IMG/VR virus record: IMGVR_UViG_3300006854_000258
Span: 1 to 48,681 of that record
Direction: 5' to 3' (one strand)
Length of the DNA stretch: 48,681 nucleotides
Source of the DNA: a virus
In this document: piece after piece, positions 1 through 48,681 of the stretch
Position numbering within the stretch: position 1 is the stretch's first letter
Layout of the letters: every line of letters starts with the position of its first letter
Notes under the pieces: model-generated
Databases searched by the model: none
Told to the model about the DNA's origin: nothing
The model's input: the letters and a program-made list of their open reading frames with translations, nothing else
Position numbers and translations under genes: made by a program

Positions 1-411
1 TTGCCCACGGTGCACGTGAGCACGCCATCGCCCGAGACCATGCGCCGAACGCGCGAGCGCGCGGTCGCCGCCGGACGCTGCCGCACCTGCTGCAGCCACG
101 ATTCCCGCCCCCGGCCCGGCTACAAGCTGTGCGATCGCTGCATCGCGCTCGGCAACCTGCGCCAGCTCGGACGCCGGCTGATGGCGCTGCTCGCCGGGCT
201 GTGCGTCCGTTGCCTAGGTGAGCGCAGGCCGGATGAGACCCGTTGCTCCGGATGCCGGGCCGTCCGGCGGGCAAAATATGCGCATTCCAAGGAAGCTACC
301 CCGGACGTAACCGTACACAATTCGTCCACGGGCGATTCTCCTAAGCATGAAGATTCTGCACATCGAGGATCACGGACCGACGGCGAAGGTTGTGGGGCGC
401 GTACTGGCTAA
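1..411 (+). CDS. Cysteine-rich zinc-finger protein, 5' end possibly outside the window
   Basis: The protein has four CxxC-type pairs (CRTC near residue 27, CDRC near 43, CVRC near 68, CSGC near 82) spaced like two tandem zinc knuckles, with many Arg residues; nucleic-acid binding is an inference. The frame is open from base 1, where TTG could be a start or an internal Leu. The partial gene at 48517-48681 ends in a phase that would continue exactly into this frame if the two window ends join. The last 65 bases overlap the receiver-domain gene, so the C-terminal tail may be poorly constrained. No family name can be assigned. Confidence 0.6.
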   Translation: MPTVHVSTPSPETMRRTRERAVAAGRCRTCCSHDSRPRPGYKLCDRCIALGNLRQLGRRLMALLAGLCVRCLGERRPDETRCSGCRAVRRAKYAHSKEATPDVTVHNSSTGDSPKHEDSAHRGSRTDGEGCGARTG

Positions 412-670
412 GGCGGGCCACACGGTCGTTAACGTGACCACTCCCGAAGCGGCTTGCACGGCCCTGCAGCATGGCGGATACGATTTGGTGGTGAGCGATT
501 TCAACATCGAAGGCGGCACGGCGGCCGAGGTGGTGGCGTCGCGCGGCTCGGCCCGGTGGGTGTGGCTCACCTCGGACGAAGATTGCTTGCGCCATCTCGC
601 GGCGCCGTTCGTGCAGAAACCGGCGCTCCCAAGCGCGATCGTCGCGGCCGTGGCCGAGGTGGCATCGTGA
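347..670 (+). CDS. Stand-alone response-regulator receiver (REC) domain
   Basis: A 107-residue protein covering one receiver domain and nothing else. The acidic pair E7/D8, the phospho-acceptor D51 at the end of a hydrophobic strand (DLVVSD), the switch T75 and the conserved K91 followed by Pro are all present, so it should be able to accept phosphate. There is no output domain, as in CheY- or Spo0F-like proteins. Its partner is unknown; a host histidine kinase is the obvious candidate. It starts the GTGA-coupled accessory operon and overlaps the end of the upstream zinc-finger gene. A REC domain is unusual cargo for a phage. Confidence 0.85.
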   Translation: MKILHIEDHGPTAKVVGRVLAKAGHTVVNVTTPEAACTALQHGGYDLVVSDFNIEGGTAAEVVASRGSARWVWLTSDEDCLRHLAAPFVQKPALPSAIVAAVAEVAS

Positions 671-939
671 ACGCTGGACAAAATCTATACGCCGTGAGAA
701 TGTCCAAATCTATGGGTGGTGGGCAAGCTCTCTGTATGACGGAAACGCCGTGGTCCGCTGTGCCCGATGCAGCGCTGCAGGCGCTCGACATCGTGGCTCG
801 TAGGCTCGAACGCAGCGTCAGGTCCGAAGCGAAGATCGTCTCGATCTGGACGCACAACGGCCGCACGCTGGCGCGCATCCGCTGCGGCGTGGTCACGTTC
901 CGGCTGACCTTCGACCATGGAGAGTGGCGGTTCGTGTGA
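667..939 (+). CDS. Small hypothetical protein
   Basis: GTG at 667 overlaps the TGA of the receiver gene (GTGA) and gives 90 residues; ATG at 700 and ATG at 736 are alternatives. The ATG at 736 lies 45 bases after a copy of the recurrent AT-rich element, which favours it. The core from residue 24 on is a basic alpha/beta stretch ending in paired beta strands (VSIWTHNGRTLARIRCG). No family recognised. It is followed by another GTGA overlap. Confidence 0.6.
   Translation: MNAGQNLYAVRMSKSMGGGQALCMTETPWSAVPDAALQALDIVARRLERSVRSEAKIVSIWTHNGRTLARIRCGVVTFRLTFDHGEWRFV
676..713 (+). promoter_or_regulatory. Two copies of the AAATCTAT element
   Basis: GGACAAAATCTATAC at 676-690 and a partial second copy TCCAAATCTAT at 703-713 share AAATCTAT, 25 bases apart. 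The first matches the element found upstream of several other genes in this window. It lies at the very start of the gene at 667 and just upstream of the in-frame ATG at 736, so it may mark an internal start of transcription. Function is inferred only from recurrence and position. Confidence 0.4.
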
Positions 940-1139
940 ATAGTGCGCGCTGGCGTAGGTCCGTGAAGCTCGAAGCCGACCGCTTCGGCTGCAAGGTCGA
1001 GCAGACCAATGGCAACCATCTCGTGGTGCGGCATCCGTCGGGCTGGTTCGTCTACGCATCGCTGTCGCCGTCCGATGCGCGCGCGCTGCGGTACCTGCGC
1101 GCTGACCTGCGCCGCAAGGCGACCGGGGTCTGGCGATGA
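936..1139 (+). CDS. HicA-like small double-stranded-RNA-binding-fold protein
   Basis: 67 residues from the GTG that overlaps the previous stop (GTGTGA); GTG at 924 is an alternative. The order is a short helix, then GCKVEQTNGNHLVVRHPSG, then a strand and a C-terminal Arg-rich helix. The NGNHLVV...HPSG arrangement, with a central His, is typical of HicA/YcfA-type folds. HicA toxins are mRNA interferases paired with HicB; no HicB is visible next to it, so it may be a stand-alone relative with another nucleic-acid role. Assignment rests on pattern only. Confidence 0.5.
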   Translation: MNSARWRRSVKLEADRFGCKVEQTNGNHLVVRHPSGWFVYASLSPSDARALRYLRADLRRKATGVWR

Positions 1140-1330
1140 TGCCGAAGACCGCGGCCGCCGCAGCTGCAGACGCGTATATGCTCGCGGCGTCGCTCTGTCA
1201 TGGTCGTAGTTATCCGGTATATCCGGCTCGGATCGGGCGCTGCTCGCCGACGTGCATCAAGGCGTGGCGCCGTTACTGCGGTTTCGTCGCACAGCTGAAA
1301 CGGCGTGGGCCGTTCGCCGAGGACTCGTGA
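1136..1330 (+). CDS. Small hypothetical protein
   Basis: 64 residues, ATGA overlap with the upstream gene and GTGA overlap with the next, so translation is probably coupled. It has an Ala-rich N-terminal helix and a Cys/Arg-rich centre with two Cys (GRCSPTC). I do not recognise the family. Operon position is the main support. Confidence 0.5.
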   Translation: MMPKTAAAAAADAYMLAASLCHGRSYPVYPARIGRCSPTCIKAWRRYCGFVAQLKRRGPFAEDS

Positions 1331-1812
1331 AGGTTCACCGGCTGCACCCGAAACCGAAGCGGCGGCCGATCATGGCGCGCTGTGGCGTGGTGCTCTCCAC
1401 AGACCCGAGCTCGGATGGGCCGTTCGCGATCGCCGACGTCAACTTCGTGTGGCTGCCGTCGTGGGCGCAGTGCAAGGCATGCATGCGCAGGCCGCTCGCG
1501 CTCGCGTATCTGTGCGTCTTCGGTCCGCCACGCGCGCACGGCTTGCCGTACGTCACCAGCGCCAACGAAACGATGCTCGTCATCGTCGAGTCCATCGTCC
1601 TCGCCATCCGTCGCATCGGTCAGCCGGCCGAGCATCGTTGCCATCACCGGCCGTACCGATACGGCGCGGTAGGGCTGACGCGCTGCACCTGGCACACCTG
1701 CCGCGGCGATCGCGTGGACTTCGCTGGCACGCGCTCGTGGCTGGACGTCAACGAATGGTGGTATCCGGTGGTCGGCGAACCGATGCCGGTCGAAAACTTG
1801 TCAGCGGCGTAA
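1327..1812 (+). CDS. Hypothetical protein
   Basis: 161 residues from the GTG overlapping the previous TGA. It contains a CKAC pair near residue 50 and later Cys/His residues (HRCHH, CTWHTC) that could bind a metal. The C-terminus is rich in Trp and acidic residues (DVNEWWYPV). No known domain recognised. It sits in the same coupled operon; only 20 bases separate it from the next start. Confidence 0.5.
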   Translation: MKVHRLHPKPKRRPIMARCGVVLSTDPSSDGPFAIADVNFVWLPSWAQCKACMRRPLALAYLCVFGPPRAHGLPYVTSANETMLVIVESIVLAIRRIGQPAEHRCHHRPYRYGAVGLTRCTWHTCRGDRVDFAGTRSWLDVNEWWYPVVGEPMPVENLSAA

Positions 1813-1832
1813 CTCCCGGCGAGGCTTGGCTG

Positions 1833-2198
1833 ATGTGCGATATCGATTTCGGCGGCGATGACGAGGCGAGCGCATGGAGCGTTCAGCAGATCAAGCACGC
1901 CCGCAAAGAGCATCGCTGCGACTCGTGCGGCACGACCATCAAGGTGGGCCGGCCCTACATCCGCATGTCGTGGGTGCAGGAAGGCACGGCCTACACCGAG
2001 AAATGCTGTCTCGTGTGCTGGCGCATCGGCGAGCGCTTCGGCAAGGAGCATCGCTGGACGCCGTGCCCGTCGAGCATCCTCGTCACGCTCGACGAGTGCA
2101 TCGATTACGGCGACGAGGACAGCAAGCGGTGGCGAGCCGACGCGCGGAAGATCCGCAGGCGCATCGGCAAGAGCAACCGCGAACGGGCGGCCGCGTGA
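1833..2198 (+). CDS. Zinc-binding phage protein
   Basis: 121 residues. A CDSC pair near residue 31 and a CCLVC motif near residue 56 make one likely four-Cys zinc site around a small beta sheet, followed by a basic helix (KIRRRIGKSNRE). Small proteins with this Cys pattern are common in phages of high-GC hosts, but their role is unknown. The start at ATG 1833 follows GAGG about 14 bases upstream; the stop overlaps the next ATG. Confidence 0.6.
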   Translation: MCDIDFGGDDEASAWSVQQIKHARKEHRCDSCGTTIKVGRPYIRMSWVQEGTAYTEKCCLVCWRIGERFGKEHRWTPCPSSILVTLDECIDYGDEDSKRWRADARKIRRRIGKSNRERAAA

Positions 2199-2488
2199 TG
2201 TTCAACGAAGAGCAACGCGACCACATGCGCTACCTCGCGACGATCCAGGCCGGGCAACGGTGCTGGTCGGGGTGGTGCGAGCTTGGCGATGATGGCTGGA
2301 AATATTGCTCGGCGCCGCGTCCGTGCCCGATCGACGCCACGCTCGCCGAGCGCATCCGGCAGACCTGCGAATGCTGCGGCAGCTACCCGGACGAGCACAC
2401 CGGCCGGATGGTGCACCGTCGCGGCTGCACGCGTGAGGCGCGGCTCGAGCACTATCAGGCGTTCGACCTTGGAGGCGAAGCGGGATGA
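2198..2488 (+). CDS. Small cysteine-rich hypothetical protein
   Basis: 96 residues; its ATG shares a base with the upstream TGA (TGATG). Four Cys occur in the first half (RCW, WCE, YCS, PCP), then CECC near residue 55 and a late Cys. The N-terminal half looks like a helix (EEQRDHMRYLATIQAG). No family recognised; a metal-binding role is a guess from the Cys content. Confidence 0.5.
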   Translation: MFNEEQRDHMRYLATIQAGQRCWSGWCELGDDGWKYCSAPRPCPIDATLAERIRQTCECCGSYPDEHTGRMVHRRGCTREARLEHYQAFDLGGEAG

Positions 2489-3006
2489 GAGCGCTGACGT
2501 TGACGCAACCGTGGGCCGGGCTCGTCGCCTCGGGCATCAAGCTGATCGAGAACAGACCGCGCCACATCGTGAAGCGCGAGGACTTCGGCAAGCCGTTCGC
2601 GATTCACGCGAGCCGCTTAATCGACGAGGCGACCTATCACCGGATCGGCGAGCTGGCGCCAGAGCTCGGACAGAGCGCACGCAACATCGATGGCGCGCTC
2701 GATTTCTTCTACACGGACACGAGCGATTGGTATCGCCTGTCCCGCGTCACGAGTGCCATCATCGGCGTGGCCACGATCGAGCAAGTCTTCGACCCCAACG
2801 CGCACGGCATCGGGACGGCCGAGCCCGCTGCGACCGCACCGATGCCGGCCGACCAGCGCCGATGGTTCTTTGGCAAGATCGGCTACCTACTGCGCGACGT
2901 GCGCGCGCTCGCGAGTCCAATCCGATGCCGCGGCTGGCAAGGATTTTGGACGCTCGCGCCGCATCTCGAGACGCTCGTGATCGATCAGCTCGAAGGTGTG
3001 GTGTGA
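2485..3006 (+). CDS. ASCH (PUA-like) domain protein
   Basis: 173 residues beginning with the characteristic ASCH opening ALTLTQPWAGLVASGIKLIE followed by NRPR, in which the PWA...G...IE/NR pattern forms the ligand cleft. ASCH domains are PUA-like beta barrels that bind RNA or modified bases; some relatives act on modified cytidine. A second part carries a strand-rich segment ending in FWTLAP. It is flanked by ATGA and GTGA overlaps in a cluster that also holds a SLOG protein, a PP-loop protein and a cytosine methyltransferase, which makes a nucleic-acid-modification context plausible. Confidence 0.75.
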   Translation: MRALTLTQPWAGLVASGIKLIENRPRHIVKREDFGKPFAIHASRLIDEATYHRIGELAPELGQSARNIDGALDFFYTDTSDWYRLSRVTSAIIGVATIEQVFDPNAHGIGTAEPAATAPMPADQRRWFFGKIGYLLRDVRALASPIRCRGWQGFWTLAPHLETLVIDQLEGVV

Positions 3007-3503
3007 ACATCGCGATCATCCATGGCGGCCAGACCGGCGTCGATCGCGGCGCACATCGCGTGGCGATCGAATACGGATGGAAGGTTGGCGGCTGCATGCC
3101 GAAGAGCGGACGCGACGAGCTCGGCGACATCCCCGCCGACGTCGCGGCCTACCTCCGTCGATGCGTGACCGGCGGGATGCGCGACCGCACCGAAGTCAAC
3201 ATCGATCTCGCCGAGGCGCTGCTCGTCATCGTGCCCGACAAGCAAGACCCCTACGCCACGCCGGGGACAGCGCTCACGCTCAAGCTCGCGCGCGATCGCA
3301 AGCTGCCGCGCCTTGTCGTCGAGCCGGCCGATCCGCCGATCGAGACCGTGCGATGGCTCGGGCTGCTGCGCCAGCGCCTCGGCAACGGACACGCGACGCG
3401 CATCATGGTGGCCGGCCCGCGGGCGTCGCGGTGGCTGGATGGCGAGCGCGAGGCCGCCGGCTTCCTTCGGCGCATGTGGCAGCACATGCTGGACGTGGCG
3501 TGA
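3003..3503 (+). CDS. YpsA-related SLOG-family protein
   Basis: 166 residues from a GTG overlapping the previous stop. The N-terminus IIHGGQTGVDRGAH (residues 5-18) and the PGTALT near residue 89 are hallmarks of the SLOG branch formerly called putative molybdenum carrier (circularly permuted YpsA type). SLOG proteins bind nucleotides or NAD-like ligands, and several act as sensors or effectors in phage-host conflict. Another signature, RTEVN, follows near residue 61. It is translationally coupled to the ASCH and PP-loop genes on either side, so a shared ligand or pathway is likely but unproven. Confidence 0.75.
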   Translation: MNIAIIHGGQTGVDRGAHRVAIEYGWKVGGCMPKSGRDELGDIPADVAAYLRRCVTGGMRDRTEVNIDLAEALLVIVPDKQDPYATPGTALTLKLARDRKLPRLVVEPADPPIETVRWLGLLRQRLGNGHATRIMVAGPRASRWLDGEREAAGFLRRMWQHMLDVA

Positions 3504-4309
3504 TCTACGTCCTCGGCATCTCGGGCGGCAAGGATTCGGCTGCGCTGTGGTCGTGGGCGAAGCGAACCGGCGTGGAGCCGCGGCGTGCAGTGGCCAATAA
3601 CACTCATTGGGAAGCTGGCGGATGGGAGGACTACCTCGCCGAGCTGGCCGCGGCGATCGGCGAGCCGCTGACGATCCTCGAGTCCGAGGGTTTCATCGAA
3701 CGCACGCTGCGCAGCGGGACGTTTCCCGGGATGCTGAATCGGAGATGGTGCACCGAAGAGCTCAAGCTCTTGCCGATGCGTGCCGAGCTTGATCGCATCC
3801 GTGATGAGACCGGCGACGATGTGACGATGGTGGTCGGGATCCGCGCCGAAGAAAGTGATCGCCGCGCGAAGATGCCAGAGCGTGAATGGTCCGACTTCTA
3901 CGATTGCGAGATGTGGCGGCCGCTGATCGACTGGACGCTCGAACAGATCATAGCCGAGCACCACACCGGGAACATCCCGATCAATCCGCTGTACAAGCTC
4001 GGCGCCGAGCGCGTCGGATGCTTCCCATGCGTGCGCGCGCGCAAGCGCGAGATCCGCATGGTGGCCAGGCTCGCACCCGAACGCATCGCCGAGATCAGAG
4101 CGGCTGAACAGGCGACCGGTACCACGATGTTCTGTCTCGAGCAGCCAAAGAAGAAAGGTCAACCGCGCAAGCTGATCCCGACGCCGATTGACGAGATGGT
4201 GCTGTGGGCGAACACGGATCGCGGCGGCCGGCAGCTCCCAATGTTCCCCGAGCCATCGGGATGCGCGCGATGGGGAATCTGCGAACGTCCATCCGACGAG
4301 GACAAATGA
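3500..4309 (+). CDS. PAPS-reductase-like PP-loop ATPase
   Basis: 269 residues. The PP-loop SGGKDS is at residues 8-13, and RRWCTEELK follows near residue 75, as in the phosphoadenosine phosphosulfate reductase family; a late CFPC pair could bind a metal or cluster. PP-loop enzymes adenylate a carbonyl or activate sulfur. Phage and DndC-type members often serve nucleic-acid modification or defence rather than sulfate assimilation, and no sulfate genes are nearby. Coupled by GTGA to the SLOG gene and by ATGA to the methyltransferase gene. Confidence 0.8.
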   Translation: MIYVLGISGGKDSAALWSWAKRTGVEPRRAVANNTHWEAGGWEDYLAELAAAIGEPLTILESEGFIERTLRSGTFPGMLNRRWCTEELKLLPMRAELDRIRDETGDDVTMVVGIRAEESDRRAKMPEREWSDFYDCEMWRPLIDWTLEQIIAEHHTGNIPINPLYKLGAERVGCFPCVRARKREIRMVARLAPERIAEIRAAEQATGTTMFCLEQPKKKGQPRKLIPTPIDEMVLWANTDRGGRQLPMFPEPSGCARWGICERPSDEDK

Positions 4310-5418
4310 ATGCCCTCTACAACGAAAACAATCCCTTCGCCGCCGAATGGCTCGGGCGACTCGTCGAGCGAGGACTCGTCGGGCCCGGACGCGTCGATCG
4401 CCGAAGCATCACCGAGCTGCGCGCCGCTGACGTCGCCGGTCCCGGTCAGCGGCACTTCTTCGCCGGCATCGGCGGCTGGTCGTACGCTCTTCGACTTGCC
4501 GGCATCCCCGATGACTCCGACATCTGGACGGGCTCGTGCCCGTGCCAGCCGTTCTCGTCCGCCGGCGCGCGGGCTGGAACACGCGACCCTCGACATCTTT
4601 GGCCGGCATGGTTCGCACTCATCGAGCAGTGTCGCCCTGCAATCATCCTTGGAGAGCAAGTTGCGTCGCGCGATGGACTCGTGTGGCTCGATGCTGTTTA
4701 CGCTGATCTGGAACGATGCGGTTACGCCGTCGGGGCGTCGGATCTGTGCGCTGCGAGCGTCGGAGCGCCTCATCGACGACAACGCCTCTACTTCGTGGCC
4801 CACACCGACGAGGCTGGACGGACAATCGAGCGCGCGCGACGGCTACCGCGTCACGATGCACACGGGCACGACGTTGCTGGACGCGGCACGGATGGCGACG
4901 TGGCCGACGCCAGCGGCGACCGACGACAAGCATGTGAGCGCGCACGGCCAGCGGCGCGGTCAGCTCGGCGAGGCGAGCCGGCTGGCGTGTTGGGCGACAC
5001 CGGTGGCGACGGAGCTCGGGAACACGCTCGAGAACTATCGGGCGATGAAAGCGAACGCGCGCTCCGGTCCGTGCACGGCGATCACGCACCCGTCGCTGCA
5101 AGCGCAGCTCGCGATATGGCCGACACCGAAGGCGAGCGATGCGACACGTGGCGGCGTGGCGGCCCGAGCGGGCGAGCGCCGCTCGAACCTGATCGACACG
5201 GCGCAACTCGTGAATTCTGGCGAGACGCCGATTGGATCGAATGCTCCGACGGCACAGCGCGGCCAGTTGAACCCGGAACATTCCCGTTGGCTGATGGGGT
5301 TCCCTGCCGCGTGGGACGCCTGCGCGGCTACGGAAACGCGATCGTCCCACAGCTCGCGGCGGCGTTCGTCGAAGTCGCGCTCGACGCGATCGGTGAAAGG
5401 CTCGGATGCGGAAGATGA
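4306..5418 (+). CDS. C5 cytosine DNA methyltransferase (phage Dcm type)
   Basis: 370 residues. Motif I FAGIGG is at 52-57, motif IV PCQP at 79-82 with catalytic C80, motif VI as GEQV at 116-119 (commonly ENV), motif VIII QRLYFVA near 159-165, and motif X GYGNAIVPQLA near the C-terminus. The opening MNALYN...PFAAEWL matches a widespread phage family. The middle (about residues 167-310) is Arg/Asp/Gly-rich and would be the target-recognition region, but codon use there favours the other frame (see the 4310 entry). Starts by ATGA overlap with the PP-loop gene. Probably protects phage DNA from restriction. Confidence 0.85.
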   Translation: MNALYNENNPFAAEWLGRLVERGLVGPGRVDRRSITELRAADVAGPGQRHFFAGIGGWSYALRLAGIPDDSDIWTGSCPCQPFSSAGARAGTRDPRHLWPAWFALIEQCRPAIILGEQVASRDGLVWLDAVYADLERCGYAVGASDLCAASVGAPHRRQRLYFVAHTDEAGRTIERARRLPRHDAHGHDVAGRGTDGDVADASGDRRQACERARPAARSARRGEPAGVLGDTGGDGAREHARELSGDESERALRSVHGDHAPVAASAARDMADTEGERCDTWRRGGPSGRAPLEPDRHGATREFWRDADWIECSDGTARPVEPGTFPLADGVPCRVGRLRGYGNAIVPQLAAAFVEVALDAIGERLGCGR

Positions 5419-5797
5419 TCAGACACGGCGCGAAGGTGACCTGCGATCTGGACGGGTGCAGCGCAATGTTCGTGACGTACAGCTACGTGCGGCTGGCGAG
5501 GAAGCAAGCGAAGGCAGCCGGCTGGTTCCGGGGGAGAGCGCGTCGCCTGTGGGGCAGCCGGATAGACCCGGGCCGTCGGGATCTGTGCCCGAAGCATCGA
5601 CCGAGCCCGATCGTCCGCACAAAATCTATCGCTACCTCGGCGACGCCATGACCGATCCGGCGCTCGCCGGCGCGACGTGCGAGCCCGTGCTGCGCGCCGA
5701 TGGCAAGTGCATCGTGGGCGGCAGCAAACAGCTCGTGCGCTTCTCCGATGGTACCGAGCATGTGGTGCTGCGGCGCCGGCTGCGCATCGTGCGTTAG
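4310..5797 (+). CDS. Overprinted protein in the +1 frame of the methyltransferase gene
   Basis: A second frame opens with an ATG four bases after the methyltransferase start and stays open for 495 codons. Its product has features I recognise from proteins found in many phages: a Ser/Pro-rich start (MPSTTKTIPSPPNG), ALQSSLESKLRR near residue 108, GSMLFTLIW, repeated WPTP motifs, WATPVATELGNTLENY, and LNPEHSRWLMGFP. By my hand count, codons in 4453-4566 end in G/C 33 of 38 times in the methyltransferase frame but 21 of 38 here; in about 4991-5137 it reverses (about 41 of 49 here against about 33 of 53). That pattern suggests both frames code. Relatives usually end soon after the MGFP motif; here the frame runs on and joins in phase with the small gene at 5648. 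Function unknown. Confidence 0.6.
   Translation: MPSTTKTIPSPPNGSGDSSSEDSSGPDASIAEASPSCAPLTSPVPVSGTSSPASAAGRTLFDLPASPMTPTSGRARARASRSRPPARGLEHATLDIFGRHGSHSSSSVALQSSLESKLRRAMDSCGSMLFTLIWNDAVTPSGRRICALRASERLIDDNASTSWPTPTRLDGQSSARDGYRVTMHTGTTLLDAARMATWPTPAATDDKHVSAHGQRRGQLGEASRLACWATPVATELGNTLENYRAMKANARSGPCTAITHPSLQAQLAIWPTPKASDATRGGVAARAGERRSNLIDTAQLVNSGETPIGSNAPTAQRGQLNPEHSRWLMGFPAAWDACAATETRSSHSSRRRSSKSRSTRSVKGSDAEDDQTRREGDLRSGRVQRNVRDVQLRAAGEEASEGSRLVPGESASPVGQPDRPGPSGSVPEASTEPDRPHKIYRYLGDAMTDPALAGATCEPVLRADGKCIVGGSKQLVRFSDGTEHVVLRRRLRIVR
5415..5651 (+). CDS. Small zinc-finger-like phage protein
   Basis: 78 residues from ATG 5415 (ATGA overlap with the methyltransferase stop); ATG 5406 is an alternative adding three residues. 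The layout CDLDGC near the N-terminus, a basic helix (ARKQAKAAGWFRG) and CPKH near residue 61 suggests a CxxxxC...CxxH zinc site as seen in small phage and actinobacterial proteins. Role unknown. The +1 overprinted frame also runs through this gene. Confidence 0.6.
   Translation: MIRHGAKVTCDLDGCSAMFVTYSYVRLARKQAKAAGWFRGRARRLWGSRIDPGRRDLCPKHRPSPIVRTKSIATSATP
5617..5631 (+). promoter_or_regulatory. Copy of the ACAAAATCTAT element
   Basis: GCACAAAATCTATCG lies inside the end of the zinc-finger gene and 16 bases before the ATG of the small gene at 5648. It is nearly identical to the element at 676-690. Being inside coding sequence it could be chance, but eleven AT-rich bases repeated in a GC-rich genome are notable. 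Confidence 0.3.
5648..5797 (+). CDS. Small hypothetical protein, last gene of the accessory operon
   Basis: 49 residues, ATGA overlap with the previous stop. It reads as a small beta-rich domain (CEPVLRADGKCIVGG, then FSDGTEHVVLRRRLRIV). It is in the same phase as the 495-codon overprinted frame, so it may be either a separate gene or the C-terminal end of that protein. Its TAG is interlocked with the stop codon of the minus-strand gene that follows. Confidence 0.5.
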   Translation: MTDPALAGATCEPVLRADGKCIVGGSKQLVRFSDGTEHVVLRRRLRIVR

Positions 5798-5991
5798 CGC
5801 GGGATGGTCGCTTCGCACAGGCGATCGCCGAATGCGCAGCACGCGCACATCATGAACCGCTCGGCGCGGTAGCACAGCGGCCGCTTCGGCGTCGGGCACC
5901 ACGGATCCAGCGGGTCCGGCGGCGCGCGGTTCGAGATGGTGGCGATTGGCGCGGCCGCGCACGCGGCGACCAGCGCGATCGCCAGGCGCAT
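5794..5991 (-). CDS. Small secreted or periplasmic cysteine-rich protein
   Basis: 65 residues; ATG at 5991 overlaps the stop of the upstream gene (GTG at 5994 also possible). The N-terminus MRLAIALVAACAAAPIA is a clear hydrophobic signal-type segment, possibly a lipoprotein signal with Cys at position 11. The mature part has five more Cys (WCP, LCY, CACC, LCE), suggesting disulfides outside the cytoplasm. Last gene of the inverted head block; no function recognised. Confidence 0.55.
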   Translation of the reverse strand: MRLAIALVAACAAAPIATISNRAPPDPLDPWCPTPKRPLCYRAERFMMCACCAFGDRLCEATIPR

Positions 5992-6212
5992 CACGGCTTG
6001 CGTCCGGCAGCGTTCTCGGCGTCGACGAAGACTCGCGCCGCTTCCTTGAGATACACCTCGGCGATGTCCCGGTCTTCGACGACGAAGCTACTCGACGCGG
6101 CAGCGAGCGCGAACGACGCATGACGTAGCCGCCGCAGCGCCTCGACGTAGCTCTCGTCGGGGTCTTTGATCACGCGCGGGATGGGGCCCGAATCGCGACG
6201 CGTGGAGCCCAC
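5991..6212 (-). CDS. Small helical hypothetical protein
   Basis: 73 residues from the GTG just after the Acb2-like stop. The N-terminus is polar and Arg-rich, then two helices follow (YVEALRRLRHASFALAAAS and AEVYLKEAARVFVDAEN). I do not recognise it. Tight spacing on both sides places it in the head-block operon, next to the Acb2-like gene; a linked role is only a possibility. Confidence 0.5.
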   Translation of the reverse strand: MGSTRRDSGPIPRVIKDPDESYVEALRRLRHASFALAAASSSFVVEDRDIAEVYLKEAARVFVDAENAAGRKP

Positions 6213-6213
6213 C

Positions 6214-6435
6214 TTAGTCCTCCGGGAGCATGGCGCGGACGGCCGCATCCTTGCTCTCGAGCAGCTTGCGCAGCGCCACTGCGCGCTCGGCACTGTTGGG
6301 GATCTTGACCACGATATCGGCGGCGAGCGCGCCGAACATCCGCGACGTGTCGCGCAGCGGCCCTTCGGGAAGGTGCTCGAAACGGAAAAAACGCATCATC
6401 TTCTTCGTGGCGGGATCGAGATCGGGCTCCATCAT
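6214..6435 (-). CDS. acb2: Acb2-like anti-CBASS cyclic-nucleotide sponge
   Basis: 73 residues with a ribosome site AAGGAG just upstream; the ATG overlaps the MuF stop as TGATG. The core KMMRFFRFEHLPEGPL, then LAADIVVKIPNSAE, then ALRKLLESKDAAVRAML fits the Acb2/Tad1 helical-hairpin family (T4 Vs.4-like). Acb2 proteins form hexamers that bind cyclic di- and trinucleotides made by CBASS enzymes and so stop abortive infection; this is family knowledge. All three signature segments are present and the length is typical. Its place among head genes on the minus strand is unusual. Gene symbol by family resemblance. Confidence 0.8.
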   Translation of the reverse strand: MMEPDLDPATKKMMRFFRFEHLPEGPLRDTSRMFGALAADIVVKIPNSAERAVALRKLLESKDAAVRAMLPED

Positions 6436-7403
6436 CAACTCCTTGTCAGCTCGTCGAGAGCGGGCTCTTGATAGCACGCGCATCCGATCAACTCGCCAGG
6501 CATGTCATCCGGCGGATCGTCTTCGGAGAAACGCTCGCCATCGAGATCGATGTGCTCCTGCCGATCGTTGGGGCCGTACGGCTTGCGGTGACGCCAGATC
6601 CAGCCGACGCCGAGCGCGCTGATGCGAGCGTCGGCGTACGCCGCATCCGCCTTGCCGATCTGATCGCTCGCGATGATGTCGGCCCGCGAGCGCGCAACAT
6701 CGAGCCGCTCTTCGACCAGCGCGCGGAGCTCGTCCTCGCTCTTGCCCATGCCGGCGTGCAGCACGCCAGCGATCTGCTCGTGCGCGCGCGATCCGAGCGA
6801 GTCGATCAGCTGCCGATTGCGCGCCACGAACCGGCGCTCGATCGCGCCGTGTCCGGCGTCGCCGACATAGAGCGGCGTCCCGAGTCGTGCCTTGACCTGC
6901 CGATCGAATTGCGCTTCCTGAAAGCGCGATGCCTGCCGCGCGATCTGCGCGAGTCGCTCGGGCGCGCGTGCGGCCTCGGTGTGGTGCTCGAGCATCCGGG
7001 CCGCTCGCTCGATCGCGTGCTGCGTTGCTGCCGCGTCACCAGCCGCTGCATGCGCGATCGCAGGCTTGATCAGGTTGCCAAGCTCACCGACAAGGCGCCG
7101 CAGCTGCGCGCCATACGACGCCGTGATCGCGGTGGGCTCGGCCGGCCTCGGCATCCTGCGCGGCGCGCTGTGGCCGGGCACGAACCGGCCGCCTTTCCGT
7201 GATGTCGGCAGCACGGCCCGCCGCTGCGCGAGCTGTACCTTGGCGCGCGATAGCCGGTCGATCGCCGCGCTGTCATCTCGACGATCGGGGTATGCATGAT
7301 GCAAGGCAATCGCGCGCGCGACGCCGGGCTCGTATCCCGACGCGATCAGCTCGGCGATGTTGGCCGCAATCACCTCATCCGATGTGCCAGGCAAGAGCGG
7401 CAT
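6435..7403 (-). CDS. MuF/SPP1 gp7-type head morphogenesis protein
   Basis: 322 residues. An N-terminal helical region opens with a pattern common at the start of phage head proteins (a substrate-like PLLPGTSDEVIAANI). The long Ala/Arg-rich helical middle is followed by a C-terminal MuF-type domain: ADIIASDQIGKADAAYAD, then WRHRKPYGPNDRQEHIDLDG and GCACYQEP. MuF proteins sit near the portal, are packaged in the capsid, and can carry ejected activities. The gene lies downstream of portal and fibre genes, as expected for a portal-linked head protein. Well-supported family call; details of function inferred. Confidence 0.8.
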   Translation of the reverse strand: MPLLPGTSDEVIAANIAELIASGYEPGVARAIALHHAYPDRRDDSAAIDRLSRAKVQLAQRRAVLPTSRKGGRFVPGHSAPRRMPRPAEPTAITASYGAQLRRLVGELGNLIKPAIAHAAAGDAAATQHAIERAARMLEHHTEAARAPERLAQIARQASRFQEAQFDRQVKARLGTPLYVGDAGHGAIERRFVARNRQLIDSLGSRAHEQIAGVLHAGMGKSEDELRALVEERLDVARSRADIIASDQIGKADAAYADARISALGVGWIWRHRKPYGPNDRQEHIDLDGERFSEDDPPDDMPGELIGCACYQEPALDELTRS

Positions 7404-7418
7404 CGCGATCAGGGTGGC

Positions 7419-8780
7419 TCATAGATTCGACGAATCCAAGAAAAAGGCAGGCATCCCACCTGTCCACGCGCCTTGTATCCCGGGTGGCGGCGCCGGATTC
7501 GGCAATGCGCCGCCGACCACGATCAGCTGCGCGAGCGATCCAGCGACGATCGCAGCATCGACATCGAGGCTGCCGGGCCACGAGCTCGCCAGAATGAGCC
7601 GATCGAGCGAAGTCGCAGGGGGCGTCGGACCGAATGCGGCGATACCTGCGGTGGTACCAGCCGCGTTCACGCTGCACGCAATAAAGTAGGGGACCCCGGC
7701 CGAGAGCGTGAGATTGAGCGCGTTGTACACCGATCCCCACTGGGCAATCGCCGTCGAGAATGCGGTCTCGGGCGCGAGGCGCAGCAGCGACGACAGTTGA
7801 TAGATCGCGATCCGGTAGATGTTCGCGGTTATGCCGACGCCGAGGAAACGCACCTTGTTAACCACGAGATCCTGGTCGAGCACGAACGTCGAGATCCGCG
7901 CGGTCGTTGTCCCGATGTTCGTCGGCGTCGGGTTGGCTGGTGTCGCGCCGAGTCCCTGCATGCGACGAAGGATCGGGCCCGGATCACCGTTCCCATACGC
8001 GGCCGCAATCTTCCCCCACCACCGTGGCAGCGCGACGCCGAGTGTGGTGCGCATCGCCGCAGCGTCGGCGTCATCCATCAGCGCGCGCCCGGCCGCGGTC
8101 ATGTCGGACAGCTTCGTCATCGGCAGCGATGCATCTGCGACACGCGCCGCGGCGAGCGTGCCCGCGCCGATGTCGCTCGCGCTACCCGACGCCGCGATCG
8201 CGGCGAGCCCGGTCACCTTCGCCGCCGGGATGGTGTCGGCGGGGACATCGAGCGCGCCAGCAGTGACGTGCACGTAGCCCGTGCCGCTCGGCGCCGGGCC
8301 CGCGGGCCCCGTGGCACCTTGGATCCCCTGGATGCCTTGCGCCCCTTGCGCCCCCGCGTTCCCCTGGGGGCCCTGCGCTCCGGTGGCCCCTTGCGCTCCG
8401 GTCGCGCCTTGGGGACCTTGCGGGCCCGCGGGCCCCGTCGCTCCGACCGCGCCATCAGCACCATCGGCACCCGGTGGCCCCTGCGCGCCGTCCGCGCCAT
8501 CATCGCCAGCCGGACCGGCGGCGCCTTGGGGGCCCGCGGGACCTTGAGCGCCGGCTGCGCCGGTCAGACCTTGCGGACCCTGCGGACCTTGGGGACCCTG
8601 TTCGCCGCTGCCGGCCGCTGAGACAAGCTGCCAAGCGAAGAAGTCGCCGGTGTTGCCGCCGACGAAGGCGACGAGCCGGCAAACGTCGTCATCCATCCAA
8701 CACGCATATGGCGACTCACCATGACGCGGAGGCCGAAGCCCGAAGACACGCGGATCGCGCGGTGTCCTACGAAGCCGCAT
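7419..8780 (-). CDS. Collagen-like tail fibre protein
   Basis: 453 residues. Residues about 60-166 are an almost unbroken collagen-type Gly-X-Y run ([20 protein letters not shown]), expected to form a trimeric rod. The part before it ([22 protein letters not shown]) may attach to the particle. The C-terminal 280 residues include a helical [14 protein letters not shown] segment and a beta-rich jelly-roll-like domain likely to bind a receptor. Upstream GGGGTGG lies near the ATG at 8780. It sits between portal and MuF genes, an odd place for a fibre, on the opposite strand from the other tail genes. Confidence 0.75.
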
Positions 8781-8798
8781 CGGCCACCCCGATTCGGA

Positions 8799-10313
8799 TC
8801 ATGCCGCCGATGGTCGCACGGCGCGCTGATCTTCGGGGTTGGCTTCTCCGTCAGCCGCCTTCGCAGGCTTGATGTCGCGCTCGACAACATCGCCCGGAGC
8901 GCCAGCCTTCGGCGGGATCACGCCGTTCTCGAGCAGCGCCTCCCGCTGCGCGGCATCGAGCTTGTCCTGTTTCTCCTGCGCTTTCTTCGCAGCCTCGCGC
9001 GCTTTCCAGTCGATCTGCATCTCCATGCTGTACGTGTCGCCGCCCCACCGCGAGGTAGCGATGTCATCCCCGCTCGCAGACCCGATGTTGAAATAGATCT
9101 CGTCGGCCTGCGCGACCTTGAGCCGCGTATCGGCGAGCTCGGACTCGTCCGGCGCCCACAGCGGCCGCCATTCGATGCTCCACACGTCGGGCTCCTTGCC
9201 CTCCGTCGGACCATCGGCCGACAACATGATCAGCTGGATCCCGCGCTCGACCAGCGGCTCGAGATGGTGCTGCTCTTGCGCGGCCTGATCGTAGAAGAAG
9301 GCGCGATCGCTTTCGCCCGTCGCGTTCATGCCAGCCGGCGAGATGCCGAGCAGCTTCGTCACCGGCATGCGCCCCGCGGCCGCGAGGCGCGCGGCCAGGC
9401 GATCGAGCACGTCGGCATAGCCGGACATCGGCGTTTGCTGACGGCTGAAATCGTCCGTGGCATCGAGCACGATCGCGCGCAGCGTGCTGCGCAGCAGGTC
9501 GATCTGCGTAAGCCGCGCCTGCGCCTTTTTGTCGTCGCCTTGATCGACGAGATCCGAGAGCCCGCTGATCTTGTAGACCGTCTGCGCGAAGTCCTGCAGG
9601 AGTCCAGCGGCCGCGCCCCACGAGAGCCCGAAGTCGCGGAGTACCGTGTAGACGCGCGTCAGCACCGAATCGTCCCAACCGTTCAGCTGGCCGGGCTGCT
9701 GCCGCCGCGTGACGCGTTCGCCGCGGAAGATCATCAGCCGCGAGCGGTGGATCAGGATGCCTTGCGGAGTCGTGCCAGCCATGCCGCCCGTGATGATCGG
9801 CTGCAGCCGGTACATCGTCGGCTGGCCGAACGTTGGCGACATGATATCGCCATCCCAGTCCTGTGCGATCAGCTCGCGCGACTCGAGCACGTGCAGCGCG
9901 CGGACCTTCGTCCACGTCCCATCGATGAGCTGCTCGGAGAGCTCGCCAGGCGCGCCATCGAGCACGGGGAAGATCGCAGCGCCGCCGGTCGCGCGCGCGA
10001 GGCAACGCGCATGGAGGATCGCGTGATCGAGCCCGATCTCTTCGGCCACGCCCGCGATCTCTTCCGCTTGATCCTTGTCCTCGGTCTTGATCTCGTAGCC
10101 GCGTCGGAACGCCTCGCACGGGTAGGTCTCGACGATCGTGCGCGCGAGATCGTCGCTGCGCCACAGCTCGAGACCGAGTAGATCGTTGGCGCACTCGGTG
10201 ACCGCGCGTGCGCCCGTTCGCTTGTCACGTTGCGTGAGCAAGCCGGTGATGATGTTCCCCCACCCATCGTTGCGGAGGACGTTGAGCACCTGTTCGCGAT
10301 CGGCGTCGCTCAT
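8799..10313 (-). CDS. Portal protein, DUF1073 type
   Basis: 504 residues from the ATG that overlaps the RHH stop. Features of the DUF1073 portal family include WRSDDLARTIVETYP near the start, the central TPQGILIHRSRLMIFRGE, an ISGLSDLV stretch and the late TKLLGISPAGMNATGESD. Portals form the dodecameric ring at the capsid vertex through which DNA passes. Databases sometimes label this family Acb1-like; the head-gene context here supports the portal role. It is transcribed away from protease and capsid genes, which is unusual. The tail is charged and ends in a Lys/Ala-rich segment. Confidence 0.8.
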   Translation of the reverse strand: MSDADREQVLNVLRNDGWGNIITGLLTQRDKRTGARAVTECANDLLGLELWRSDDLARTIVETYPCEAFRRGYEIKTEDKDQAEEIAGVAEEIGLDHAILHARCLARATGGAAIFPVLDGAPGELSEQLIDGTWTKVRALHVLESRELIAQDWDGDIMSPTFGQPTMYRLQPIITGGMAGTTPQGILIHRSRLMIFRGERVTRRQQPGQLNGWDDSVLTRVYTVLRDFGLSWGAAAGLLQDFAQTVYKISGLSDLVDQGDDKKAQARLTQIDLLRSTLRAIVLDATDDFSRQQTPMSGYADVLDRLAARLAAAGRMPVTKLLGISPAGMNATGESDRAFFYDQAAQEQHHLEPLVERGIQLIMLSADGPTEGKEPDVWSIEWRPLWAPDESELADTRLKVAQADEIYFNIGSASGDDIATSRWGGDTYSMEMQIDWKAREAAKKAQEKQDKLDAAQREALLENGVIPPKAGAPGDVVERDIKPAKAADGEANPEDQRAVRPSAA

Positions 10314-10477
10314 GGCTTGACGGTACTCGAATCGCGGCCGGGCGCGAATTCTGCGAGATATCGGCGCAGCGCGCGGCGCACCACGGTCGAGATCGTTTGT
10401 CCATGCGCCTCGGCGGTTGCGTGCAGCGTCGCCTGTAGCTTCTCGTCGATCGTCACGTAGAGGTGCGGCCGGCTCAT
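10310..10477 (-). CDS. Ribbon-helix-helix (CopG/Arc-type) regulator
   Basis: 55 residues. The opening HLYVTIDEKLQATLHATAEA is the expected beta strand plus helix A, and GQTISTVVRRALRRYLAEF is helix B with the conserved turn. Such proteins bind DNA as dimers using the strand. It overlaps the portal start (ATGA) and is transcribed with it. A perfect 14-base palindrome lies 34 bases upstream in the divergent gap, a plausible operator for self-regulation. A regulator fused in one operon to portal is unusual. Confidence 0.75.
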   Translation of the reverse strand: MSRPHLYVTIDEKLQATLHATAEAHGQTISTVVRRALRRYLAEFAPGRDSSTVKP

Positions 10478-10510
10478 GGTGCGCAAGTCTACGAGAACCC
10501 ACTGACGCGC

Positions 10511-10524
10511 AGTGCGAGCGCACT
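10511..10524. promoter_or_regulatory. 14-base palindrome in the divergent portal/protease gap
   Basis: AGTGCGAGCGCACT has perfect 6-base arms. It lies in the 106-base gap between the RHH gene (minus) and the protease gene (plus), so a bound regulator could affect both structural blocks. The neighbouring RHH protein is the natural candidate. No clear -35/-10 boxes are evident. Confidence 0.45.
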
Positions 10525-10583
10525 AGCGATCACCGGGAAACGTGCGATCCGGATGCGCCGTTTTTGGATCCGCAGGCCGTTGC

Positions 10584-11759
10584 ATGCGATTCGTCGAGTC
10601 GATGGGGCTCGAATATCGGATCGACGCGGCGTCTTCGCTGAAGTCGCCCGTTCGCACCGAGCAAGGCTTCCTGCGCCTCGATGGGCTCGTCTCGCGACCG
10701 GGGATCTACCAGTATGAGGATCCCAAGATGCCCGGCGGATGGCGGCGCGAGCTCCTGCCGCGCGATGTCGCGTTCGACGCCGCGGCGCTCGCCGGCTTCG
10801 AAGGTGCGCCGGTCACGATCAATCACGTGGCGAAGGTGACGCCCGGGAACGTGAAGCGCTTCGAAGTCGGCACCGTGCTGTCAGCTCGCCAGGACGGTGA
10901 CGCGGTGGCGGCGACGATGGTCATCAAGGATGCCGACGCCATCAAGGCGATCGAGGCCGGCAAACGCAAGCTGTCCCCCGGCCGCGCGATCCAGTACGAC
11001 CCGACTCCGGGCAACGATCCAGAATTCGGACGATACGACGGGATCCAGCGGCTGACGAAGGTCAACCATCTGGCGATCGTCGACATCGCGCGCGGCGGCG
11101 AGCAGATGCAGCTGCGCATGGACGGCATCGACGTGCCCATCGCGGCCGAAAAGGAGCCCGACGTGAAGAACCCCGACGACAAGACCGAGGCCGCCGCGGC
11201 CGGCGGCGATCAGCAGCGCGATGACGGCGGCGACGCCAGCGCGCAGACGATCAAGACCCTGAACGAGCGGATCGCCACGCTCGAGACACAGCTCGCGGAT
11301 GCCAACCGCACGCTCGAGAGCGAGCGGATCGCGGCCGCGAACACGCGCGCGGACGGGCTGCAGACGCAGCTCGAAGCGCAGGCCAGCACGCTGAACGAGA
11401 ACGCGGTCAAGCGCGCTGCGCTGATCGTGCAGGCGCAAGCCGTCATCGGTCCGACGTTCGACGCGATGACGATCAGCAACCGCGATCTGCAGACGCTCGT
11501 CATCAAGAAGCTGCGGCCGAACGACAACACCGCGGTGATGAGCGATGCGGCGTGCAGCGCGCGCTACGATGCGCTCGTCGAGACCACCGTGCGCGGCCGC
11601 GAATCGCTCGCGGCCGCTGGCGCCGCGCTGATCGGCGGGCTCGAGACGGCGGCCGGGATCGAGCAGAAGAAGTCCACGACCGAGCAGGAGCGCGCCGCGA
11701 AGATGAAGGCGCACCGCGAGCAGTGGAAGCAACCCCTTCCCTCCACACAGTGGAAGTAG
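10584..11759 (+). CDS. Prohead protease-scaffold protein, DUF2213 type
   Basis: 391 residues. The N-terminal ~190 residues match the DUF2213 group: FLRLDGLVSRPGIYQY, GAPVTINHVAKVTPGN, then RKLSPGRAIQYD and KVNHLAIVDIARGG. Herpes/HK97-type prohead proteases show this arrangement with His and Ser. The C-terminal half is acidic then a long coiled coil (TLNERIATLETQLADANRTL), typical of fused scaffolding. It is probably cleaved and lost during capsid maturation. The exact catalytic residues are not certain. First gene of the plus-strand structural operon. Confidence 0.75.
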   Translation: MRFVESMGLEYRIDAASSLKSPVRTEQGFLRLDGLVSRPGIYQYEDPKMPGGWRRELLPRDVAFDAAALAGFEGAPVTINHVAKVTPGNVKRFEVGTVLSARQDGDAVAATMVIKDADAIKAIEAGKRKLSPGRAIQYDPTPGNDPEFGRYDGIQRLTKVNHLAIVDIARGGEQMQLRMDGIDVPIAAEKEPDVKNPDDKTEAAAAGGDQQRDDGGDASAQTIKTLNERIATLETQLADANRTLESERIAAANTRADGLQTQLEAQASTLNENAVKRAALIVQAQAVIGPTFDAMTISNRDLQTLVIKKLRPNDNTAVMSDAACSARYDALVETTVRGRESLAAAGAALIGGLETAAGIEQKKSTTEQERAAKMKAHREQWKQPLPSTQWK

Positions 11760-11768
11760 GAGACGGCG

Positions 11769-12302
11769 ATGGCTTTTCCGGCAACGCAAACCACCCTCCC
11801 CGACAAGCTGCCGCCGTTCATCGCCGGTCAGCTCGCCGACCTCTGGACGGAGGAAAACGGCGACGTCCAAACCGCGACCAGCGAGGAGGCCACCGCTGGC
11901 ATCCCGTTCGGCGTGATGGTCGGCGAAGGCGAAGGCGAAGACGGCGTGCTGCTGCTCGCCGCCACCGACGACGCGCTCGCGGGCATCGCGGTCTACGATC
12001 CGATCGATCCGCTCAACCTCGACGCGGACGGCAAGCTCAAGCCGGGGTGGACGTTCGATCGTCTGACGGTCGGGCGCGTCGCGGTGATCGTCGAGAACGC
12101 GGTGTCGAAGGACAGCGAGGTGCACGTCCGCGCGGTCGCGGTCGATCCAGAGCAAGCAGGCGCCTTCCGCGCCGGCGCCGACGGTGCCGACACGATCTCG
12201 CTCGTCGGGATCGCCAAGTTTGTCACCGAGACCACGGGCGCGGGGATCGCGATCGTGGACATCGACCTGCGCAACGCCGCGCTCGCCACCGCGGACTCGT
12301 GA
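11769..12302 (+). CDS. Capsid decoration (structural cement) protein
   Basis: 177 residues with ribosome site AGGAG at 11758-11762 before ATG 11769. It is acidic and beta-rich, beginning with a proline-rich arm (ATQTTLPDKLPPFIAGQLAD). Proteins of this size and make-up between protease and major capsid genes are usually decoration or cement proteins that stabilise the expanded capsid. Call based on position and composition, plus general resemblance to cement proteins. Confidence 0.6.
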   Translation: MAFPATQTTLPDKLPPFIAGQLADLWTEENGDVQTATSEEATAGIPFGVMVGEGEGEDGVLLLAATDDALAGIAVYDPIDPLNLDADGKLKPGWTFDRLTVGRVAVIVENAVSKDSEVHVRAVAVDPEQAGAFRAGADGADTISLVGIAKFVTETTGAGIAIVDIDLRNAALATADS

Positions 12303-12318
12303 AAGGGACCACCGAGCC

Positions 12319-13344
12319 ATGAAGCCCCAAATGGAGAACCGCCTCGACTCGGCGTCTACCTACTTCCTGACGCAGCAGCTGCAGTCCCTCGATCCGACGG
12401 ACTACTACGAGCTCGTCCCCGGGCGCCTCGCGCGCCGCTTCTGTCCGCTGATCGGCAACGTCGCGCCGTATGATGAGACGTACAAGTATGCGCTGACGCG
12501 CCTCAAGGGCCGCGCGAAGGTCTCGGGCCCGAAGAGCAAGGCGGCGCCCACCGCGTTGCCCGTCCGCGAAGAGCGCGTCTCGCCGATCGTCGCCATCGAC
12601 GGGAGCTTCGGCTGGAGCTTCGACTCCATCCGCGCCGCGCAGCAGAAAAACATCAACCTCGATAACGACTGCTACCTCGCCGACCTGACGGCATCGGAGC
12701 AGACCGTCGACTCGATGCTCTGCTACGGCAACGGTGACGCGTTGACGCTCGGGACCATCCCCGGGCTGATCAACAACAACGTGACGAACGGTGGCGACAT
12801 CACGAACGTGGTGCCCGCCGCGAAGACCGGTGGCGGCGATTGGCTCGCCCCTGCGACGCCGATGGAAGAGATCCTGAAAGACGTCGTGGCGATGATCCAG
12901 GACGTGAAGAACGGGCTCAAGCAAGCGATGGCCGCGAACACGCGGGCGCCGATGTTCGAGACGTTCTCGCTGTTCCTTCCCACCGCGCTCTTTCACCACC
13001 TCGCGCTGCCGCGCAGCACGCAATCGGATATGAGCGTCCTGCGGTGGCTGAAGGCCAACCTGCAGGACCACGGCCTCACGGCGATCGAACCGTGGTGGCA
13101 GCTCGATGCGGCGGCGCCGGGCGCGTCGGCCGGCAAGGGCATGGCGCTGCTCGCGCCCAACATCACGAGCGGCGCGATCCATCCGATCGCCGGCGGCGCG
13201 CTCGTGCCGCTCGAGCACACGCGCGAGCAAGAGCAGTATGCGGGCCGCAACGTCGTGGTGCCGACGGTCACGCGCTGCGGCGGCTTTATCAACCGCTTCC
13301 CGATCGCGTTCCGCACGATGTTCGGGGCCGCCTTCGACGCGTGA
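12319..13344 (+). CDS. Major capsid protein, DUF2184 type
   Basis: 341 residues, ribosome site GAAAGGGA at 12301-12308. Family features include YYELVPGRLARRFCPLIGNVAPY near the N-terminus (written here in part), a segment with DGSFGWSFDSIRAAQQ, and a C-terminal REQEQYAGRNVVVPTVTR leading to FPIAF. These belong to the HK97-fold DUF2184 group. Length is on the expected scale for a protein needing no cleavage of a long delta domain. Sits right after the cement gene. Confidence 0.8.
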   Translation: MKPQMENRLDSASTYFLTQQLQSLDPTDYYELVPGRLARRFCPLIGNVAPYDETYKYALTRLKGRAKVSGPKSKAAPTALPVREERVSPIVAIDGSFGWSFDSIRAAQQKNINLDNDCYLADLTASEQTVDSMLCYGNGDALTLGTIPGLINNNVTNGGDITNVVPAAKTGGGDWLAPATPMEEILKDVVAMIQDVKNGLKQAMAANTRAPMFETFSLFLPTALFHHLALPRSTQSDMSVLRWLKANLQDHGLTAIEPWWQLDAAAPGASAGKGMALLAPNITSGAIHPIAGGALVPLEHTREQEQYAGRNVVVPTVTRCGGFINRFPIAFRTMFGAAFDA

Positions 13345-13359
13345 GAAAGGCCATGAGCG

Positions 13360-13719
13360 ATGACGCCACCGATCGTATGGACCGATGTTCTGGCGCATGC
13401 GCCTGAACTGTCCACGATCGCCGTCAGCGCTCAAGCCGATATCCTCGCGCTCGTGAACGACGCGATCCAGGAGAGCGCGTGGGGCTCGTCCTTTCGGACG
13501 AAGCTCGCGCGCATCTACTACGCCGCGCACCTCGCGACGGTCTCGCGATCGCTGTCGGGCGCGGGCGGCCCGATCGCGTCGGAGTCGGAAGGCGGCGTGT
13601 CCGTCACGTACGCGACGCCGCAGCAGATCACCACGACCGAGCTCGGAGAGTCGCGCTACGGCCGGCTGTATCTCGAGCTGCGGCGTCACCTTTCCGGGCG
13701 CGTCGGGATGGTGCTCTGA
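13360..13719 (+). CDS. Head-tail connector, DUF4054 type
   Basis: 119 residues. The long helical core (VSAQADILALVNDAIQES, then YYAAHLATVSRSL) followed by a flexible Gly-rich turn and a C-terminal segment with SRYGRLYLELRR is typical of DUF4054 connector proteins that dock on the portal. The stop shares a base with the next ATG (TGATG), and it follows the capsid gene, as expected. Confidence 0.75.
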   Translation: MTPPIVWTDVLAHAPELSTIAVSAQADILALVNDAIQESAWGSSFRTKLARIYYAAHLATVSRSLSGAGGPIASESEGGVSVTYATPQQITTTELGESRYGRLYLELRRHLSGRVGMVL

Positions 13720-14201
13720 TGGCGCTGCGCGGGGCGCTGTCCACGACCGTCGACGATCGCACGTGGCGCGCGTTGCGCGCTCACGTCGGCACGCTGTCGC
13801 GCGCCACGCTCAAGGTTGGGATCACGACGTCGGCGCGGCATTCGAAGGGCGACATCTCGCTCGCGGATCTCCTGGCCACGCACGAGTTTGGCGCGCCGCT
13901 CGCCGGCATCCCGGCGCGGCGGCCGTTGCGCTCGGCGTTCGCCGCGAAGCGCGACGCGTTCGCCAAGGTGATCCGTGCCGCCGTCGCCGCTGCGACGCGA
14001 CAGCGCAACCCCATCAGCGCGCTCGAGATGATGGACCGGATCGGCCGATGGGCGTCCGACATGGTGCGGACGTACATCAAGAGCACGAACCTGGCGCCGC
14101 CGCTGAAACCGGCGACGATCAAGCGCAAAGGTCACGCGCATGCGCTCATCGACAGCGGCGAGATGGTCGACAACATCGGCTACGCCGTCGAGGAACACTG
14201 A
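13719..14201 (+). CDS. Neck or tail-completion protein, HK97 gp10-like
   Basis: 160 residues. Features include ATHEFGAPLAGIPARRPLRS, a helix, then PPLKPATIKRKG and LIDSGEMVDNIGYAV, all typical of gp10/Mu gpG-like neck proteins joining head to tail. Basic overall. It lies between the connector and head-closure genes; stop and next ATG abut (TGATG). Good family match by pattern, function by context. Confidence 0.7.
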   Translation: MALRGALSTTVDDRTWRALRAHVGTLSRATLKVGITTSARHSKGDISLADLLATHEFGAPLAGIPARRPLRSAFAAKRDAFAKVIRAAVAAATRQRNPISALEMMDRIGRWASDMVRTYIKSTNLAPPLKPATIKRKGHAHALIDSGEMVDNIGYAVEEH

Positions 14202-14584
14202 TGGGTCTCGCCGATGTCATCGCGCGCTTCGGGACGGGTACCTACCAGGTGACGCGTCCGGCGATCGGGACGTGGGTTGATGGCCACTATGTCAACGAAG
14301 GCGCGCCTTCCACGTTCCCGATCGATGCGAGCGTCCAGCCGATGAGCGGCCGCGATCTGCGCGATCTTCCCGAGGGCATGCACGCCGAGGACGTCCGACG
14401 GCTGTGGACGCGCACGGAGCTTCGCACGGCCTCTACGCAGATTGGGGCATCGAGCTCGAACGCATCCGGCGAGCCCGACGTGGTCTCGATCGATGGCGAG
14501 GACTATCGCGTGGTGCGCGTCGAGCACTTCGCGATCCTCGATGACTTCTACCGCGTGCTCGTGGCTCGCCTGGGGGCGCCATGA
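14201..14584 (+). CDS. Head-closure/adaptor-like protein
   Basis: 127 residues. It has a beta-barrel-like layout (TYQVTRPAIGTWVDGHYV, then DGEDYRVVRVEHF) of the sort seen in head-closure proteins. Position between neck and tail-terminator genes supports this. No strict family motif seen. Ends by overlapping the next ATG (ATGA). Confidence 0.6.
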   Translation: MGLADVIARFGTGTYQVTRPAIGTWVDGHYVNEGAPSTFPIDASVQPMSGRDLRDLPEGMHAEDVRRLWTRTELRTASTQIGASSSNASGEPDVVSIDGEDYRVVRVEHFAILDDFYRVLVARLGAP

Positions 14585-15858
14585 TCGTCGCGACCATGGC
14601 ATCGCTGCACGGTCGGGAAGCGCTGCTTGAGCAGACCGTGGCCTCGCTCGCGCCGCAGGTCGATGCGATCTGCATTTACCTAAACGGCCACGATGAAGTG
14701 CCGCGCTTCCTCGCGCAGCCGAAGGTGCTCCACGCCGTGCTGTCGAAGGAAGCCGGCTGGCGTGGCGCCGAGGCAAAGCTCTGGTGGTGGGATCGCGATC
14801 TGTTCAAGGCTGCGCCGTCATGGGATCCCGATGACGTCGCGCTGATCGTCGACGACGACATCGTGTATCCACCAAATTATGCGGCTACGATGATGGCCGC
14901 ACTGCAGCGCCGGCCGGGGACAGCGGCATGTGTGCATGGCAGCGTGCTCGATCCGGTGATCCACAACTACGCGGGCTCGCGCTGGATCGCGCGCGCGGCC
15001 GGACCGCTGTCCGACGATGCGCGCTGCCATCTTCCGGGCACGGGAACGATGGCCTTCCGCGTCGGCACGTGGCGCCCGTCGCTGGCCGCGATCGAATGGT
15101 CGCATTGCGTGGACATCGCCGCCGGCCTGCAGCTCCGCGACGCCGGGATCGAATGCTGGGCTGCGGCTCGAACCGATGGCTGGCTGCGGCCGATGCTTCT
15201 GCCGAAGGGTACGAGCGTTTTCAAGCAACGCGTCGGGGCCGGCAACGATGCGATCGAGACGGCCATCTTGCAGCGGTCGCCATGGCCGGCGCTCGAACCG
15301 TTCGGCCGCGGCTGGATCCGACGCGGCATCCCACAGCCCGCGGCGTCGCCGTGGCTGCGCTCGATCCGCCCGTCACTCAACGCGCAGCTCCCGCCCACGG
15401 CCAGCCGGATGGTCGGGGATCGGCTCAAGGGCCGGGCCGGGATCGTTGTGGAGCTCGGCAGCGGGCACGGCAGCGCTCGGCTCGCCGCCGACCTCCCGCC
15501 CACCTGCCGGCTGGTCTCGGTCGAGCACGACGGCCGCTTCGTCGGACTCGTGCGCGACACGCAATACATCCATGCGCCGATCAAGGGTGGGTGGTACGAC
15601 CGCACGATCCTTCAGCAGCGCATGCCAGCGCCGCACGAGCAGTGCGCGATCGTTGTCGATGGCCCGCCCAAGCACATCGGCCGCAGCGGGCTTCTCGCCA
15701 ATCTCGATCTGTTCAGCGACGATGCCCCGATGATCGTCGACGACGTGCATCGCCCGGACGATCGCGAGCTGGCCGAGAAGCTCGCGCAGATCCGCGGCCA
15801 GCGCATGGAGATCGTGGATTGCGGCGGCCGCGCCTTCGCCGCGCTGGGGTGGCCATGA
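14581..15858 (+). CDS. Glycosyltransferase-methyltransferase fusion
   Basis: 425 residues in two parts. Residues 1-200 look like a GT-A fold glycosyltransferase: IVATMASLHGREALLEQTV, a WGCGA-free Trp-rich WWWDRDLF, then LIVDDDIVYPPNY with the metal-binding DDD. Residues about 275-425 form a class I SAM methyltransferase domain: VVELGSGHGSARLAADLP (motif I), SVEHDGRFV with the acidic residue, and VVDGPPKHIGR near 360. DGPP is common in methyltransferases acting on sugars. It is tightly coupled (ATGA both sides) inside the head-tail operon, so it may glycosylate and methylate a particle protein or an envelope sugar. The substrate is unknown. Confidence 0.7.
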   Translation: MIVATMASLHGREALLEQTVASLAPQVDAICIYLNGHDEVPRFLAQPKVLHAVLSKEAGWRGAEAKLWWWDRDLFKAAPSWDPDDVALIVDDDIVYPPNYAATMMAALQRRPGTAACVHGSVLDPVIHNYAGSRWIARAAGPLSDDARCHLPGTGTMAFRVGTWRPSLAAIEWSHCVDIAAGLQLRDAGIECWAAARTDGWLRPMLLPKGTSVFKQRVGAGNDAIETAILQRSPWPALEPFGRGWIRRGIPQPAASPWLRSIRPSLNAQLPPTASRMVGDRLKGRAGIVVELGSGHGSARLAADLPPTCRLVSVEHDGRFVGLVRDTQYIHAPIKGGWYDRTILQQRMPAPHEQCAIVVDGPPKHIGRSGLLANLDLFSDDAPMIVDDVHRPDDRELAEKLAQIRGQRMEIVDCGGRAFAALGWP

Positions 15859-16415
15859 GCGCGATCGCGTGGGACACCATCGAGTCGGCGCTCGCGACAT
15901 GGGTGCGCACGGCGTGCGCGCTCGGCGAGCACAACGTCGCGTGGTCGTACGAGCTGAAACCCCGTCCGCACGTTCCGTTCGCGTCGCTCACGCTGTCGGA
16001 CATCCGCACGATCGGCCACGACTGGATGATCACCGATGACGCGCCACTACCGGCGCCAGGCGAAGAGCTGCGGATCCGCGCGCGTGGTGTTCGCTCCGCA
16101 TCCTTCGAGGTGCAGCTCGTGCCCGATGGGGCCGTCGAGTTGATGCGGCGCGCAGCCGGCGATCTTGTCGCCTCGGTGCCGCTCTTCGTGTTCACGCTCG
16201 ACGAGGCCGGCATCGCGATCGAAGACATCGGCCCCGTTCGCGTGCTGACCGGCGACCGCGGCAGCATCCTCGAACCACGAGCGATCGTGGAGTTTCGCAT
16301 CGGCCTCGCTTCGGAGCTCGAGTCGCGCACCACGTACATCGAGCGCGTGAACATCAAATCCGCCCCCCTTGGGATCGACCTCTGGATCCCCGACCCACCC
16401 CCTCCGGAGAGCTGA
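15855..16415 (+). CDS. Tail terminator / neck protein
   Basis: 186 residues. A helix with Trp (WDTIESALATWVRTAC) opens the protein, followed by KPRPHVPFASLTLSDIRTIG, typical of the LIC12616-like neck terminator family, and a beta-rich C-terminus ending in Pro-rich IPDPPPPES. Terminator proteins cap the tail tube before joining the head. Position just before the sheath gene agrees. Confidence 0.7.
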   Translation: MSAIAWDTIESALATWVRTACALGEHNVAWSYELKPRPHVPFASLTLSDIRTIGHDWMITDDAPLPAPGEELRIRARGVRSASFEVQLVPDGAVELMRRAAGDLVASVPLFVFTLDEAGIAIEDIGPVRVLTGDRGSILEPRAIVEFRIGLASELESRTTYIERVNIKSAPLGIDLWIPDPPPPES

Positions 16416-16417
16416 AC

Positions 16418-17776
16418 ATGTCGCTTGATGACCATGTGGAAATCACCGTCAACCTGGGCAACGCCGGCGTGGCGCGGCTCGGGTTCAAGCTGCCGATGAT
16501 CCTCTCCCACGTCGCGACGTTCGGCGAGCGTATCCGGTACTACTCGAGCGTCGCCGAGCTGATCGACGACAACGTGGTGCCCGAAGACGGCGGCGAGGTG
16601 CGGGCGGCCACGAAGATGATGGCGCAGTCCCCGCACGTGAAGCAATTCGCGATCGGTCGTGCGGTCGGCGACGTCACGCAACGCTATGCACTCGCGCTCG
16701 TGCTCGCCAGCGATGCCGAGATCTACAAGCTCAAGGTGTGCGGCGTCGGCTTCGACGATACGATCGTCACGGTCACGCCAACCGGCGGCGACGGGAACGA
16801 CGACATCATCGGCGATCTCGTGACGCAGCTGCAGGCCGTGGTTGGCCGCAACTACACCGCGACCGTGGTCCCCGGCGCGTCGGATACCGATACGCTGCTG
16901 ATCACGGGGACGGCGGCCAACAACTGGTTTTCCGTCGAGGTGCTCGATCCGCGCCTGATGACGATCGCGCAGACGCACGCCGATGCGAACGTCGATGACG
17001 ATCTGACCGCGATCGAGCTTGTCGATTCGTCGTGGTACGGCCTCGTCACGCTGTACAACTCGCGCGCCTACTGCGACACGGTGGCGGAATGGATCGAAGC
17101 GCGGGTCAAGACCTACTACTGCGCGTCGGGCGACACCGAGAGCATCATCGGGGTCTACACGGTGAACGTGTCCGCCGACGTGCTCGCCGGGCTGATGGAT
17201 GACGGCCGGCGCCGCACCATCGGCATCTACCACGCGTCGCCGTGCGACTTCGCCGACGCCGCGCTCGCGGGCAAGCTGATGCCGAAGACGCCGGGCACCT
17301 GGACAGCGAAATTCAAGGATCTGGCGAGCGTCACGCCCGACTCGCTCACCACCACGCACCGCAACAATCTCAAGGCGCGGCGCGCGAATTTCTACGTCAC
17401 CGAGGCCGGCCGCCGCATCACGGCCGAGGGCACGGTTGCCGACACCGTCTTCGGCTTCTTCGATGTCGTCGTGGGCGTCGATGCGTTCGTCGACGATCTG
17501 CAGAAATCGATCTTCGGCGTCATGCTCGCGCAGGACAAGATCGCCTATACCGACGAGGGCATCGCTTCGATCGAGTCCGCGGCGCGCGCGAGCGCGAACC
17601 GGTGGGCTGAGATCGGCGTGCTCCGCACGGACCCCGCACCGAGCGTCACGTTCCCGCGCGTGGCCGACATCGATCCCAGCGTCCGGGCGCTGCGCGAGCT
17701 GCCCGATGGCGCCGTCAACGCCGAGCTCGCCGGCGCCGTCCACAAGACCAGCATCACCGTCAACCTGACCGAGTGA
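16418..17776 (+). CDS. Contractile tail sheath protein, DUF3383 type
   Basis: 452 residues with a ribosome site GGAG just upstream. DUF3383 features: DDHVEITVNLGNAGVAR at the start, SVAELIDDNVV near residue 47, a central inserted beta domain with VTPTGGDGNDDI, and a C-terminal helix-rich part (SIFGVMLAQDKIAYTDEGI) ending in TSITVNLTE. The sheath contracts to drive the tube into the host, so the particle is a myovirus type. Followed by the tube gene with nine bases between, as expected. Confidence 0.85.
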   Translation: MSLDDHVEITVNLGNAGVARLGFKLPMILSHVATFGERIRYYSSVAELIDDNVVPEDGGEVRAATKMMAQSPHVKQFAIGRAVGDVTQRYALALVLASDAEIYKLKVCGVGFDDTIVTVTPTGGDGNDDIIGDLVTQLQAVVGRNYTATVVPGASDTDTLLITGTAANNWFSVEVLDPRLMTIAQTHADANVDDDLTAIELVDSSWYGLVTLYNSRAYCDTVAEWIEARVKTYYCASGDTESIIGVYTVNVSADVLAGLMDDGRRRTIGIYHASPCDFADAALAGKLMPKTPGTWTAKFKDLASVTPDSLTTTHRNNLKARRANFYVTEAGRRITAEGTVADTVFGFFDVVVGVDAFVDDLQKSIFGVMLAQDKIAYTDEGIASIESAARASANRWAEIGVLRTDPAPSVTFPRVADIDPSVRALRELPDGAVNAELAGAVHKTSITVNLTE

Positions 17777-17784
17777 GGTAGCCC

Positions 17785-18216
17785 ATGGCGTTTCGTCGAT
17801 ACAATCCCAAGCGCGTGGCGATCTCGTTCGCCGGCCTGCAGCTCGTCGGCTTCATGGACGGCACGTTCGCTGCGTTCCAGATGGACGAGGATCAGGTGAT
17901 GCGAACGGTCGGAGCCGATGGCTTCGGCGTCGCCACGCTCAACGCGAATCTCGGCGCGACCGTCAAGATCACGCTGATCCAGGCGTCGCCGTCGAACGAC
18001 TCGCTCTCGGCGCTGCTGCCCGATCCGATCAACGGCCGCCTTCCGACCGGCGAGTTTCAGATCAAGGATCTGAACGGTACGACGCTGCTGCACGCGAAAG
18101 ACGCGTACATCGTCCGCGTGCCCAACGTGGATTACGCCAAGGAAGTCGGCCCGCGCGAATGGACGTTCCAGCTCGATTCCGTGGATACCTACTTGGTCGG
18201 CGGCAGCGACGAGTAA
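17785..18216 (+). CDS. Tail tube protein, DUF3277 type
   Basis: 143 residues. RRYNPKRVAISFAGLQLVGF at the start and DEDQVMRTVGADGFG near residue 35 are typical of the DUF3277 tube family, followed by alternating strands that would form the inner barrel. It stacks in rings inside the sheath. Ribosome site GAGGTAG lies upstream. Position after the sheath supports the call. Confidence 0.8.
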   Translation: MAFRRYNPKRVAISFAGLQLVGFMDGTFAAFQMDEDQVMRTVGADGFGVATLNANLGATVKITLIQASPSNDSLSALLPDPINGRLPTGEFQIKDLNGTTLLHAKDAYIVRVPNVDYAKEVGPREWTFQLDSVDTYLVGGSDE

Positions 18217-18221
18217 CCACC

Positions 18222-18701
18222 ATGCCGAAGACGCGGAAGATCCACGATGTCGAGGCGACGAGCGAAGAGCTGCCGGCGATGCGCGCGCTCGCGATCGCGC
18301 CCGAAGTCGCAGTGATCTTCGCGCCCGTGATCGGGCGCATCACGGGCGCGCTCTCGCAGGAGAATGGGCTCGCCGATCTCGGTCCGACGATCGGCGCGGT
18401 CGCTGCCGATCTGCTCGGCGGCAAGCTCGCCGAGCTGGCCGTGCCGCTCCTGGCCACCACCTACGTGGTGATCGGTGAGGGCAAGGCGCGCGAGCGCATC
18501 GAGCTCACGTCCAGCGACGCGATCAACCGCGCCTTTGCCGGGCGCCTCGGAGCCCTGCCCGGCGTGCTGCTGCTCGCCGCGGAGGTGAGCTTCGGCCCTA
18601 TTTTCGGCGTCAAGCCCAAAGCCATCCAGCCCGCGGATCAGGGTTCCGAGTCGAAGGTCTCGAGCCCGAGCATCGTCAGTGCTGGCCGGCGTGGCGCCTG
18701 A
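18222..18701 (+). CDS. Tail assembly chaperone, zero-frame product
   Basis: 159 residues. It starts with a short polar arm and two helical hydrophobic regions (FAPVIGRITGALSQENGLAD, AADLLGGKLAELAVPLLATT), followed by a region rich in small residues and a variable tail. Between tube and tape-measure genes this is where phages encode the chaperone that coats the tape measure, and such genes usually make a longer product by frameshift. Here a -1 frame continues past the stop (see the next entry). Confidence 0.65.
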   Translation: MPKTRKIHDVEATSEELPAMRALAIAPEVAVIFAPVIGRITGALSQENGLADLGPTIGAVAADLLGGKLAELAVPLLATTYVVIGEGKARERIELTSSDAINRAFAGRLGALPGVLLLAAEVSFGPIFGVKPKAIQPADQGSESKVSSPSIVSAGRRGA

Positions 18702-18820
18702 TTCTCGGCGGTCACATTTCCTGGTCTGATGCGATGTCGATGACACTCGACGAAGTCGATCTGTACAACCGCGGCCTCGACGCGATCGAGGCCAGCAAGC
18801 CAGAGGTGCGCCGTGGCTGA
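18702..18820 (+). other. Probable -1 frameshift extension of the tail chaperone
   Basis: The -1 frame is open across the 18701 stop and reads CWPAWRLILGGHISWSDA, then MTLDEVDLYNRGLDAIEA, ending with TGA at 18818-18820, inside the tape-measure start region. The Trp, GGH and LDE-type helix are typical of the T extension of G-GT tail chaperones. The likely slip region is GGGTTCC around 18642-18648, an imperfect slippery heptamer. An independent ATG at 18734 is less likely. Confidence 0.5.
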
Positions 18821-20189
18821 CCCGGTCGCGGAATTCGCCGCCCACCTCGGGCTCGACGTGGACGAGAAGCAATGGGCGAAGGGTGACTCCGCGATCGCGC
18901 AACTCCAAGGCGCGATGACGCGCGCTGTCGCCGCCGGCCAGCTCATGGCCACCGGGATCCAGAAAGCCGCGGGGATCGCCGTCGATGTCGTGCGCGGCGT
19001 TGCCGAGACCCTGATCAGTTGGGGCGAGCAGACGCTAGAGACCACCGGTCACCTCGCTGACCTTTCGCAGCAGACAGGGCTCTCGGCCGAGGCGTTGCAG
19101 GAGTACGGCTACGCCGCGATGGGATCGGGGCTCAACACCGACGACTTCGGCGACTCCGTAATGAAGCTGTCGCGCACGCTCGGCGAAGCGGCCAAAGGCG
19201 GCAAGGATGCCACGAAGGCGCTGCACGCTGCCGGCCTGACGAGCAAGGCGATCAAGGCTGCGCTGTCATCGCAGGATGGGCTCGATGCGGCGCTGATGGA
19301 GATCGCCGATCGCTTCGCCGACATGCCCGACGGCGCGAGGAAGACCGCGCTCGCGATGCAGGTCTTCGGACGAAGCGGCGCACGCCTGATCCCGGTCTTG
19401 AACCAAGGCGGCGACGGCATCCGCGAGCTGCGCAAGGAAGCGCAGGATCTCGGGATCGTGATGTCGAACGAGACCGTTGCCGCTGGCGACGAGCTCGGCG
19501 ACAACATCGACAAACTGAAAGCTGCGTGGGGCGGGCTGAAGAACCAGCTCATCAGCGCGCTCTTTCCGACGCTCAAGCAAGGCGTGGATCGCATCCTCGC
19601 ATGGGTGAAAGCGAACAAGGAGCTACTGTCACAGAAGGTCCGCGAAGTCGCCGACAAGATCGCCGCCGGCATCGGCAAGATCGGCGAGGCGGTCCAATAC
19701 GTGATCGACAACCGCGAAGCGATCATGTCAGCGCTCAACGCGATTCTGGATGTGGCGTCCGCGATCGGAAAAATCTTCGTCGCGGTGATCAACTCCGTGA
19801 AGGCGATCGCCGGATGGCTCGGCCGCATCGTCGGCAAGGTGCTCGAGCTGATCGGGCTCGGTGACGAGGGCATCACCATCGAAGAGCAACAGGCGCGGGC
19901 GAATGCCGAGCAGCGCCGGGCGAACGCGGCCAAATACTATCCGGGATCGGAAGCGGCACGGCAGGCCGCCGGTCCGAAGCCAGCGCTCACATTGCCGAGC
20001 ACGGCGCCGAATGCGACGTACACCGCAGCGCCCATCCCCGCCGGCGCGGCTGCCGCCGGCGCGCAAGTCAACGTGACCGCGCCGATCACGGTGAACGCCG
20101 GGCCGGGTATGGACGAAGAAAAGATCGCGATGCACGTGAACGATACGCTGGCGGCGAAGATCCGGCAGGCGATGGCGGTGAAGCAATGA
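18813..20189 (+). CDS. Tape measure protein
   Basis: 458 residues from GTG 18813. Mostly helical with hydrophobic patches in the middle (IAAGIGKIGEAVQYVIDN, LDVASAIGKIFVAVINSV) and a SQQTGLSAEALQEYGYAA motif common in tape measures near residue 85. The Pro/Ala-rich C-terminus ends in MDEEKIAMHVNDTLAAKI. At about 0.15 nm per residue it predicts a tail near 70 nm, so the tail is short for a myophage. Lies between chaperone and baseplate genes. Confidence 0.8.
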   Translation: MADPVAEFAAHLGLDVDEKQWAKGDSAIAQLQGAMTRAVAAGQLMATGIQKAAGIAVDVVRGVAETLISWGEQTLETTGHLADLSQQTGLSAEALQEYGYAAMGSGLNTDDFGDSVMKLSRTLGEAAKGGKDATKALHAAGLTSKAIKAALSSQDGLDAALMEIADRFADMPDGARKTALAMQVFGRSGARLIPVLNQGGDGIRELRKEAQDLGIVMSNETVAAGDELGDNIDKLKAAWGGLKNQLISALFPTLKQGVDRILAWVKANKELLSQKVREVADKIAAGIGKIGEAVQYVIDNREAIMSALNAILDVASAIGKIFVAVINSVKAIAGWLGRIVGKVLELIGLGDEGITIEEQQARANAEQRRANAAKYYPGSEAARQAAGPKPALTLPSTAPNATYTAAPIPAGAAAAGAQVNVTAPITVNAGPGMDEEKIAMHVNDTLAAKIRQAMAVKQ

Positions 20190-21070
20190 TCCGTATCGGC
20201 GAGCTGGACATCGATGTGGCGAAGTCCGAAGAGCATCGGATCGAGAACGAGGCCACGGAATTTCCCGTCGAATCCGGTGCAACGATCACCGATCACGTGC
20301 GGCGCAAGCCCCGGGGGCTGACCGTCGAAGGTGTGGTCACGGACACGCCGCTGCATCCCGATCCGGTGGAGGCCGCGAATGGTGCGAAGCGCAGCACGAC
20401 CGCGCTCGCCGAGCTCGAACGGATGTTCGACCCCAAAGCAGAAGACTTCGGCGCCGTCGCGATCGTGACGTCGCTCAAGCGGTATGCCTCCATGCTGCCG
20501 CTGACGCTGACGATCCCGCGCGATCGCACAACCACCGGCGGGCTGTTCTTCACGGCCGTTTTCCAGGAGCTGCAGACGGTCACGAACGCGCGGCTGGCCG
20601 TGCGTGTGTCTACCGTGCGCGGCGCCGCCAAGCGCAAGCTCGGCAGCAAGACCAGCAAGACCCCGGGCAACACCGGCGTGGTGGAGAGCGGCACGTTCTG
20701 CCGGGCACGAGATCCGAAGACGGGAACGTGCATCGACTCGCAGCCAGTCGTGGTCAAGCGCAACCCCGATGGCACTGCACAGTGGGTGTATGCCAAGGAT
20801 GGCAAGCCGCTATCGCCCGAAGAGCAACAGGCATGGTCGCGCGACGAGGGCACGGCACCGGGTCACGAAGCCGACTTCGATCCGGCTCAAGGAACGTGGG
20901 TGGACAAGCGCACGAATCAGCCGGTATCACGCTACCCGGATCGCGCGTACTGGGATGAGACCGGGCAGCCCGTGCAGGCCGACAATCAGCAGAGCAAGCT
21001 CGATAAGACGCTCCTGCCGAGCGAAGGCTCGGGTAACGGCTTTTGGGATTCGATCGGGAGGCAACGGTGA
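20186..21070 (+). CDS. Dit-like baseplate protein
   Basis: 294 residues. The N-terminal half (FPVESGATITDHVRRKPRGL, LTVEGVVTDTP, PRDRTTTGGLFFTAVFQEL) is typical of Dit-like central baseplate proteins that ring the tube end. The C-terminal 130 residues are polar and repeat-like (YAKDGKPLSPEEQQAWSRD, VDKRTNQPVSRYPDRAYW), possibly for attachment to other baseplate parts. Overlaps the tape-measure stop (ATGA). Confidence 0.7.
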   Translation: MIRIGELDIDVAKSEEHRIENEATEFPVESGATITDHVRRKPRGLTVEGVVTDTPLHPDPVEAANGAKRSTTALAELERMFDPKAEDFGAVAIVTSLKRYASMLPLTLTIPRDRTTTGGLFFTAVFQELQTVTNARLAVRVSTVRGAAKRKLGSKTSKTPGNTGVVESGTFCRARDPKTGTCIDSQPVVVKRNPDGTAQWVYAKDGKPLSPEEQQAWSRDEGTAPGHEADFDPAQGTWVDKRTNQPVSRYPDRAYWDETGQPVQADNQQSKLDKTLLPSEGSGNGFWDSIGRQR

Positions 21071-21432
21071 TCGAGCTTCCCTTCGTTCCATCGACGCCGG
21101 CGCGCTTCACGACGCAACTACTCGGCCGCGAGATCGCGATCGAGCAGCGATGGAACGAGTCGGATCAGGCGTGGTATTTCGACATGTTCGAGGCCGACGA
21201 CACGCCGATCGTTCGTGGCATCAAGATCACGCTCGGGACGTTCATGGCCAGGTGGAGTGATCACCCGATCTTCGTGCGCGGCGCGATCATGGCGCAGGAC
21301 ACCACGCGCGAGCGCGACGAAGCCGGATACGACGATCTCGGCGTGCGCGTCAAGGTCTGGTATGTCAGCGACGCCGAGCTCGCGATGGCGCGCGCGCTGC
21401 GGCCGGGCGTCATGCAGGAGCCTTCCACATGA
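21067..21432 (+). CDS. Baseplate plug-like protein
   Basis: 121 residues from a GTG overlapping the Dit-like stop. IELPFVPSTPARFTTQLLGR, then WNESDQAWYFDM and a later DDLGVRVKVWYVSD follow the pattern of small beta-barrel plug proteins (Pam3 gp18 type) in simple baseplates. Likely closes the tube end above the spike. Order with hub and spike genes downstream supports the call. Confidence 0.65.
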   Translation: MIELPFVPSTPARFTTQLLGREIAIEQRWNESDQAWYFDMFEADDTPIVRGIKITLGTFMARWSDHPIFVRGAIMAQDTTRERDEAGYDDLGVRVKVWYVSDAELAMARALRPGVMQEPST

Positions 21433-22286
21433 CACGCATCCTATTTCGTGGCGTCCGCTTGCTCGTGTTCCGCACGTCGCTCGAACCGAAGATCTTCTCG
21501 CGCGTCGAGATCGGCGAGGCCATCGAAGACCTGCACGTAAAATTCACGGTCGAGAAGTCGCTCGACAAGTCGCCCAACCCCGCCGAGATCGTGATCGACA
21601 ATCTGAACGAGGACAGCCGCAAGCTCGTGGCCCGCTCGCCCGTCGCCTGCATCTTGGAAGCTGGCTACGATGGCGAGTTGGAACGTGTGTGTCAGGGGGA
21701 CGTGCGGTGGTCGGCGTCACGCATCGTCGGCACCGAATGGCAAACCACGTTGCAGGTTGCCGACGGTGGCCGGGCCTTCGCACGCGCGCAGATCAGCAAG
21801 AGCTACGGCAAGGGGACGCCCATGATCGTCGGCGTGCGCGACGCACTTCAGGTGATGGGCGTCGAGGTGCCGCCCGAGGTGCAGCGGCGCGCGGAGCTGC
21901 AGCGGAAGATCTCGGCCGGCGATGTCGCGCACGGGCGCGCGTCTGACGAGCTGTCGCGGATGCTCGAGCAGGCCGGCTTGTCGTGGTCAATTCAGGACGG
22001 GCGCGTGGTGATCCTCGGGCCTGCCGATGTGCTGCCGAAGGACACGAAGATCATCAGCGAGGAAACCGGAATGATCGGCAGCCCCGAGCAAGGCAAGCCG
22101 GACAAGGATGGCAAGCCGCCGACGTGGACCGTACCGATGGCGCTGCGCCCCGATCTCATGTGCGGGCAGCGGGTGCATCTCAAGGCGCGAGACGTCGAGG
22201 GCAACTTCCGGATCGAACGTGTGAAACACGAAGGCGACAACCTGATCGACAAATTCCAGACCGAGCTGGAGATCAAACCGATATGA
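21429..22286 (+). CDS. Baseplate hub protein (gpD/gp27-like)
   Basis: 285 residues. Beta-rich, with KFTVEKSLDKSPNPAEIVID near the start, a tape of helices in the middle (DVAHGRASDELSRMLEQAGL) and a late VHLKARDVEGNFRIERVKHE, typical of hubs that connect tube and spike. Hubs of the gp27/gpD kind share two tube-like domains; assignment is by order and pattern. Coupled by ATGA to both neighbours. Confidence 0.7.
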   Translation: MTRILFRGVRLLVFRTSLEPKIFSRVEIGEAIEDLHVKFTVEKSLDKSPNPAEIVIDNLNEDSRKLVARSPVACILEAGYDGELERVCQGDVRWSASRIVGTEWQTTLQVADGGRAFARAQISKSYGKGTPMIVGVRDALQVMGVEVPPEVQRRAELQRKISAGDVAHGRASDELSRMLEQAGLSWSIQDGRVVILGPADVLPKDTKIISEETGMIGSPEQGKPDKDGKPPTWTVPMALRPDLMCGQRVHLKARDVEGNFRIERVKHEGDNLIDKFQTELEIKPI

Positions 22287-22864
22287 CCCGTCAGCCGCAG
22301 CTCGAAGACATGGTCGATGCTTTCATCGCGTCGGCGCTGCAGGACGTGCACGTGGCGATGCCTGGCCGCGTGACCGCGTACGACGCGAGCTCGCGCCACG
22401 CGAACGTCAAGCCGCTGGTAAAGCGCGTGCGCATCGTCGACGAAGAGCGGATCGCCGAGTCACTGCCGATCGTGCAGGACGTGCCTGTGGTGTTCCCCGG
22501 CGCGGGCTCCTATGACATCAGCTGGCCGATCGCCAGCGGTGACACCGTGCTGATCGTCTGTACGAGCTGCTCGCTGGAAAGGTGGCTGGCCGGGCTCGGC
22601 GGCGAAGTCGACCCCCAGGATCCGCGCCGCCACCGCATCGGCGATGCGATCGCGATCCCCGGGCTGCGCTCCGGTGGCGGATCTCCGACGTTCGGCGACC
22701 GTGACAGCGATCTGATCCTCGAGAGCGCTGGCAACATCGTGGCCGGTGGTTCGAGCCGGCTCGTGACGAAAGAGGAATTCGAGAACCACACGCACACCGC
22801 GCCCGGCGGCGCGACCGGCGTCCCCATCGATCCAATCGTCGGCACCGACAAGCTCCGAGGCTGA
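22283..22864 (+). CDS. Baseplate spike protein, Gp138-N type
   Basis: 193 residues. The first 100 residues hold an OB-fold-like region (MPGRVTAYDASSRHANVKPL, VPVVFPGAGSYDISWPIASG) seen in Gp138/gpV-type spikes, and the C-terminus ends with FENHTHTAPGG, the His-rich HTHxxP pattern common at metal-binding spike tips. Forms the needle that pierces the outer membrane. Confidence 0.75.
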   Translation: MTRQPQLEDMVDAFIASALQDVHVAMPGRVTAYDASSRHANVKPLVKRVRIVDEERIAESLPIVQDVPVVFPGAGSYDISWPIASGDTVLIVCTSCSLERWLAGLGGEVDPQDPRRHRIGDAIAIPGLRSGGGSPTFGDRDSDLILESAGNIVAGGSSRLVTKEEFENHTHTAPGGATGVPIDPIVGTDKLRG

Positions 22865-22867
22865 CCT

Positions 22868-23260
22868 ATGCTCGAAACCGATCCCATCGATTGGCTGCGC
22901 GACTCGTCGGGCGATCTCGTGATCCCGATGCAGCATGCGACCGGAGCGATCGGAGTCGGGCAGAACGTGCAGCTGCGGCTGCGCATGATCAAGGGTGAGT
23001 GGTTCATGGACCAGGACGTAGGCCCGCCATGGCTTCCGGGCGCCGGCGTATCGGAGGAGGAAGCGATCCTCGGTCAGCGGTTCAACCCCGGTCGTGCTCG
23101 AGCTGCCGTTGTGGAGGCGCTCGACGGCACGCCCGGACTCGGATCGATCACCTCCATCGAGATCACCTTCGACGATGCGACGCGCATCCTTACCATCACC
23201 GTCGAAGCGGCCACGCTCTTCGGCGACACCATCCGTGAAACCGCCGAGGTGACCGCATGA
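22868..23260 (+). CDS. Baseplate wedge protein, gp25-like
   Basis: 130 residues. QNVQLRLRMIKGEWFMDQD and VEALDGTPGLGSITSIEI are typical of gp25/DUF2634-type wedge proteins, which start sheath assembly. Located between the spike and the J-type wedge gene, as expected for a contractile tail. Confidence 0.7.
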   Translation: MLETDPIDWLRDSSGDLVIPMQHATGAIGVGQNVQLRLRMIKGEWFMDQDVGPPWLPGAGVSEEEAILGQRFNPGRARAAVVEALDGTPGLGSITSIEITFDDATRILTITVEAATLFGDTIRETAEVTA

Positions 23261-24627
23261 GTTTCGGCCTGACGCCCGAGGGGCTCGTGATCAAGACCCT
23301 GCCGCAGATCCGCGCCGAGCGCGAGCAGCGGTACCGCGATCGATTCGGCGCATCGCTGCCGCTCGGCGATCAGACGCTCGAAGGCCAGACCATCGCGATC
23401 GACAGCGAGCGCGAAGCCGTGGTGTGGGAGCTACTCGAGGTGCTCTTCGGCGGCTTCGATCGCGACAAGGTGAGTGGCGCCGGGCTACGCGCGCTGTGTC
23501 TGCTGACCGGTACGTTTCCGCCCCCGCCGCGGCCATCCGAGGTGACCGCCGTCCTGGCCGGCGATGACGGCACGACCATCGACGCCGGCTCGCAGGCCGC
23601 CGTCCCGCCGATCGGCGACGCGCCGCCCACGGCCGTGTTCGAGACCGTGCAGGACGAGACGCTCGCGCTCGCGGACGATTGGGTGACGGCCACGCCGTAC
23701 GAGATCGGCGACGTCGTGACCGTCGGCGCTGGCACGGGCCACGTGATCCTGGCCACCGAGTCCGGCATCTCGGGAGCCAGCACACCGAGCGGTCTAAACG
23801 ATTTCAACGATGACAACATCCAGTGGGCCGTGGTCGGCGACGGCAAGGCGTTCGCGATCGCGACCATGCGATCGACGGTCGAAGACGCCATCGAGGCGGC
23901 CGCGCTGCAACTGTCGCAGATCGTCACGCCGGTATCGGGCTGGACGGGTGTCCTGAATGCCGAAGACGCGCTGCTCGGCAATGGCGAGATGAAGGATGCC
24001 GACCTGCGCATCCTCGCCGAAGTCGAGCTCAACCGCGCGGGCATCAGCACGCTCCGCGGCATCCGCGCAGCGCTGATCGAGGTGGGCGGCGTTATCAACG
24101 TGTCGGTGTTCGAGAACAACACCGATGCCACCGTCGACGGCATGCCGCCGCACAGCGTGGAGGCGCTCGTGCAAGGCGGCGCGGCTGCCGACATCGCGCA
24201 GACGCTCTTCGAGAGCGTTGCCGCAGGCATCGTCACCACCGGCGGCGAGACTGAGACCGTTACCGACGACGAAGGGATCGATCACGACATCAAGTTTTCG
24301 CGGCCCGAAGAAGTCCCGATCTACGTTGACATCACGCTGACGAAGGATCCCGACGTCTATCCTGATGATGGTGACGATCTCGTGAAGGCGGCGATCGTGG
24401 CGTACGGGATTGACCATGCGCGCAACTACCCCGGACGCAATGCTGTGGCGTCGGTGCTCTCGGCAGCCATCCTCGCCGCCGTTCCCGGGATCTTCGATGT
24501 CGAGCCACCGCTGATCGACGACGCGCCTGCGCCGGCGACGTCCACCACCGTCGTGATCGATCCGCGCCAGCTCGCCACATACGACGCGGCCAACATTGCC
24601 GTGACGAGCTCGGACGGTGACCCGTGA
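23257..24627 (+). CDS. Baseplate wedge protein, gp47/J type
   Basis: 456 residues. FGLTPEGLVIKTLPQIRAER at the start and VNDTL-free NRAGISTLRGIRAALIEVGG near residue 265 are typical of the J/gp47 family. There is an internal insertion of beta-rich sequence (DGTTIDAGSQAAVPP) and the C-terminus continues with VDITLTKDPDVYPDDG. It forms the baseplate periphery that holds the fibres. Confidence 0.8.
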   Translation: MSFGLTPEGLVIKTLPQIRAEREQRYRDRFGASLPLGDQTLEGQTIAIDSEREAVVWELLEVLFGGFDRDKVSGAGLRALCLLTGTFPPPPRPSEVTAVLAGDDGTTIDAGSQAAVPPIGDAPPTAVFETVQDETLALADDWVTATPYEIGDVVTVGAGTGHVILATESGISGASTPSGLNDFNDDNIQWAVVGDGKAFAIATMRSTVEDAIEAAALQLSQIVTPVSGWTGVLNAEDALLGNGEMKDADLRILAEVELNRAGISTLRGIRAALIEVGGVINVSVFENNTDATVDGMPPHSVEALVQGGAAADIAQTLFESVAAGIVTTGGETETVTDDEGIDHDIKFSRPEEVPIYVDITLTKDPDVYPDDGDDLVKAAIVAYGIDHARNYPGRNAVASVLSAAILAAVPGIFDVEPPLIDDAPAPATSTTVVIDPRQLATYDAANIAVTSSDGDP

Positions 24628-25139
24628 GCCTGACGAACGTCGAGAAGCTCGTCGCCGCTAAGTCCGAAGGGTGGCAGGAGCTCGAAGACACCATCCGTGC
24701 GTGCATCGTCGGCCGGTGGGTCACCGATGCGGTGGGCGTGCAGCTCGATACGCTCGGCAAGCTCGTGGGCATCTCGCGAACGTCGAGCGATGACGAGATC
24801 TACCGCCGGTACATCTTCGTGCAGATCGCGATCAATCGGTCGCAGGGGCGCACGCTCGAGATCATCAAGGTGGTACGGCTCGCGCTCGGCGACACGTTCG
24901 CCGATGCCACCATCCGCGTGACCACGGTCGGGCCCGCGACGTTCCGGCTCGAGATCGAGGATGCGCTCGTCGACGACGACACCGCGCAGCTCGTTTATTT
25001 CTTCGTAGATCGCGCGCGCGCGGCCGGCGTACGCTTCACGCTGACATACAGCCCGCTGACGCCAGAGGAAGCGGCCGCGTTCGACGACGCGGATATCGGA
25101 TTCGACGATGCGGGATTCGGCTTCGGGGGGACCATATGA
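24624..25139 (+). CDS. Baseplate/fibre-connecting protein, DUF2612-like
   Basis: 171 residues. VQLDTLGKLVGISRTSSDDE, IYRRYIFVQIAINRSQGRT and IIKVVRLALGDTF are characteristic of DUF2612/gpI-like proteins lying after J-type wedges. The end is a repeated acidic tail (FDDADIGFDDAGFGFGG). Probably links wedge and fibre. Confidence 0.7.
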   Translation: MSLTNVEKLVAAKSEGWQELEDTIRACIVGRWVTDAVGVQLDTLGKLVGISRTSSDDEIYRRYIFVQIAINRSQGRTLEIIKVVRLALGDTFADATIRVTTVGPATFRLEIEDALVDDDTAQLVYFFVDRARAAGVRFTLTYSPLTPEEAAAFDDADIGFDDAGFGFGGTI

Positions 25140-25462
25140 AGTTTTCTGCCAACGGATGGCCCGTGATCGCGCTCGATGACTTCGTGCCCGCCAGCATCGT
25201 GCGCGACGTCAATCGCGAGGTGGGCAAGCTCTTCGCGCTCGGCGCCAAGGGCATCCTGATCCAGATCCCGATCGAGGATCTGGCGAAGACACTCGACGCG
25301 GTGATGGCCTCCGGTCGCGTGACCGGGCCATTCGAGCCGCGGCTGTGCGGCTGGCCGGTGGCCGGTTGGGAGCAAGGACACGTCGCGGTCATGGGTCAGA
25401 AGCCCAAGGAGCCACGCGTCCGCATCTATGACGCGACCGGGAAGGAGCACGAAGTCCCATGA
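25136..25462 (+). CDS. Hypothetical tail-region protein
   Basis: 108 residues. The opening GWPVIALDDFVPASIVRDVN looks like a helix-strand start; the second half is Trp/Pro-rich (LCGWPVAGWEQGHVAVMG). I do not recognise the family. ATGA overlaps at both ends place it with the baseplate and fibre genes. Confidence 0.55.
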   Translation: MKFSANGWPVIALDDFVPASIVRDVNREVGKLFALGAKGILIQIPIEDLAKTLDAVMASGRVTGPFEPRLCGWPVAGWEQGHVAVMGQKPKEPRVRIYDATGKEHEVP

Positions 25463-25728
25463 GCAAACCGATCGAGATCGAGGCCGCCGAGGACGGCACG
25501 CCGGACACCACGCTCGGCGACACGTACGACAAAGACGAGCGCACCGTGCGGTGGTGCCCGCCTTCGTCGAAGCCCAACGAGCACGGGGTCTATCCCGATG
25601 CGCACTACGGGCACGTGTGGCGGAAGGGAAAAAAGGATTTCGTCATCGAGACGCGCGCCGGGAAATGGCTCCTGCACGAGCTCGCATCGGTGATCTTGCT
25701 CGACGACAGCAACAAGCGGAAGGAGTAG
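25459..25728 (+). CDS. Hypothetical tail-region protein
   Basis: 89 residues, acidic start, then a central RTVRWCPPSSKPNEHGVYPD and basic WRKGKKDFVIETRAGKWLL. No family recognised. ATGA overlap with its neighbour; part of the same operon. A structural or assembly role is only inferred. Confidence 0.5.
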   Translation: MSKPIEIEAAEDGTPDTTLGDTYDKDERTVRWCPPSSKPNEHGVYPDAHYGHVWRKGKKDFVIETRAGKWLLHELASVILLDDSNKRKE

Positions 25729-25732
25729 GCCG

Positions 25733-26086
25733 GTGGCAACGTTCCAACATGCAGGGCTCACCACGACGGCGACGACGGCCGACCAGGTGATCAGCTCTTT
25801 CACGCCCACGAACGTGACGAGCTGGAAATGCACCATCGTCGTGGGCTACCTCACCACGTACAGCGCCACGGAGTCGAACATGGGCGTGGTCAAGATGCAG
25901 GTGGGTGGCACCGACGAGGCCGAGATGCGCATCCAGAATACTGACGTGGACTCGCGTCCCGGGATCATCGTCATCCCATGGGGCAATGGGCTCGTGTTCA
26001 GCGGCGCGGAAGTCGTGCGCTGGATCGTCACGCCGGCGAGCACGACGAGCATGCGTTGGGTGGGATCCTTCCACGGTCAGGGCTGA
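25733..26086 (+). CDS. Small beta-rich tail protein, copy 1
   Basis: 117 residues from GTG 25733, ribosome site AAGGAG just upstream. Thr-rich beta strands with SWKCTIVVGYLT and a final IIVIPWGNGLVFSGAEVVRW. The same ending pattern recurs in the next gene (TLVIPWSNGIRDNG...VKW), so the two look like diverged tandem copies. Likely a minor particle component; function unknown. Confidence 0.6.
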   Translation: MATFQHAGLTTTATTADQVISSFTPTNVTSWKCTIVVGYLTTYSATESNMGVVKMQVGGTDEAEMRIQNTDVDSRPGIIVIPWGNGLVFSGAEVVRWIVTPASTTSMRWVGSFHGQG

Positions 26087-26089
26087 TCG

Positions 26090-26476
26090 ATGGCGAGCAA
26101 CGCGCCTATCTTCAAGACCGGATGCGTTCGTCTCACGACGAGCGATACCGGTGTGAAGGTGATCGCGGTGATGAGCCCGACGGCAGACGTCATGTGGAAG
26201 TGCTCGATGGTGAGCGCGTTCCCCTATCCCCACAGCACGCTCGACGGTCAATCGGGCACTCCGATCATCATGCGCGTGAACGGGAGCGACGTGTTCGAAG
26301 CGTACCTCGCACGCAACTACCGCGAAGCGGTGACGCTCGTCATCCCGTGGAGCAATGGCATCCGAGACAACGGGCTGAAGTTTCTCAATGGTGAACAGGT
26401 CAAATGGCTCACCAGCGCGAACACGGCGAACCTATTTGTCAGCGCCACGTGGTGCGGATCGGTGGCGGGGTTCTAG
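26090..26476 (+). CDS. Small beta-rich tail protein, copy 2
   Basis: 128 residues. MWKCSMVSAFPYPHSTL, then IIMRVNGSDVFEAYL, and a final TLVIPWSNGIRDNGLKFLNG echo the preceding gene in order and motif (WKC, then IPWxNG, then VxW). About a third of positions seem shared, by eye. Stop is directly followed by the ATG of the next gene. Confidence 0.6.
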   Translation: MASNAPIFKTGCVRLTTSDTGVKVIAVMSPTADVMWKCSMVSAFPYPHSTLDGQSGTPIIMRVNGSDVFEAYLARNYREAVTLVIPWSNGIRDNGLKFLNGEQVKWLTSANTANLFVSATWCGSVAGF

Positions 26477-28717
26477 ATGGGCAACAGCATCCTAAGCCAA
26501 GCGGTGTTCCGCAACACCACGCCCGGCCTGCAGGGCTATTCGGAAGCCGTCGCGACCGGCGCGACCGCGGATCCGCCGTCGCCGAACCAAGGCGATAACC
26601 AGCTCGCGCCGATCGCGATGCAGTCGATGCGCGACGACGCGAAGACCGATCTGTGGTCGTACGTGTCGCCCGACAATATCGAGACGTACGCATCCGAGCT
26701 CGTCATCCAGGTCTCACCCGAGGGCATGTGGGATCTCGGTACATCGATCCTCGACGTCCGCAGCAAGCCTGTCGGCAAAGCAGTGATGAAGGTGAACGGC
26801 ACTGCAGTCATGGAGCTGCAGGTGTGGGCGCGCTGCACGCCGACCGAGCCAAGCATGGACTCTCAGACCACGAACAAAGGCTCGTGGGGCGCGAACAACT
26901 ACGGCGACCGCTCCGAGGACACCACGCCGAAATACGCTGATGGCATCTCGCTCGCCGCCGGCGATACGCTGTCTTTCGAGGTGACGCCGTACGACCACGC
27001 GCTCTCGAACGCCGGGCTCTTTCCGCAGGTCTGGCGCTTCAAGGTCTTCGCGCAGGGCAGCGTCAGCGCGCAGCGCTTCTTTTGGACGGCGGCGTACCGG
27101 CCGCTCGATCTGTCGGCGAATCAGGTGGCGCAGACGTTCACGGCCCCCGTCAACGGCATCGATATCCAGTCGATCATGGTCTACGCCGATGCATCCGACC
27201 CATTCGTAGCCAACCGCGTGGAGCTTCTCTACAACGGGATCGTGGTGCACGAATTCGGTGGGTTCAACGCCACGATCTTCCGCAGCGTCGGCGGCCTCAT
27301 CAGCTTGCCCATCGAGCAGAAGCTCGGCACGGGAGGCACGCTTGCGCTCCGCGGCAATCCGCTGATCGACTGCGGTGGCACGGTGTCAGTCCAGCTTCTC
27401 GGCGAGCTGACGGATCTCACCGAAGCGCCGTACGCCGCCGGCTACGCGGACGGCTACGCGGACGGGCTAGCCGATGGGCTCGCGACCGATCAGACCGGGC
27501 CCGTGGTGCAGAACATCGCCCCGACGCAAGGCACGGTGATCGGCACGAACACGAGCATCACCCCGATCACCTTCGAGGTGGCGGACACCACCGGCGTGCT
27601 GATCGCGAACGTGGACATCACGATTCACTTCGTCGATGCCACTTCGGTGAACGTGTGGAATGGCGTGGCGCTCGATGCCGCGTACAACGCGAGCTCATCT
27701 GTTGTGCAGACAAACGGCCAGCTCGTCACGGTGTCGCTCTTGCCCGACGTCGGCAACTGGACACAGACGATCGCGCGCATCGAGGTCACGGCCGACGACA
27801 CGGCCGGCGGGCCCAACTCGAGCGACACGGTGATCGGTTCGTGGATCGTCACCGTCGACGACATCGGCCCGATCGTGCAGAGCATCGACCCCGAGCAGGG
27901 CACCGTGATCGGCGCGGGCAGCTCGAGCACACCGATCACCTTCGAGATCGCCGACGCGCATGGCGTCGCGATCGCCGACGTCGTGATCACCGTCCATCTC
28001 GTCGACAACACCACGATCGATGTGTGGGACGGCGCGGCTATCGATCCGGCGTTCGACGCTGCGAGCACGGTCGTGCAGACCAACGCCAACCTGGTAACCG
28101 TGTCCATCGTTCCCGATGCCGACTGGGATCAGACGGTGTCGCACATCCATGTCGAGGCCACCGACGGCGCGGTCACGCCGAACACGAGCACGACCACGAT
28201 CGGATCGTGGATCGTGATCGGCGCGAGCAAGGACACCACGCCGCCGACGATCACGGCGATCTCGCCGACGCCAGCGGTTGCGGCAGGAGATCCCGGCGGC
28301 TTCCCGAACAGTTCGGCCGCGTTCACCACGCCGATCATCGTGGAGGCCACCGACGCGTTCCCCGGCATCGTCTACGAGTCAGTCACCGTCCGCATGTTCG
28401 GCGTGTCCGGTCTCGATCAGGATGCCGAGCAAGTCGCATTCCGAGCGGGCAGCTTCAAGCCGCCTTACGACGGGACATCAGAGATCGTGGGCGATCAGCT
28501 GTCGATCCTGCCGGCTGATGGCTGGCGTGGGACCTACGTCGTGCTCGAGATGGACGTGATCGACATCGATGGCAACCTCGCGCACGAAGAGCTCGTGTAC
28601 CAGTTGCCGACCACCGCGCGCGCGATCGCGGCCGAAGCCGAGGCCGAAGAAGTCGACGCGGTGACCGCTGCGATCAACCGGCTGCCGGCGCAATTCCGGT
28701 CCAACGATCTGCCGTAG
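26477..28717 (+). CDS. Large tail fibre protein with Ig-like repeats
   Basis: 746 residues. The N-terminal 320 residues form beta-rich domains (ADGISLAAGDTLSFEVTPY; FTAPVNGIDIQSIMVYAD). A flexible linker with YADG repeats comes near residue 318. Two Ig-like repeats of about 124 residues follow from about 337 and 461, each opening with GP-IVQ-I-P-QGTVIG and closing with IGSWIV; a third, diverged copy begins near 585. The C-terminal tip is helical. Ig-like repeats in phage fibres are thought to help surface attachment. Probably the main receptor-contact fibre. Confidence 0.75.
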   Translation: MGNSILSQAVFRNTTPGLQGYSEAVATGATADPPSPNQGDNQLAPIAMQSMRDDAKTDLWSYVSPDNIETYASELVIQVSPEGMWDLGTSILDVRSKPVGKAVMKVNGTAVMELQVWARCTPTEPSMDSQTTNKGSWGANNYGDRSEDTTPKYADGISLAAGDTLSFEVTPYDHALSNAGLFPQVWRFKVFAQGSVSAQRFFWTAAYRPLDLSANQVAQTFTAPVNGIDIQSIMVYADASDPFVANRVELLYNGIVVHEFGGFNATIFRSVGGLISLPIEQKLGTGGTLALRGNPLIDCGGTVSVQLLGELTDLTEAPYAAGYADGYADGLADGLATDQTGPVVQNIAPTQGTVIGTNTSITPITFEVADTTGVLIANVDITIHFVDATSVNVWNGVALDAAYNASSSVVQTNGQLVTVSLLPDVGNWTQTIARIEVTADDTAGGPNSSDTVIGSWIVTVDDIGPIVQSIDPEQGTVIGAGSSSTPITFEIADAHGVAIADVVITVHLVDNTTIDVWDGAAIDPAFDAASTVVQTNANLVTVSIVPDADWDQTVSHIHVEATDGAVTPNTSTTTIGSWIVIGASKDTTPPTITAISPTPAVAAGDPGGFPNSSAAFTTPIIVEATDAFPGIVYESVTVRMFGVSGLDQDAEQVAFRAGSFKPPYDGTSEIVGDQLSILPADGWRGTYVVLEMDVIDIDGNLAHEELVYQLPTTARAIAAEAEAEEVDAVTAAINRLPAQFRSNDLP

Positions 28718-28726
28718 GAGAAAGCC

Positions 28727-29290
28727 ATGGCCACGAGACCCGACAAGCTGCCGCGCTGGGCCACCGATGAGACGAACAACACCGAGCCCGACGAGGCGAA
28801 GAAGGATACCGGCTTCGAGAATGGCGAGAAGCCGATCCCATCGACCGATTTTAACTGGCTCCTGAACTACCACTATCAGTGGCTGCTCTTCGTCACGACG
28901 CGTACGCGGTTCGTGCGGCCGATCTTCGATGCGATCGATCTCGATTCGAAGAGCTGGACATCTGACGGCATCGTGGTGACGAGCGGGAGCCTCGCCAATG
29001 CGTTCTTCGCCATTCCCGCCGAGGAAGGCGACGTCATCTCGGCAATCGATGTGCTCGTCAAAGGCGATGGCGCAGTCGATGCGAACGTGACCGTGGTCGT
29101 ATTTGATGACGGGATGGCCGAGACCGATCTCGGCACCGTGCTCGATTCGAACCGGAGCGCCGCGTGGGCGTTCCTGAACGTGCCGCTTTCCGGTGGGCCG
29201 TATACCGTGGCCGCCGGCGAACAGCTGCACATCAAGGTGGTTCCGCTGAACACCGGATACCAGATCGCCGGCATCCGAATCACCCCCTAG
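28727..29290 (+). CDS. Tail protein
   Basis: 187 residues with a ribosome site GGAGAAA. PDKLPRWATDETNNTEPDEA, KDTGFENGEKPIPSTDFNWL is a start I recognise from many phage tail-fibre-region proteins that attach a domain to the baseplate. The C-terminal half is a jelly-roll-like beta sandwich (SLANAFFAIPAEEGDVISAI). Probably a second fibre or its anchor. Confidence 0.65.
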   Translation: MATRPDKLPRWATDETNNTEPDEAKKDTGFENGEKPIPSTDFNWLLNYHYQWLLFVTTRTRFVRPIFDAIDLDSKSWTSDGIVVTSGSLANAFFAIPAEEGDVISAIDVLVKGDGAVDANVTVVVFDDGMAETDLGTVLDSNRSAAWAFLNVPLSGGPYTVAAGEQLHIKVVPLNTGYQIAGIRITP

Positions 29291-29305
29291 CGCTACCCTG
29301 TCCCC

Positions 29306-29905
29306 ATGGCCGACGACAAGCCCCCGCCACGAAAGCCCCCGCTCGCGCACACCGTGCCGCGATCGCGGACGCCGCCCAAGGGCATGCCGGCCACGGATCA
29401 GGATCGCCCGATCGTGTCGCTGACGATCGACGATCGCGATCGGCGTAAGAGCGAATCGGCTGGCGGGCTCGTGTCCATGCGGCGCGCGTCATCGCAATAC
29501 GAATCGTGGGAGGACTGCTCGACGCCGCCGACGTCGGATGCCGAGATCTATCGCGCGATCCGGCAGGTGGGGCTCGATATCGAACGCTTCGAGCAGCGGC
29601 TCAACGAGCGGCTCGGTCTGCTCGAGCAGCATCTCGGCGACCGGCTGAAAGAGATGGCCGCCGACCAGGACGAGCAGCGCGTCGCGCTCATGAACATCAT
29701 GACGCGCACGCTCGATCGCGTGCTGGATGATAAGCGGCTCGAAGTGACGAGCACCGTCAAGGTCCAAGAAACCGGCGCGCTCTCGGCGATCGAAAATCGC
29801 TCTGCCGATATGAGCCTGCGCCGCAAGATCGCGTGGCAGTGGTACGTACTGATCGCCGGGATAGTCTCGTCGCTCGTAACGGCCCTGATCGCGCGTTACC
29901 TCTAA
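29306..29905 (+). CDS. Coiled-coil membrane protein before the holin
   Basis: 199 residues. A Pro/Arg-rich N-terminus (residues 1-50), then a coiled coil (DIERFEQRLNERLGLLEQHL; KEMAADQDEQRVALMNIMT), and a single C-terminal membrane segment WYVLIAGIVSSLVTALIA. The layout resembles XhlA-type lysis accessory proteins, here with a longer N-terminus. First gene of the lysis cassette. Confidence 0.6.
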   Translation: MADDKPPPRKPPLAHTVPRSRTPPKGMPATDQDRPIVSLTIDDRDRRKSESAGGLVSMRRASSQYESWEDCSTPPTSDAEIYRAIRQVGLDIERFEQRLNERLGLLEQHLGDRLKEMAADQDEQRVALMNIMTRTLDRVLDDKRLEVTSTVKVQETGALSAIENRSADMSLRRKIAWQWYVLIAGIVSSLVTALIARYL

Positions 29906-29920
29906 CGCAAGGAGTCCCAC

Positions 29921-30136
29921 ATGCCCGAAGAGACCAAGCCAGCGCCGGCGAAACCCGGCTACAAGACCACCGAGTTTTACCTGTCCGCGTTCGCCACGCT
30001 GATCGGTCTGCTGTTCGCCAGCGGTGCGATCCACGACGGTGGCGCGACGACGGCGGACAAGATCGCCGGCCTGGCCGTGGCCGCGCTCGCCACCGCCGGA
30101 TACAGCGTGTCGCGCGGCATGACGAAGGCGAAGTAA
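29921..30136 (+). CDS. Holin
   Basis: 71 residues with a strong ribosome site AAGGAG at 29909-29914. Two membrane segments (FYLSAFATLIGLLFASG and IAGLAVAALATAGYSVS) separated by a short charged turn, and charged ends, fit a small two-span holin. It would form membrane lesions at lysis. Position between the coiled-coil protein and the spanin pair supports it. Confidence 0.7.
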   Translation: MPEETKPAPAKPGYKTTEFYLSAFATLIGLLFASGAIHDGGATTADKIAGLAVAALATAGYSVSRGMTKAK

Positions 30137-30137
30137 C

Positions 30138-30647
30138 GTGGTCGCCGCGGTGGTCGCGCTCGCTGCGCTCGGGCTCGCCTTCGTCGGGCTCGTGACGTAT
30201 CTCGTTCGCGAGCTCGTGGCGGCGCAGCGCAAGCGGGATGCCGATGTCGAGGCCGCCGAGCAGCGTGAGGCCGCGGCCGACAAGCGCTTCCGTGACGAGC
30301 TGGCCGTGGCCGAGACCTACCTCAAGGAGCGAAACGATGCGAACGCCAAGCGAGCCGAGACTGACGCCGAGCTGCGGATCCTCACTGAGCGGATCTCCCG
30401 CATGGGAATCGTGCTGCGCAACGCGAACGAACTACTTTCCAAGGGCACAGAGCGTCAGCTGGCTAGCGGTGATGTTGCTGCTGTTACTGCCAGCGTCACT
30501 GACCTTTTGCGCACACCACTGCCCGACCTGTCAGGAGCCACCCATCCAGCCGAAGCCGCTGCCGCAGGTGGTGATCCAACCGCGACCACCGTGCGAATTG
30601 CCCCCGCTGCCAAGCCCGATCGACCTGCAGGCGACTCCGACGGCTGA
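30138..30647 (+). CDS. i-spanin (Rz-like)
   Basis: 169 residues from GTG 30138. One N-terminal membrane segment (VVALAALGLAFVGLVTYLV) and then a long charged coiled coil (KRDADVEAAEQREAAADKR), followed by a low-complexity C-terminus. The layout is that of inner-membrane spanins that bridge to an outer-membrane partner. The partner is nested out of frame starting at 30472. Confidence 0.7.
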   Translation: MVAAVVALAALGLAFVGLVTYLVRELVAAQRKRDADVEAAEQREAAADKRFRDELAVAETYLKERNDANAKRAETDAELRILTERISRMGIVLRNANELLSKGTERQLASGDVAAVTASVTDLLRTPLPDLSGATHPAEAAAAGGDPTATTVRIAPAAKPDRPAGDSDG

Positions 30648-30849
30648 CGGCGCGACGATCACAAAGGAGTCGCTCGTCGATCTCGCGCACTACATGATCG
30701 CCGTGCGCGCGTGGATCGCGGCGGCGCAGATCTGTCTCGATCAGTCGCTCTTCCCGGGCCCGACGTCGCAGCGCGGTCGCGTCGTGCCGATCGAGCGGCC
30801 ACTGTACGTCCTACCTCCGTTCGAAGACTTCGCCGAGGATCACCCATGA
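30472..30849 (+). CDS. o-spanin-like lipoprotein (Rz1-like) nested in Rz
   Basis: 125 residues starting in the +1 frame inside the Rz-like gene and running past its end. MLLLLLPASLTFC is a short signal with Cys at residue 13; the residue before the Cys is Phe, so the lipobox is imperfect. A Pro-rich stretch follows (EPPIQPKPLPQVVIQPRPP), typical of Rz1. It is longer than classic Rz1 and has an added helical C-terminus (DLAHYMIAVRAWIAAAQI). Overlaps the amidase start (ATGA). Confidence 0.65.
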   Translation: MLLLLLPASLTFCAHHCPTCQEPPIQPKPLPQVVIQPRPPCELPPLPSPIDLQATPTADGATITKESLVDLAHYMIAVRAWIAAAQICLDQSLFPGPTSQRGRVVPIERPLYVLPPFEDFAEDHP

Positions 30850-31562
30850 CGCTCTCGTATTCTTCGATCGCCCACCGCGTCCCTGGCGTTCGCGATCCGG
30901 CGCTCGCGCGCCTGCGATCGCCGTGGGGATTCCTGCTGCACACCACCGGTGGTGGCGTCACGGACAAGGCGCGCAAGACCGGCAAGCGGCCGATCGACGT
31001 CGCGATCGCCGTGTACATCGCTTCGCAGAATGGCTCGAATGGCTACCTGTGGGGCGGGCCGCATTACGTGTGCGATCACGATGGCGAGCTGTACCAGGTG
31101 GCGCCCGACGAAGCGCTCACGGCGCATGCCGGCGGCCCAAACCGGGCGGCCTATCTAGATGGCTCGTGGGCGAGCCGCGTGTCGCCCGAGACCGTCGCGC
31201 AGTGGCATCACCGGTGGCCGACGCGGCGCCATCCCTACTCGATGTTTCCGAGCACGAGCCCCAACGTGGATTACGTCGGGCTTGAGATGATCCCGATCGG
31301 GGACGGCTTCGGCGGCGAGCCGATGGCGCCCGGCCTGCGTTTCACGCACGCGCAGCACGACGCCGCGATCGCGCTCGGTCAGGATCTCGCCGCGCGCCAC
31401 GGCTGGCCGGCGGGCTGGTACGCGGGCGGCCGGCTCGTGTGCCACGAGGACGTAGATCCGATCGAGCGCAGCGACGCACACGGCGGATGGGACCCCGGCG
31501 TGATGCGGCGGCTGCCCTACTTCGATCTCGAGTACATCCAGAGCGAGCTGGCCGCGGGCTAA
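30846..31562 (+). CDS. N-acetylmuramoyl-L-alanine amidase endolysin
   Basis: 238 residues. Amidase_2 features: LLHTTGGG with zinc ligand H32, VDYVGLEMI in the centre, and VCHEDVDPIERSD near residue 199 with the second His and Asp. It would cut the amide between MurNAc and the peptide in peptidoglycan. No cell-wall-binding domain or signal peptide is seen; release relies on the holin. The TAA stop is interlocked with the stop of the minus-strand gene opposite. Confidence 0.8.
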   Translation: MTLSYSSIAHRVPGVRDPALARLRSPWGFLLHTTGGGVTDKARKTGKRPIDVAIAVYIASQNGSNGYLWGGPHYVCDHDGELYQVAPDEALTAHAGGPNRAAYLDGSWASRVSPETVAQWHHRWPTRRHPYSMFPSTSPNVDYVGLEMIPIGDGFGGEPMAPGLRFTHAQHDAAIALGQDLAARHGWPAGWYAGGRLVCHEDVDPIERSDAHGGWDPGVMRRLPYFDLEYIQSELAAG

Positions 31563-31876
31563 CGCTGACAGCCGATCGTAAACGCATCGATCACGATCGG
31601 GTGCGCGCCGCCAGTGCAGTGCACGCGGATCGGCGCGCGGCGCAGCTCGAACGTGCACGGCCGCATCTCGGTCGCCGTGCCCGCGGGCTCGTCACAACCC
31701 TGCGGCGGGGGCTGGACGCATGTCGAGAGCCCGTTCGGGCGGACCCCCTCGACGTAGAGGCCGGGCGGGCAACGCGCCAGCTCGGGGGCGTCGCCACCTA
31801 CAAGAGCCCACAGCTGCAGGATGATCGATGCGATGATCGCGGCGAACACGGCGATCGCGCGGATCATCGCCCGCAC
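31559..31876 (-). CDS. Small membrane-anchored or secreted cysteine-rich protein
   Basis: 105 residues (ATG 31867 alternative). N-terminal hydrophobic segment IAVFAAIIASIILQLWAL, then a Cys-rich part with CPPGLYVEGVRPNGLSTC and four further Cys, suggesting disulfides outside the cytoplasm. I recall similar Cys patterns in other phages next to lysis genes but have no name for it. Its start overlaps the end of the upstream membrane-protein gene. Confidence 0.55.
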   Translation of the reverse strand: MRAMIRAIAVFAAIIASIILQLWALVGGDAPELARCPPGLYVEGVRPNGLSTCVQPPPQGCDEPAGTATEMRPCTFELRRAPIRVHCTGGAHPIVIDAFTIGCQR

Positions 31877-32187
31877 ACCCCGTCAACCGTCCACAGGTTG
31901 TGCCGTACGGCGTCGGCCTCAACACCCCCCAGCCCTGCGGCCGGCATCCATCGCCACCGTGCAGGCAACGCCACGGTGGCCAGTGCGAACGCGGCGGCCG
32001 TCGCCACGAAGTAGCCGTCGACGGCGTGAGGCGCCGGCGTCTCGCCCATGATGGGGTTGGTCTCGTGCTTTCCATCCCAGCCGCGCTCGGCGCGCGATCG
32101 GGTCTGCGACCAGTCGCAGGCGAGCAGCGCAGCGGACACGGCGATCGTGGCGCGCGTCCGAGCCACCGGCGAGCATGCGGCGATCAT
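31864..32187 (-). CDS. Small membrane protein
   Basis: 107 residues from ATG 32187. Two hydrophobic regions (ATIAVSAALLACDWSQT; VDGYFVATAAAFALATVALP) flank HETNPIMGETPAPHAVD. The DWSQT...ETNPI pattern is shared by small membrane proteins of many phages and bacteria (DUF5658-like). Role unknown. The start lies one base past a GGACAAAATTATG element read on the other strand. Confidence 0.55.
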   Translation of the reverse strand: MIAACSPVARTRATIAVSAALLACDWSQTRSRAERGWDGKHETNPIMGETPAPHAVDGYFVATAAAFALATVALPARWRWMPAAGLGGVEADAVRHNLWTVDGVCGR

Positions 32188-32221
32188 GGACAAAATTATG
32201 CCGAAAATCCCGCGATCGCGG
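32188..32221. promoter_or_regulatory. ACAAAATTAT copy and 12-base palindrome
   Basis: GGACAAAATTATGCC (32188-32202) resembles the recurrent element but points away from the only gene start nearby, so it is a weak member. CCGCGATCGCGG (32210-32221) is a perfect palindrome. Both lie in the 95-base gap between the RuvC-like gene and the membrane-protein gene. Confidence 0.25.
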
Positions 32222-32282
32222 ATCCAACTGCAGCCATTCGGCCAATGCACCTGGTTTACGCGGTTTGAGCCCGCGGCCGCAG

Positions 32283-32855
32283 TCACCGCCACACCGTCCC
32301 CGGCCGCGCCGGAACGTTCTCGTTCGACATCGCCGCGCGCGCGACGTTGGTCTCGATCCCCCACAGCGCGACGCACAACGCATCGAGCACGTGCACGACC
32401 ATCGACGGTGGGACGTGTTGCAGAGCAGCCAGGAGCCCCGAGCAGCGCGTTTTCGCTTCGTCGTGCGCCTTGTCCTCCGTGCCGCTGGGATGGAGGTGCT
32501 TGCGGATCACCTTCGGCAGCGTGCCGACCACCGGCAGGCTGCGCCGTTCGAGCTCGGCCACGATCACACCGTGCGCGATGCCCATAACCACAGCCGAGCG
32601 CGAGCTTTTCGATCCGGCCAGCGATTCGAGCGCCACGATGCTGGGCCGGAAACGGTCGAGCCGCTCGCCGAGCCATTTGGCAAGGTCTCGCGCGCGCCGC
32701 GTGAAATCGTGCGCAAGCTCGATCTGCATCTTCTTCGCGAGCGGCTCGGACGAGAACGAGTCGCAGCCGAGCGCGGCGATGGTGCCCGCGCGATCGACAT
32801 CGATAACCGCGAGCCCGAGCTTGGCGAGCCCACCGTCGATCCCGACGATGATCAT
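32283..32855 (-). CDS. RuvC-like Holliday junction resolvase
   Basis: 190 residues. GIDGGLAKLGLAVID with D7, VALESLAGSKSSRSA with the Glu, the later Asp-rich EDKAHDEAKTRC and HVLDALCVALWG supply the four acidic residues of the RuvC/RNase H fold. It should resolve branched DNA made during recombination or before packaging. Overlaps the DUF5131 gene upstream (ATGA). Last gene of the recombination and early operon. Confidence 0.75.
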   Translation of the reverse strand: MIIVGIDGGLAKLGLAVIDVDRAGTIAALGCDSFSSEPLAKKMQIELAHDFTRRARDLAKWLGERLDRFRPSIVALESLAGSKSSRSAVVMGIAHGVIVAELERRSLPVVGTLPKVIRKHLHPSGTEDKAHDEAKTRCSGLLAALQHVPPSMVVHVLDALCVALWGIETNVARAAMSNENVPARPGTVWR

Positions 32856-33700
32856 CGCGTCCTCGGAAACGCCGAGTGCGACTCGCCATCGAGCATCGGC
32901 AGATGGATCGTCTGGCCGATGTACGTCACCCCGTTGGGATTCGCGATCCCCGGTGGCACGACACGTCCGGCCCATTGCTTGAAGTGAAACGCCACGCCGT
33001 GGCGCTGCGCAGCATCGCGCGCGACGCGCACCCATTCGACATCGGCCGGGCGCCCGCTGTGGCCGGACTCGTCGCCGATGATGAGCCAATGGATGCGCTC
33101 GAGACTGCGCGAGTAGCCGAGCGTGAGATCCCACGTGTCCGCCCCGATGAATTCGAGGATCGGCTCGCAGCTCACGAAGCGCACGTCGGCCTGGATCCCG
33201 CGCAGCGTCAGGATGCGCTCTTCGGCGCGGCCATTGTCTTCGGCCGTCACGCCGAGCCACACGTTGGACCACGGGAAGCCCGACGGGATGCCGGCGTCGT
33301 ACCACGGCAGCATCTTCGAGAAGTTTTCGGGCCGCTTCGTCAGTAGCAGCCAATCCAGATGCGGCGTCGCAAGGATCAGATTCCACAGCCGGCGGCGATG
33401 CGGGATGAGATCCTGCCGATCCTCGAAGACGTCGGCCATCGACGCGCAGAAGACGCGGCGGCGTTCGCCCGCTTTCTCGGCGGCTGCGTTCCAGCGGCGC
33501 GGCTGATCCCAGTGCTTATCGCCGAAGAAACGCCGCGGCGCGTTCGGTCCCCAGTGCGGCGGGCTCTTGTCATTCACGAATCGGCGATCGAACGCCTCGG
33601 CGTAGCAGTTGCGGCACGCCTCGCTCACGCGAACGCAACCCCACCACGGGTTGAACGTGTGATCACACCACGTAATCTCGGTTTTCTCACCCACGGCCAT
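32852..33700 (-). CDS. DUF5131 protein (phage Gp37/Gp68 family)
   Basis: 282 residues, ribosome site AAGGAG. EITWCDHTFNPWWGC and SEACRNCYAE near residue 30 give the three-Cys cluster of this family; DWLLLTKRPENF and SNVWLGVTAEDN follow, then FVSCEPILEFI and a late IIGDESGHSGRP. Family members have a radical-SAM-like TIM-barrel appearance and often pair with TcmP proteins, but no such partner is visible here. Biochemical role unknown. Confidence 0.8.
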   Translation of the reverse strand: MAVGEKTEITWCDHTFNPWWGCVRVSEACRNCYAEAFDRRFVNDKSPPHWGPNAPRRFFGDKHWDQPRRWNAAAEKAGERRRVFCASMADVFEDRQDLIPHRRRLWNLILATPHLDWLLLTKRPENFSKMLPWYDAGIPSGFPWSNVWLGVTAEDNGRAEERILTLRGIQADVRFVSCEPILEFIGADTWDLTLGYSRSLERIHWLIIGDESGHSGRPADVEWVRVARDAAQRHGVAFHFKQWAGRVVPPGIANPNGVTYIGQTIHLPMLDGESHSAFPRTR

Positions 33701-34067
33701 GCTCCTTTCGCGCCTCGTCGACAGCGGCAAACATGCGATCACGCGCGTAATTCGCCGACGGACGATCATCGTCCCGGATCGCATCGCATAGATCGCAAGC
33801 CGGTTCGAACACGGCAAGCCGCTGTCCGTATTCGCGTTCTGTTTCCAGCATCCGGCATTGAAGCCGTCGCACTTCCTCGATCAACTTGGGGACGAGCGTC
33901 CGCGCCTCGGCGATGAAACGGGCATCCTCGGGCGCCTCGCCGACGTCGGCGACCCACAGGCCGTTAGCATCGATGACGATGCAACGGCCGTGATCATCCT
34001 GCGCCCACACCCATGGACCGGGCTGCGTTGCGAGCTTGCACAGCGCCTCGGCTTCGAGCACCTCCAT
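33687..34067 (-). CDS. Hypothetical protein
   Basis: 126 residues. ALCKLATQPGPWVWAQDDHG, DANGLWVADVGEAPEDARFI is a pattern I know from many uncharacterised bacterial and phage proteins. It ends in a helix with CDLC and a basic tail (ARDRMFAAVDEARKEHGRG). Ends 14 bases inside the DUF5131 start. Confidence 0.55.
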   Translation of the reverse strand: MEVLEAEALCKLATQPGPWVWAQDDHGRCIVIDANGLWVADVGEAPEDARFIAEARTLVPKLIEEVRRLQCRMLETEREYGQRLAVFEPACDLCDAIRDDDRPSANYARDRMFAAVDEARKEHGRG

Positions 34068-34068
34068 C

Positions 34069-34287
34069 TCACCCACCGATGGACTCCTGTGACGGCCGCA
34101 GCGCCTCAAGCGCGACCCAACCGCGTTTCTTGTCGATCGTGCAGGCATAGCGAATGGGCTGCCGGCCAGCTCGCGGGAGCTTGAACGGGCCGTGCGTGAT
34201 CGTGGCCCCAGTGATCGTCGGCGCCTCACCGATCACGGACGAATAGTCCACGCGCGCACCGACAACAGCCCATGCCGGCAGGTTCAC
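34069..34287 (-). CDS. Small hypothetical protein
   Basis: 72 residues; an SH3-like barrel pattern (WAVVGARVDYSSVIGEAPTI) with a basic loop (TIDKKRGWVALEALRPSQ). Overlaps the RecT stop (ATGA). No known family. Probably a DNA-binding or modulating partner in the recombination operon, but this is only from position. Confidence 0.5.
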   Translation of the reverse strand: MNLPAWAVVGARVDYSSVIGEAPTITGATITHGPFKLPRAGRQPIRYACTIDKKRGWVALEALRPSQESIGG

Positions 34288-35141
34288 TGCTGCGCCTCGG
34301 TGGTGTCGATCACCTCGCCAGCCTCGCCGGACATCTCACGCCCGCGCTCTTGCTCGTTCTCGGCGCGGCTGGCCTCGCCATCGGTGAGCGCGTCGATCAC
34401 GTCGCGCGCCGCGGTGTCTTCGCCGTCCTCGGTGCGCTGCTCGATCGCGGTGGCCACGAGATAGTCCTGGCCGAGCGGCAGCCGCTTACAGAGCCGACGG
34501 ATCACGCTCTTGCGCTGCATCTCCGACTCCCAGTCTTTCCACGCGGGCGACTTGCCGCGCTGCTCGGCCACGCGCTTGATCTTGTCCAGCTCGGTGGCGT
34601 CCATCCACTCCAGCTCCTTCGCGCCGTGCGCCAGCCCGGCGACGGAGTAGGCGCCGATCACGAGCCCGCGATCGCCGATCAGCGGTTTGTGGATGATCCT
34701 CGGCTCACTGCCGAGCATCAGCTCGAAGGCGTCGCGCTCGCGCACGACTTCCGCGCCGAGCGAGCGCACCTCGCGGCTGCGCCGGGCCATCTTGATCATG
34801 CCCTTGTAGCCGGCCATGAATTGCGCGCGCCGCGCGAAGGGGACGAGATACGCTTCGCCTTTGAGCGCGCCGGGCTCGAGACCGGTCTGCGCGCACGCGA
34901 GCAGCGCGAGATAGATGCTCGCCGGATCGCACTGCCGCAGCTTCTCGCTCTGCTGCAGGTCGAGCAGCGCGAAGCGGATCAGCGCCTCGGGCCGCAGCCC
35001 GGCCGTGACCCACTGGGAGAGCCGCTGCAGCCGCGCCTGCAGAAAGTCGCCGTGCGTTTTCAGCTCGCGCGCGATCTTGCCGCGCTCGCCTTCCTGGCGC
35101 GTCAGCTCCTTTCCGGATTGCGTGTATTCGGTCTTCGCCAT
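34284..35141 (-). CDS. recT: RecT-family single-strand annealing protein
   Basis: 285 residues. RecT features: LRQCDPASIYLALLACAQTG, LEPGALKGEAYLVPFARRAQ, MAGYKGMIKMARRSREVRSL, and SPAWKDWESEMQRKSVIRRL. It should pair with the YqaJ exonuclease encoded upstream to make recombination between ends of DNA. The last 50 residues are acidic and variable. First in a run with small zinc proteins between it and the exonuclease. Confidence 0.85.
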   Translation of the reverse strand: MAKTEYTQSGKELTRQEGERGKIARELKTHGDFLQARLQRLSQWVTAGLRPEALIRFALLDLQQSEKLRQCDPASIYLALLACAQTGLEPGALKGEAYLVPFARRAQFMAGYKGMIKMARRSREVRSLGAEVVRERDAFELMLGSEPRIIHKPLIGDRGLVIGAYSVAGLAHGAKELEWMDATELDKIKRVAEQRGKSPAWKDWESEMQRKSVIRRLCKRLPLGQDYLVATAIEQRTEDGEDTAARDVIDALTDGEASRAENEQERGREMSGEAGEVIDTTEAQQ

Positions 35142-35175
35142 AGCTACCCATCATTCTGCGGCATCGCGCCGCGTG

Positions 35176-35346
35176 TCAAGTTTTTGCCCGTTCCCATCCG
35201 TGGCCGCGCGCCTGCAGTGCAACGAGGCATCGCTCGTGAAACGAGACGAGTTTGTTAGGATCGCGGTGCGATGGATTGCGCGCTGTCACGAGCGTCCCAT
35301 CCTTGATCGGAAACCCGCAATTCCAGCAATGCGGCTCGTCTGTCAT
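35176..35346 (-). CDS. Small zinc-binding protein
   Basis: 56 residues. HCWNCGFPI gives one CxxC, and SFHERCLVAL a HxxxC. A single zinc site is likely. Small proteins with this GFPI...HERC order are common in phages. Overlaps the upstream gene (ATGA). Confidence 0.6.
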   Translation of the reverse strand: MTDEPHCWNCGFPIKDGTLVTARNPSHRDPNKLVSFHERCLVALQARGHGWERAKT

Positions 35347-35897
35347 GGGCGCATCTCGGCGAGCCCGCGCCATTTCTCGTAGCAGGGCTCGCCGCCGGTG
35401 CGGCTGATGATGCTGATCTCGAGCGCGCGCATCATCGTGCCGCGCTTTGGCCGCATGGCGATCACCATGGTCTGCGAGCCGCTGCGCCAGAAGCCCCACG
35501 CGCCTTCCGCGGTGATGACGGTCTCGCTGGCCTCGCGATCGCCGTACGCCATCCGGCCGACATTCACCACAATCGGGCCGCCGGCGTGCACGACCGCGAG
35601 AATCGTGTCGCGGAAGCCGTCGCGGCATGCGCGCTCGTGCTCGACGAAGGCGCCGCTCTCGAGCTTGGCTCGGTAGGGGATGGGGTTGGCGCTCGCCGAG
35701 CTGGTGAGCATGCACAGCATCGACAAGATCACGGCCGATGCCATGCGCAGCGCTCGCCGCCCGCGGCGAGTGCTGGCATGCCACTGATCGGGGCAGACCG
35801 AGACTTCGCCTTCGAAGGCGAGTGCGGGATGGAGATGCGGCTGCGGCGATCCGCAGGTCGGACACTTCTCGCCCGTGACATCAATGCGTGCTCTCAT
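35343..35897 (-). CDS. Zinc-ribbon plus membrane/secreted domain protein
   Basis: 184 residues. An N-terminal CPTCGSPQPH with a later CPDQWH gives a zinc-like site, then a basic stretch RRGRRALR, then a hydrophobic ASAVILSMLCMLTSSASA like a signal or membrane segment, and a C-terminal domain (ANPIPYRAKLESGAFVEHER). Either this is one membrane protein with a cytoplasmic zinc domain, or a secreted protein starting at the internal ATG at 35743. The second reading gives an ordinary signal peptide. Confidence 0.5.
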   Translation of the reverse strand: MRARIDVTGEKCPTCGSPQPHLHPALAFEGEVSVCPDQWHASTRRGRRALRMASAVILSMLCMLTSSASANPIPYRAKLESGAFVEHERACRDGFRDTILAVVHAGGPIVVNVGRMAYGDREASETVITAEGAWGFWRSGSQTMVIAMRPKRGTMMRALEISIISRTGGEPCYEKWRGLAEMRP

Positions 35898-36184
35898 CGT
35901 TTCACCATCCGGCGGATCTCATCAGCCGACGCCACCAATCGCAGCGAGGTGAGGTGCGAGATCGCTTCGGCGATCGCCTGATCGTAGCCTTTCTCGAAAT
36001 CGTCGGGCCCGACCTGCGCCGCGGCGCGCATCGCATCCATCGCGCGATCGCGCCATTGCTTGGGGACCAGCACGAAGCCGGCGCCATCGATCACACCAGC
36101 GGCCTCGGCCCCGACGGCGATCATGACTTCGTCATTCGTCATCGTGATCCCGAAGAGCTCGCGCGATTCATCGCTGGCCGGCAT
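35894..36184 (-). CDS. Hypothetical protein
   Basis: 96 residues from ATG 36184, overlapping the exonuclease stop. Mostly helical: WRDRAMDAMRAAAQVGPDDF, YDQAIAEAISHLTSLRLVA. Unknown family. It lies immediately after the YqaJ gene and may be a small partner, though no evidence beyond order. Confidence 0.5.
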   Translation of the reverse strand: MPASDESRELFGITMTNDEVMIAVGAEAAGVIDGAGFVLVPKQWRDRAMDAMRAAAQVGPDDFEKGYDQAIAEAISHLTSLRLVASADEIRRMVKR

Positions 36185-37311
36185 CACTGCTCTCCATCGT
36201 TGTCGGCCTGATCGGCAGCCCACGATCGCGGCGTGCGCAGCGACCATCCCGTGTGCTCGCGCTTGTGGCGAGCCCGCACGTGCTCGAGCTGGACGTCGAG
36301 CAGCAGCCCGATCGCGTCGGACATCGGGCGGCCCGCCATCACGTCGGCGATCACCGTGCGCGCGATGCCGAGCAGATACTCCAGCTCGCCGATGTAGCCC
36401 GCGTGATCGAAGCCGGCGCCGCTCTTGTACGCGGTCAGCTTGCCTTGCTCGTGCGCGTCGAGCCCGGTCGCGCCAGCGGCCGCGAGCGCCATCAGGATGC
36501 GGCTCGTCATCTCTTCCTTGACGCGCTTGGCGTCGGCTTCGAGCGCCTTCGCCGCGCGCAGCCGCTTCGTCACGTCCATGTCATCGGGCGAGGCCGTCAC
36601 CACGAGCTTCGCCTGCGCCTTGCTCATGCGCTCGGACGCGTAGCGGCGCCACGCCTGCGATGCGTCGACGCTGGGCTCCTTGCCATCCTTTGCGCGCGAC
36701 CAAAACAGCTCGAGATCGCGCAGGATGGCGCGTTCGATCTTGTCGTCGCGCTCGACGCGGAACGGCCCCACGTAGCGCTGGCCGCCGAGCAAGCAAACGA
36801 CGTCGCACCATCCGATGCGCGCCTTGGGATCGCACATCGACAGCACGGCCATCTCCACGCGCGACTGGATCTCGACGCGTTGCGGGATCCAGTCCTCCCA
36901 CAGATCGGCGAGATACGCCGACGTTGTCTTGACCTGCAGGAGCCCGATCGCGGCGAGCTCGCTCGGCGGCCGCGGCTCGACCTCGATCACGCCGCGGATC
37001 TCGTCCGAGTCGGCCACGATCCCATCCGGCGTGGCGCGTAGCCAGCCGTTCGGTGCGACGTACGACGCGGTGGGGACCCACACGGGCACGTTGCGCCGCG
37101 TGGCGTAGACCCCGCGCACGATCGGTTCGAGCAGCTTGCCCCACAGCGCGGGCTCGGCGTCTTCGCCGCGCGGCTCGGCCGTGCCACGGATCGCGTGGAA
37201 CACCGAGAGCGGGCTGCGGTATGGATCGCAGCCGAGCGCGGCCGCGGCATCGGATGCGCCGATGCAGTCAGTGGCGAGCGTTTGCTCGACCGGGACGATT
37301 GCTTGTGTCAT
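36184..37311 (-). CDS. YqaJ-family recombination exonuclease
   Basis: 375 residues with ribosome site AGGAG before ATG 37311. CIGASDAAAALGCDPYRSPL, WGKLLEPIVR near residue 61 (Glu), RATPDGIVAD near 96 (Asp) and IGLLQVKTT near 125 (QVK) form the lambda-exonuclease-type active site. It degrades double-strand ends for RecT annealing. A helical C-terminal third is less conserved. Its own upstream dyads (37334-37367) suggest separate control within the operon. Confidence 0.8.
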   Translation of the reverse strand: MTQAIVPVEQTLATDCIGASDAAAALGCDPYRSPLSVFHAIRGTAEPRGEDAEPALWGKLLEPIVRGVYATRRNVPVWVPTASYVAPNGWLRATPDGIVADSDEIRGVIEVEPRPPSELAAIGLLQVKTTSAYLADLWEDWIPQRVEIQSRVEMAVLSMCDPKARIGWCDVVCLLGGQRYVGPFRVERDDKIERAILRDLELFWSRAKDGKEPSVDASQAWRRYASERMSKAQAKLVVTASPDDMDVTKRLRAAKALEADAKRVKEEMTSRILMALAAAGATGLDAHEQGKLTAYKSGAGFDHAGYIGELEYLLGIARTVIADVMAGRPMSDAIGLLLDVQLEHVRARHKREHTGWSLRTPRSWAADQADNDGEQ

Positions 37312-37333
37312 CGAATTCTCCTGGTTCCAGCCT

Positions 37334-37367
37334 ACGATCCTCTGAGGATCGTGCGCAAATTTTGTGC
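37334..37367 (-). promoter_or_regulatory. Dyads and AT-rich element before the exonuclease gene
   Basis: In the 58-base gap between the 37370 gene and the exonuclease ATG lie ACGATCC-TCTGA-GGATCGT (37334-37352, perfect 7-base arms) and GCGCAAATTTTGTGC (37353-37367, near-perfect palindrome). Read on the minus strand the second is GCACAAAATTTGCGC and ends 41 bases before the ATG, the spacing seen for the other copies. Confidence 0.5.
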
Positions 37368-37369
37368 GG

Positions 37370-37852
37370 CTACGCGACGCCGCGATCGTACAGCGGCGAG
37401 GATTCCAGCTCGGCGGCCGCATCCGACGAGAGCCCGTGATCGACTGCGAGCAGCACGGCGCGCGCGCAGAAGAAGCACAGGAACGCGCGATCGAAGGTCT
37501 TGCCAGGTGCCACCACGTCCACGGCGTTCGTCGCGTCGATGACGGCACCGTCGTGCGCGGCTTGGAGATCCTTCGCCAGCTCGAGATCGTGGCGCCCGCG
37601 GAGCTCCGCGTAGACCAGCGCGGCGCCGCGCGAGATCTGCGGCTCGCCGGCCATGCTGTGCGACACCATCGTGTCTTCCATCTCGGGGCGGTAGGCTGCA
37701 TCCGGGATCAGCGCGCCGAGTCCGCACACGCGGCCATCCGCGCCGCGCAGCCGGCAGATGCGCCCGGCGCCGGTGGTAGTGGATGGTCCGCCTTGCGCGA
37801 TGATGGTGCGCACGACGCGATCGTAGGTCTCTTGCTTGGTCATTTGAACCAT
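37370..37852 (-). CDS. Hypothetical protein
   Basis: 160 residues (ATG 37843 alternative). MTKQETYDRVVRTIIAQGGP, then CRLRGADGRVCGLGALIPDA recalls small phage and bacterial proteins that open with helix plus a conserved C...CA/GLG turn. The later part is helical (YAELRGRHDLELAKDLQAAH). Function unknown. It precedes the exonuclease in the operon. Confidence 0.55.
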   Translation of the reverse strand: MVQMTKQETYDRVVRTIIAQGGPSTTTGAGRICRLRGADGRVCGLGALIPDAAYRPEMEDTMVSHSMAGEPQISRGAALVYAELRGRHDLELAKDLQAAHDGAVIDATNAVDVVAPGKTFDRAFLCFFCARAVLLAVDHGLSSDAAAELESSPLYDRGVA

Positions 37853-38022
37853 CCCGCTGCATGCAGCTCGCGCAGCTTCTCGCGGAGTAGCCCTTCGGCC
37901 ACGTCGCTGGTGTTCAGGCCGAAGAATCCGGTTACGAGCAAGTCCTGCAGCGCGCGCGACGCGGCCGGCGTGAGATCGATCCAGATCCCGCTGGGGATCC
38001 GCTTCTGCTGTCGCTTCGGCAT
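37840..38022 (-). CDS. Small DNA-binding-like protein
   Basis: 60 residues. A basic start KRQQKRIPSGIWIDLTPAAS followed by two helices (RALQDLLVTGFFGLNTSDVA, GLLREKLRELHAAGWF) resembles a ribbon-helix-helix pattern. A DNA-binding role is tentative. Stop lies inside the next gene by 13 bases. Confidence 0.5.
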   Translation of the reverse strand: MPKRQQKRIPSGIWIDLTPAASRALQDLLVTGFFGLNTSDVAEGLLREKLRELHAAGWFK

Positions 38023-38459
38023 TACTTATCCTTCGTCAGCTCGACCATCTCATCGGCGGTGAGCATCTTCCCATCCATGATCGCCGCGGATGGCATCCAT
38101 CCAGCGCCGCGCACGAAGCGCTCGGCGGTTTCGCGCTTCCAACCTTGCCCCCACGGGTGCGACGGATAGCGATCGCCACCGCGATCATCGGGCTGCGACA
38201 TCCAATCGATCAGCTCGTCGGCCGTTGCGAAGACCGGTGAGATCGGGCCGTCGCTGACGGTCTGCCACAGCTGCCATCCTTCGCCTTCCGGCGGACAGAT
38301 GCTGTAGCCGCCGCACGTGTCCTCGTCGTGCTCGAAGTCCTTATCGTGGCGGTTGGGATGCGTGCACGTGGCTTTGTGCTGGAACCATGCAGCATCGGCA
38401 TACGATTCGCCGATCGGAAACGTGAAGTCGAGCGGCACGCGGTTGATCTCTCGTCCCAT
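38022..38459 (-). CDS. Conserved phage protein
   Basis: 145 residues. The opening GREINRVPLDFTFPIGESY and the middle PPEGEGWQLWQTVSDGPISP, FATADELIDWM are signs of a widely spread phage and bacterial protein with unknown function. It ends in a helix AERFVRGAGWMPSA. One CTHP...CGGYSIC part has a possible zinc site. Family recognised, function unknown. Confidence 0.7.
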   Translation of the reverse strand: MGREINRVPLDFTFPIGESYADAAWFQHKATCTHPNRHDKDFEHDEDTCGGYSICPPEGEGWQLWQTVSDGPISPVFATADELIDWMSQPDDRGGDRYPSHPWGQGWKRETAERFVRGAGWMPSAAIMDGKMLTADEMVELTKDK

Positions 38460-38462
38460 GAT

Positions 38463-38675
38463 TCATCCTTTCGAGTTGCAACGTGGGCACGGGGTGGGCT
38501 CGCTATCCCAGCACCTCCAAGTGATCTGACAACGGCTGCAGCCGTACAATACGATCCGCTGCACCACCTCGACGACGCGGCCGTGCGGCTCGTTCGGATC
38601 GTAGGGCTCGCACCACACGGCGATCTCGAGCGTCGGCGGCAGCGTCGACAGCAGCGGGCGCCACGGGTTGCTCAT
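38463..38675 (-). CDS. Small zinc-ribbon-like protein
   Basis: 70 residues. A central CSRCQITWRCW and final CPRC form a likely four-Cys zinc site. Typical of small phage proteins between conserved genes. Function unknown. Confidence 0.55.
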   Translation of the reverse strand: MSNPWRPLLSTLPPTLEIAVWCEPYDPNEPHGRVVEVVQRIVLYGCSRCQITWRCWDSEPTPCPRCNSKG

Positions 38676-38905
38676 GGCTGATCTCCGAGCGCGCGCCGCA
38701 GCGCCGAGATCTCGGTGTGCAGGTAGCAGAGCCGCGACCAGTGCGACGGCGGCAGGTTCGCATCGAGCGTGAGCCGCGACATCGCGCGCTCGATCTCGGT
38801 CAGCCGCAGGCGCGCGTGGCGGATGAGCCCTTCGAGCACTTGGGCATGCGCCAGCGCGTTGCGGGCGATCGTGGCGAGCACGTCGGCATCGGCATTCGAT
38901 GCCAT
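38672..38905 (-). CDS. Small helical protein
   Basis: 77 residues; mostly helical (ADVLATIARNALAHAQVLEG, LIRHARLRLTEIERAMSRL). No recognised domain. ATGA-overlapping both neighbours. Confidence 0.5.
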   Translation of the reverse strand: MASNADADVLATIARNALAHAQVLEGLIRHARLRLTEIERAMSRLTLDANLPPSHWSRLCYLHTEISALRRALGDQP

Positions 38906-39576
38906 CAGCTATCCCATTCCACGGCATCGCCATCGCGATGGCCGAGGTGGCGCCCCGTGTGGCCGCTGTCGAGCACGCACGTGCACGTGAGCCCCGGGCA
39001 CGGCATCCCGCACGCCACCGATGGTGCGCCGGTCGGCGAGGCGAGATACACCTCGCAGGAGACTTGAATCTCGATCGCGCGCGCGCGCATTTCGCGGAAC
39101 ATGATCCCGAGCGCCTCGGGCATCGAATGCTCCGACGTGATCCGGTCGAATGCCTCGACGTTCGACGCGTCGCGCATCTTCCCAACGATCTGCATCAGCC
39201 GATCGCGCGCCCACTGCTGATGGCGCAGCGCCATGCGCAGCTCGGTCTGTAGCCGCACGGTCTCGCGTAAGCCATCGACCCACCGATCCACGAGCCCGGT
39301 GTCGGGCGGGATCGAGCTGACCGAGCGCTCGTACGGCTTGCACGCCCGCTGCGCGCGATCGAGCGGATACCCGAGCTCGAGAAGCCGGTCGATCGCCACG
39401 ACATCGACGCCGCTCAAACGCGCCGCGCGCAACAGGTCGAGCGTGGTCATCTTGCGGCGCTGCTCGATCCGTTCGAGCGCGCACGCGAGACACAGGCCGC
39501 GCGCCGACTCGGGCAAGAGCGGATACTGGTCGCCGCAGACCGTGCACACGTCGTGCGTCGTCGACTCGTCCATCAC
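38905..39576 (-). CDS. Zinc-ribbon-containing hypothetical protein
   Basis: 223 residues. An N-terminal CTVCGDQY and CLACALER zinc site, a long helical middle (VDGLRETVRLQTELRMALRH), and a C-terminal CGMPCPGLTCTC plus late His (HTGRHLGHRDGD) that recalls small phage Cys/His tails. ATG 39573 is an alternative start. Largest of the small-zinc group in this operon. Function unknown. Confidence 0.55.
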   Translation of the reverse strand: MMDESTTHDVCTVCGDQYPLLPESARGLCLACALERIEQRRKMTTLDLLRAARLSGVDVVAIDRLLELGYPLDRAQRACKPYERSVSSIPPDTGLVDRWVDGLRETVRLQTELRMALRHQQWARDRLMQIVGKMRDASNVEAFDRITSEHSMPEALGIMFREMRARAIEIQVSCEVYLASPTGAPSVACGMPCPGLTCTCVLDSGHTGRHLGHRDGDAVEWDS

Positions 39577-40079
39577 GCTGCCCTCGAGATGCTGTGGGTC
39601 GCGCGCATGGCGATCTCAGCCTGCACGATATCGAGCCACCAAAACTCCGTGGCGCTGCCGATGGCGCCCATGCCGGGCGAGATGCTCGTCGCCAGCCGTT
39701 CGAGCGTCTCGAACGTGCGCTGCAACGCCGCATCGGACAGGAACGCCACCGCGGCGGCGGGAAGCGGGCCGACCCACCGCACGACGTTGCGGCCGGGCAC
39801 GGTGATCGGCGTCGGGCTCCACGACACGTGCTTCGTGCGCTGCGCCCGCTCGGGATGCGGCGTGCGCTCGATCCAGTGGAAGCCGCGCCGCGTGTATCGC
39901 CCATCGCTGCAGAACCGGCCGAACGCATAAGTAAACTGTGCCTTGCCGCCGAGCGCGTGGAAGTGCCGCACGAGTGTGGCTTGCTCGATCATGTGTCCTT
40001 CGGCCGTCTGGCGAGCGAGCCATCGCAGTGCGCGCGCACAGAGCGCCGTGCCGAAGAGTGTCTCAACGGCCGGCTTCAC
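39573..40079 (-). CDS. Hypothetical protein
   Basis: 168 residues from GTG 40079, which overlaps the previous stop. Helical with Trp/His residues (LVRHFHALGGKAQFTYAFGR) and a late WWLDIVQAEIAMRATHS. No family recognised. Operon position only. Confidence 0.5.
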   Translation of the reverse strand: MKPAVETLFGTALCARALRWLARQTAEGHMIEQATLVRHFHALGGKAQFTYAFGRFCSDGRYTRRGFHWIERTPHPERAQRTKHVSWSPTPITVPGRNVVRWVGPLPAAAVAFLSDAALQRTFETLERLATSISPGMGAIGSATEFWWLDIVQAEIAMRATHSISRAA

Positions 40080-40231
40080 TTGGCACCCCGCACGACTTGG
40101 TACTGGCGATCGAGGATCATCGCGCGTCCGATCCAGTACCAGATACGCGCGAACCGGTCGCTCGGCACGTTGCTGTGGTAGTACGCGATCAGATCGGCTG
40201 ACACCTCGACGGGGTTGCATTCGATCCTCAT
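40076..40231 (-). CDS. Very small hypothetical protein
   Basis: 51 residues: IECNPVEVSADLIAYYHSNV then RFARIWYWIGRAMILDR. Too short to place in a family. ATGA overlap with the upstream gene and GTGA overlap with the next support it. Confidence 0.45.
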   Translation of the reverse strand: MRIECNPVEVSADLIAYYHSNVPSDRFARIWYWIGRAMILDRQYQVVRGAK

Positions 40232-40539
40232 GACGCCTCGCTGTCGGCGAAGTGCAGCTCGGTGCAGGCGACCGAGCAGATCGGCACCATCACGCCATTG
40301 TCCATCGGCACGTGGCCGGGCTCGTCGCCTTCGTTGATCGGCCGGCCGCACACCCAACACTTCTCGGTCTCGATGTCGAGCACGGTCTTTGCGAGCCCGA
40401 GCCGGCGCTCGATCTCGGCGTCGATCTCGGCGACGTGCGCCCACAGACAGAGCACGGCCGTAGCGTCTTTCTCGCGGCGAATCTCCTGCACGTTGGCGCG
40501 GCGTTCGGCGAGCAGGTCTTGATAGCTACGATTCTTCAT
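40228..40539 (-). CDS. Helical zinc-binding protein
   Basis: 103 residues. A long basic helix (YQDLLAERRANVQEIRREKD) then CWVCGRPINEGDEPG and CSVACTELHF, a possible treble-clef or zinc-ribbon site. A CxxC...CxxxC pattern is common in small phage DNA-binding proteins. Confidence 0.55.
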   Translation of the reverse strand: MKNRSYQDLLAERRANVQEIRREKDATAVLCLWAHVAEIDAEIERRLGLAKTVLDIETEKCWVCGRPINEGDEPGHVPMDNGVMVPICSVACTELHFADSEAS

Positions 40540-40732
40540 GGCTGGCCTTCACGAGCTTGAGGTGTCCGATCACGAATTGGTGAATCTCGCCGGTTTTGCG
40601 ACCCTCTATCAACGCGAGCCATCCGGTACCAGTGACGTACGTCAGCGCGACGATCACAAAGGGCTTGCCGTGCAGCGAGCTGGCATGCTCGGAGGTCACC
40701 GTGCAGCGCCGGCCGATGAGGTTGGTCATCAC
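40526..40732 (-). CDS. Small hypothetical protein
   Basis: 68 residues. Beta-rich with IGRRCTVTSEHASSLHGKPF and VTGTGWLALIEGRKTGEIHQ, which looks like a small SH3- or OB-like barrel. No family recognised. Confidence 0.45.
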   Translation of the reverse strand: MMTNLIGRRCTVTSEHASSLHGKPFVIVALTYVTGTGWLALIEGRKTGEIHQFVIGHLKLVKASHEES

Positions 40733-41115
40733 GACGCGATCTCCGGGGTGTAGTCACGCTCGATCAGCTTGATGCGCTCGCCATCCGTCGCATGCTGATC
40801 GCCGATGGCCTGACGGCCAGCCTCGGTGATGCGCAGCCGCGTGGCGTGGCGGATGTTGCGCCCCATCGCGTCCTTCGCGGTGCGTCCGCGCACGACTTCG
40901 ACGAGACCAGCCTTCATGCAGCGGCGCATGTGCGGCGCGTCGACGGCGGCGATCGCGTTGGGGAACTCCCGGCGACCATCGGCGATCCGACCGAGCACCC
41001 ACACGTTGAGCGGCGTCGCGTTGCAGGTGATCAGCTTCTTCGTGGCCATGCTCTTTGAATCGGCCGGGCCCGGCGCGGGCTCGGGTACGTTCGGGGTAGC
41101 TGCGGACTTGCGCAT
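40729..41115 (-). CDS. Possible winged-helix protein
   Basis: 128 residues (internal ATG 41049 alternative). The last 80 residues follow helix-helix-strand order (PHMRRCMKAGLVEVVRG, RHATRLRITEAGRQAIGDQH) with TRLRITEAGRQAI typical of a winged-helix recognition pattern. The N-terminus is Pro/Ala-rich. A regulatory role is possible given its place near the divergent region. Confidence 0.45.
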   Translation of the reverse strand: MRKSAATPNVPEPAPGPADSKSMATKKLITCNATPLNVWVLGRIADGRREFPNAIAAVDAPHMRRCMKAGLVEVVRGRTAKDAMGRNIRHATRLRITEAGRQAIGDQHATDGERIKLIERDYTPEIAS

Positions 41116-41297
41116 CACACGCTCCTTGGCGTGGCCGAGTCGATCGCGATCTCGATGGGCTCCCATGCCCACGTCGGCATGCGCACGTGCGTGTATCCGC
41201 ACTCCGCGAGCAGCCGCAGCGTGCGCAGGTCATACGCACGAGACACCGGGATGATCGACCCCGAGGTGTGCAGCGCTTCCATCTTCATCTTCGCCAT
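41115..41297 (-). CDS. Small leader gene of the minus-strand operon
   Basis: 60 residues, ribosome site AAAGG about 10 bases upstream. SRAYDLRTLRLLAECGYTHV and PTWAWEPIEIAIDSA form alternating strand and helix. First gene after the control region. Stop overlaps the next ATG. Confidence 0.5.
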   Translation of the reverse strand: MAKMKMEALHTSGSIIPVSRAYDLRTLRLLAECGYTHVRMPTWAWEPIEIAIDSATPRSV

Positions 41298-41488
41298 GCC
41301 TGACCTTTGCTGCACGGGGTGGGCCGCACAAATTTTGTACAACCGTGCATCTCGTATCACGGGAGCGACGCGGTGTGAACAAAGGTTGACGCTCCCGCGG
41401 ACAAAAATTGTCACCGCCGATCCCCGGGAGTTGCACATCACGGAAGATGTGTAGTTTTTGACCTTGCCACGCACTGCATCATTTCTGT
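41298..41488. promoter_or_regulatory. Divergent control region with several dyads
   Basis: 191 bases between outward-facing operons. Dyads seen: TGCACGG (41311-41317) with CCGTGCA (41343-41349) around ACAAATTTTGT (41328-41338, perfect 11-base palindrome); CGGGAGCG (41360-41367) with CGCTCCCG (41390-41397); GACAAAAATTGTC (41400-41412); CACATC-ACGGAA-GATGTG (41434-41451) followed by TAGTTTTTG, which looks like a terminator or attenuator on the plus strand. The two AT-rich palindromes match elements before other genes. Probable switch between minus and plus early operons. Confidence 0.6.
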
Positions 41489-41779
41489 ATGGGTGAGAGG
41501 AGCACGCTCGAAACCTTCATCCTGTGGGGGGGCAGAATGATCCGGATTGACGTCCACCGGCACAATCTCGTAAGCGTCGAATACAAGCCGCCGCTGTGGC
41601 GCCGGCTCTTCGGCGACCGTCCGCAAGAGGGGTTCGCCATCCCGATCGCGGCGCTCGATGGAGGTCGCTTGTGGGTATGGGATCGCAGCGGCCGGGATGT
41701 CGATCACGGACGCGTCGTGGCCGTCATCGGGCCCGCGATCGAGCGCGAGGTGCGGCTCTCGGTCGGGGCCCATCGATGA
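41489..41779 (+). CDS. Small hypothetical protein, first gene of the plus early operon
   Basis: 96 residues from ATG 41489; ATG 41537 (MIRIDVH) would drop the first 16. The body is beta-rich (IRIDVHRHNLVSVEYKPPLW; PIAALDGGRLWVWDRSGRD). No family recognised. Overlaps the sigma-like gene by ATGA. Confidence 0.5.
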   Translation: MGERSTLETFILWGGRMIRIDVHRHNLVSVEYKPPLWRRLFGDRPQEGFAIPIAALDGGRLWVWDRSGRDVDHGRVVAVIGPAIEREVRLSVGAHR

Positions 41780-42165
41780 TGGGCGTCACCGTCCGACGAC
41801 GCTACCAATGGGTCAAGCTGCTCGCGCATCTCGACGCGCTCGATCCGGACCCCGGGCCCGAGCTGACCGTCGATGAGATCGAGGCCATGCGGCCGCGCAC
41901 GCGCGAGGACTGCCGCGACGGCGTGCGGCCATGCCCGTGGGGCTGCCGACACAACCTCGCGTACGAGATCACGCCGGTGGGGTCGATCAAGCTGCGCGAG
42001 ATCCCGGAAGGCGCGATCGCGTGCACGCTCGATGCGGCCGAGCGCGGCGGCATGACGCTCGAAGAAACCGCGCAGGCGCTCGGAGTCACGCGCGAGCGAG
42101 CGCGACAGATCGAGGTGCGCGCCTTGCTCAAGCTGCATGCCCGGCCCGAGGACTTGGGCCGATGA
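41776..42165 (+). CDS. Sigma-70 region-4-like DNA-binding protein
   Basis: 129 residues. RPRTREDCRDGVRPCPWGCR with HNLAYEI, then IKLREIPEGAIACTLDAAER, and finally a helix-turn-helix GMTLEETAQALGVTRERARQ at about 92-111 that resembles sigma region 4. Proteins of this form with the Cys-rich start are common in Myxococcota and other delta-proteobacteria, so it may be host-derived. It likely binds promoters or RNA polymerase. Good candidate to redirect transcription. Confidence 0.7.
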   Translation: MMGVTVRRRYQWVKLLAHLDALDPDPGPELTVDEIEAMRPRTREDCRDGVRPCPWGCRHNLAYEITPVGSIKLREIPEGAIACTLDAAERGGMTLEETAQALGVTRERARQIEVRALLKLHARPEDLGR

Positions 42166-42695
42166 CGGCCGAGCTCGAGATGTGTTGCCCGCGCTACGGA
42201 TGGGGGGATGGCGATCACGAACCGACGTGCGTGCTCGCGCCGCGGCCCTACCCCATGGTGCCGCAGATGGCGGCGCCCGACACCGAGCGCATCGTGCTCG
42301 GCTGGATGATCGCGAGCGGATTCACGAACGACTTCGGCCTCTCGACGGATTGCTTCGCCGGCGGCCTGCGGCAATGCCTGTGGCGCGCGCTGCTCGACCT
42401 GCGCGCGGCCGGTCAAGCGATCACGCCCGAGAGCATCGAAGGCGCAGCGGTCACCGGTGGCCGCGAGCACGTGCCGCGTTGCTCGTCGTGGTTCGAGATC
42501 AAACAGTGCGTCGAGGCCGGCGAGATGCCGCGCGGCCCCATCGGGCCCGAGGCCGAATGGCTGCGCGAGCTGGCGCGGCGCCGGCGACTGCAAGCCGCGC
42601 TCGTCGACGCGCTCGAGCACGTCGCGGCCCGACGCGCGGAGGACACCTGCATCCAGCTCGCGATCGTGCTCGACAACATCGCCGACGAGTGCTGA
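42162..42695 (+). CDS. DnaB N-terminal-domain-like protein
   Basis: 177 residues. APDTERIVLGWMIASGFTND, FAGGLRQCLWRALLDLRAAG, QAITPESIEGAAVTGG and RELARRRRLQAALVDALEHV have the helical pattern of the DnaB N-terminal domain, but no helicase ATPase domain follows. It may bind primase or helicase. The gene sits before a HerA-type ATPase, not before a full DnaB. Confidence 0.6.
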   Translation: MTAELEMCCPRYGWGDGDHEPTCVLAPRPYPMVPQMAAPDTERIVLGWMIASGFTNDFGLSTDCFAGGLRQCLWRALLDLRAAGQAITPESIEGAAVTGGREHVPRCSSWFEIKQCVEAGEMPRGPIGPEAEWLRELARRRRLQAALVDALEHVAARRAEDTCIQLAIVLDNIADEC

Positions 42696-42697
42696 CC

Positions 42698-42712
42698 CGG
42701 CGTAAATTTGCT
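42698..42712 (+). promoter_or_regulatory. Copy of the AAATTTG element before the HerA-type gene
   Basis: CGGCGTAAATTTGCT lies just past the previous stop and 30 bases before ATG 42743. It keeps the AAATTTGC core and spacing of the other copies, though the left half (CGT in place of ACA) differs. Confidence 0.4.
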
Positions 42713-42742
42713 CGCTCGCCGCGCAGCGGCTACGTTCGCCGG

Positions 42743-44530
42743 ATGGCGCGTGCACGTCTGAAGATCTCGAACGAGCTATCTCTGCCGCTGGACTTCGTGA
42801 CAAGCACGCAAGCCATCCTCGCCAAAAAGGGCAAGGGCAAGAGCTACACGGCCAGCGTCCAGGCCGAAGAGCTGCTCGCTGCGCATCAGCAAGTCGTGGT
42901 GGTGGATCCTACCGGCGCGTGGTGGGGCCTGCGATCGAGCGCGGACGGCAAGTCTTCGGGCTTCGCGATCGCCGTCCTCGGCGGCGAGCACGGCGACGTG
43001 CCGCTCGAAGCCACGGCCGGCGAGGTGATCGGCGACGCGATCGCCACCGAGCATTTCTCGGCCGTGCTCGATCTGTCGCTCTTCCGCAAGGCGGAAGCGA
43101 ACCGGTTCATGGGCGTTCTGCTCGAGACGCTGTACCGGCGCAACCGCGAGGCGCTACATCTGTTCATCGACGAGGCCGATACCGTGGCCCCACAGAAGCC
43201 GTTCGGCGACGAGGCGCGCACGCTCGGTGCCACCGAGGACATCGTCCGGCGCGGACGCATCCGCGGCATCGGCTGCACGCTGATCACGCAGCGGCCGCAG
43301 GTGCTCAACAAAAATGTTCTGTCGCAGGTCGACATGCTGACCACGCTCGGCATGAATCACCCGAAGGACATCGCGGCGATCAAGGAATGGGTGGCCGTGC
43401 ACGGCGACGAGGATCAGGCGAAGCGGATGATCGCCGAGCTGCCGGCGCTGCCGATCGGGCAAGCGTGGGTGTGGGCGCCAGCTGCCGACATCTTCGAGCG
43501 CGTCACGATCCGCCGGCGTACCACCTTCGACAGCGGCAAGACCCCCAAGGCTGGCGAGCGCGCGCTCGCGCCGAAGGTGCTCGCCGACGTGGACATCGCG
43601 CGGCTCGGCGCGACGATCGCCGCCACCGTCGAGAAAGCGAAGGCCAACGATCCGAAGGCACTGCGCGCGCGTGTGGCCGAGCTCGAGAAGCTGCTCCATC
43701 GCAAGCTGTCCGCGAAGGAGCGCGCGCGCGTCGAGACGAAGACGATCGAGAAGCCGGTGATCAAGGCGGCTGACATCAAACGCATCGAGACCGTGCTCGG
43801 CCGGCTCGACAACATCGCGGGCCGCATGTTCGCCGTCGCCGAATCGTTCGTGTCGATCACGGGCTCGATGCGGGCCCACCTGACGCGATGGGCCGGACGC
43901 TCTCCTGCGGAAGTGTCCGAGCGCGCGATCGCGGCCGGACAGCACTTCGCGAGCGATGGCAAGGTCACCGTGTTGGCCGGCAAGCATCAGATCCGCGTGC
44001 CCGCGACCGAGAAGACGCTCGTGCGTGCGGATGGCCGCCAGCTGCACATCACGGCGACCGCGCGCGGCGACAAGCTGCCGACGGGTGAGGCCGCCGTCCT
44101 GCGCGCGCTGATCATGTATCCCAACGGACTCATGCGCGATCAGCTCGGCGTGCTGACCGGCTACAAGCGCAGCTCGCGCGACTCGTACATCGCGCGGCTC
44201 AAGGAGCGCGGCTTCGTCACCACCGACGGCCAGCGTTGCCAGGTGACCGCGCGCGGCGGCGCCGCGATGCCGGATGCCGAGCCGCTGCCGACGGGCGCCG
44301 CGCTGCGCACGTGGTGGCTCGAACGATTGCCCACCGGCGAACGCGCGATCCTCGAACACCTGATCGCAAGCTATCCCGATCCGATGGCGCGCAGCACGCT
44401 CGACGAGCAGACCGAGTACAAGCGATCGTCGCGCGACAGCTACATCAGCCGGCTTGCTGCGCGCGAGCTCGTGCAGGTTCTCTCCCACGGCAGCGTGCGC
44501 GCGAGCGAGACGCTCTTCGAGGCCGCGTAA
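42743..44530 (+). CDS. HerA/DUF87-type ATPase with two C-terminal winged-helix repeats
   Basis: 595 residues. Walker A GKGKS is at 30-34 and Walker B FIDEAD at 141-146; DIVRRGRIRGIG and TLITQRPQ follow, as in HerA/FtsK-type translocases. A charged coiled coil lies near residue 300-340. The C-terminal 190 residues hold two tandem wHTH repeats, each reading LPTGE, a helix, then YKRSSRDSYI-RL. Members of this superfamily move DNA or strip proteins. It may act in replication, DNA processing or even packaging, since no terminase large subunit was found. Confidence 0.65.
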   Translation: MARARLKISNELSLPLDFVTSTQAILAKKGKGKSYTASVQAEELLAAHQQVVVVDPTGAWWGLRSSADGKSSGFAIAVLGGEHGDVPLEATAGEVIGDAIATEHFSAVLDLSLFRKAEANRFMGVLLETLYRRNREALHLFIDEADTVAPQKPFGDEARTLGATEDIVRRGRIRGIGCTLITQRPQVLNKNVLSQVDMLTTLGMNHPKDIAAIKEWVAVHGDEDQAKRMIAELPALPIGQAWVWAPAADIFERVTIRRRTTFDSGKTPKAGERALAPKVLADVDIARLGATIAATVEKAKANDPKALRARVAELEKLLHRKLSAKERARVETKTIEKPVIKAADIKRIETVLGRLDNIAGRMFAVAESFVSITGSMRAHLTRWAGRSPAEVSERAIAAGQHFASDGKVTVLAGKHQIRVPATEKTLVRADGRQLHITATARGDKLPTGEAAVLRALIMYPNGLMRDQLGVLTGYKRSSRDSYIARLKERGFVTTDGQRCQVTARGGAAMPDAEPLPTGAALRTWWLERLPTGERAILEHLIASYPDPMARSTLDEQTEYKRSSRDSYISRLAARELVQVLSHGSVRASETLFEAA

Positions 44531-45114
44531 TGGTCTCGTCGCGCGTCGATGGGCTCGTGCTGCAGCTCCTGGTCTGGGCCGAGACTGAGCGCCTACCGTG
44601 CGATGTCTCGCTCGGCGGCGATCTCGCGGTGTTCTCGCCGGATCGCCGCCATCGCTACATGCTGACGCGCAAGCTCGGCGCCGGCGATCGCGTGCTCACC
44701 GGTATCGGCGCGAACCCATCGACGGCCGACGCCTTCCGCAACGATCCGACGATCAAGCGCGGCATGGGATTCGGCGCAACGTGGGGCTGCGGCCTGTACG
44801 TGATGCTCAACGCGTACGGTTGGCGCGACACGAAGCCCGAGAACATGTGGGCCGCGTGGCGCGACGGCGCTGATATCGTCGGCGAGCATAACGATCTCGC
44901 GATCGGCGTCGTGCTCGATCAGCTGATCGACGGCGACATCCCACTCGCTGCGTGGGGGCAGATCCCGCGGAACGAGCGCGCGCGCCAGGTGGCCGCGATC
45001 GCCACCACGGCCGGCGTCAAACTGCAATGCCTCGGTGTCACGAAAGACGGTTCGCCGAAGCATCCGCTGTACCTCGCCGCGAGCACCCCGCTGCAGCCGT
45101 GGTCCGCGGCGTGA
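44530..45114 (+). CDS. DUF1643 protein
   Basis: 194 residues. GIGANPSTADAFRNDPTIKR and GCGLYVMLNAYGWRDTKPEN are typical of the DUF1643 family, which occurs in phages and bacteria and has no settled function. Stop and start overlap neighbours (TAATG, GTGATG). Probably early accessory. Confidence 0.75.
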   Translation: MVSSRVDGLVLQLLVWAETERLPCDVSLGGDLAVFSPDRRHRYMLTRKLGAGDRVLTGIGANPSTADAFRNDPTIKRGMGFGATWGCGLYVMLNAYGWRDTKPENMWAAWRDGADIVGEHNDLAIGVVLDQLIDGDIPLAAWGQIPRNERARQVAAIATTAGVKLQCLGVTKDGSPKHPLYLAASTPLQPWSAA

Positions 45115-45602
45115 TGCGGTGGCAGCTTTCGTGGCGCGCCGACCCCGCGGGCAACGTGCTCGCGAAGCGTCATTACTCGTGCCAGTCGCCGGACTCGGAT
45201 CAGTTTGTCCCGCCGGGCGCGTGTGTCGTGCTCGTCATCCCGGGCGCGGCCGTGTGGGTGACGTCGTGGCCCAAGGCGGAATACGTCCGGCACGCGTGGC
45301 CCGGCGCGTGGATCAACTCGATCTTTCGAAACGAGCGACGTGATCTCTTCCTGTCCAGCGAGCTGATCCTCGAAGCCATCGCGGCCACGCGCTTCTACTG
45401 GGAGCCACCGTCGCTCGGGCTCGTCACCTTCGTGGCCCCGGGCAAGGTCAAGCGCAAGCGCGATCCCGGGCGATGCTACCGACGAGCGGGCTTCCACGTG
45501 GTCGGCAAGACGCTCGAAGAAGGACACATCGCGCTGCAACTCCTGCCGCACGAGATGCCGCCGGCCGAAATGCCGCTTGGTGCACAAGTGACGCTGTTTT
45601 GA
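45114..45602 (+). CDS. Conserved phage protein
   Basis: 162 residues. LSWRADPAGNVLAKRHYSCQ, FVPPGACVVLVIPGAAVWVT, HAWPGAWINSIFRNE and SSELILEAIAATRFYW are typical of a protein found in many phages of Actinobacteria and Proteobacteria. It often lies near DUF1643 or methyltransferase genes. Function unknown. GTG 45111 is an alternative start. Confidence 0.7.
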   Translation: MRWQLSWRADPAGNVLAKRHYSCQSPDSDQFVPPGACVVLVIPGAAVWVTSWPKAEYVRHAWPGAWINSIFRNERRDLFLSSELILEAIAATRFYWEPPSLGLVTFVAPGKVKRKRDPGRCYRRAGFHVVGKTLEEGHIALQLLPHEMPPAEMPLGAQVTLF

Positions 45603-45721
45603 AGTTCGTCGAAAATTTGCGCTCCGTGATCCTGGGGATGATGCTCGCCGGGCATGCCCTCGAAGCGCAAGCCGAAGCCATCCCCGATCAACGTGGCCCC
45701 CGGCGCGCCGCCGCTTGCTGA
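45599..45721 (+). CDS. Doubtful small open frame
   Basis: 40 residues from TTG overlapping the previous stop, with a hydrophobic start (FVENLRSVILGMMLAGHALE). It overlaps the Fis-like gene and an AAAATTTGC element, so it may just be the leader of that gene. Confidence 0.2.
   Translation: MKFVENLRSVILGMMLAGHALEAQAEAIPDQRGPRRAAAC
45608..45622 (+). promoter_or_regulatory. Copy of the AAAATTTGCGC element
   Basis: GTCGAAAATTTGCGC ends 31 bases before the ATG of the Fis-like gene. The core AAAATTTGCGC is the same as the minus-strand site in front of the exonuclease gene. Confidence 0.45.
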
Positions 45722-45926
45722 CTGGGAGAAACTCGTCGTGCCGAAAGATCCAGCATCGTACGCCGCGGCCGCGGCCGTGTCAGCTGATGTCCCGCTGCGC
45801 CGGCTCAAGCATTGGGTGGCGAAGCTCGCGATCGCGAAGCATGGCTCGATCGCTGCCGCCGCGCGCAAGCTCGGCCTGACGCGCGGTGGCCTGCGCTACT
45901 TGCTACGGACGGCCAAACGGAGGTGA
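45654..45926 (+). CDS. Fis-type helix-turn-helix protein
   Basis: 90 residues. A basic Pro-rich start (SKRKPKPSPINVAPGAPPLA) then a C-terminal HTH: KHWVAKLAIAKHGSIAAAAR, KLGLTRGGLRYLLRTAKRR, much like HTH_8 of Fis/NtrC proteins. It should bind DNA. Directly upstream of the primase, possibly acts at the replication origin or as a regulator. Confidence 0.65.
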   Translation: MPSKRKPKPSPINVAPGAPPLADWEKLVVPKDPASYAAAAAVSADVPLRRLKHWVAKLAIAKHGSIAAAARKLGLTRGGLRYLLRTAKRR

Positions 45927-45930
45927 CGCC

Positions 45931-47364
45931 GTGGCGGACGTCACCGACGAGACACCTTTCTCCGATCTGCCGCATCCCGCCGAAGGCTTCAGCGGCGAAG
46001 CGAATGGACGCTCACATGACGTGCTGTGCACGTCCGAGCAGCCGTTTGATCTCGCCGAAGCGTTCGTGACCGCACATCCGTCGTTCGTTCGCAAAGACAG
46101 TCGGTGGTGGAAGCGGCACGACGGGCGCCACGTGCCGATCGGTGATGACGAGCTCGCCGGGATGGCCGTGCGGTTTCTCGAGAGCGCGCGGGCGCCGCGC
46201 ACGGACAAACAGGGGCGCATGCGCGCCATCGAGGTGCGCTACACGCCAGCGAAGGCGCAGGCGATGCTAGCGGCGTTGCTCGGCGTCGCGCCGCTGATCG
46301 GCGACGGCGATCCGTGCTGGATCGATCCGCGCGACGGCGATCCCGACCCTGATCGGCTGCTGCCGTGCGCTGATGGCGTGCTTGATCTGGACACCGGCCA
46401 CCGCATCGATACCGGTGGGCGGCTGTTCACGTCGGAGCGCTCCGATGTGCACCTGGCCGACGAAGAGACCCCGGAGCGGTGGCTCGAGTTTCTCGGCCAG
46501 CTGTGGCCCGACGACGAGGAGTCGATCCGGCTGTTCCGTCAGTGGTGCGGATACTTCCTGACGGCCGACACGTCGCGACAGACGATCTTCGCGCTGCTCG
46601 GCCCGCCGCGCGCGGGTAAGGGGACCATCACGAAGGTGCTGTCCCTGCTGCTCGGCCAGCTGCGCGTGGCGCACCCGTCACTCTCCACGCTGGATGGCAC
46701 CTTCGCGATGTCTGGACTCGTCGACAAACGCCTCGCGATTTTTGAAGACGCGCGGCTCGGATCGACAACCGACGCACCGAAGATTGCCGAGCTCCTGCTG
46801 CGCATCAGCGGCGAAGACGCCGTGACCATCGAGCGGAAGTATCGCGACTCGTTCAACACGCGTCTTCCGTGCAAGCTGCTCTTGATCTCGAACGAGCTGC
46901 CGTGGCTGCAAGACATGTCCGGCGCGCTCGCGGAGCGGTTCAGCATCCTTCGGTTGTGCGAGTCGTTCATGGGGCGCGAGCGCTCGAACCGGTACCGAGA
47001 TTTCGTTCCCGAGCTTGGCGGGATCCTGCGATGGGCGATCGGCGGCCTCGCCGATCTCGAGCGGCAGGACCGTTTCCTCGTACCAGCCGCGTCCGAGAAG
47101 CTGCTCGACGAGCTGCGCGCGCTGTCGAGCCCCATCCGAGAATTCGTGGCCGACCGCTGCATCGTCGCGCCGCACTGTCGCATCCCTCGTGATGACCTAT
47201 GGGCGTCGTGGTGCACGTGGTGCGAGCACACGAAGCACCGTCCGGGAACCCGCGGCTCGTTCGGTCGTGCGCTGCGCAGCGTGGTCCCCACGCTCGATTC
47301 CGAGCAGCGGCGCCTGCCGGACGGGACGCGCCGGCGCGAGTACCTCGGCGTGGCGCTGGCGTAG
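45931..47364 (+). CDS. D5-type primase-helicase (SF3)
   Basis: 477 residues from GTG 45931 with ribosome site ACGGAGGTGA at 45917-45926. The central D5_N region (LLPCADGVLDLDTGHRIDTG) precedes an SF3 ATPase: Walker A GPPRAGKGT at 224-232, a B-like LAIFEDARLG near 272, and KLLLISNELPWLQD (motif C) near 313. A C-terminal winged part follows (CRIPRDDLWASWCTWC). There is no visible primase-polymerase domain at the N-terminus, so it is likely a helicase that loads at the origin. Confidence 0.8.
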   Translation: MADVTDETPFSDLPHPAEGFSGEANGRSHDVLCTSEQPFDLAEAFVTAHPSFVRKDSRWWKRHDGRHVPIGDDELAGMAVRFLESARAPRTDKQGRMRAIEVRYTPAKAQAMLAALLGVAPLIGDGDPCWIDPRDGDPDPDRLLPCADGVLDLDTGHRIDTGGRLFTSERSDVHLADEETPERWLEFLGQLWPDDEESIRLFRQWCGYFLTADTSRQTIFALLGPPRAGKGTITKVLSLLLGQLRVAHPSLSTLDGTFAMSGLVDKRLAIFEDARLGSTTDAPKIAELLLRISGEDAVTIERKYRDSFNTRLPCKLLLISNELPWLQDMSGALAERFSILRLCESFMGRERSNRYRDFVPELGGILRWAIGGLADLERQDRFLVPAASEKLLDELRALSSPIREFVADRCIVAPHCRIPRDDLWASWCTWCEHTKHRPGTRGSFGRALRSVVPTLDSEQRRLPDGTRRREYLGVALA

Positions 47365-47711
47365 CGGACCCCGGTTGTAGGCGCGAACGCCTTCTATGTC
47401 GGCGTCACCGCGGAAACACGCGGGGCATTTTGGTACCTGTGACAGACCGTTTCCGGGATGGCAGACGGCCGGGCAACTCGGACGGATGTGCCTGTGTTCG
47501 GCACCGATTCGGGAACCACGATGGGCACGGATATTCCTTAATGATTCTCTATTGGGAACAAGAGGAACAAGTAAAAGAATAGAAAGTGCTGCGTTCCGAA
47601 AAAAGGATGCCTTGGGATCCTGGGAAAGTTTCAGATCGGCCTGTGCTGCCTGTGTGTGCTGTTCCGTGTGAGCGCTTACGTTTCGCAAGCCGGCGCGAAA
47701 CCGGCCTCACC
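47365..47711. other. Intergenic region between primase and terS-like gene: hairpins, AT-rich island
   Basis: 347 bases without a convincing gene. AGGCG-CGAA-CGCCT (47379-47392) and CCGCG-GAAACA-CGCGG (47408-47423) are hairpins right after the primase stop, perhaps weak terminators. 47530-47600 is strikingly AT-rich with direct repeats GGAACAAG (47555-47562 and 47564-47571). GTTTCGC (47679-47685) and GCGAAAC (47694-47700) form a 7-base-arm dyad 11 bases before the next ATG. Candidate origin, promoter or packaging site. Confidence 0.5.
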
Positions 47712-48158
47712 ATGCGATGGTTAGGTGTGCTTCCGGAAGCCCTGCGCATGCAGATTCGCGAGCTGCTCGAAGGCGCGTACACGCCGGCCGAGGTGATCTC
47801 GGAGGTGGTGCGCACGCACGCGATCGGCGTCGCCGAGGCGATGGCCGCCGTCAACGATGCGCTCGACGCCGAGGCCGCGGCGTTCGCTCAGTCGCGCGCG
47901 CGGATGATCGCCGCGCGGCGCACGCTGCTCGCCCGGATCGTCCGCGGCGCGATGAGCGAAGGCCAGTGGATGGCGGCCGCGAAGGCTGGCGCCGAGCTCT
48001 GCAAGCTCGATGGCCTGTACGCGCCGCAGCAGCGCGAGGTGCGCTCGACGCACGTCAACGTCGAGATGCCGTCGATCGACTGGGATCGCGTTCCGCTGTC
48101 GCTGCGCGCGCAGCTGCTCGACGCGCTCGAGCTGGCCTCGGGCGCCGAGCCCAACTGA
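47712..48158 (+). CDS. Probable terminase small subunit
   Basis: 148 residues. An N-terminal helical region (LPEALRMQIRELLEGAYTPA, EVISEVVRTHAIGV) resembles a small-terminase HTH; a central helical hairpin (ARRTLLARIVRGAMSEGQWM) and KAGAELCKLDGLYAPQQREV near residue 104 are typical of phage TerS-like proteins. Would recognise the packaging site. No large subunit follows; a terminator does. Alternatively an unrelated helical DNA-binding protein. Confidence 0.5.
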   Translation: MRWLGVLPEALRMQIRELLEGAYTPAEVISEVVRTHAIGVAEAMAAVNDALDAEAAAFAQSRARMIAARRTLLARIVRGAMSEGQWMAAAKAGAELCKLDGLYAPQQREVRSTHVNVEMPSIDWDRVPLSLRAQLLDALELASGAEPN

Positions 48159-48207
48159 AAAACACGCGCGAGCGCGCGACGTCCGGCCCCGTGCGCGCGT
48201 TTTCTTG
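48159..48207 (+). terminator. Intrinsic terminator after the terS-like gene
   Basis: CGCGCG at 48165-48170 pairs with CGCGCG at 48194-48199, directly followed by TTTTC. An A-run at 48159-48162 adds outer A-T pairs with a small bulge, so it may also work on the other strand. It begins at the stop codon. Confidence 0.65.
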
Positions 48208-48241
48208 CGCTGCCGCACCATCCGGGGGCATGCTCTGCCAC

Positions 48242-48314
48242 AGCAGCCACGGGCCCCGCTGGGCCAGCTGGGCTCATAACCCGGCGTTGCGCGGTTGGAC
48301 TCCGCGGGCTGCGA
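48242..48314 (+). tRNA. Degenerate tRNA-fMet-like sequence (CAT anticodon)
   Basis: Anticodon arm CTGGG-CTCATAA-CCCGG (48268-48284) has the CAT anticodon and three consecutive G-C pairs, the mark of initiator tRNA. A 5-base variable loop leads to a T arm CGCGG-TTGGACT-CCGCG (48290-48306) with perfect stem; the loop differs from TTCRANY at two positions. The acceptor stem AGCAGCC/GGCTGCG pairs 6 of 7. The D arm is weak (3 pairs, no A14 or A21). No CCA. It may be a decayed tRNA, a phage tRNA-like element, or a past integration site. Confidence 0.45.
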
Positions 48315-48516
48315 CGAATGGCGGAAGGTTCGACGACAACTTCGCAAGGTCGGGTAGCCGCGGGTTGCCACCGCGGAGCGCGATTTGCCCCGGAACGAGG
48401 GAAGCCGCATAACGTCGCCTCGCAAGCGACGGCGGGCGTTCACTAACGGGGTCCTGCCGACCACCAAACACGCCGACGCCGCGGCCCCTCCGCGAGCGTC
48501 ACTACCACCGAGCCTG
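48315..48516. other. Structured non-coding stretch with hairpins
   Basis: No gene seen. CCGCGG-GTTGCCA-CCGCGG (48351-48375 region) and CGTCGC-CTCGCAA-GCGACG (48413-48431) are 6-base stems with 7-base loops, like isolated tRNA arms, but no complete tRNA folds around them by eye. Possibly further tRNA remnants or a structured RNA. Confidence 0.3.
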
Positions 48517-48681
48517 ATGCCGAAGCTGCGCCGCACGGTTGTCAAAGCCAGCGATCTCGAGCGCTCGTTCAGCCGGCACCTGCGGTGGTGCTGCTCGGAG
48601 TGTCTGCACCTCTTCAGCCTCGATCCCGACGATCCTCGCGTCGGTTCGGGGCGCTGCCCGTCGTGCCCGAAGTGCGGCGCG
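48517..48681 (+). CDS. Zinc-ribbon protein, 3' end cut by the window
   Basis: 55 codons with no stop before the window end. A basic N-terminus (PKLRRTVVKASDLERSFSRH) then CCSEC near residue 25 and CPSCPKCGA near 47, a zinc ribbon. If base 48681 joins base 1, the frame continues in phase into the gene at 1-411 and yields about 191 residues with several zinc sites. ATG 48517 is the likely start. Confidence 0.55.
   Translation, partial: MPKLRRTVVKASDLERSFSRHLRWCCSECLHLFSLDPDDPRVGSGRCPSCPKCGA

Follow-up and report, generated by a model that had tools for sequence, protein, structure and literature searches.

Why should a phage have a gene that encodes both a glycosyltransferase (GT) and a methyltransferase lodged between those for head closure and the tail terminator? 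The window analysed here is a whole viral record of 48,681 bases (GC 67%), which by its gene content belongs to a contractile-tail phage, and the gene is an open frame running from ATG to TGA in the head–tail operon (Table 1). An earlier note had read its product as a GT-A domain joined to an S-adenosylmethionine (SAM) methyltransferase domain, and had suggested that it might place methylated sugars on the particle or alter a sugar of the host surface. The motifs on which that reading was built, LIVDDDIVY (residues 88–96), VELGSGHGS (residues 290–298) and VVDGPP (residues 358–363), all fall within a single frame of 425 residues. Searches of Pfam, PHROG and NCBIfam assigned no family to this protein, so its identification comes from searches of the PDB and from folding.

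Table 1. Features of the fusion gene and its operon in the window (residue numbers are those of the fusion protein)
Feature	Coordinates	Strand	Basis and remarks
Portal	8799-10409	-	
Prohead protease	10608-11759	+	
Major capsid protein	12319-13344	+	PF09950, phrog_264; candidate acceptor
DUF4054	13360-13719	+	
Neck1	13716-14201	+	
Head closure / head protein	14198-14584	+	phrog_939 3e-15
GT–methyltransferase fusion gene	14581-15858	+	425 aa, 46.4 kDa, ATG to TGA open frame
KfiA/PmHS2-type GT-A glycosyltransferase domain, residues 1–244	14581-15312	+	profile and model
DDD motif, residues 91–93	14851-14859	+	invariant in 33 relatives; putative donor/metal-binding role, from the family
Linker, residues 248–265	15322-15375	+	pLDDT below 50, low confidence
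Class I (COMT-like) SAM methyltransferase domain, about residues 270–425	15388-15855	+	model, fold match
Methyltransferase motif I ELGSGHG, residues 291–297	15451-15471	+	
DGPP motif, residues 360–363	15658-15669	+	D360, G361 and P362 invariant; D360 possible metal ligand
DD, residues 387–388	15739-15744	+	invariant; possible metal ligands with D360
Tail terminator	15855-16415	+	PF23961; phrog_7975 3e-7
Tail sheath	16418-17776	+	phrog_205 3e-74; candidate acceptor
Structural protein after sheath	17785-18216	+	candidate acceptor

We favour, with moderate confidence, the proposal that the fusion protein is a self-contained enzyme that would glycosylate a virion protein with a HexNAc-type sugar and then O-methylate that sugar, with activity, sugar and acceptor all putative. 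A soluble, cytoplasmic two-domain enzyme would be produced along with the head and tail proteins; the donor for its KfiA-type domain would be a UDP-sugar, most likely host-made UDP-GlcNAc, and the acceptor of the sugar would probably be a phage structural protein. The attached class I methyltransferase would then O-methylate the transferred sugar with SAM, in a presumed order and at a presumed oxygen, leaving the virion with a methyl-capped glycan. Bacteria normally contain UDP-GlcNAc, so the phage could do without sugar-synthesis genes of its own. Several observations point to this reading.

First, the N-terminal half is related to the polysaccharide synthases KfiA and PmHS2 by both profile and model. 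Searched as a single sequence against solved structures, the fusion protein alone matched the heparosan synthase PmHS2 (8e-10) and KfiA (6e-7), and a family profile that includes it matched the same domain of PmHS2 at 3.7e-60 and KfiA at 9.4e-43. With few relatives in the alignment, the GT half did not model; it was solved after adding relatives found in viral contigs by the motif DDDI(V/I)YP, among the matches listed, and the resulting AlphaFold2 model of the fusion protein has a mean pLDDT of 85.7. Structure prediction of both domains was a check that the earlier note had put forward, and the top structural match of the GT model is PmHS2 with polysaccharide in its GlcNAc-transferase site (Z 28.3 over 231 residues, 2.4 Å), followed by KfiA (Z 24.8), whereas EXTL2 and the polypeptide GalNAc-transferases score far lower, at about 14–16. 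R12, D91–D93, I94, Y96, P97, Y100, H119 and D178 are invariant across the 33 aligned rows, and G120, G153, T154, G155 and W201 nearly so. By homology and by its modelled GT-A fold, then, residues 1–244 form a KfiA/heparosan-synthase-type GlcNAc-transferase domain.

The domain is homologous to E. coli K5 KfiA and to the GlcNAc-transferase domain of PmHS2, with which it has in common DDDI-YP, HG, GTG and a later D and W, at 23–26% identity. UDP-GlcNAc is the donor from which KfiA transfers GlcNAc (PMC12834895). KfiA and PmHS2 make heparosan, however, whereas the phage domain is joined to a methyltransferase in a head–tail operon. That these enzymes build polysaccharide, not protein glycan, counts against a virion glycan and is one ground for the main rival explanation, namely that late in infection the enzyme changes a host surface polysaccharide or lipid-linked precursor and so lowers re-adsorption of progeny or superinfection: the closest solved relatives of the domain build capsular polysaccharide (PMC12834895). 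We return to this explanation, which we think unlikely, with the evidence on the gene's position and its relatives.

Second, the C-terminal half has a COMT-like fold, with a sugar O-methyltransferase among its matches. Modelled confidently even from few sequences, it aligns with COMT (Z 13.4 over 147 residues, 3.0 Å) and with the 3′-O-methyltransferase MycF (Z 11.7). It contains the motifs ELGSG, SVEHD, GGWYD, DGPP and VDDVHR; E291, G293, S294, G295, W338, Y339, D360, G361, P362, R368, D387 and D388 are invariant across phage and bacterial relatives, and the acidic residue after strand 2, E315, is nearly invariant among them. The Rossmann-like fold of the model, the motif I glycines and this acidic residue identify the half as a predicted class I SAM methyltransferase, in which D360 and D387–D388 may form a metal site, as the COMT-like fold suggests. 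The class I O-methyltransferases COMT and MycF have the same fold over residues about 262–425 and presumably corresponding acidic D...DD positions, but are only about 14% identical to the phage domain, for which a Pfam search returned no family. The earlier assignment of both domains to one protein is thus borne out by profile search and confident structure prediction.

COMT-like folds serve many substrates and the low-confidence linker is probably flexible, both of which would suit two domains with different substrates, the GT glycosylating one molecule and the methyltransferase acting on a protein or small molecule, fused for co-expression only. This arrangement seems improbable to us in view of the company that the methyltransferase keeps: in phages and bacteria, the same type is found with unrelated GT types (KfiA-type, phrog_1574, GT2-TPR and Glyco_trans_1_2), as expected if the transferred sugar is its substrate.

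Third, the gene is tightly coupled to virion genes. Its start overlaps the head-closure stop as ATGA and its stop overlaps the tail-terminator start, again as ATGA; with the neighbours identified by phrog_939 on one side and phrog_7975 and PF23961 on the other, the coupling described in the earlier note holds on both sides. From this gene anatomy, the fusion protein is predicted to be translated together with its head and tail neighbours. Its GC3 of 0.83 falls within the 0.81–0.91 of neighbouring genes. A hydropathy scan found no transmembrane segment in the 425 residues (top 19-residue value, 1.13). The missing transmembrane segment speaks against modification of the host surface, as does the fact that the gene overlaps its head and tail neighbours and does not form a separate moron unit. 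Gene position is nevertheless association, not proof, of a virion target. Phage GTs acting on host proteins or nucleic acids exist, and a non-structural target of this kind in the infected cell would have such precedents; we judge it very improbable for a gene that sits among head and tail genes. DNA modification in particular was set aside, as glycans are the substrates of the nearest GT relatives and the scanned parts of the record gave no hint of base hypermodification.

Fourth, the fusion recurs at the same site in an independent phage and is conserved there above its surroundings. One related contig (L001) is the same phage, 99.99% identical over 12 kb. A search for the same fusion in other structural operons, also proposed earlier, found a different phage (L002) that has it in the same slot, with 56–57% identity over the full length, compared with 28–46% for capsid, DUF4054, neck, head closure, terminator, sheath and tube. 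Where present, the fusion gene appears from these identities to be kept more strictly than its neighbours. A chance open reading frame or an assembly chimera is ruled out by these two contigs, given that the fusion is conserved in the independent phage. In four other phages (L111, L112, L113 and L115), related along the operon at about 22–44%, head closure is followed directly by the tail terminator and no GT–methyltransferase was found within the 11.6 kb read, although the gene could lie elsewhere in their genomes; the empty site marks the fusion gene as an accessory insertion.

The remainder of the window has features of its own. The portal and minor head genes (6438-10409, minus strand) are divergent from the protease–capsid–tail module (10608 onwards, plus strand), an unusual way for head genes to be divided. 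A collagen-repeat protein (7419-8780, minus strand; PF01391 3e-17) is encoded between the genes for the portal and for a Mu F-like minor head protein, and its Thr-rich Gly-X-Y repeats make it, as a guess, a candidate glycosylation acceptor; it had no match in L002, in a search that repetitive sequence may escape. An open reading frame near the start of the record (347-667, plus strand) resembles a CheY-type receiver as judged by eye, and a DUF5131 protein (32858-33817, minus strand; PF07505 5e-67) lies in the part of the record opposite the late genes.

Fifth, related domains and similar fusions adjoin head genes in other phages. Searches with the full-length fusion protein gave no match in GenBank phages at 1e-5, nor in genome contigs, and relatives were therefore traced through the methyltransferase half. 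This led to proteins of about 425 residues in which the same methyltransferase type is fused to a GT distinct from the KfiA type, phrog_1574, which is annotated as of unknown function. At least 167 viral contigs contain a relative; among the best 80 of the 167 that were kept (L027–L106), 78 of 80 open reading frames have the C-terminal methyltransferase match and 61 of these fusions are distinct at 90% identity. Upstream of them, across 43 loci, 40 of the 70 open reading frames scanned are the phrog_283 major head protein and the others are mostly scaffolds; head-tail adaptor Ad3, head closure Hc3 and tail proteins are among those downstream. In GenBank record MW202691, the fusion lies between coat and endonuclease genes on one side and the P22 tail accessory factor on the other. 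The fusions of P22-like phages (MW202691, L005) therefore resemble the protein described here in the order of GT and methyltransferase, in the methyltransferase type, in length and in their place in a virion operon, but differ in GT family and in a slot that follows the coat gene, not head closure. The earlier note had called such a fusion at this site uncommon. That judgement stands for the site, given the four related phages without it, and for this GT type; it does not extend to the kind, with 78 viral GT–methyltransferase fusions among the best 80 of 167 contigs, mostly just after the P22-like coat gene, in addition to that of phage Che8 considered below.

KfiA-type GTs of phages, of which the motif alone fetched at least 120 loci, adjoin major head, head protease, portal and head-morphogenesis genes as well as GT2, FkbM and other methyltransferase genes, among the matches listed; this association with head genes is one of position, a tally of families and not a statistic. 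In one contig the GT directly follows the portal gene (L179), in another it overlaps a Methyltransf_24 gene (L154), and in a third it is part of a 668-residue protein with a Methyltransf_24-like domain at its C-terminal end (L132). Several viral contigs (L189, L116, L186 and similar) also encode two-GT proteins that join a GT2 domain and a KfiA-type domain, with either one first. For modification of the host surface, there is a Geobacter metagenome-assembled genome with a glycan-type locus that encodes a relative of the methyltransferase domain joined to a Glyco_trans_1_2 GT; against it, other phages repeatedly have these domain types at their head genes.

The fusions seen so far, namely KfiA-type (14581-15858), phrog_1574-type (P22-like phages), GT2–TylF (Che8) and KfiA-type with a Methyltransf_24-like domain (L132), would be compatible with several origins of GT–methyltransferase fusions in phages, and with a single-gene system, widespread and for the most part unannotated, by which phages of many kinds write methyl-capped glycans on their virions, a generalization whose chances we consider even. 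The fusion gene offers a small enzyme that lends itself to testing and whose GT homologue has been well studied, and in other kinds of phage these two predicted activities are repeatedly found fused at head genes. Should the generalization be true, phrog_1574 and its fusions, a large family now without an assigned function, would gain a likely one; glycans on virions would then be common among phages and would matter for phage stability, immune recognition and contact with the host. The repeated emergence of such fusions at virion genes would be a more general point than the single case.

Finally, phage enzymes are known by experiment to glycosylate the virion in a small number of mycobacteriophages, with an effect on recognition by antibodies, and the location of the gene, its relatives beside head genes and these precedents together make a methylated sugar on the particle, the first of the two roles suggested earlier, the leading reading. 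The capsid and tail tube of Che8 are glycosylated by the phage's own GTs, as stated in PMC12363180, which cites Freeman 2023. Its gp108 (L236 46172-47347, NC_004680), annotated only as a glycosyltransferase, is a fusion of GT2 and TylF/Methyltransf_24 domains whose methyltransferase half resembles the known sugar methyltransferases MycF, CalS11 and NovP. Like the protein described here, gp108 is a single phage-encoded chain with a GT followed by a SAM methyltransferase (391 versus 425 residues); unlike it, gp108 is built from other domain families, and its gene cluster lies at the right end of the genome, outside the head–tail operon. Profile comparison of Che8 gp108–gp110 with both halves of the fusion protein gave no significant match (best 1.3–4.3 bits), a point against the virion-glycan reading, so the two proteins may work alike but are not the same enzyme families. 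In Corndog, O-methyltransferase and GT genes lie between portal and protease, and both methyl and glycan modification of the capsid were proposed by the authors (PMC4351075). Compared by description, Corndog gp35–gp38 likewise combine an O-methyltransferase with GTs, one a putative GlcNAc-transferase, in a virion gene region (PMC4351075), but there each enzyme has a gene of its own. The fusion gene is thus a phage-encoded GT with a methyltransferase linked to virion genes, of the kind found in Che8 and Corndog. Phage virion glycosylation and methylation are already known as a kind; what is new is a KfiA-type GT fused to this methyltransferase type at the head–tail junction.
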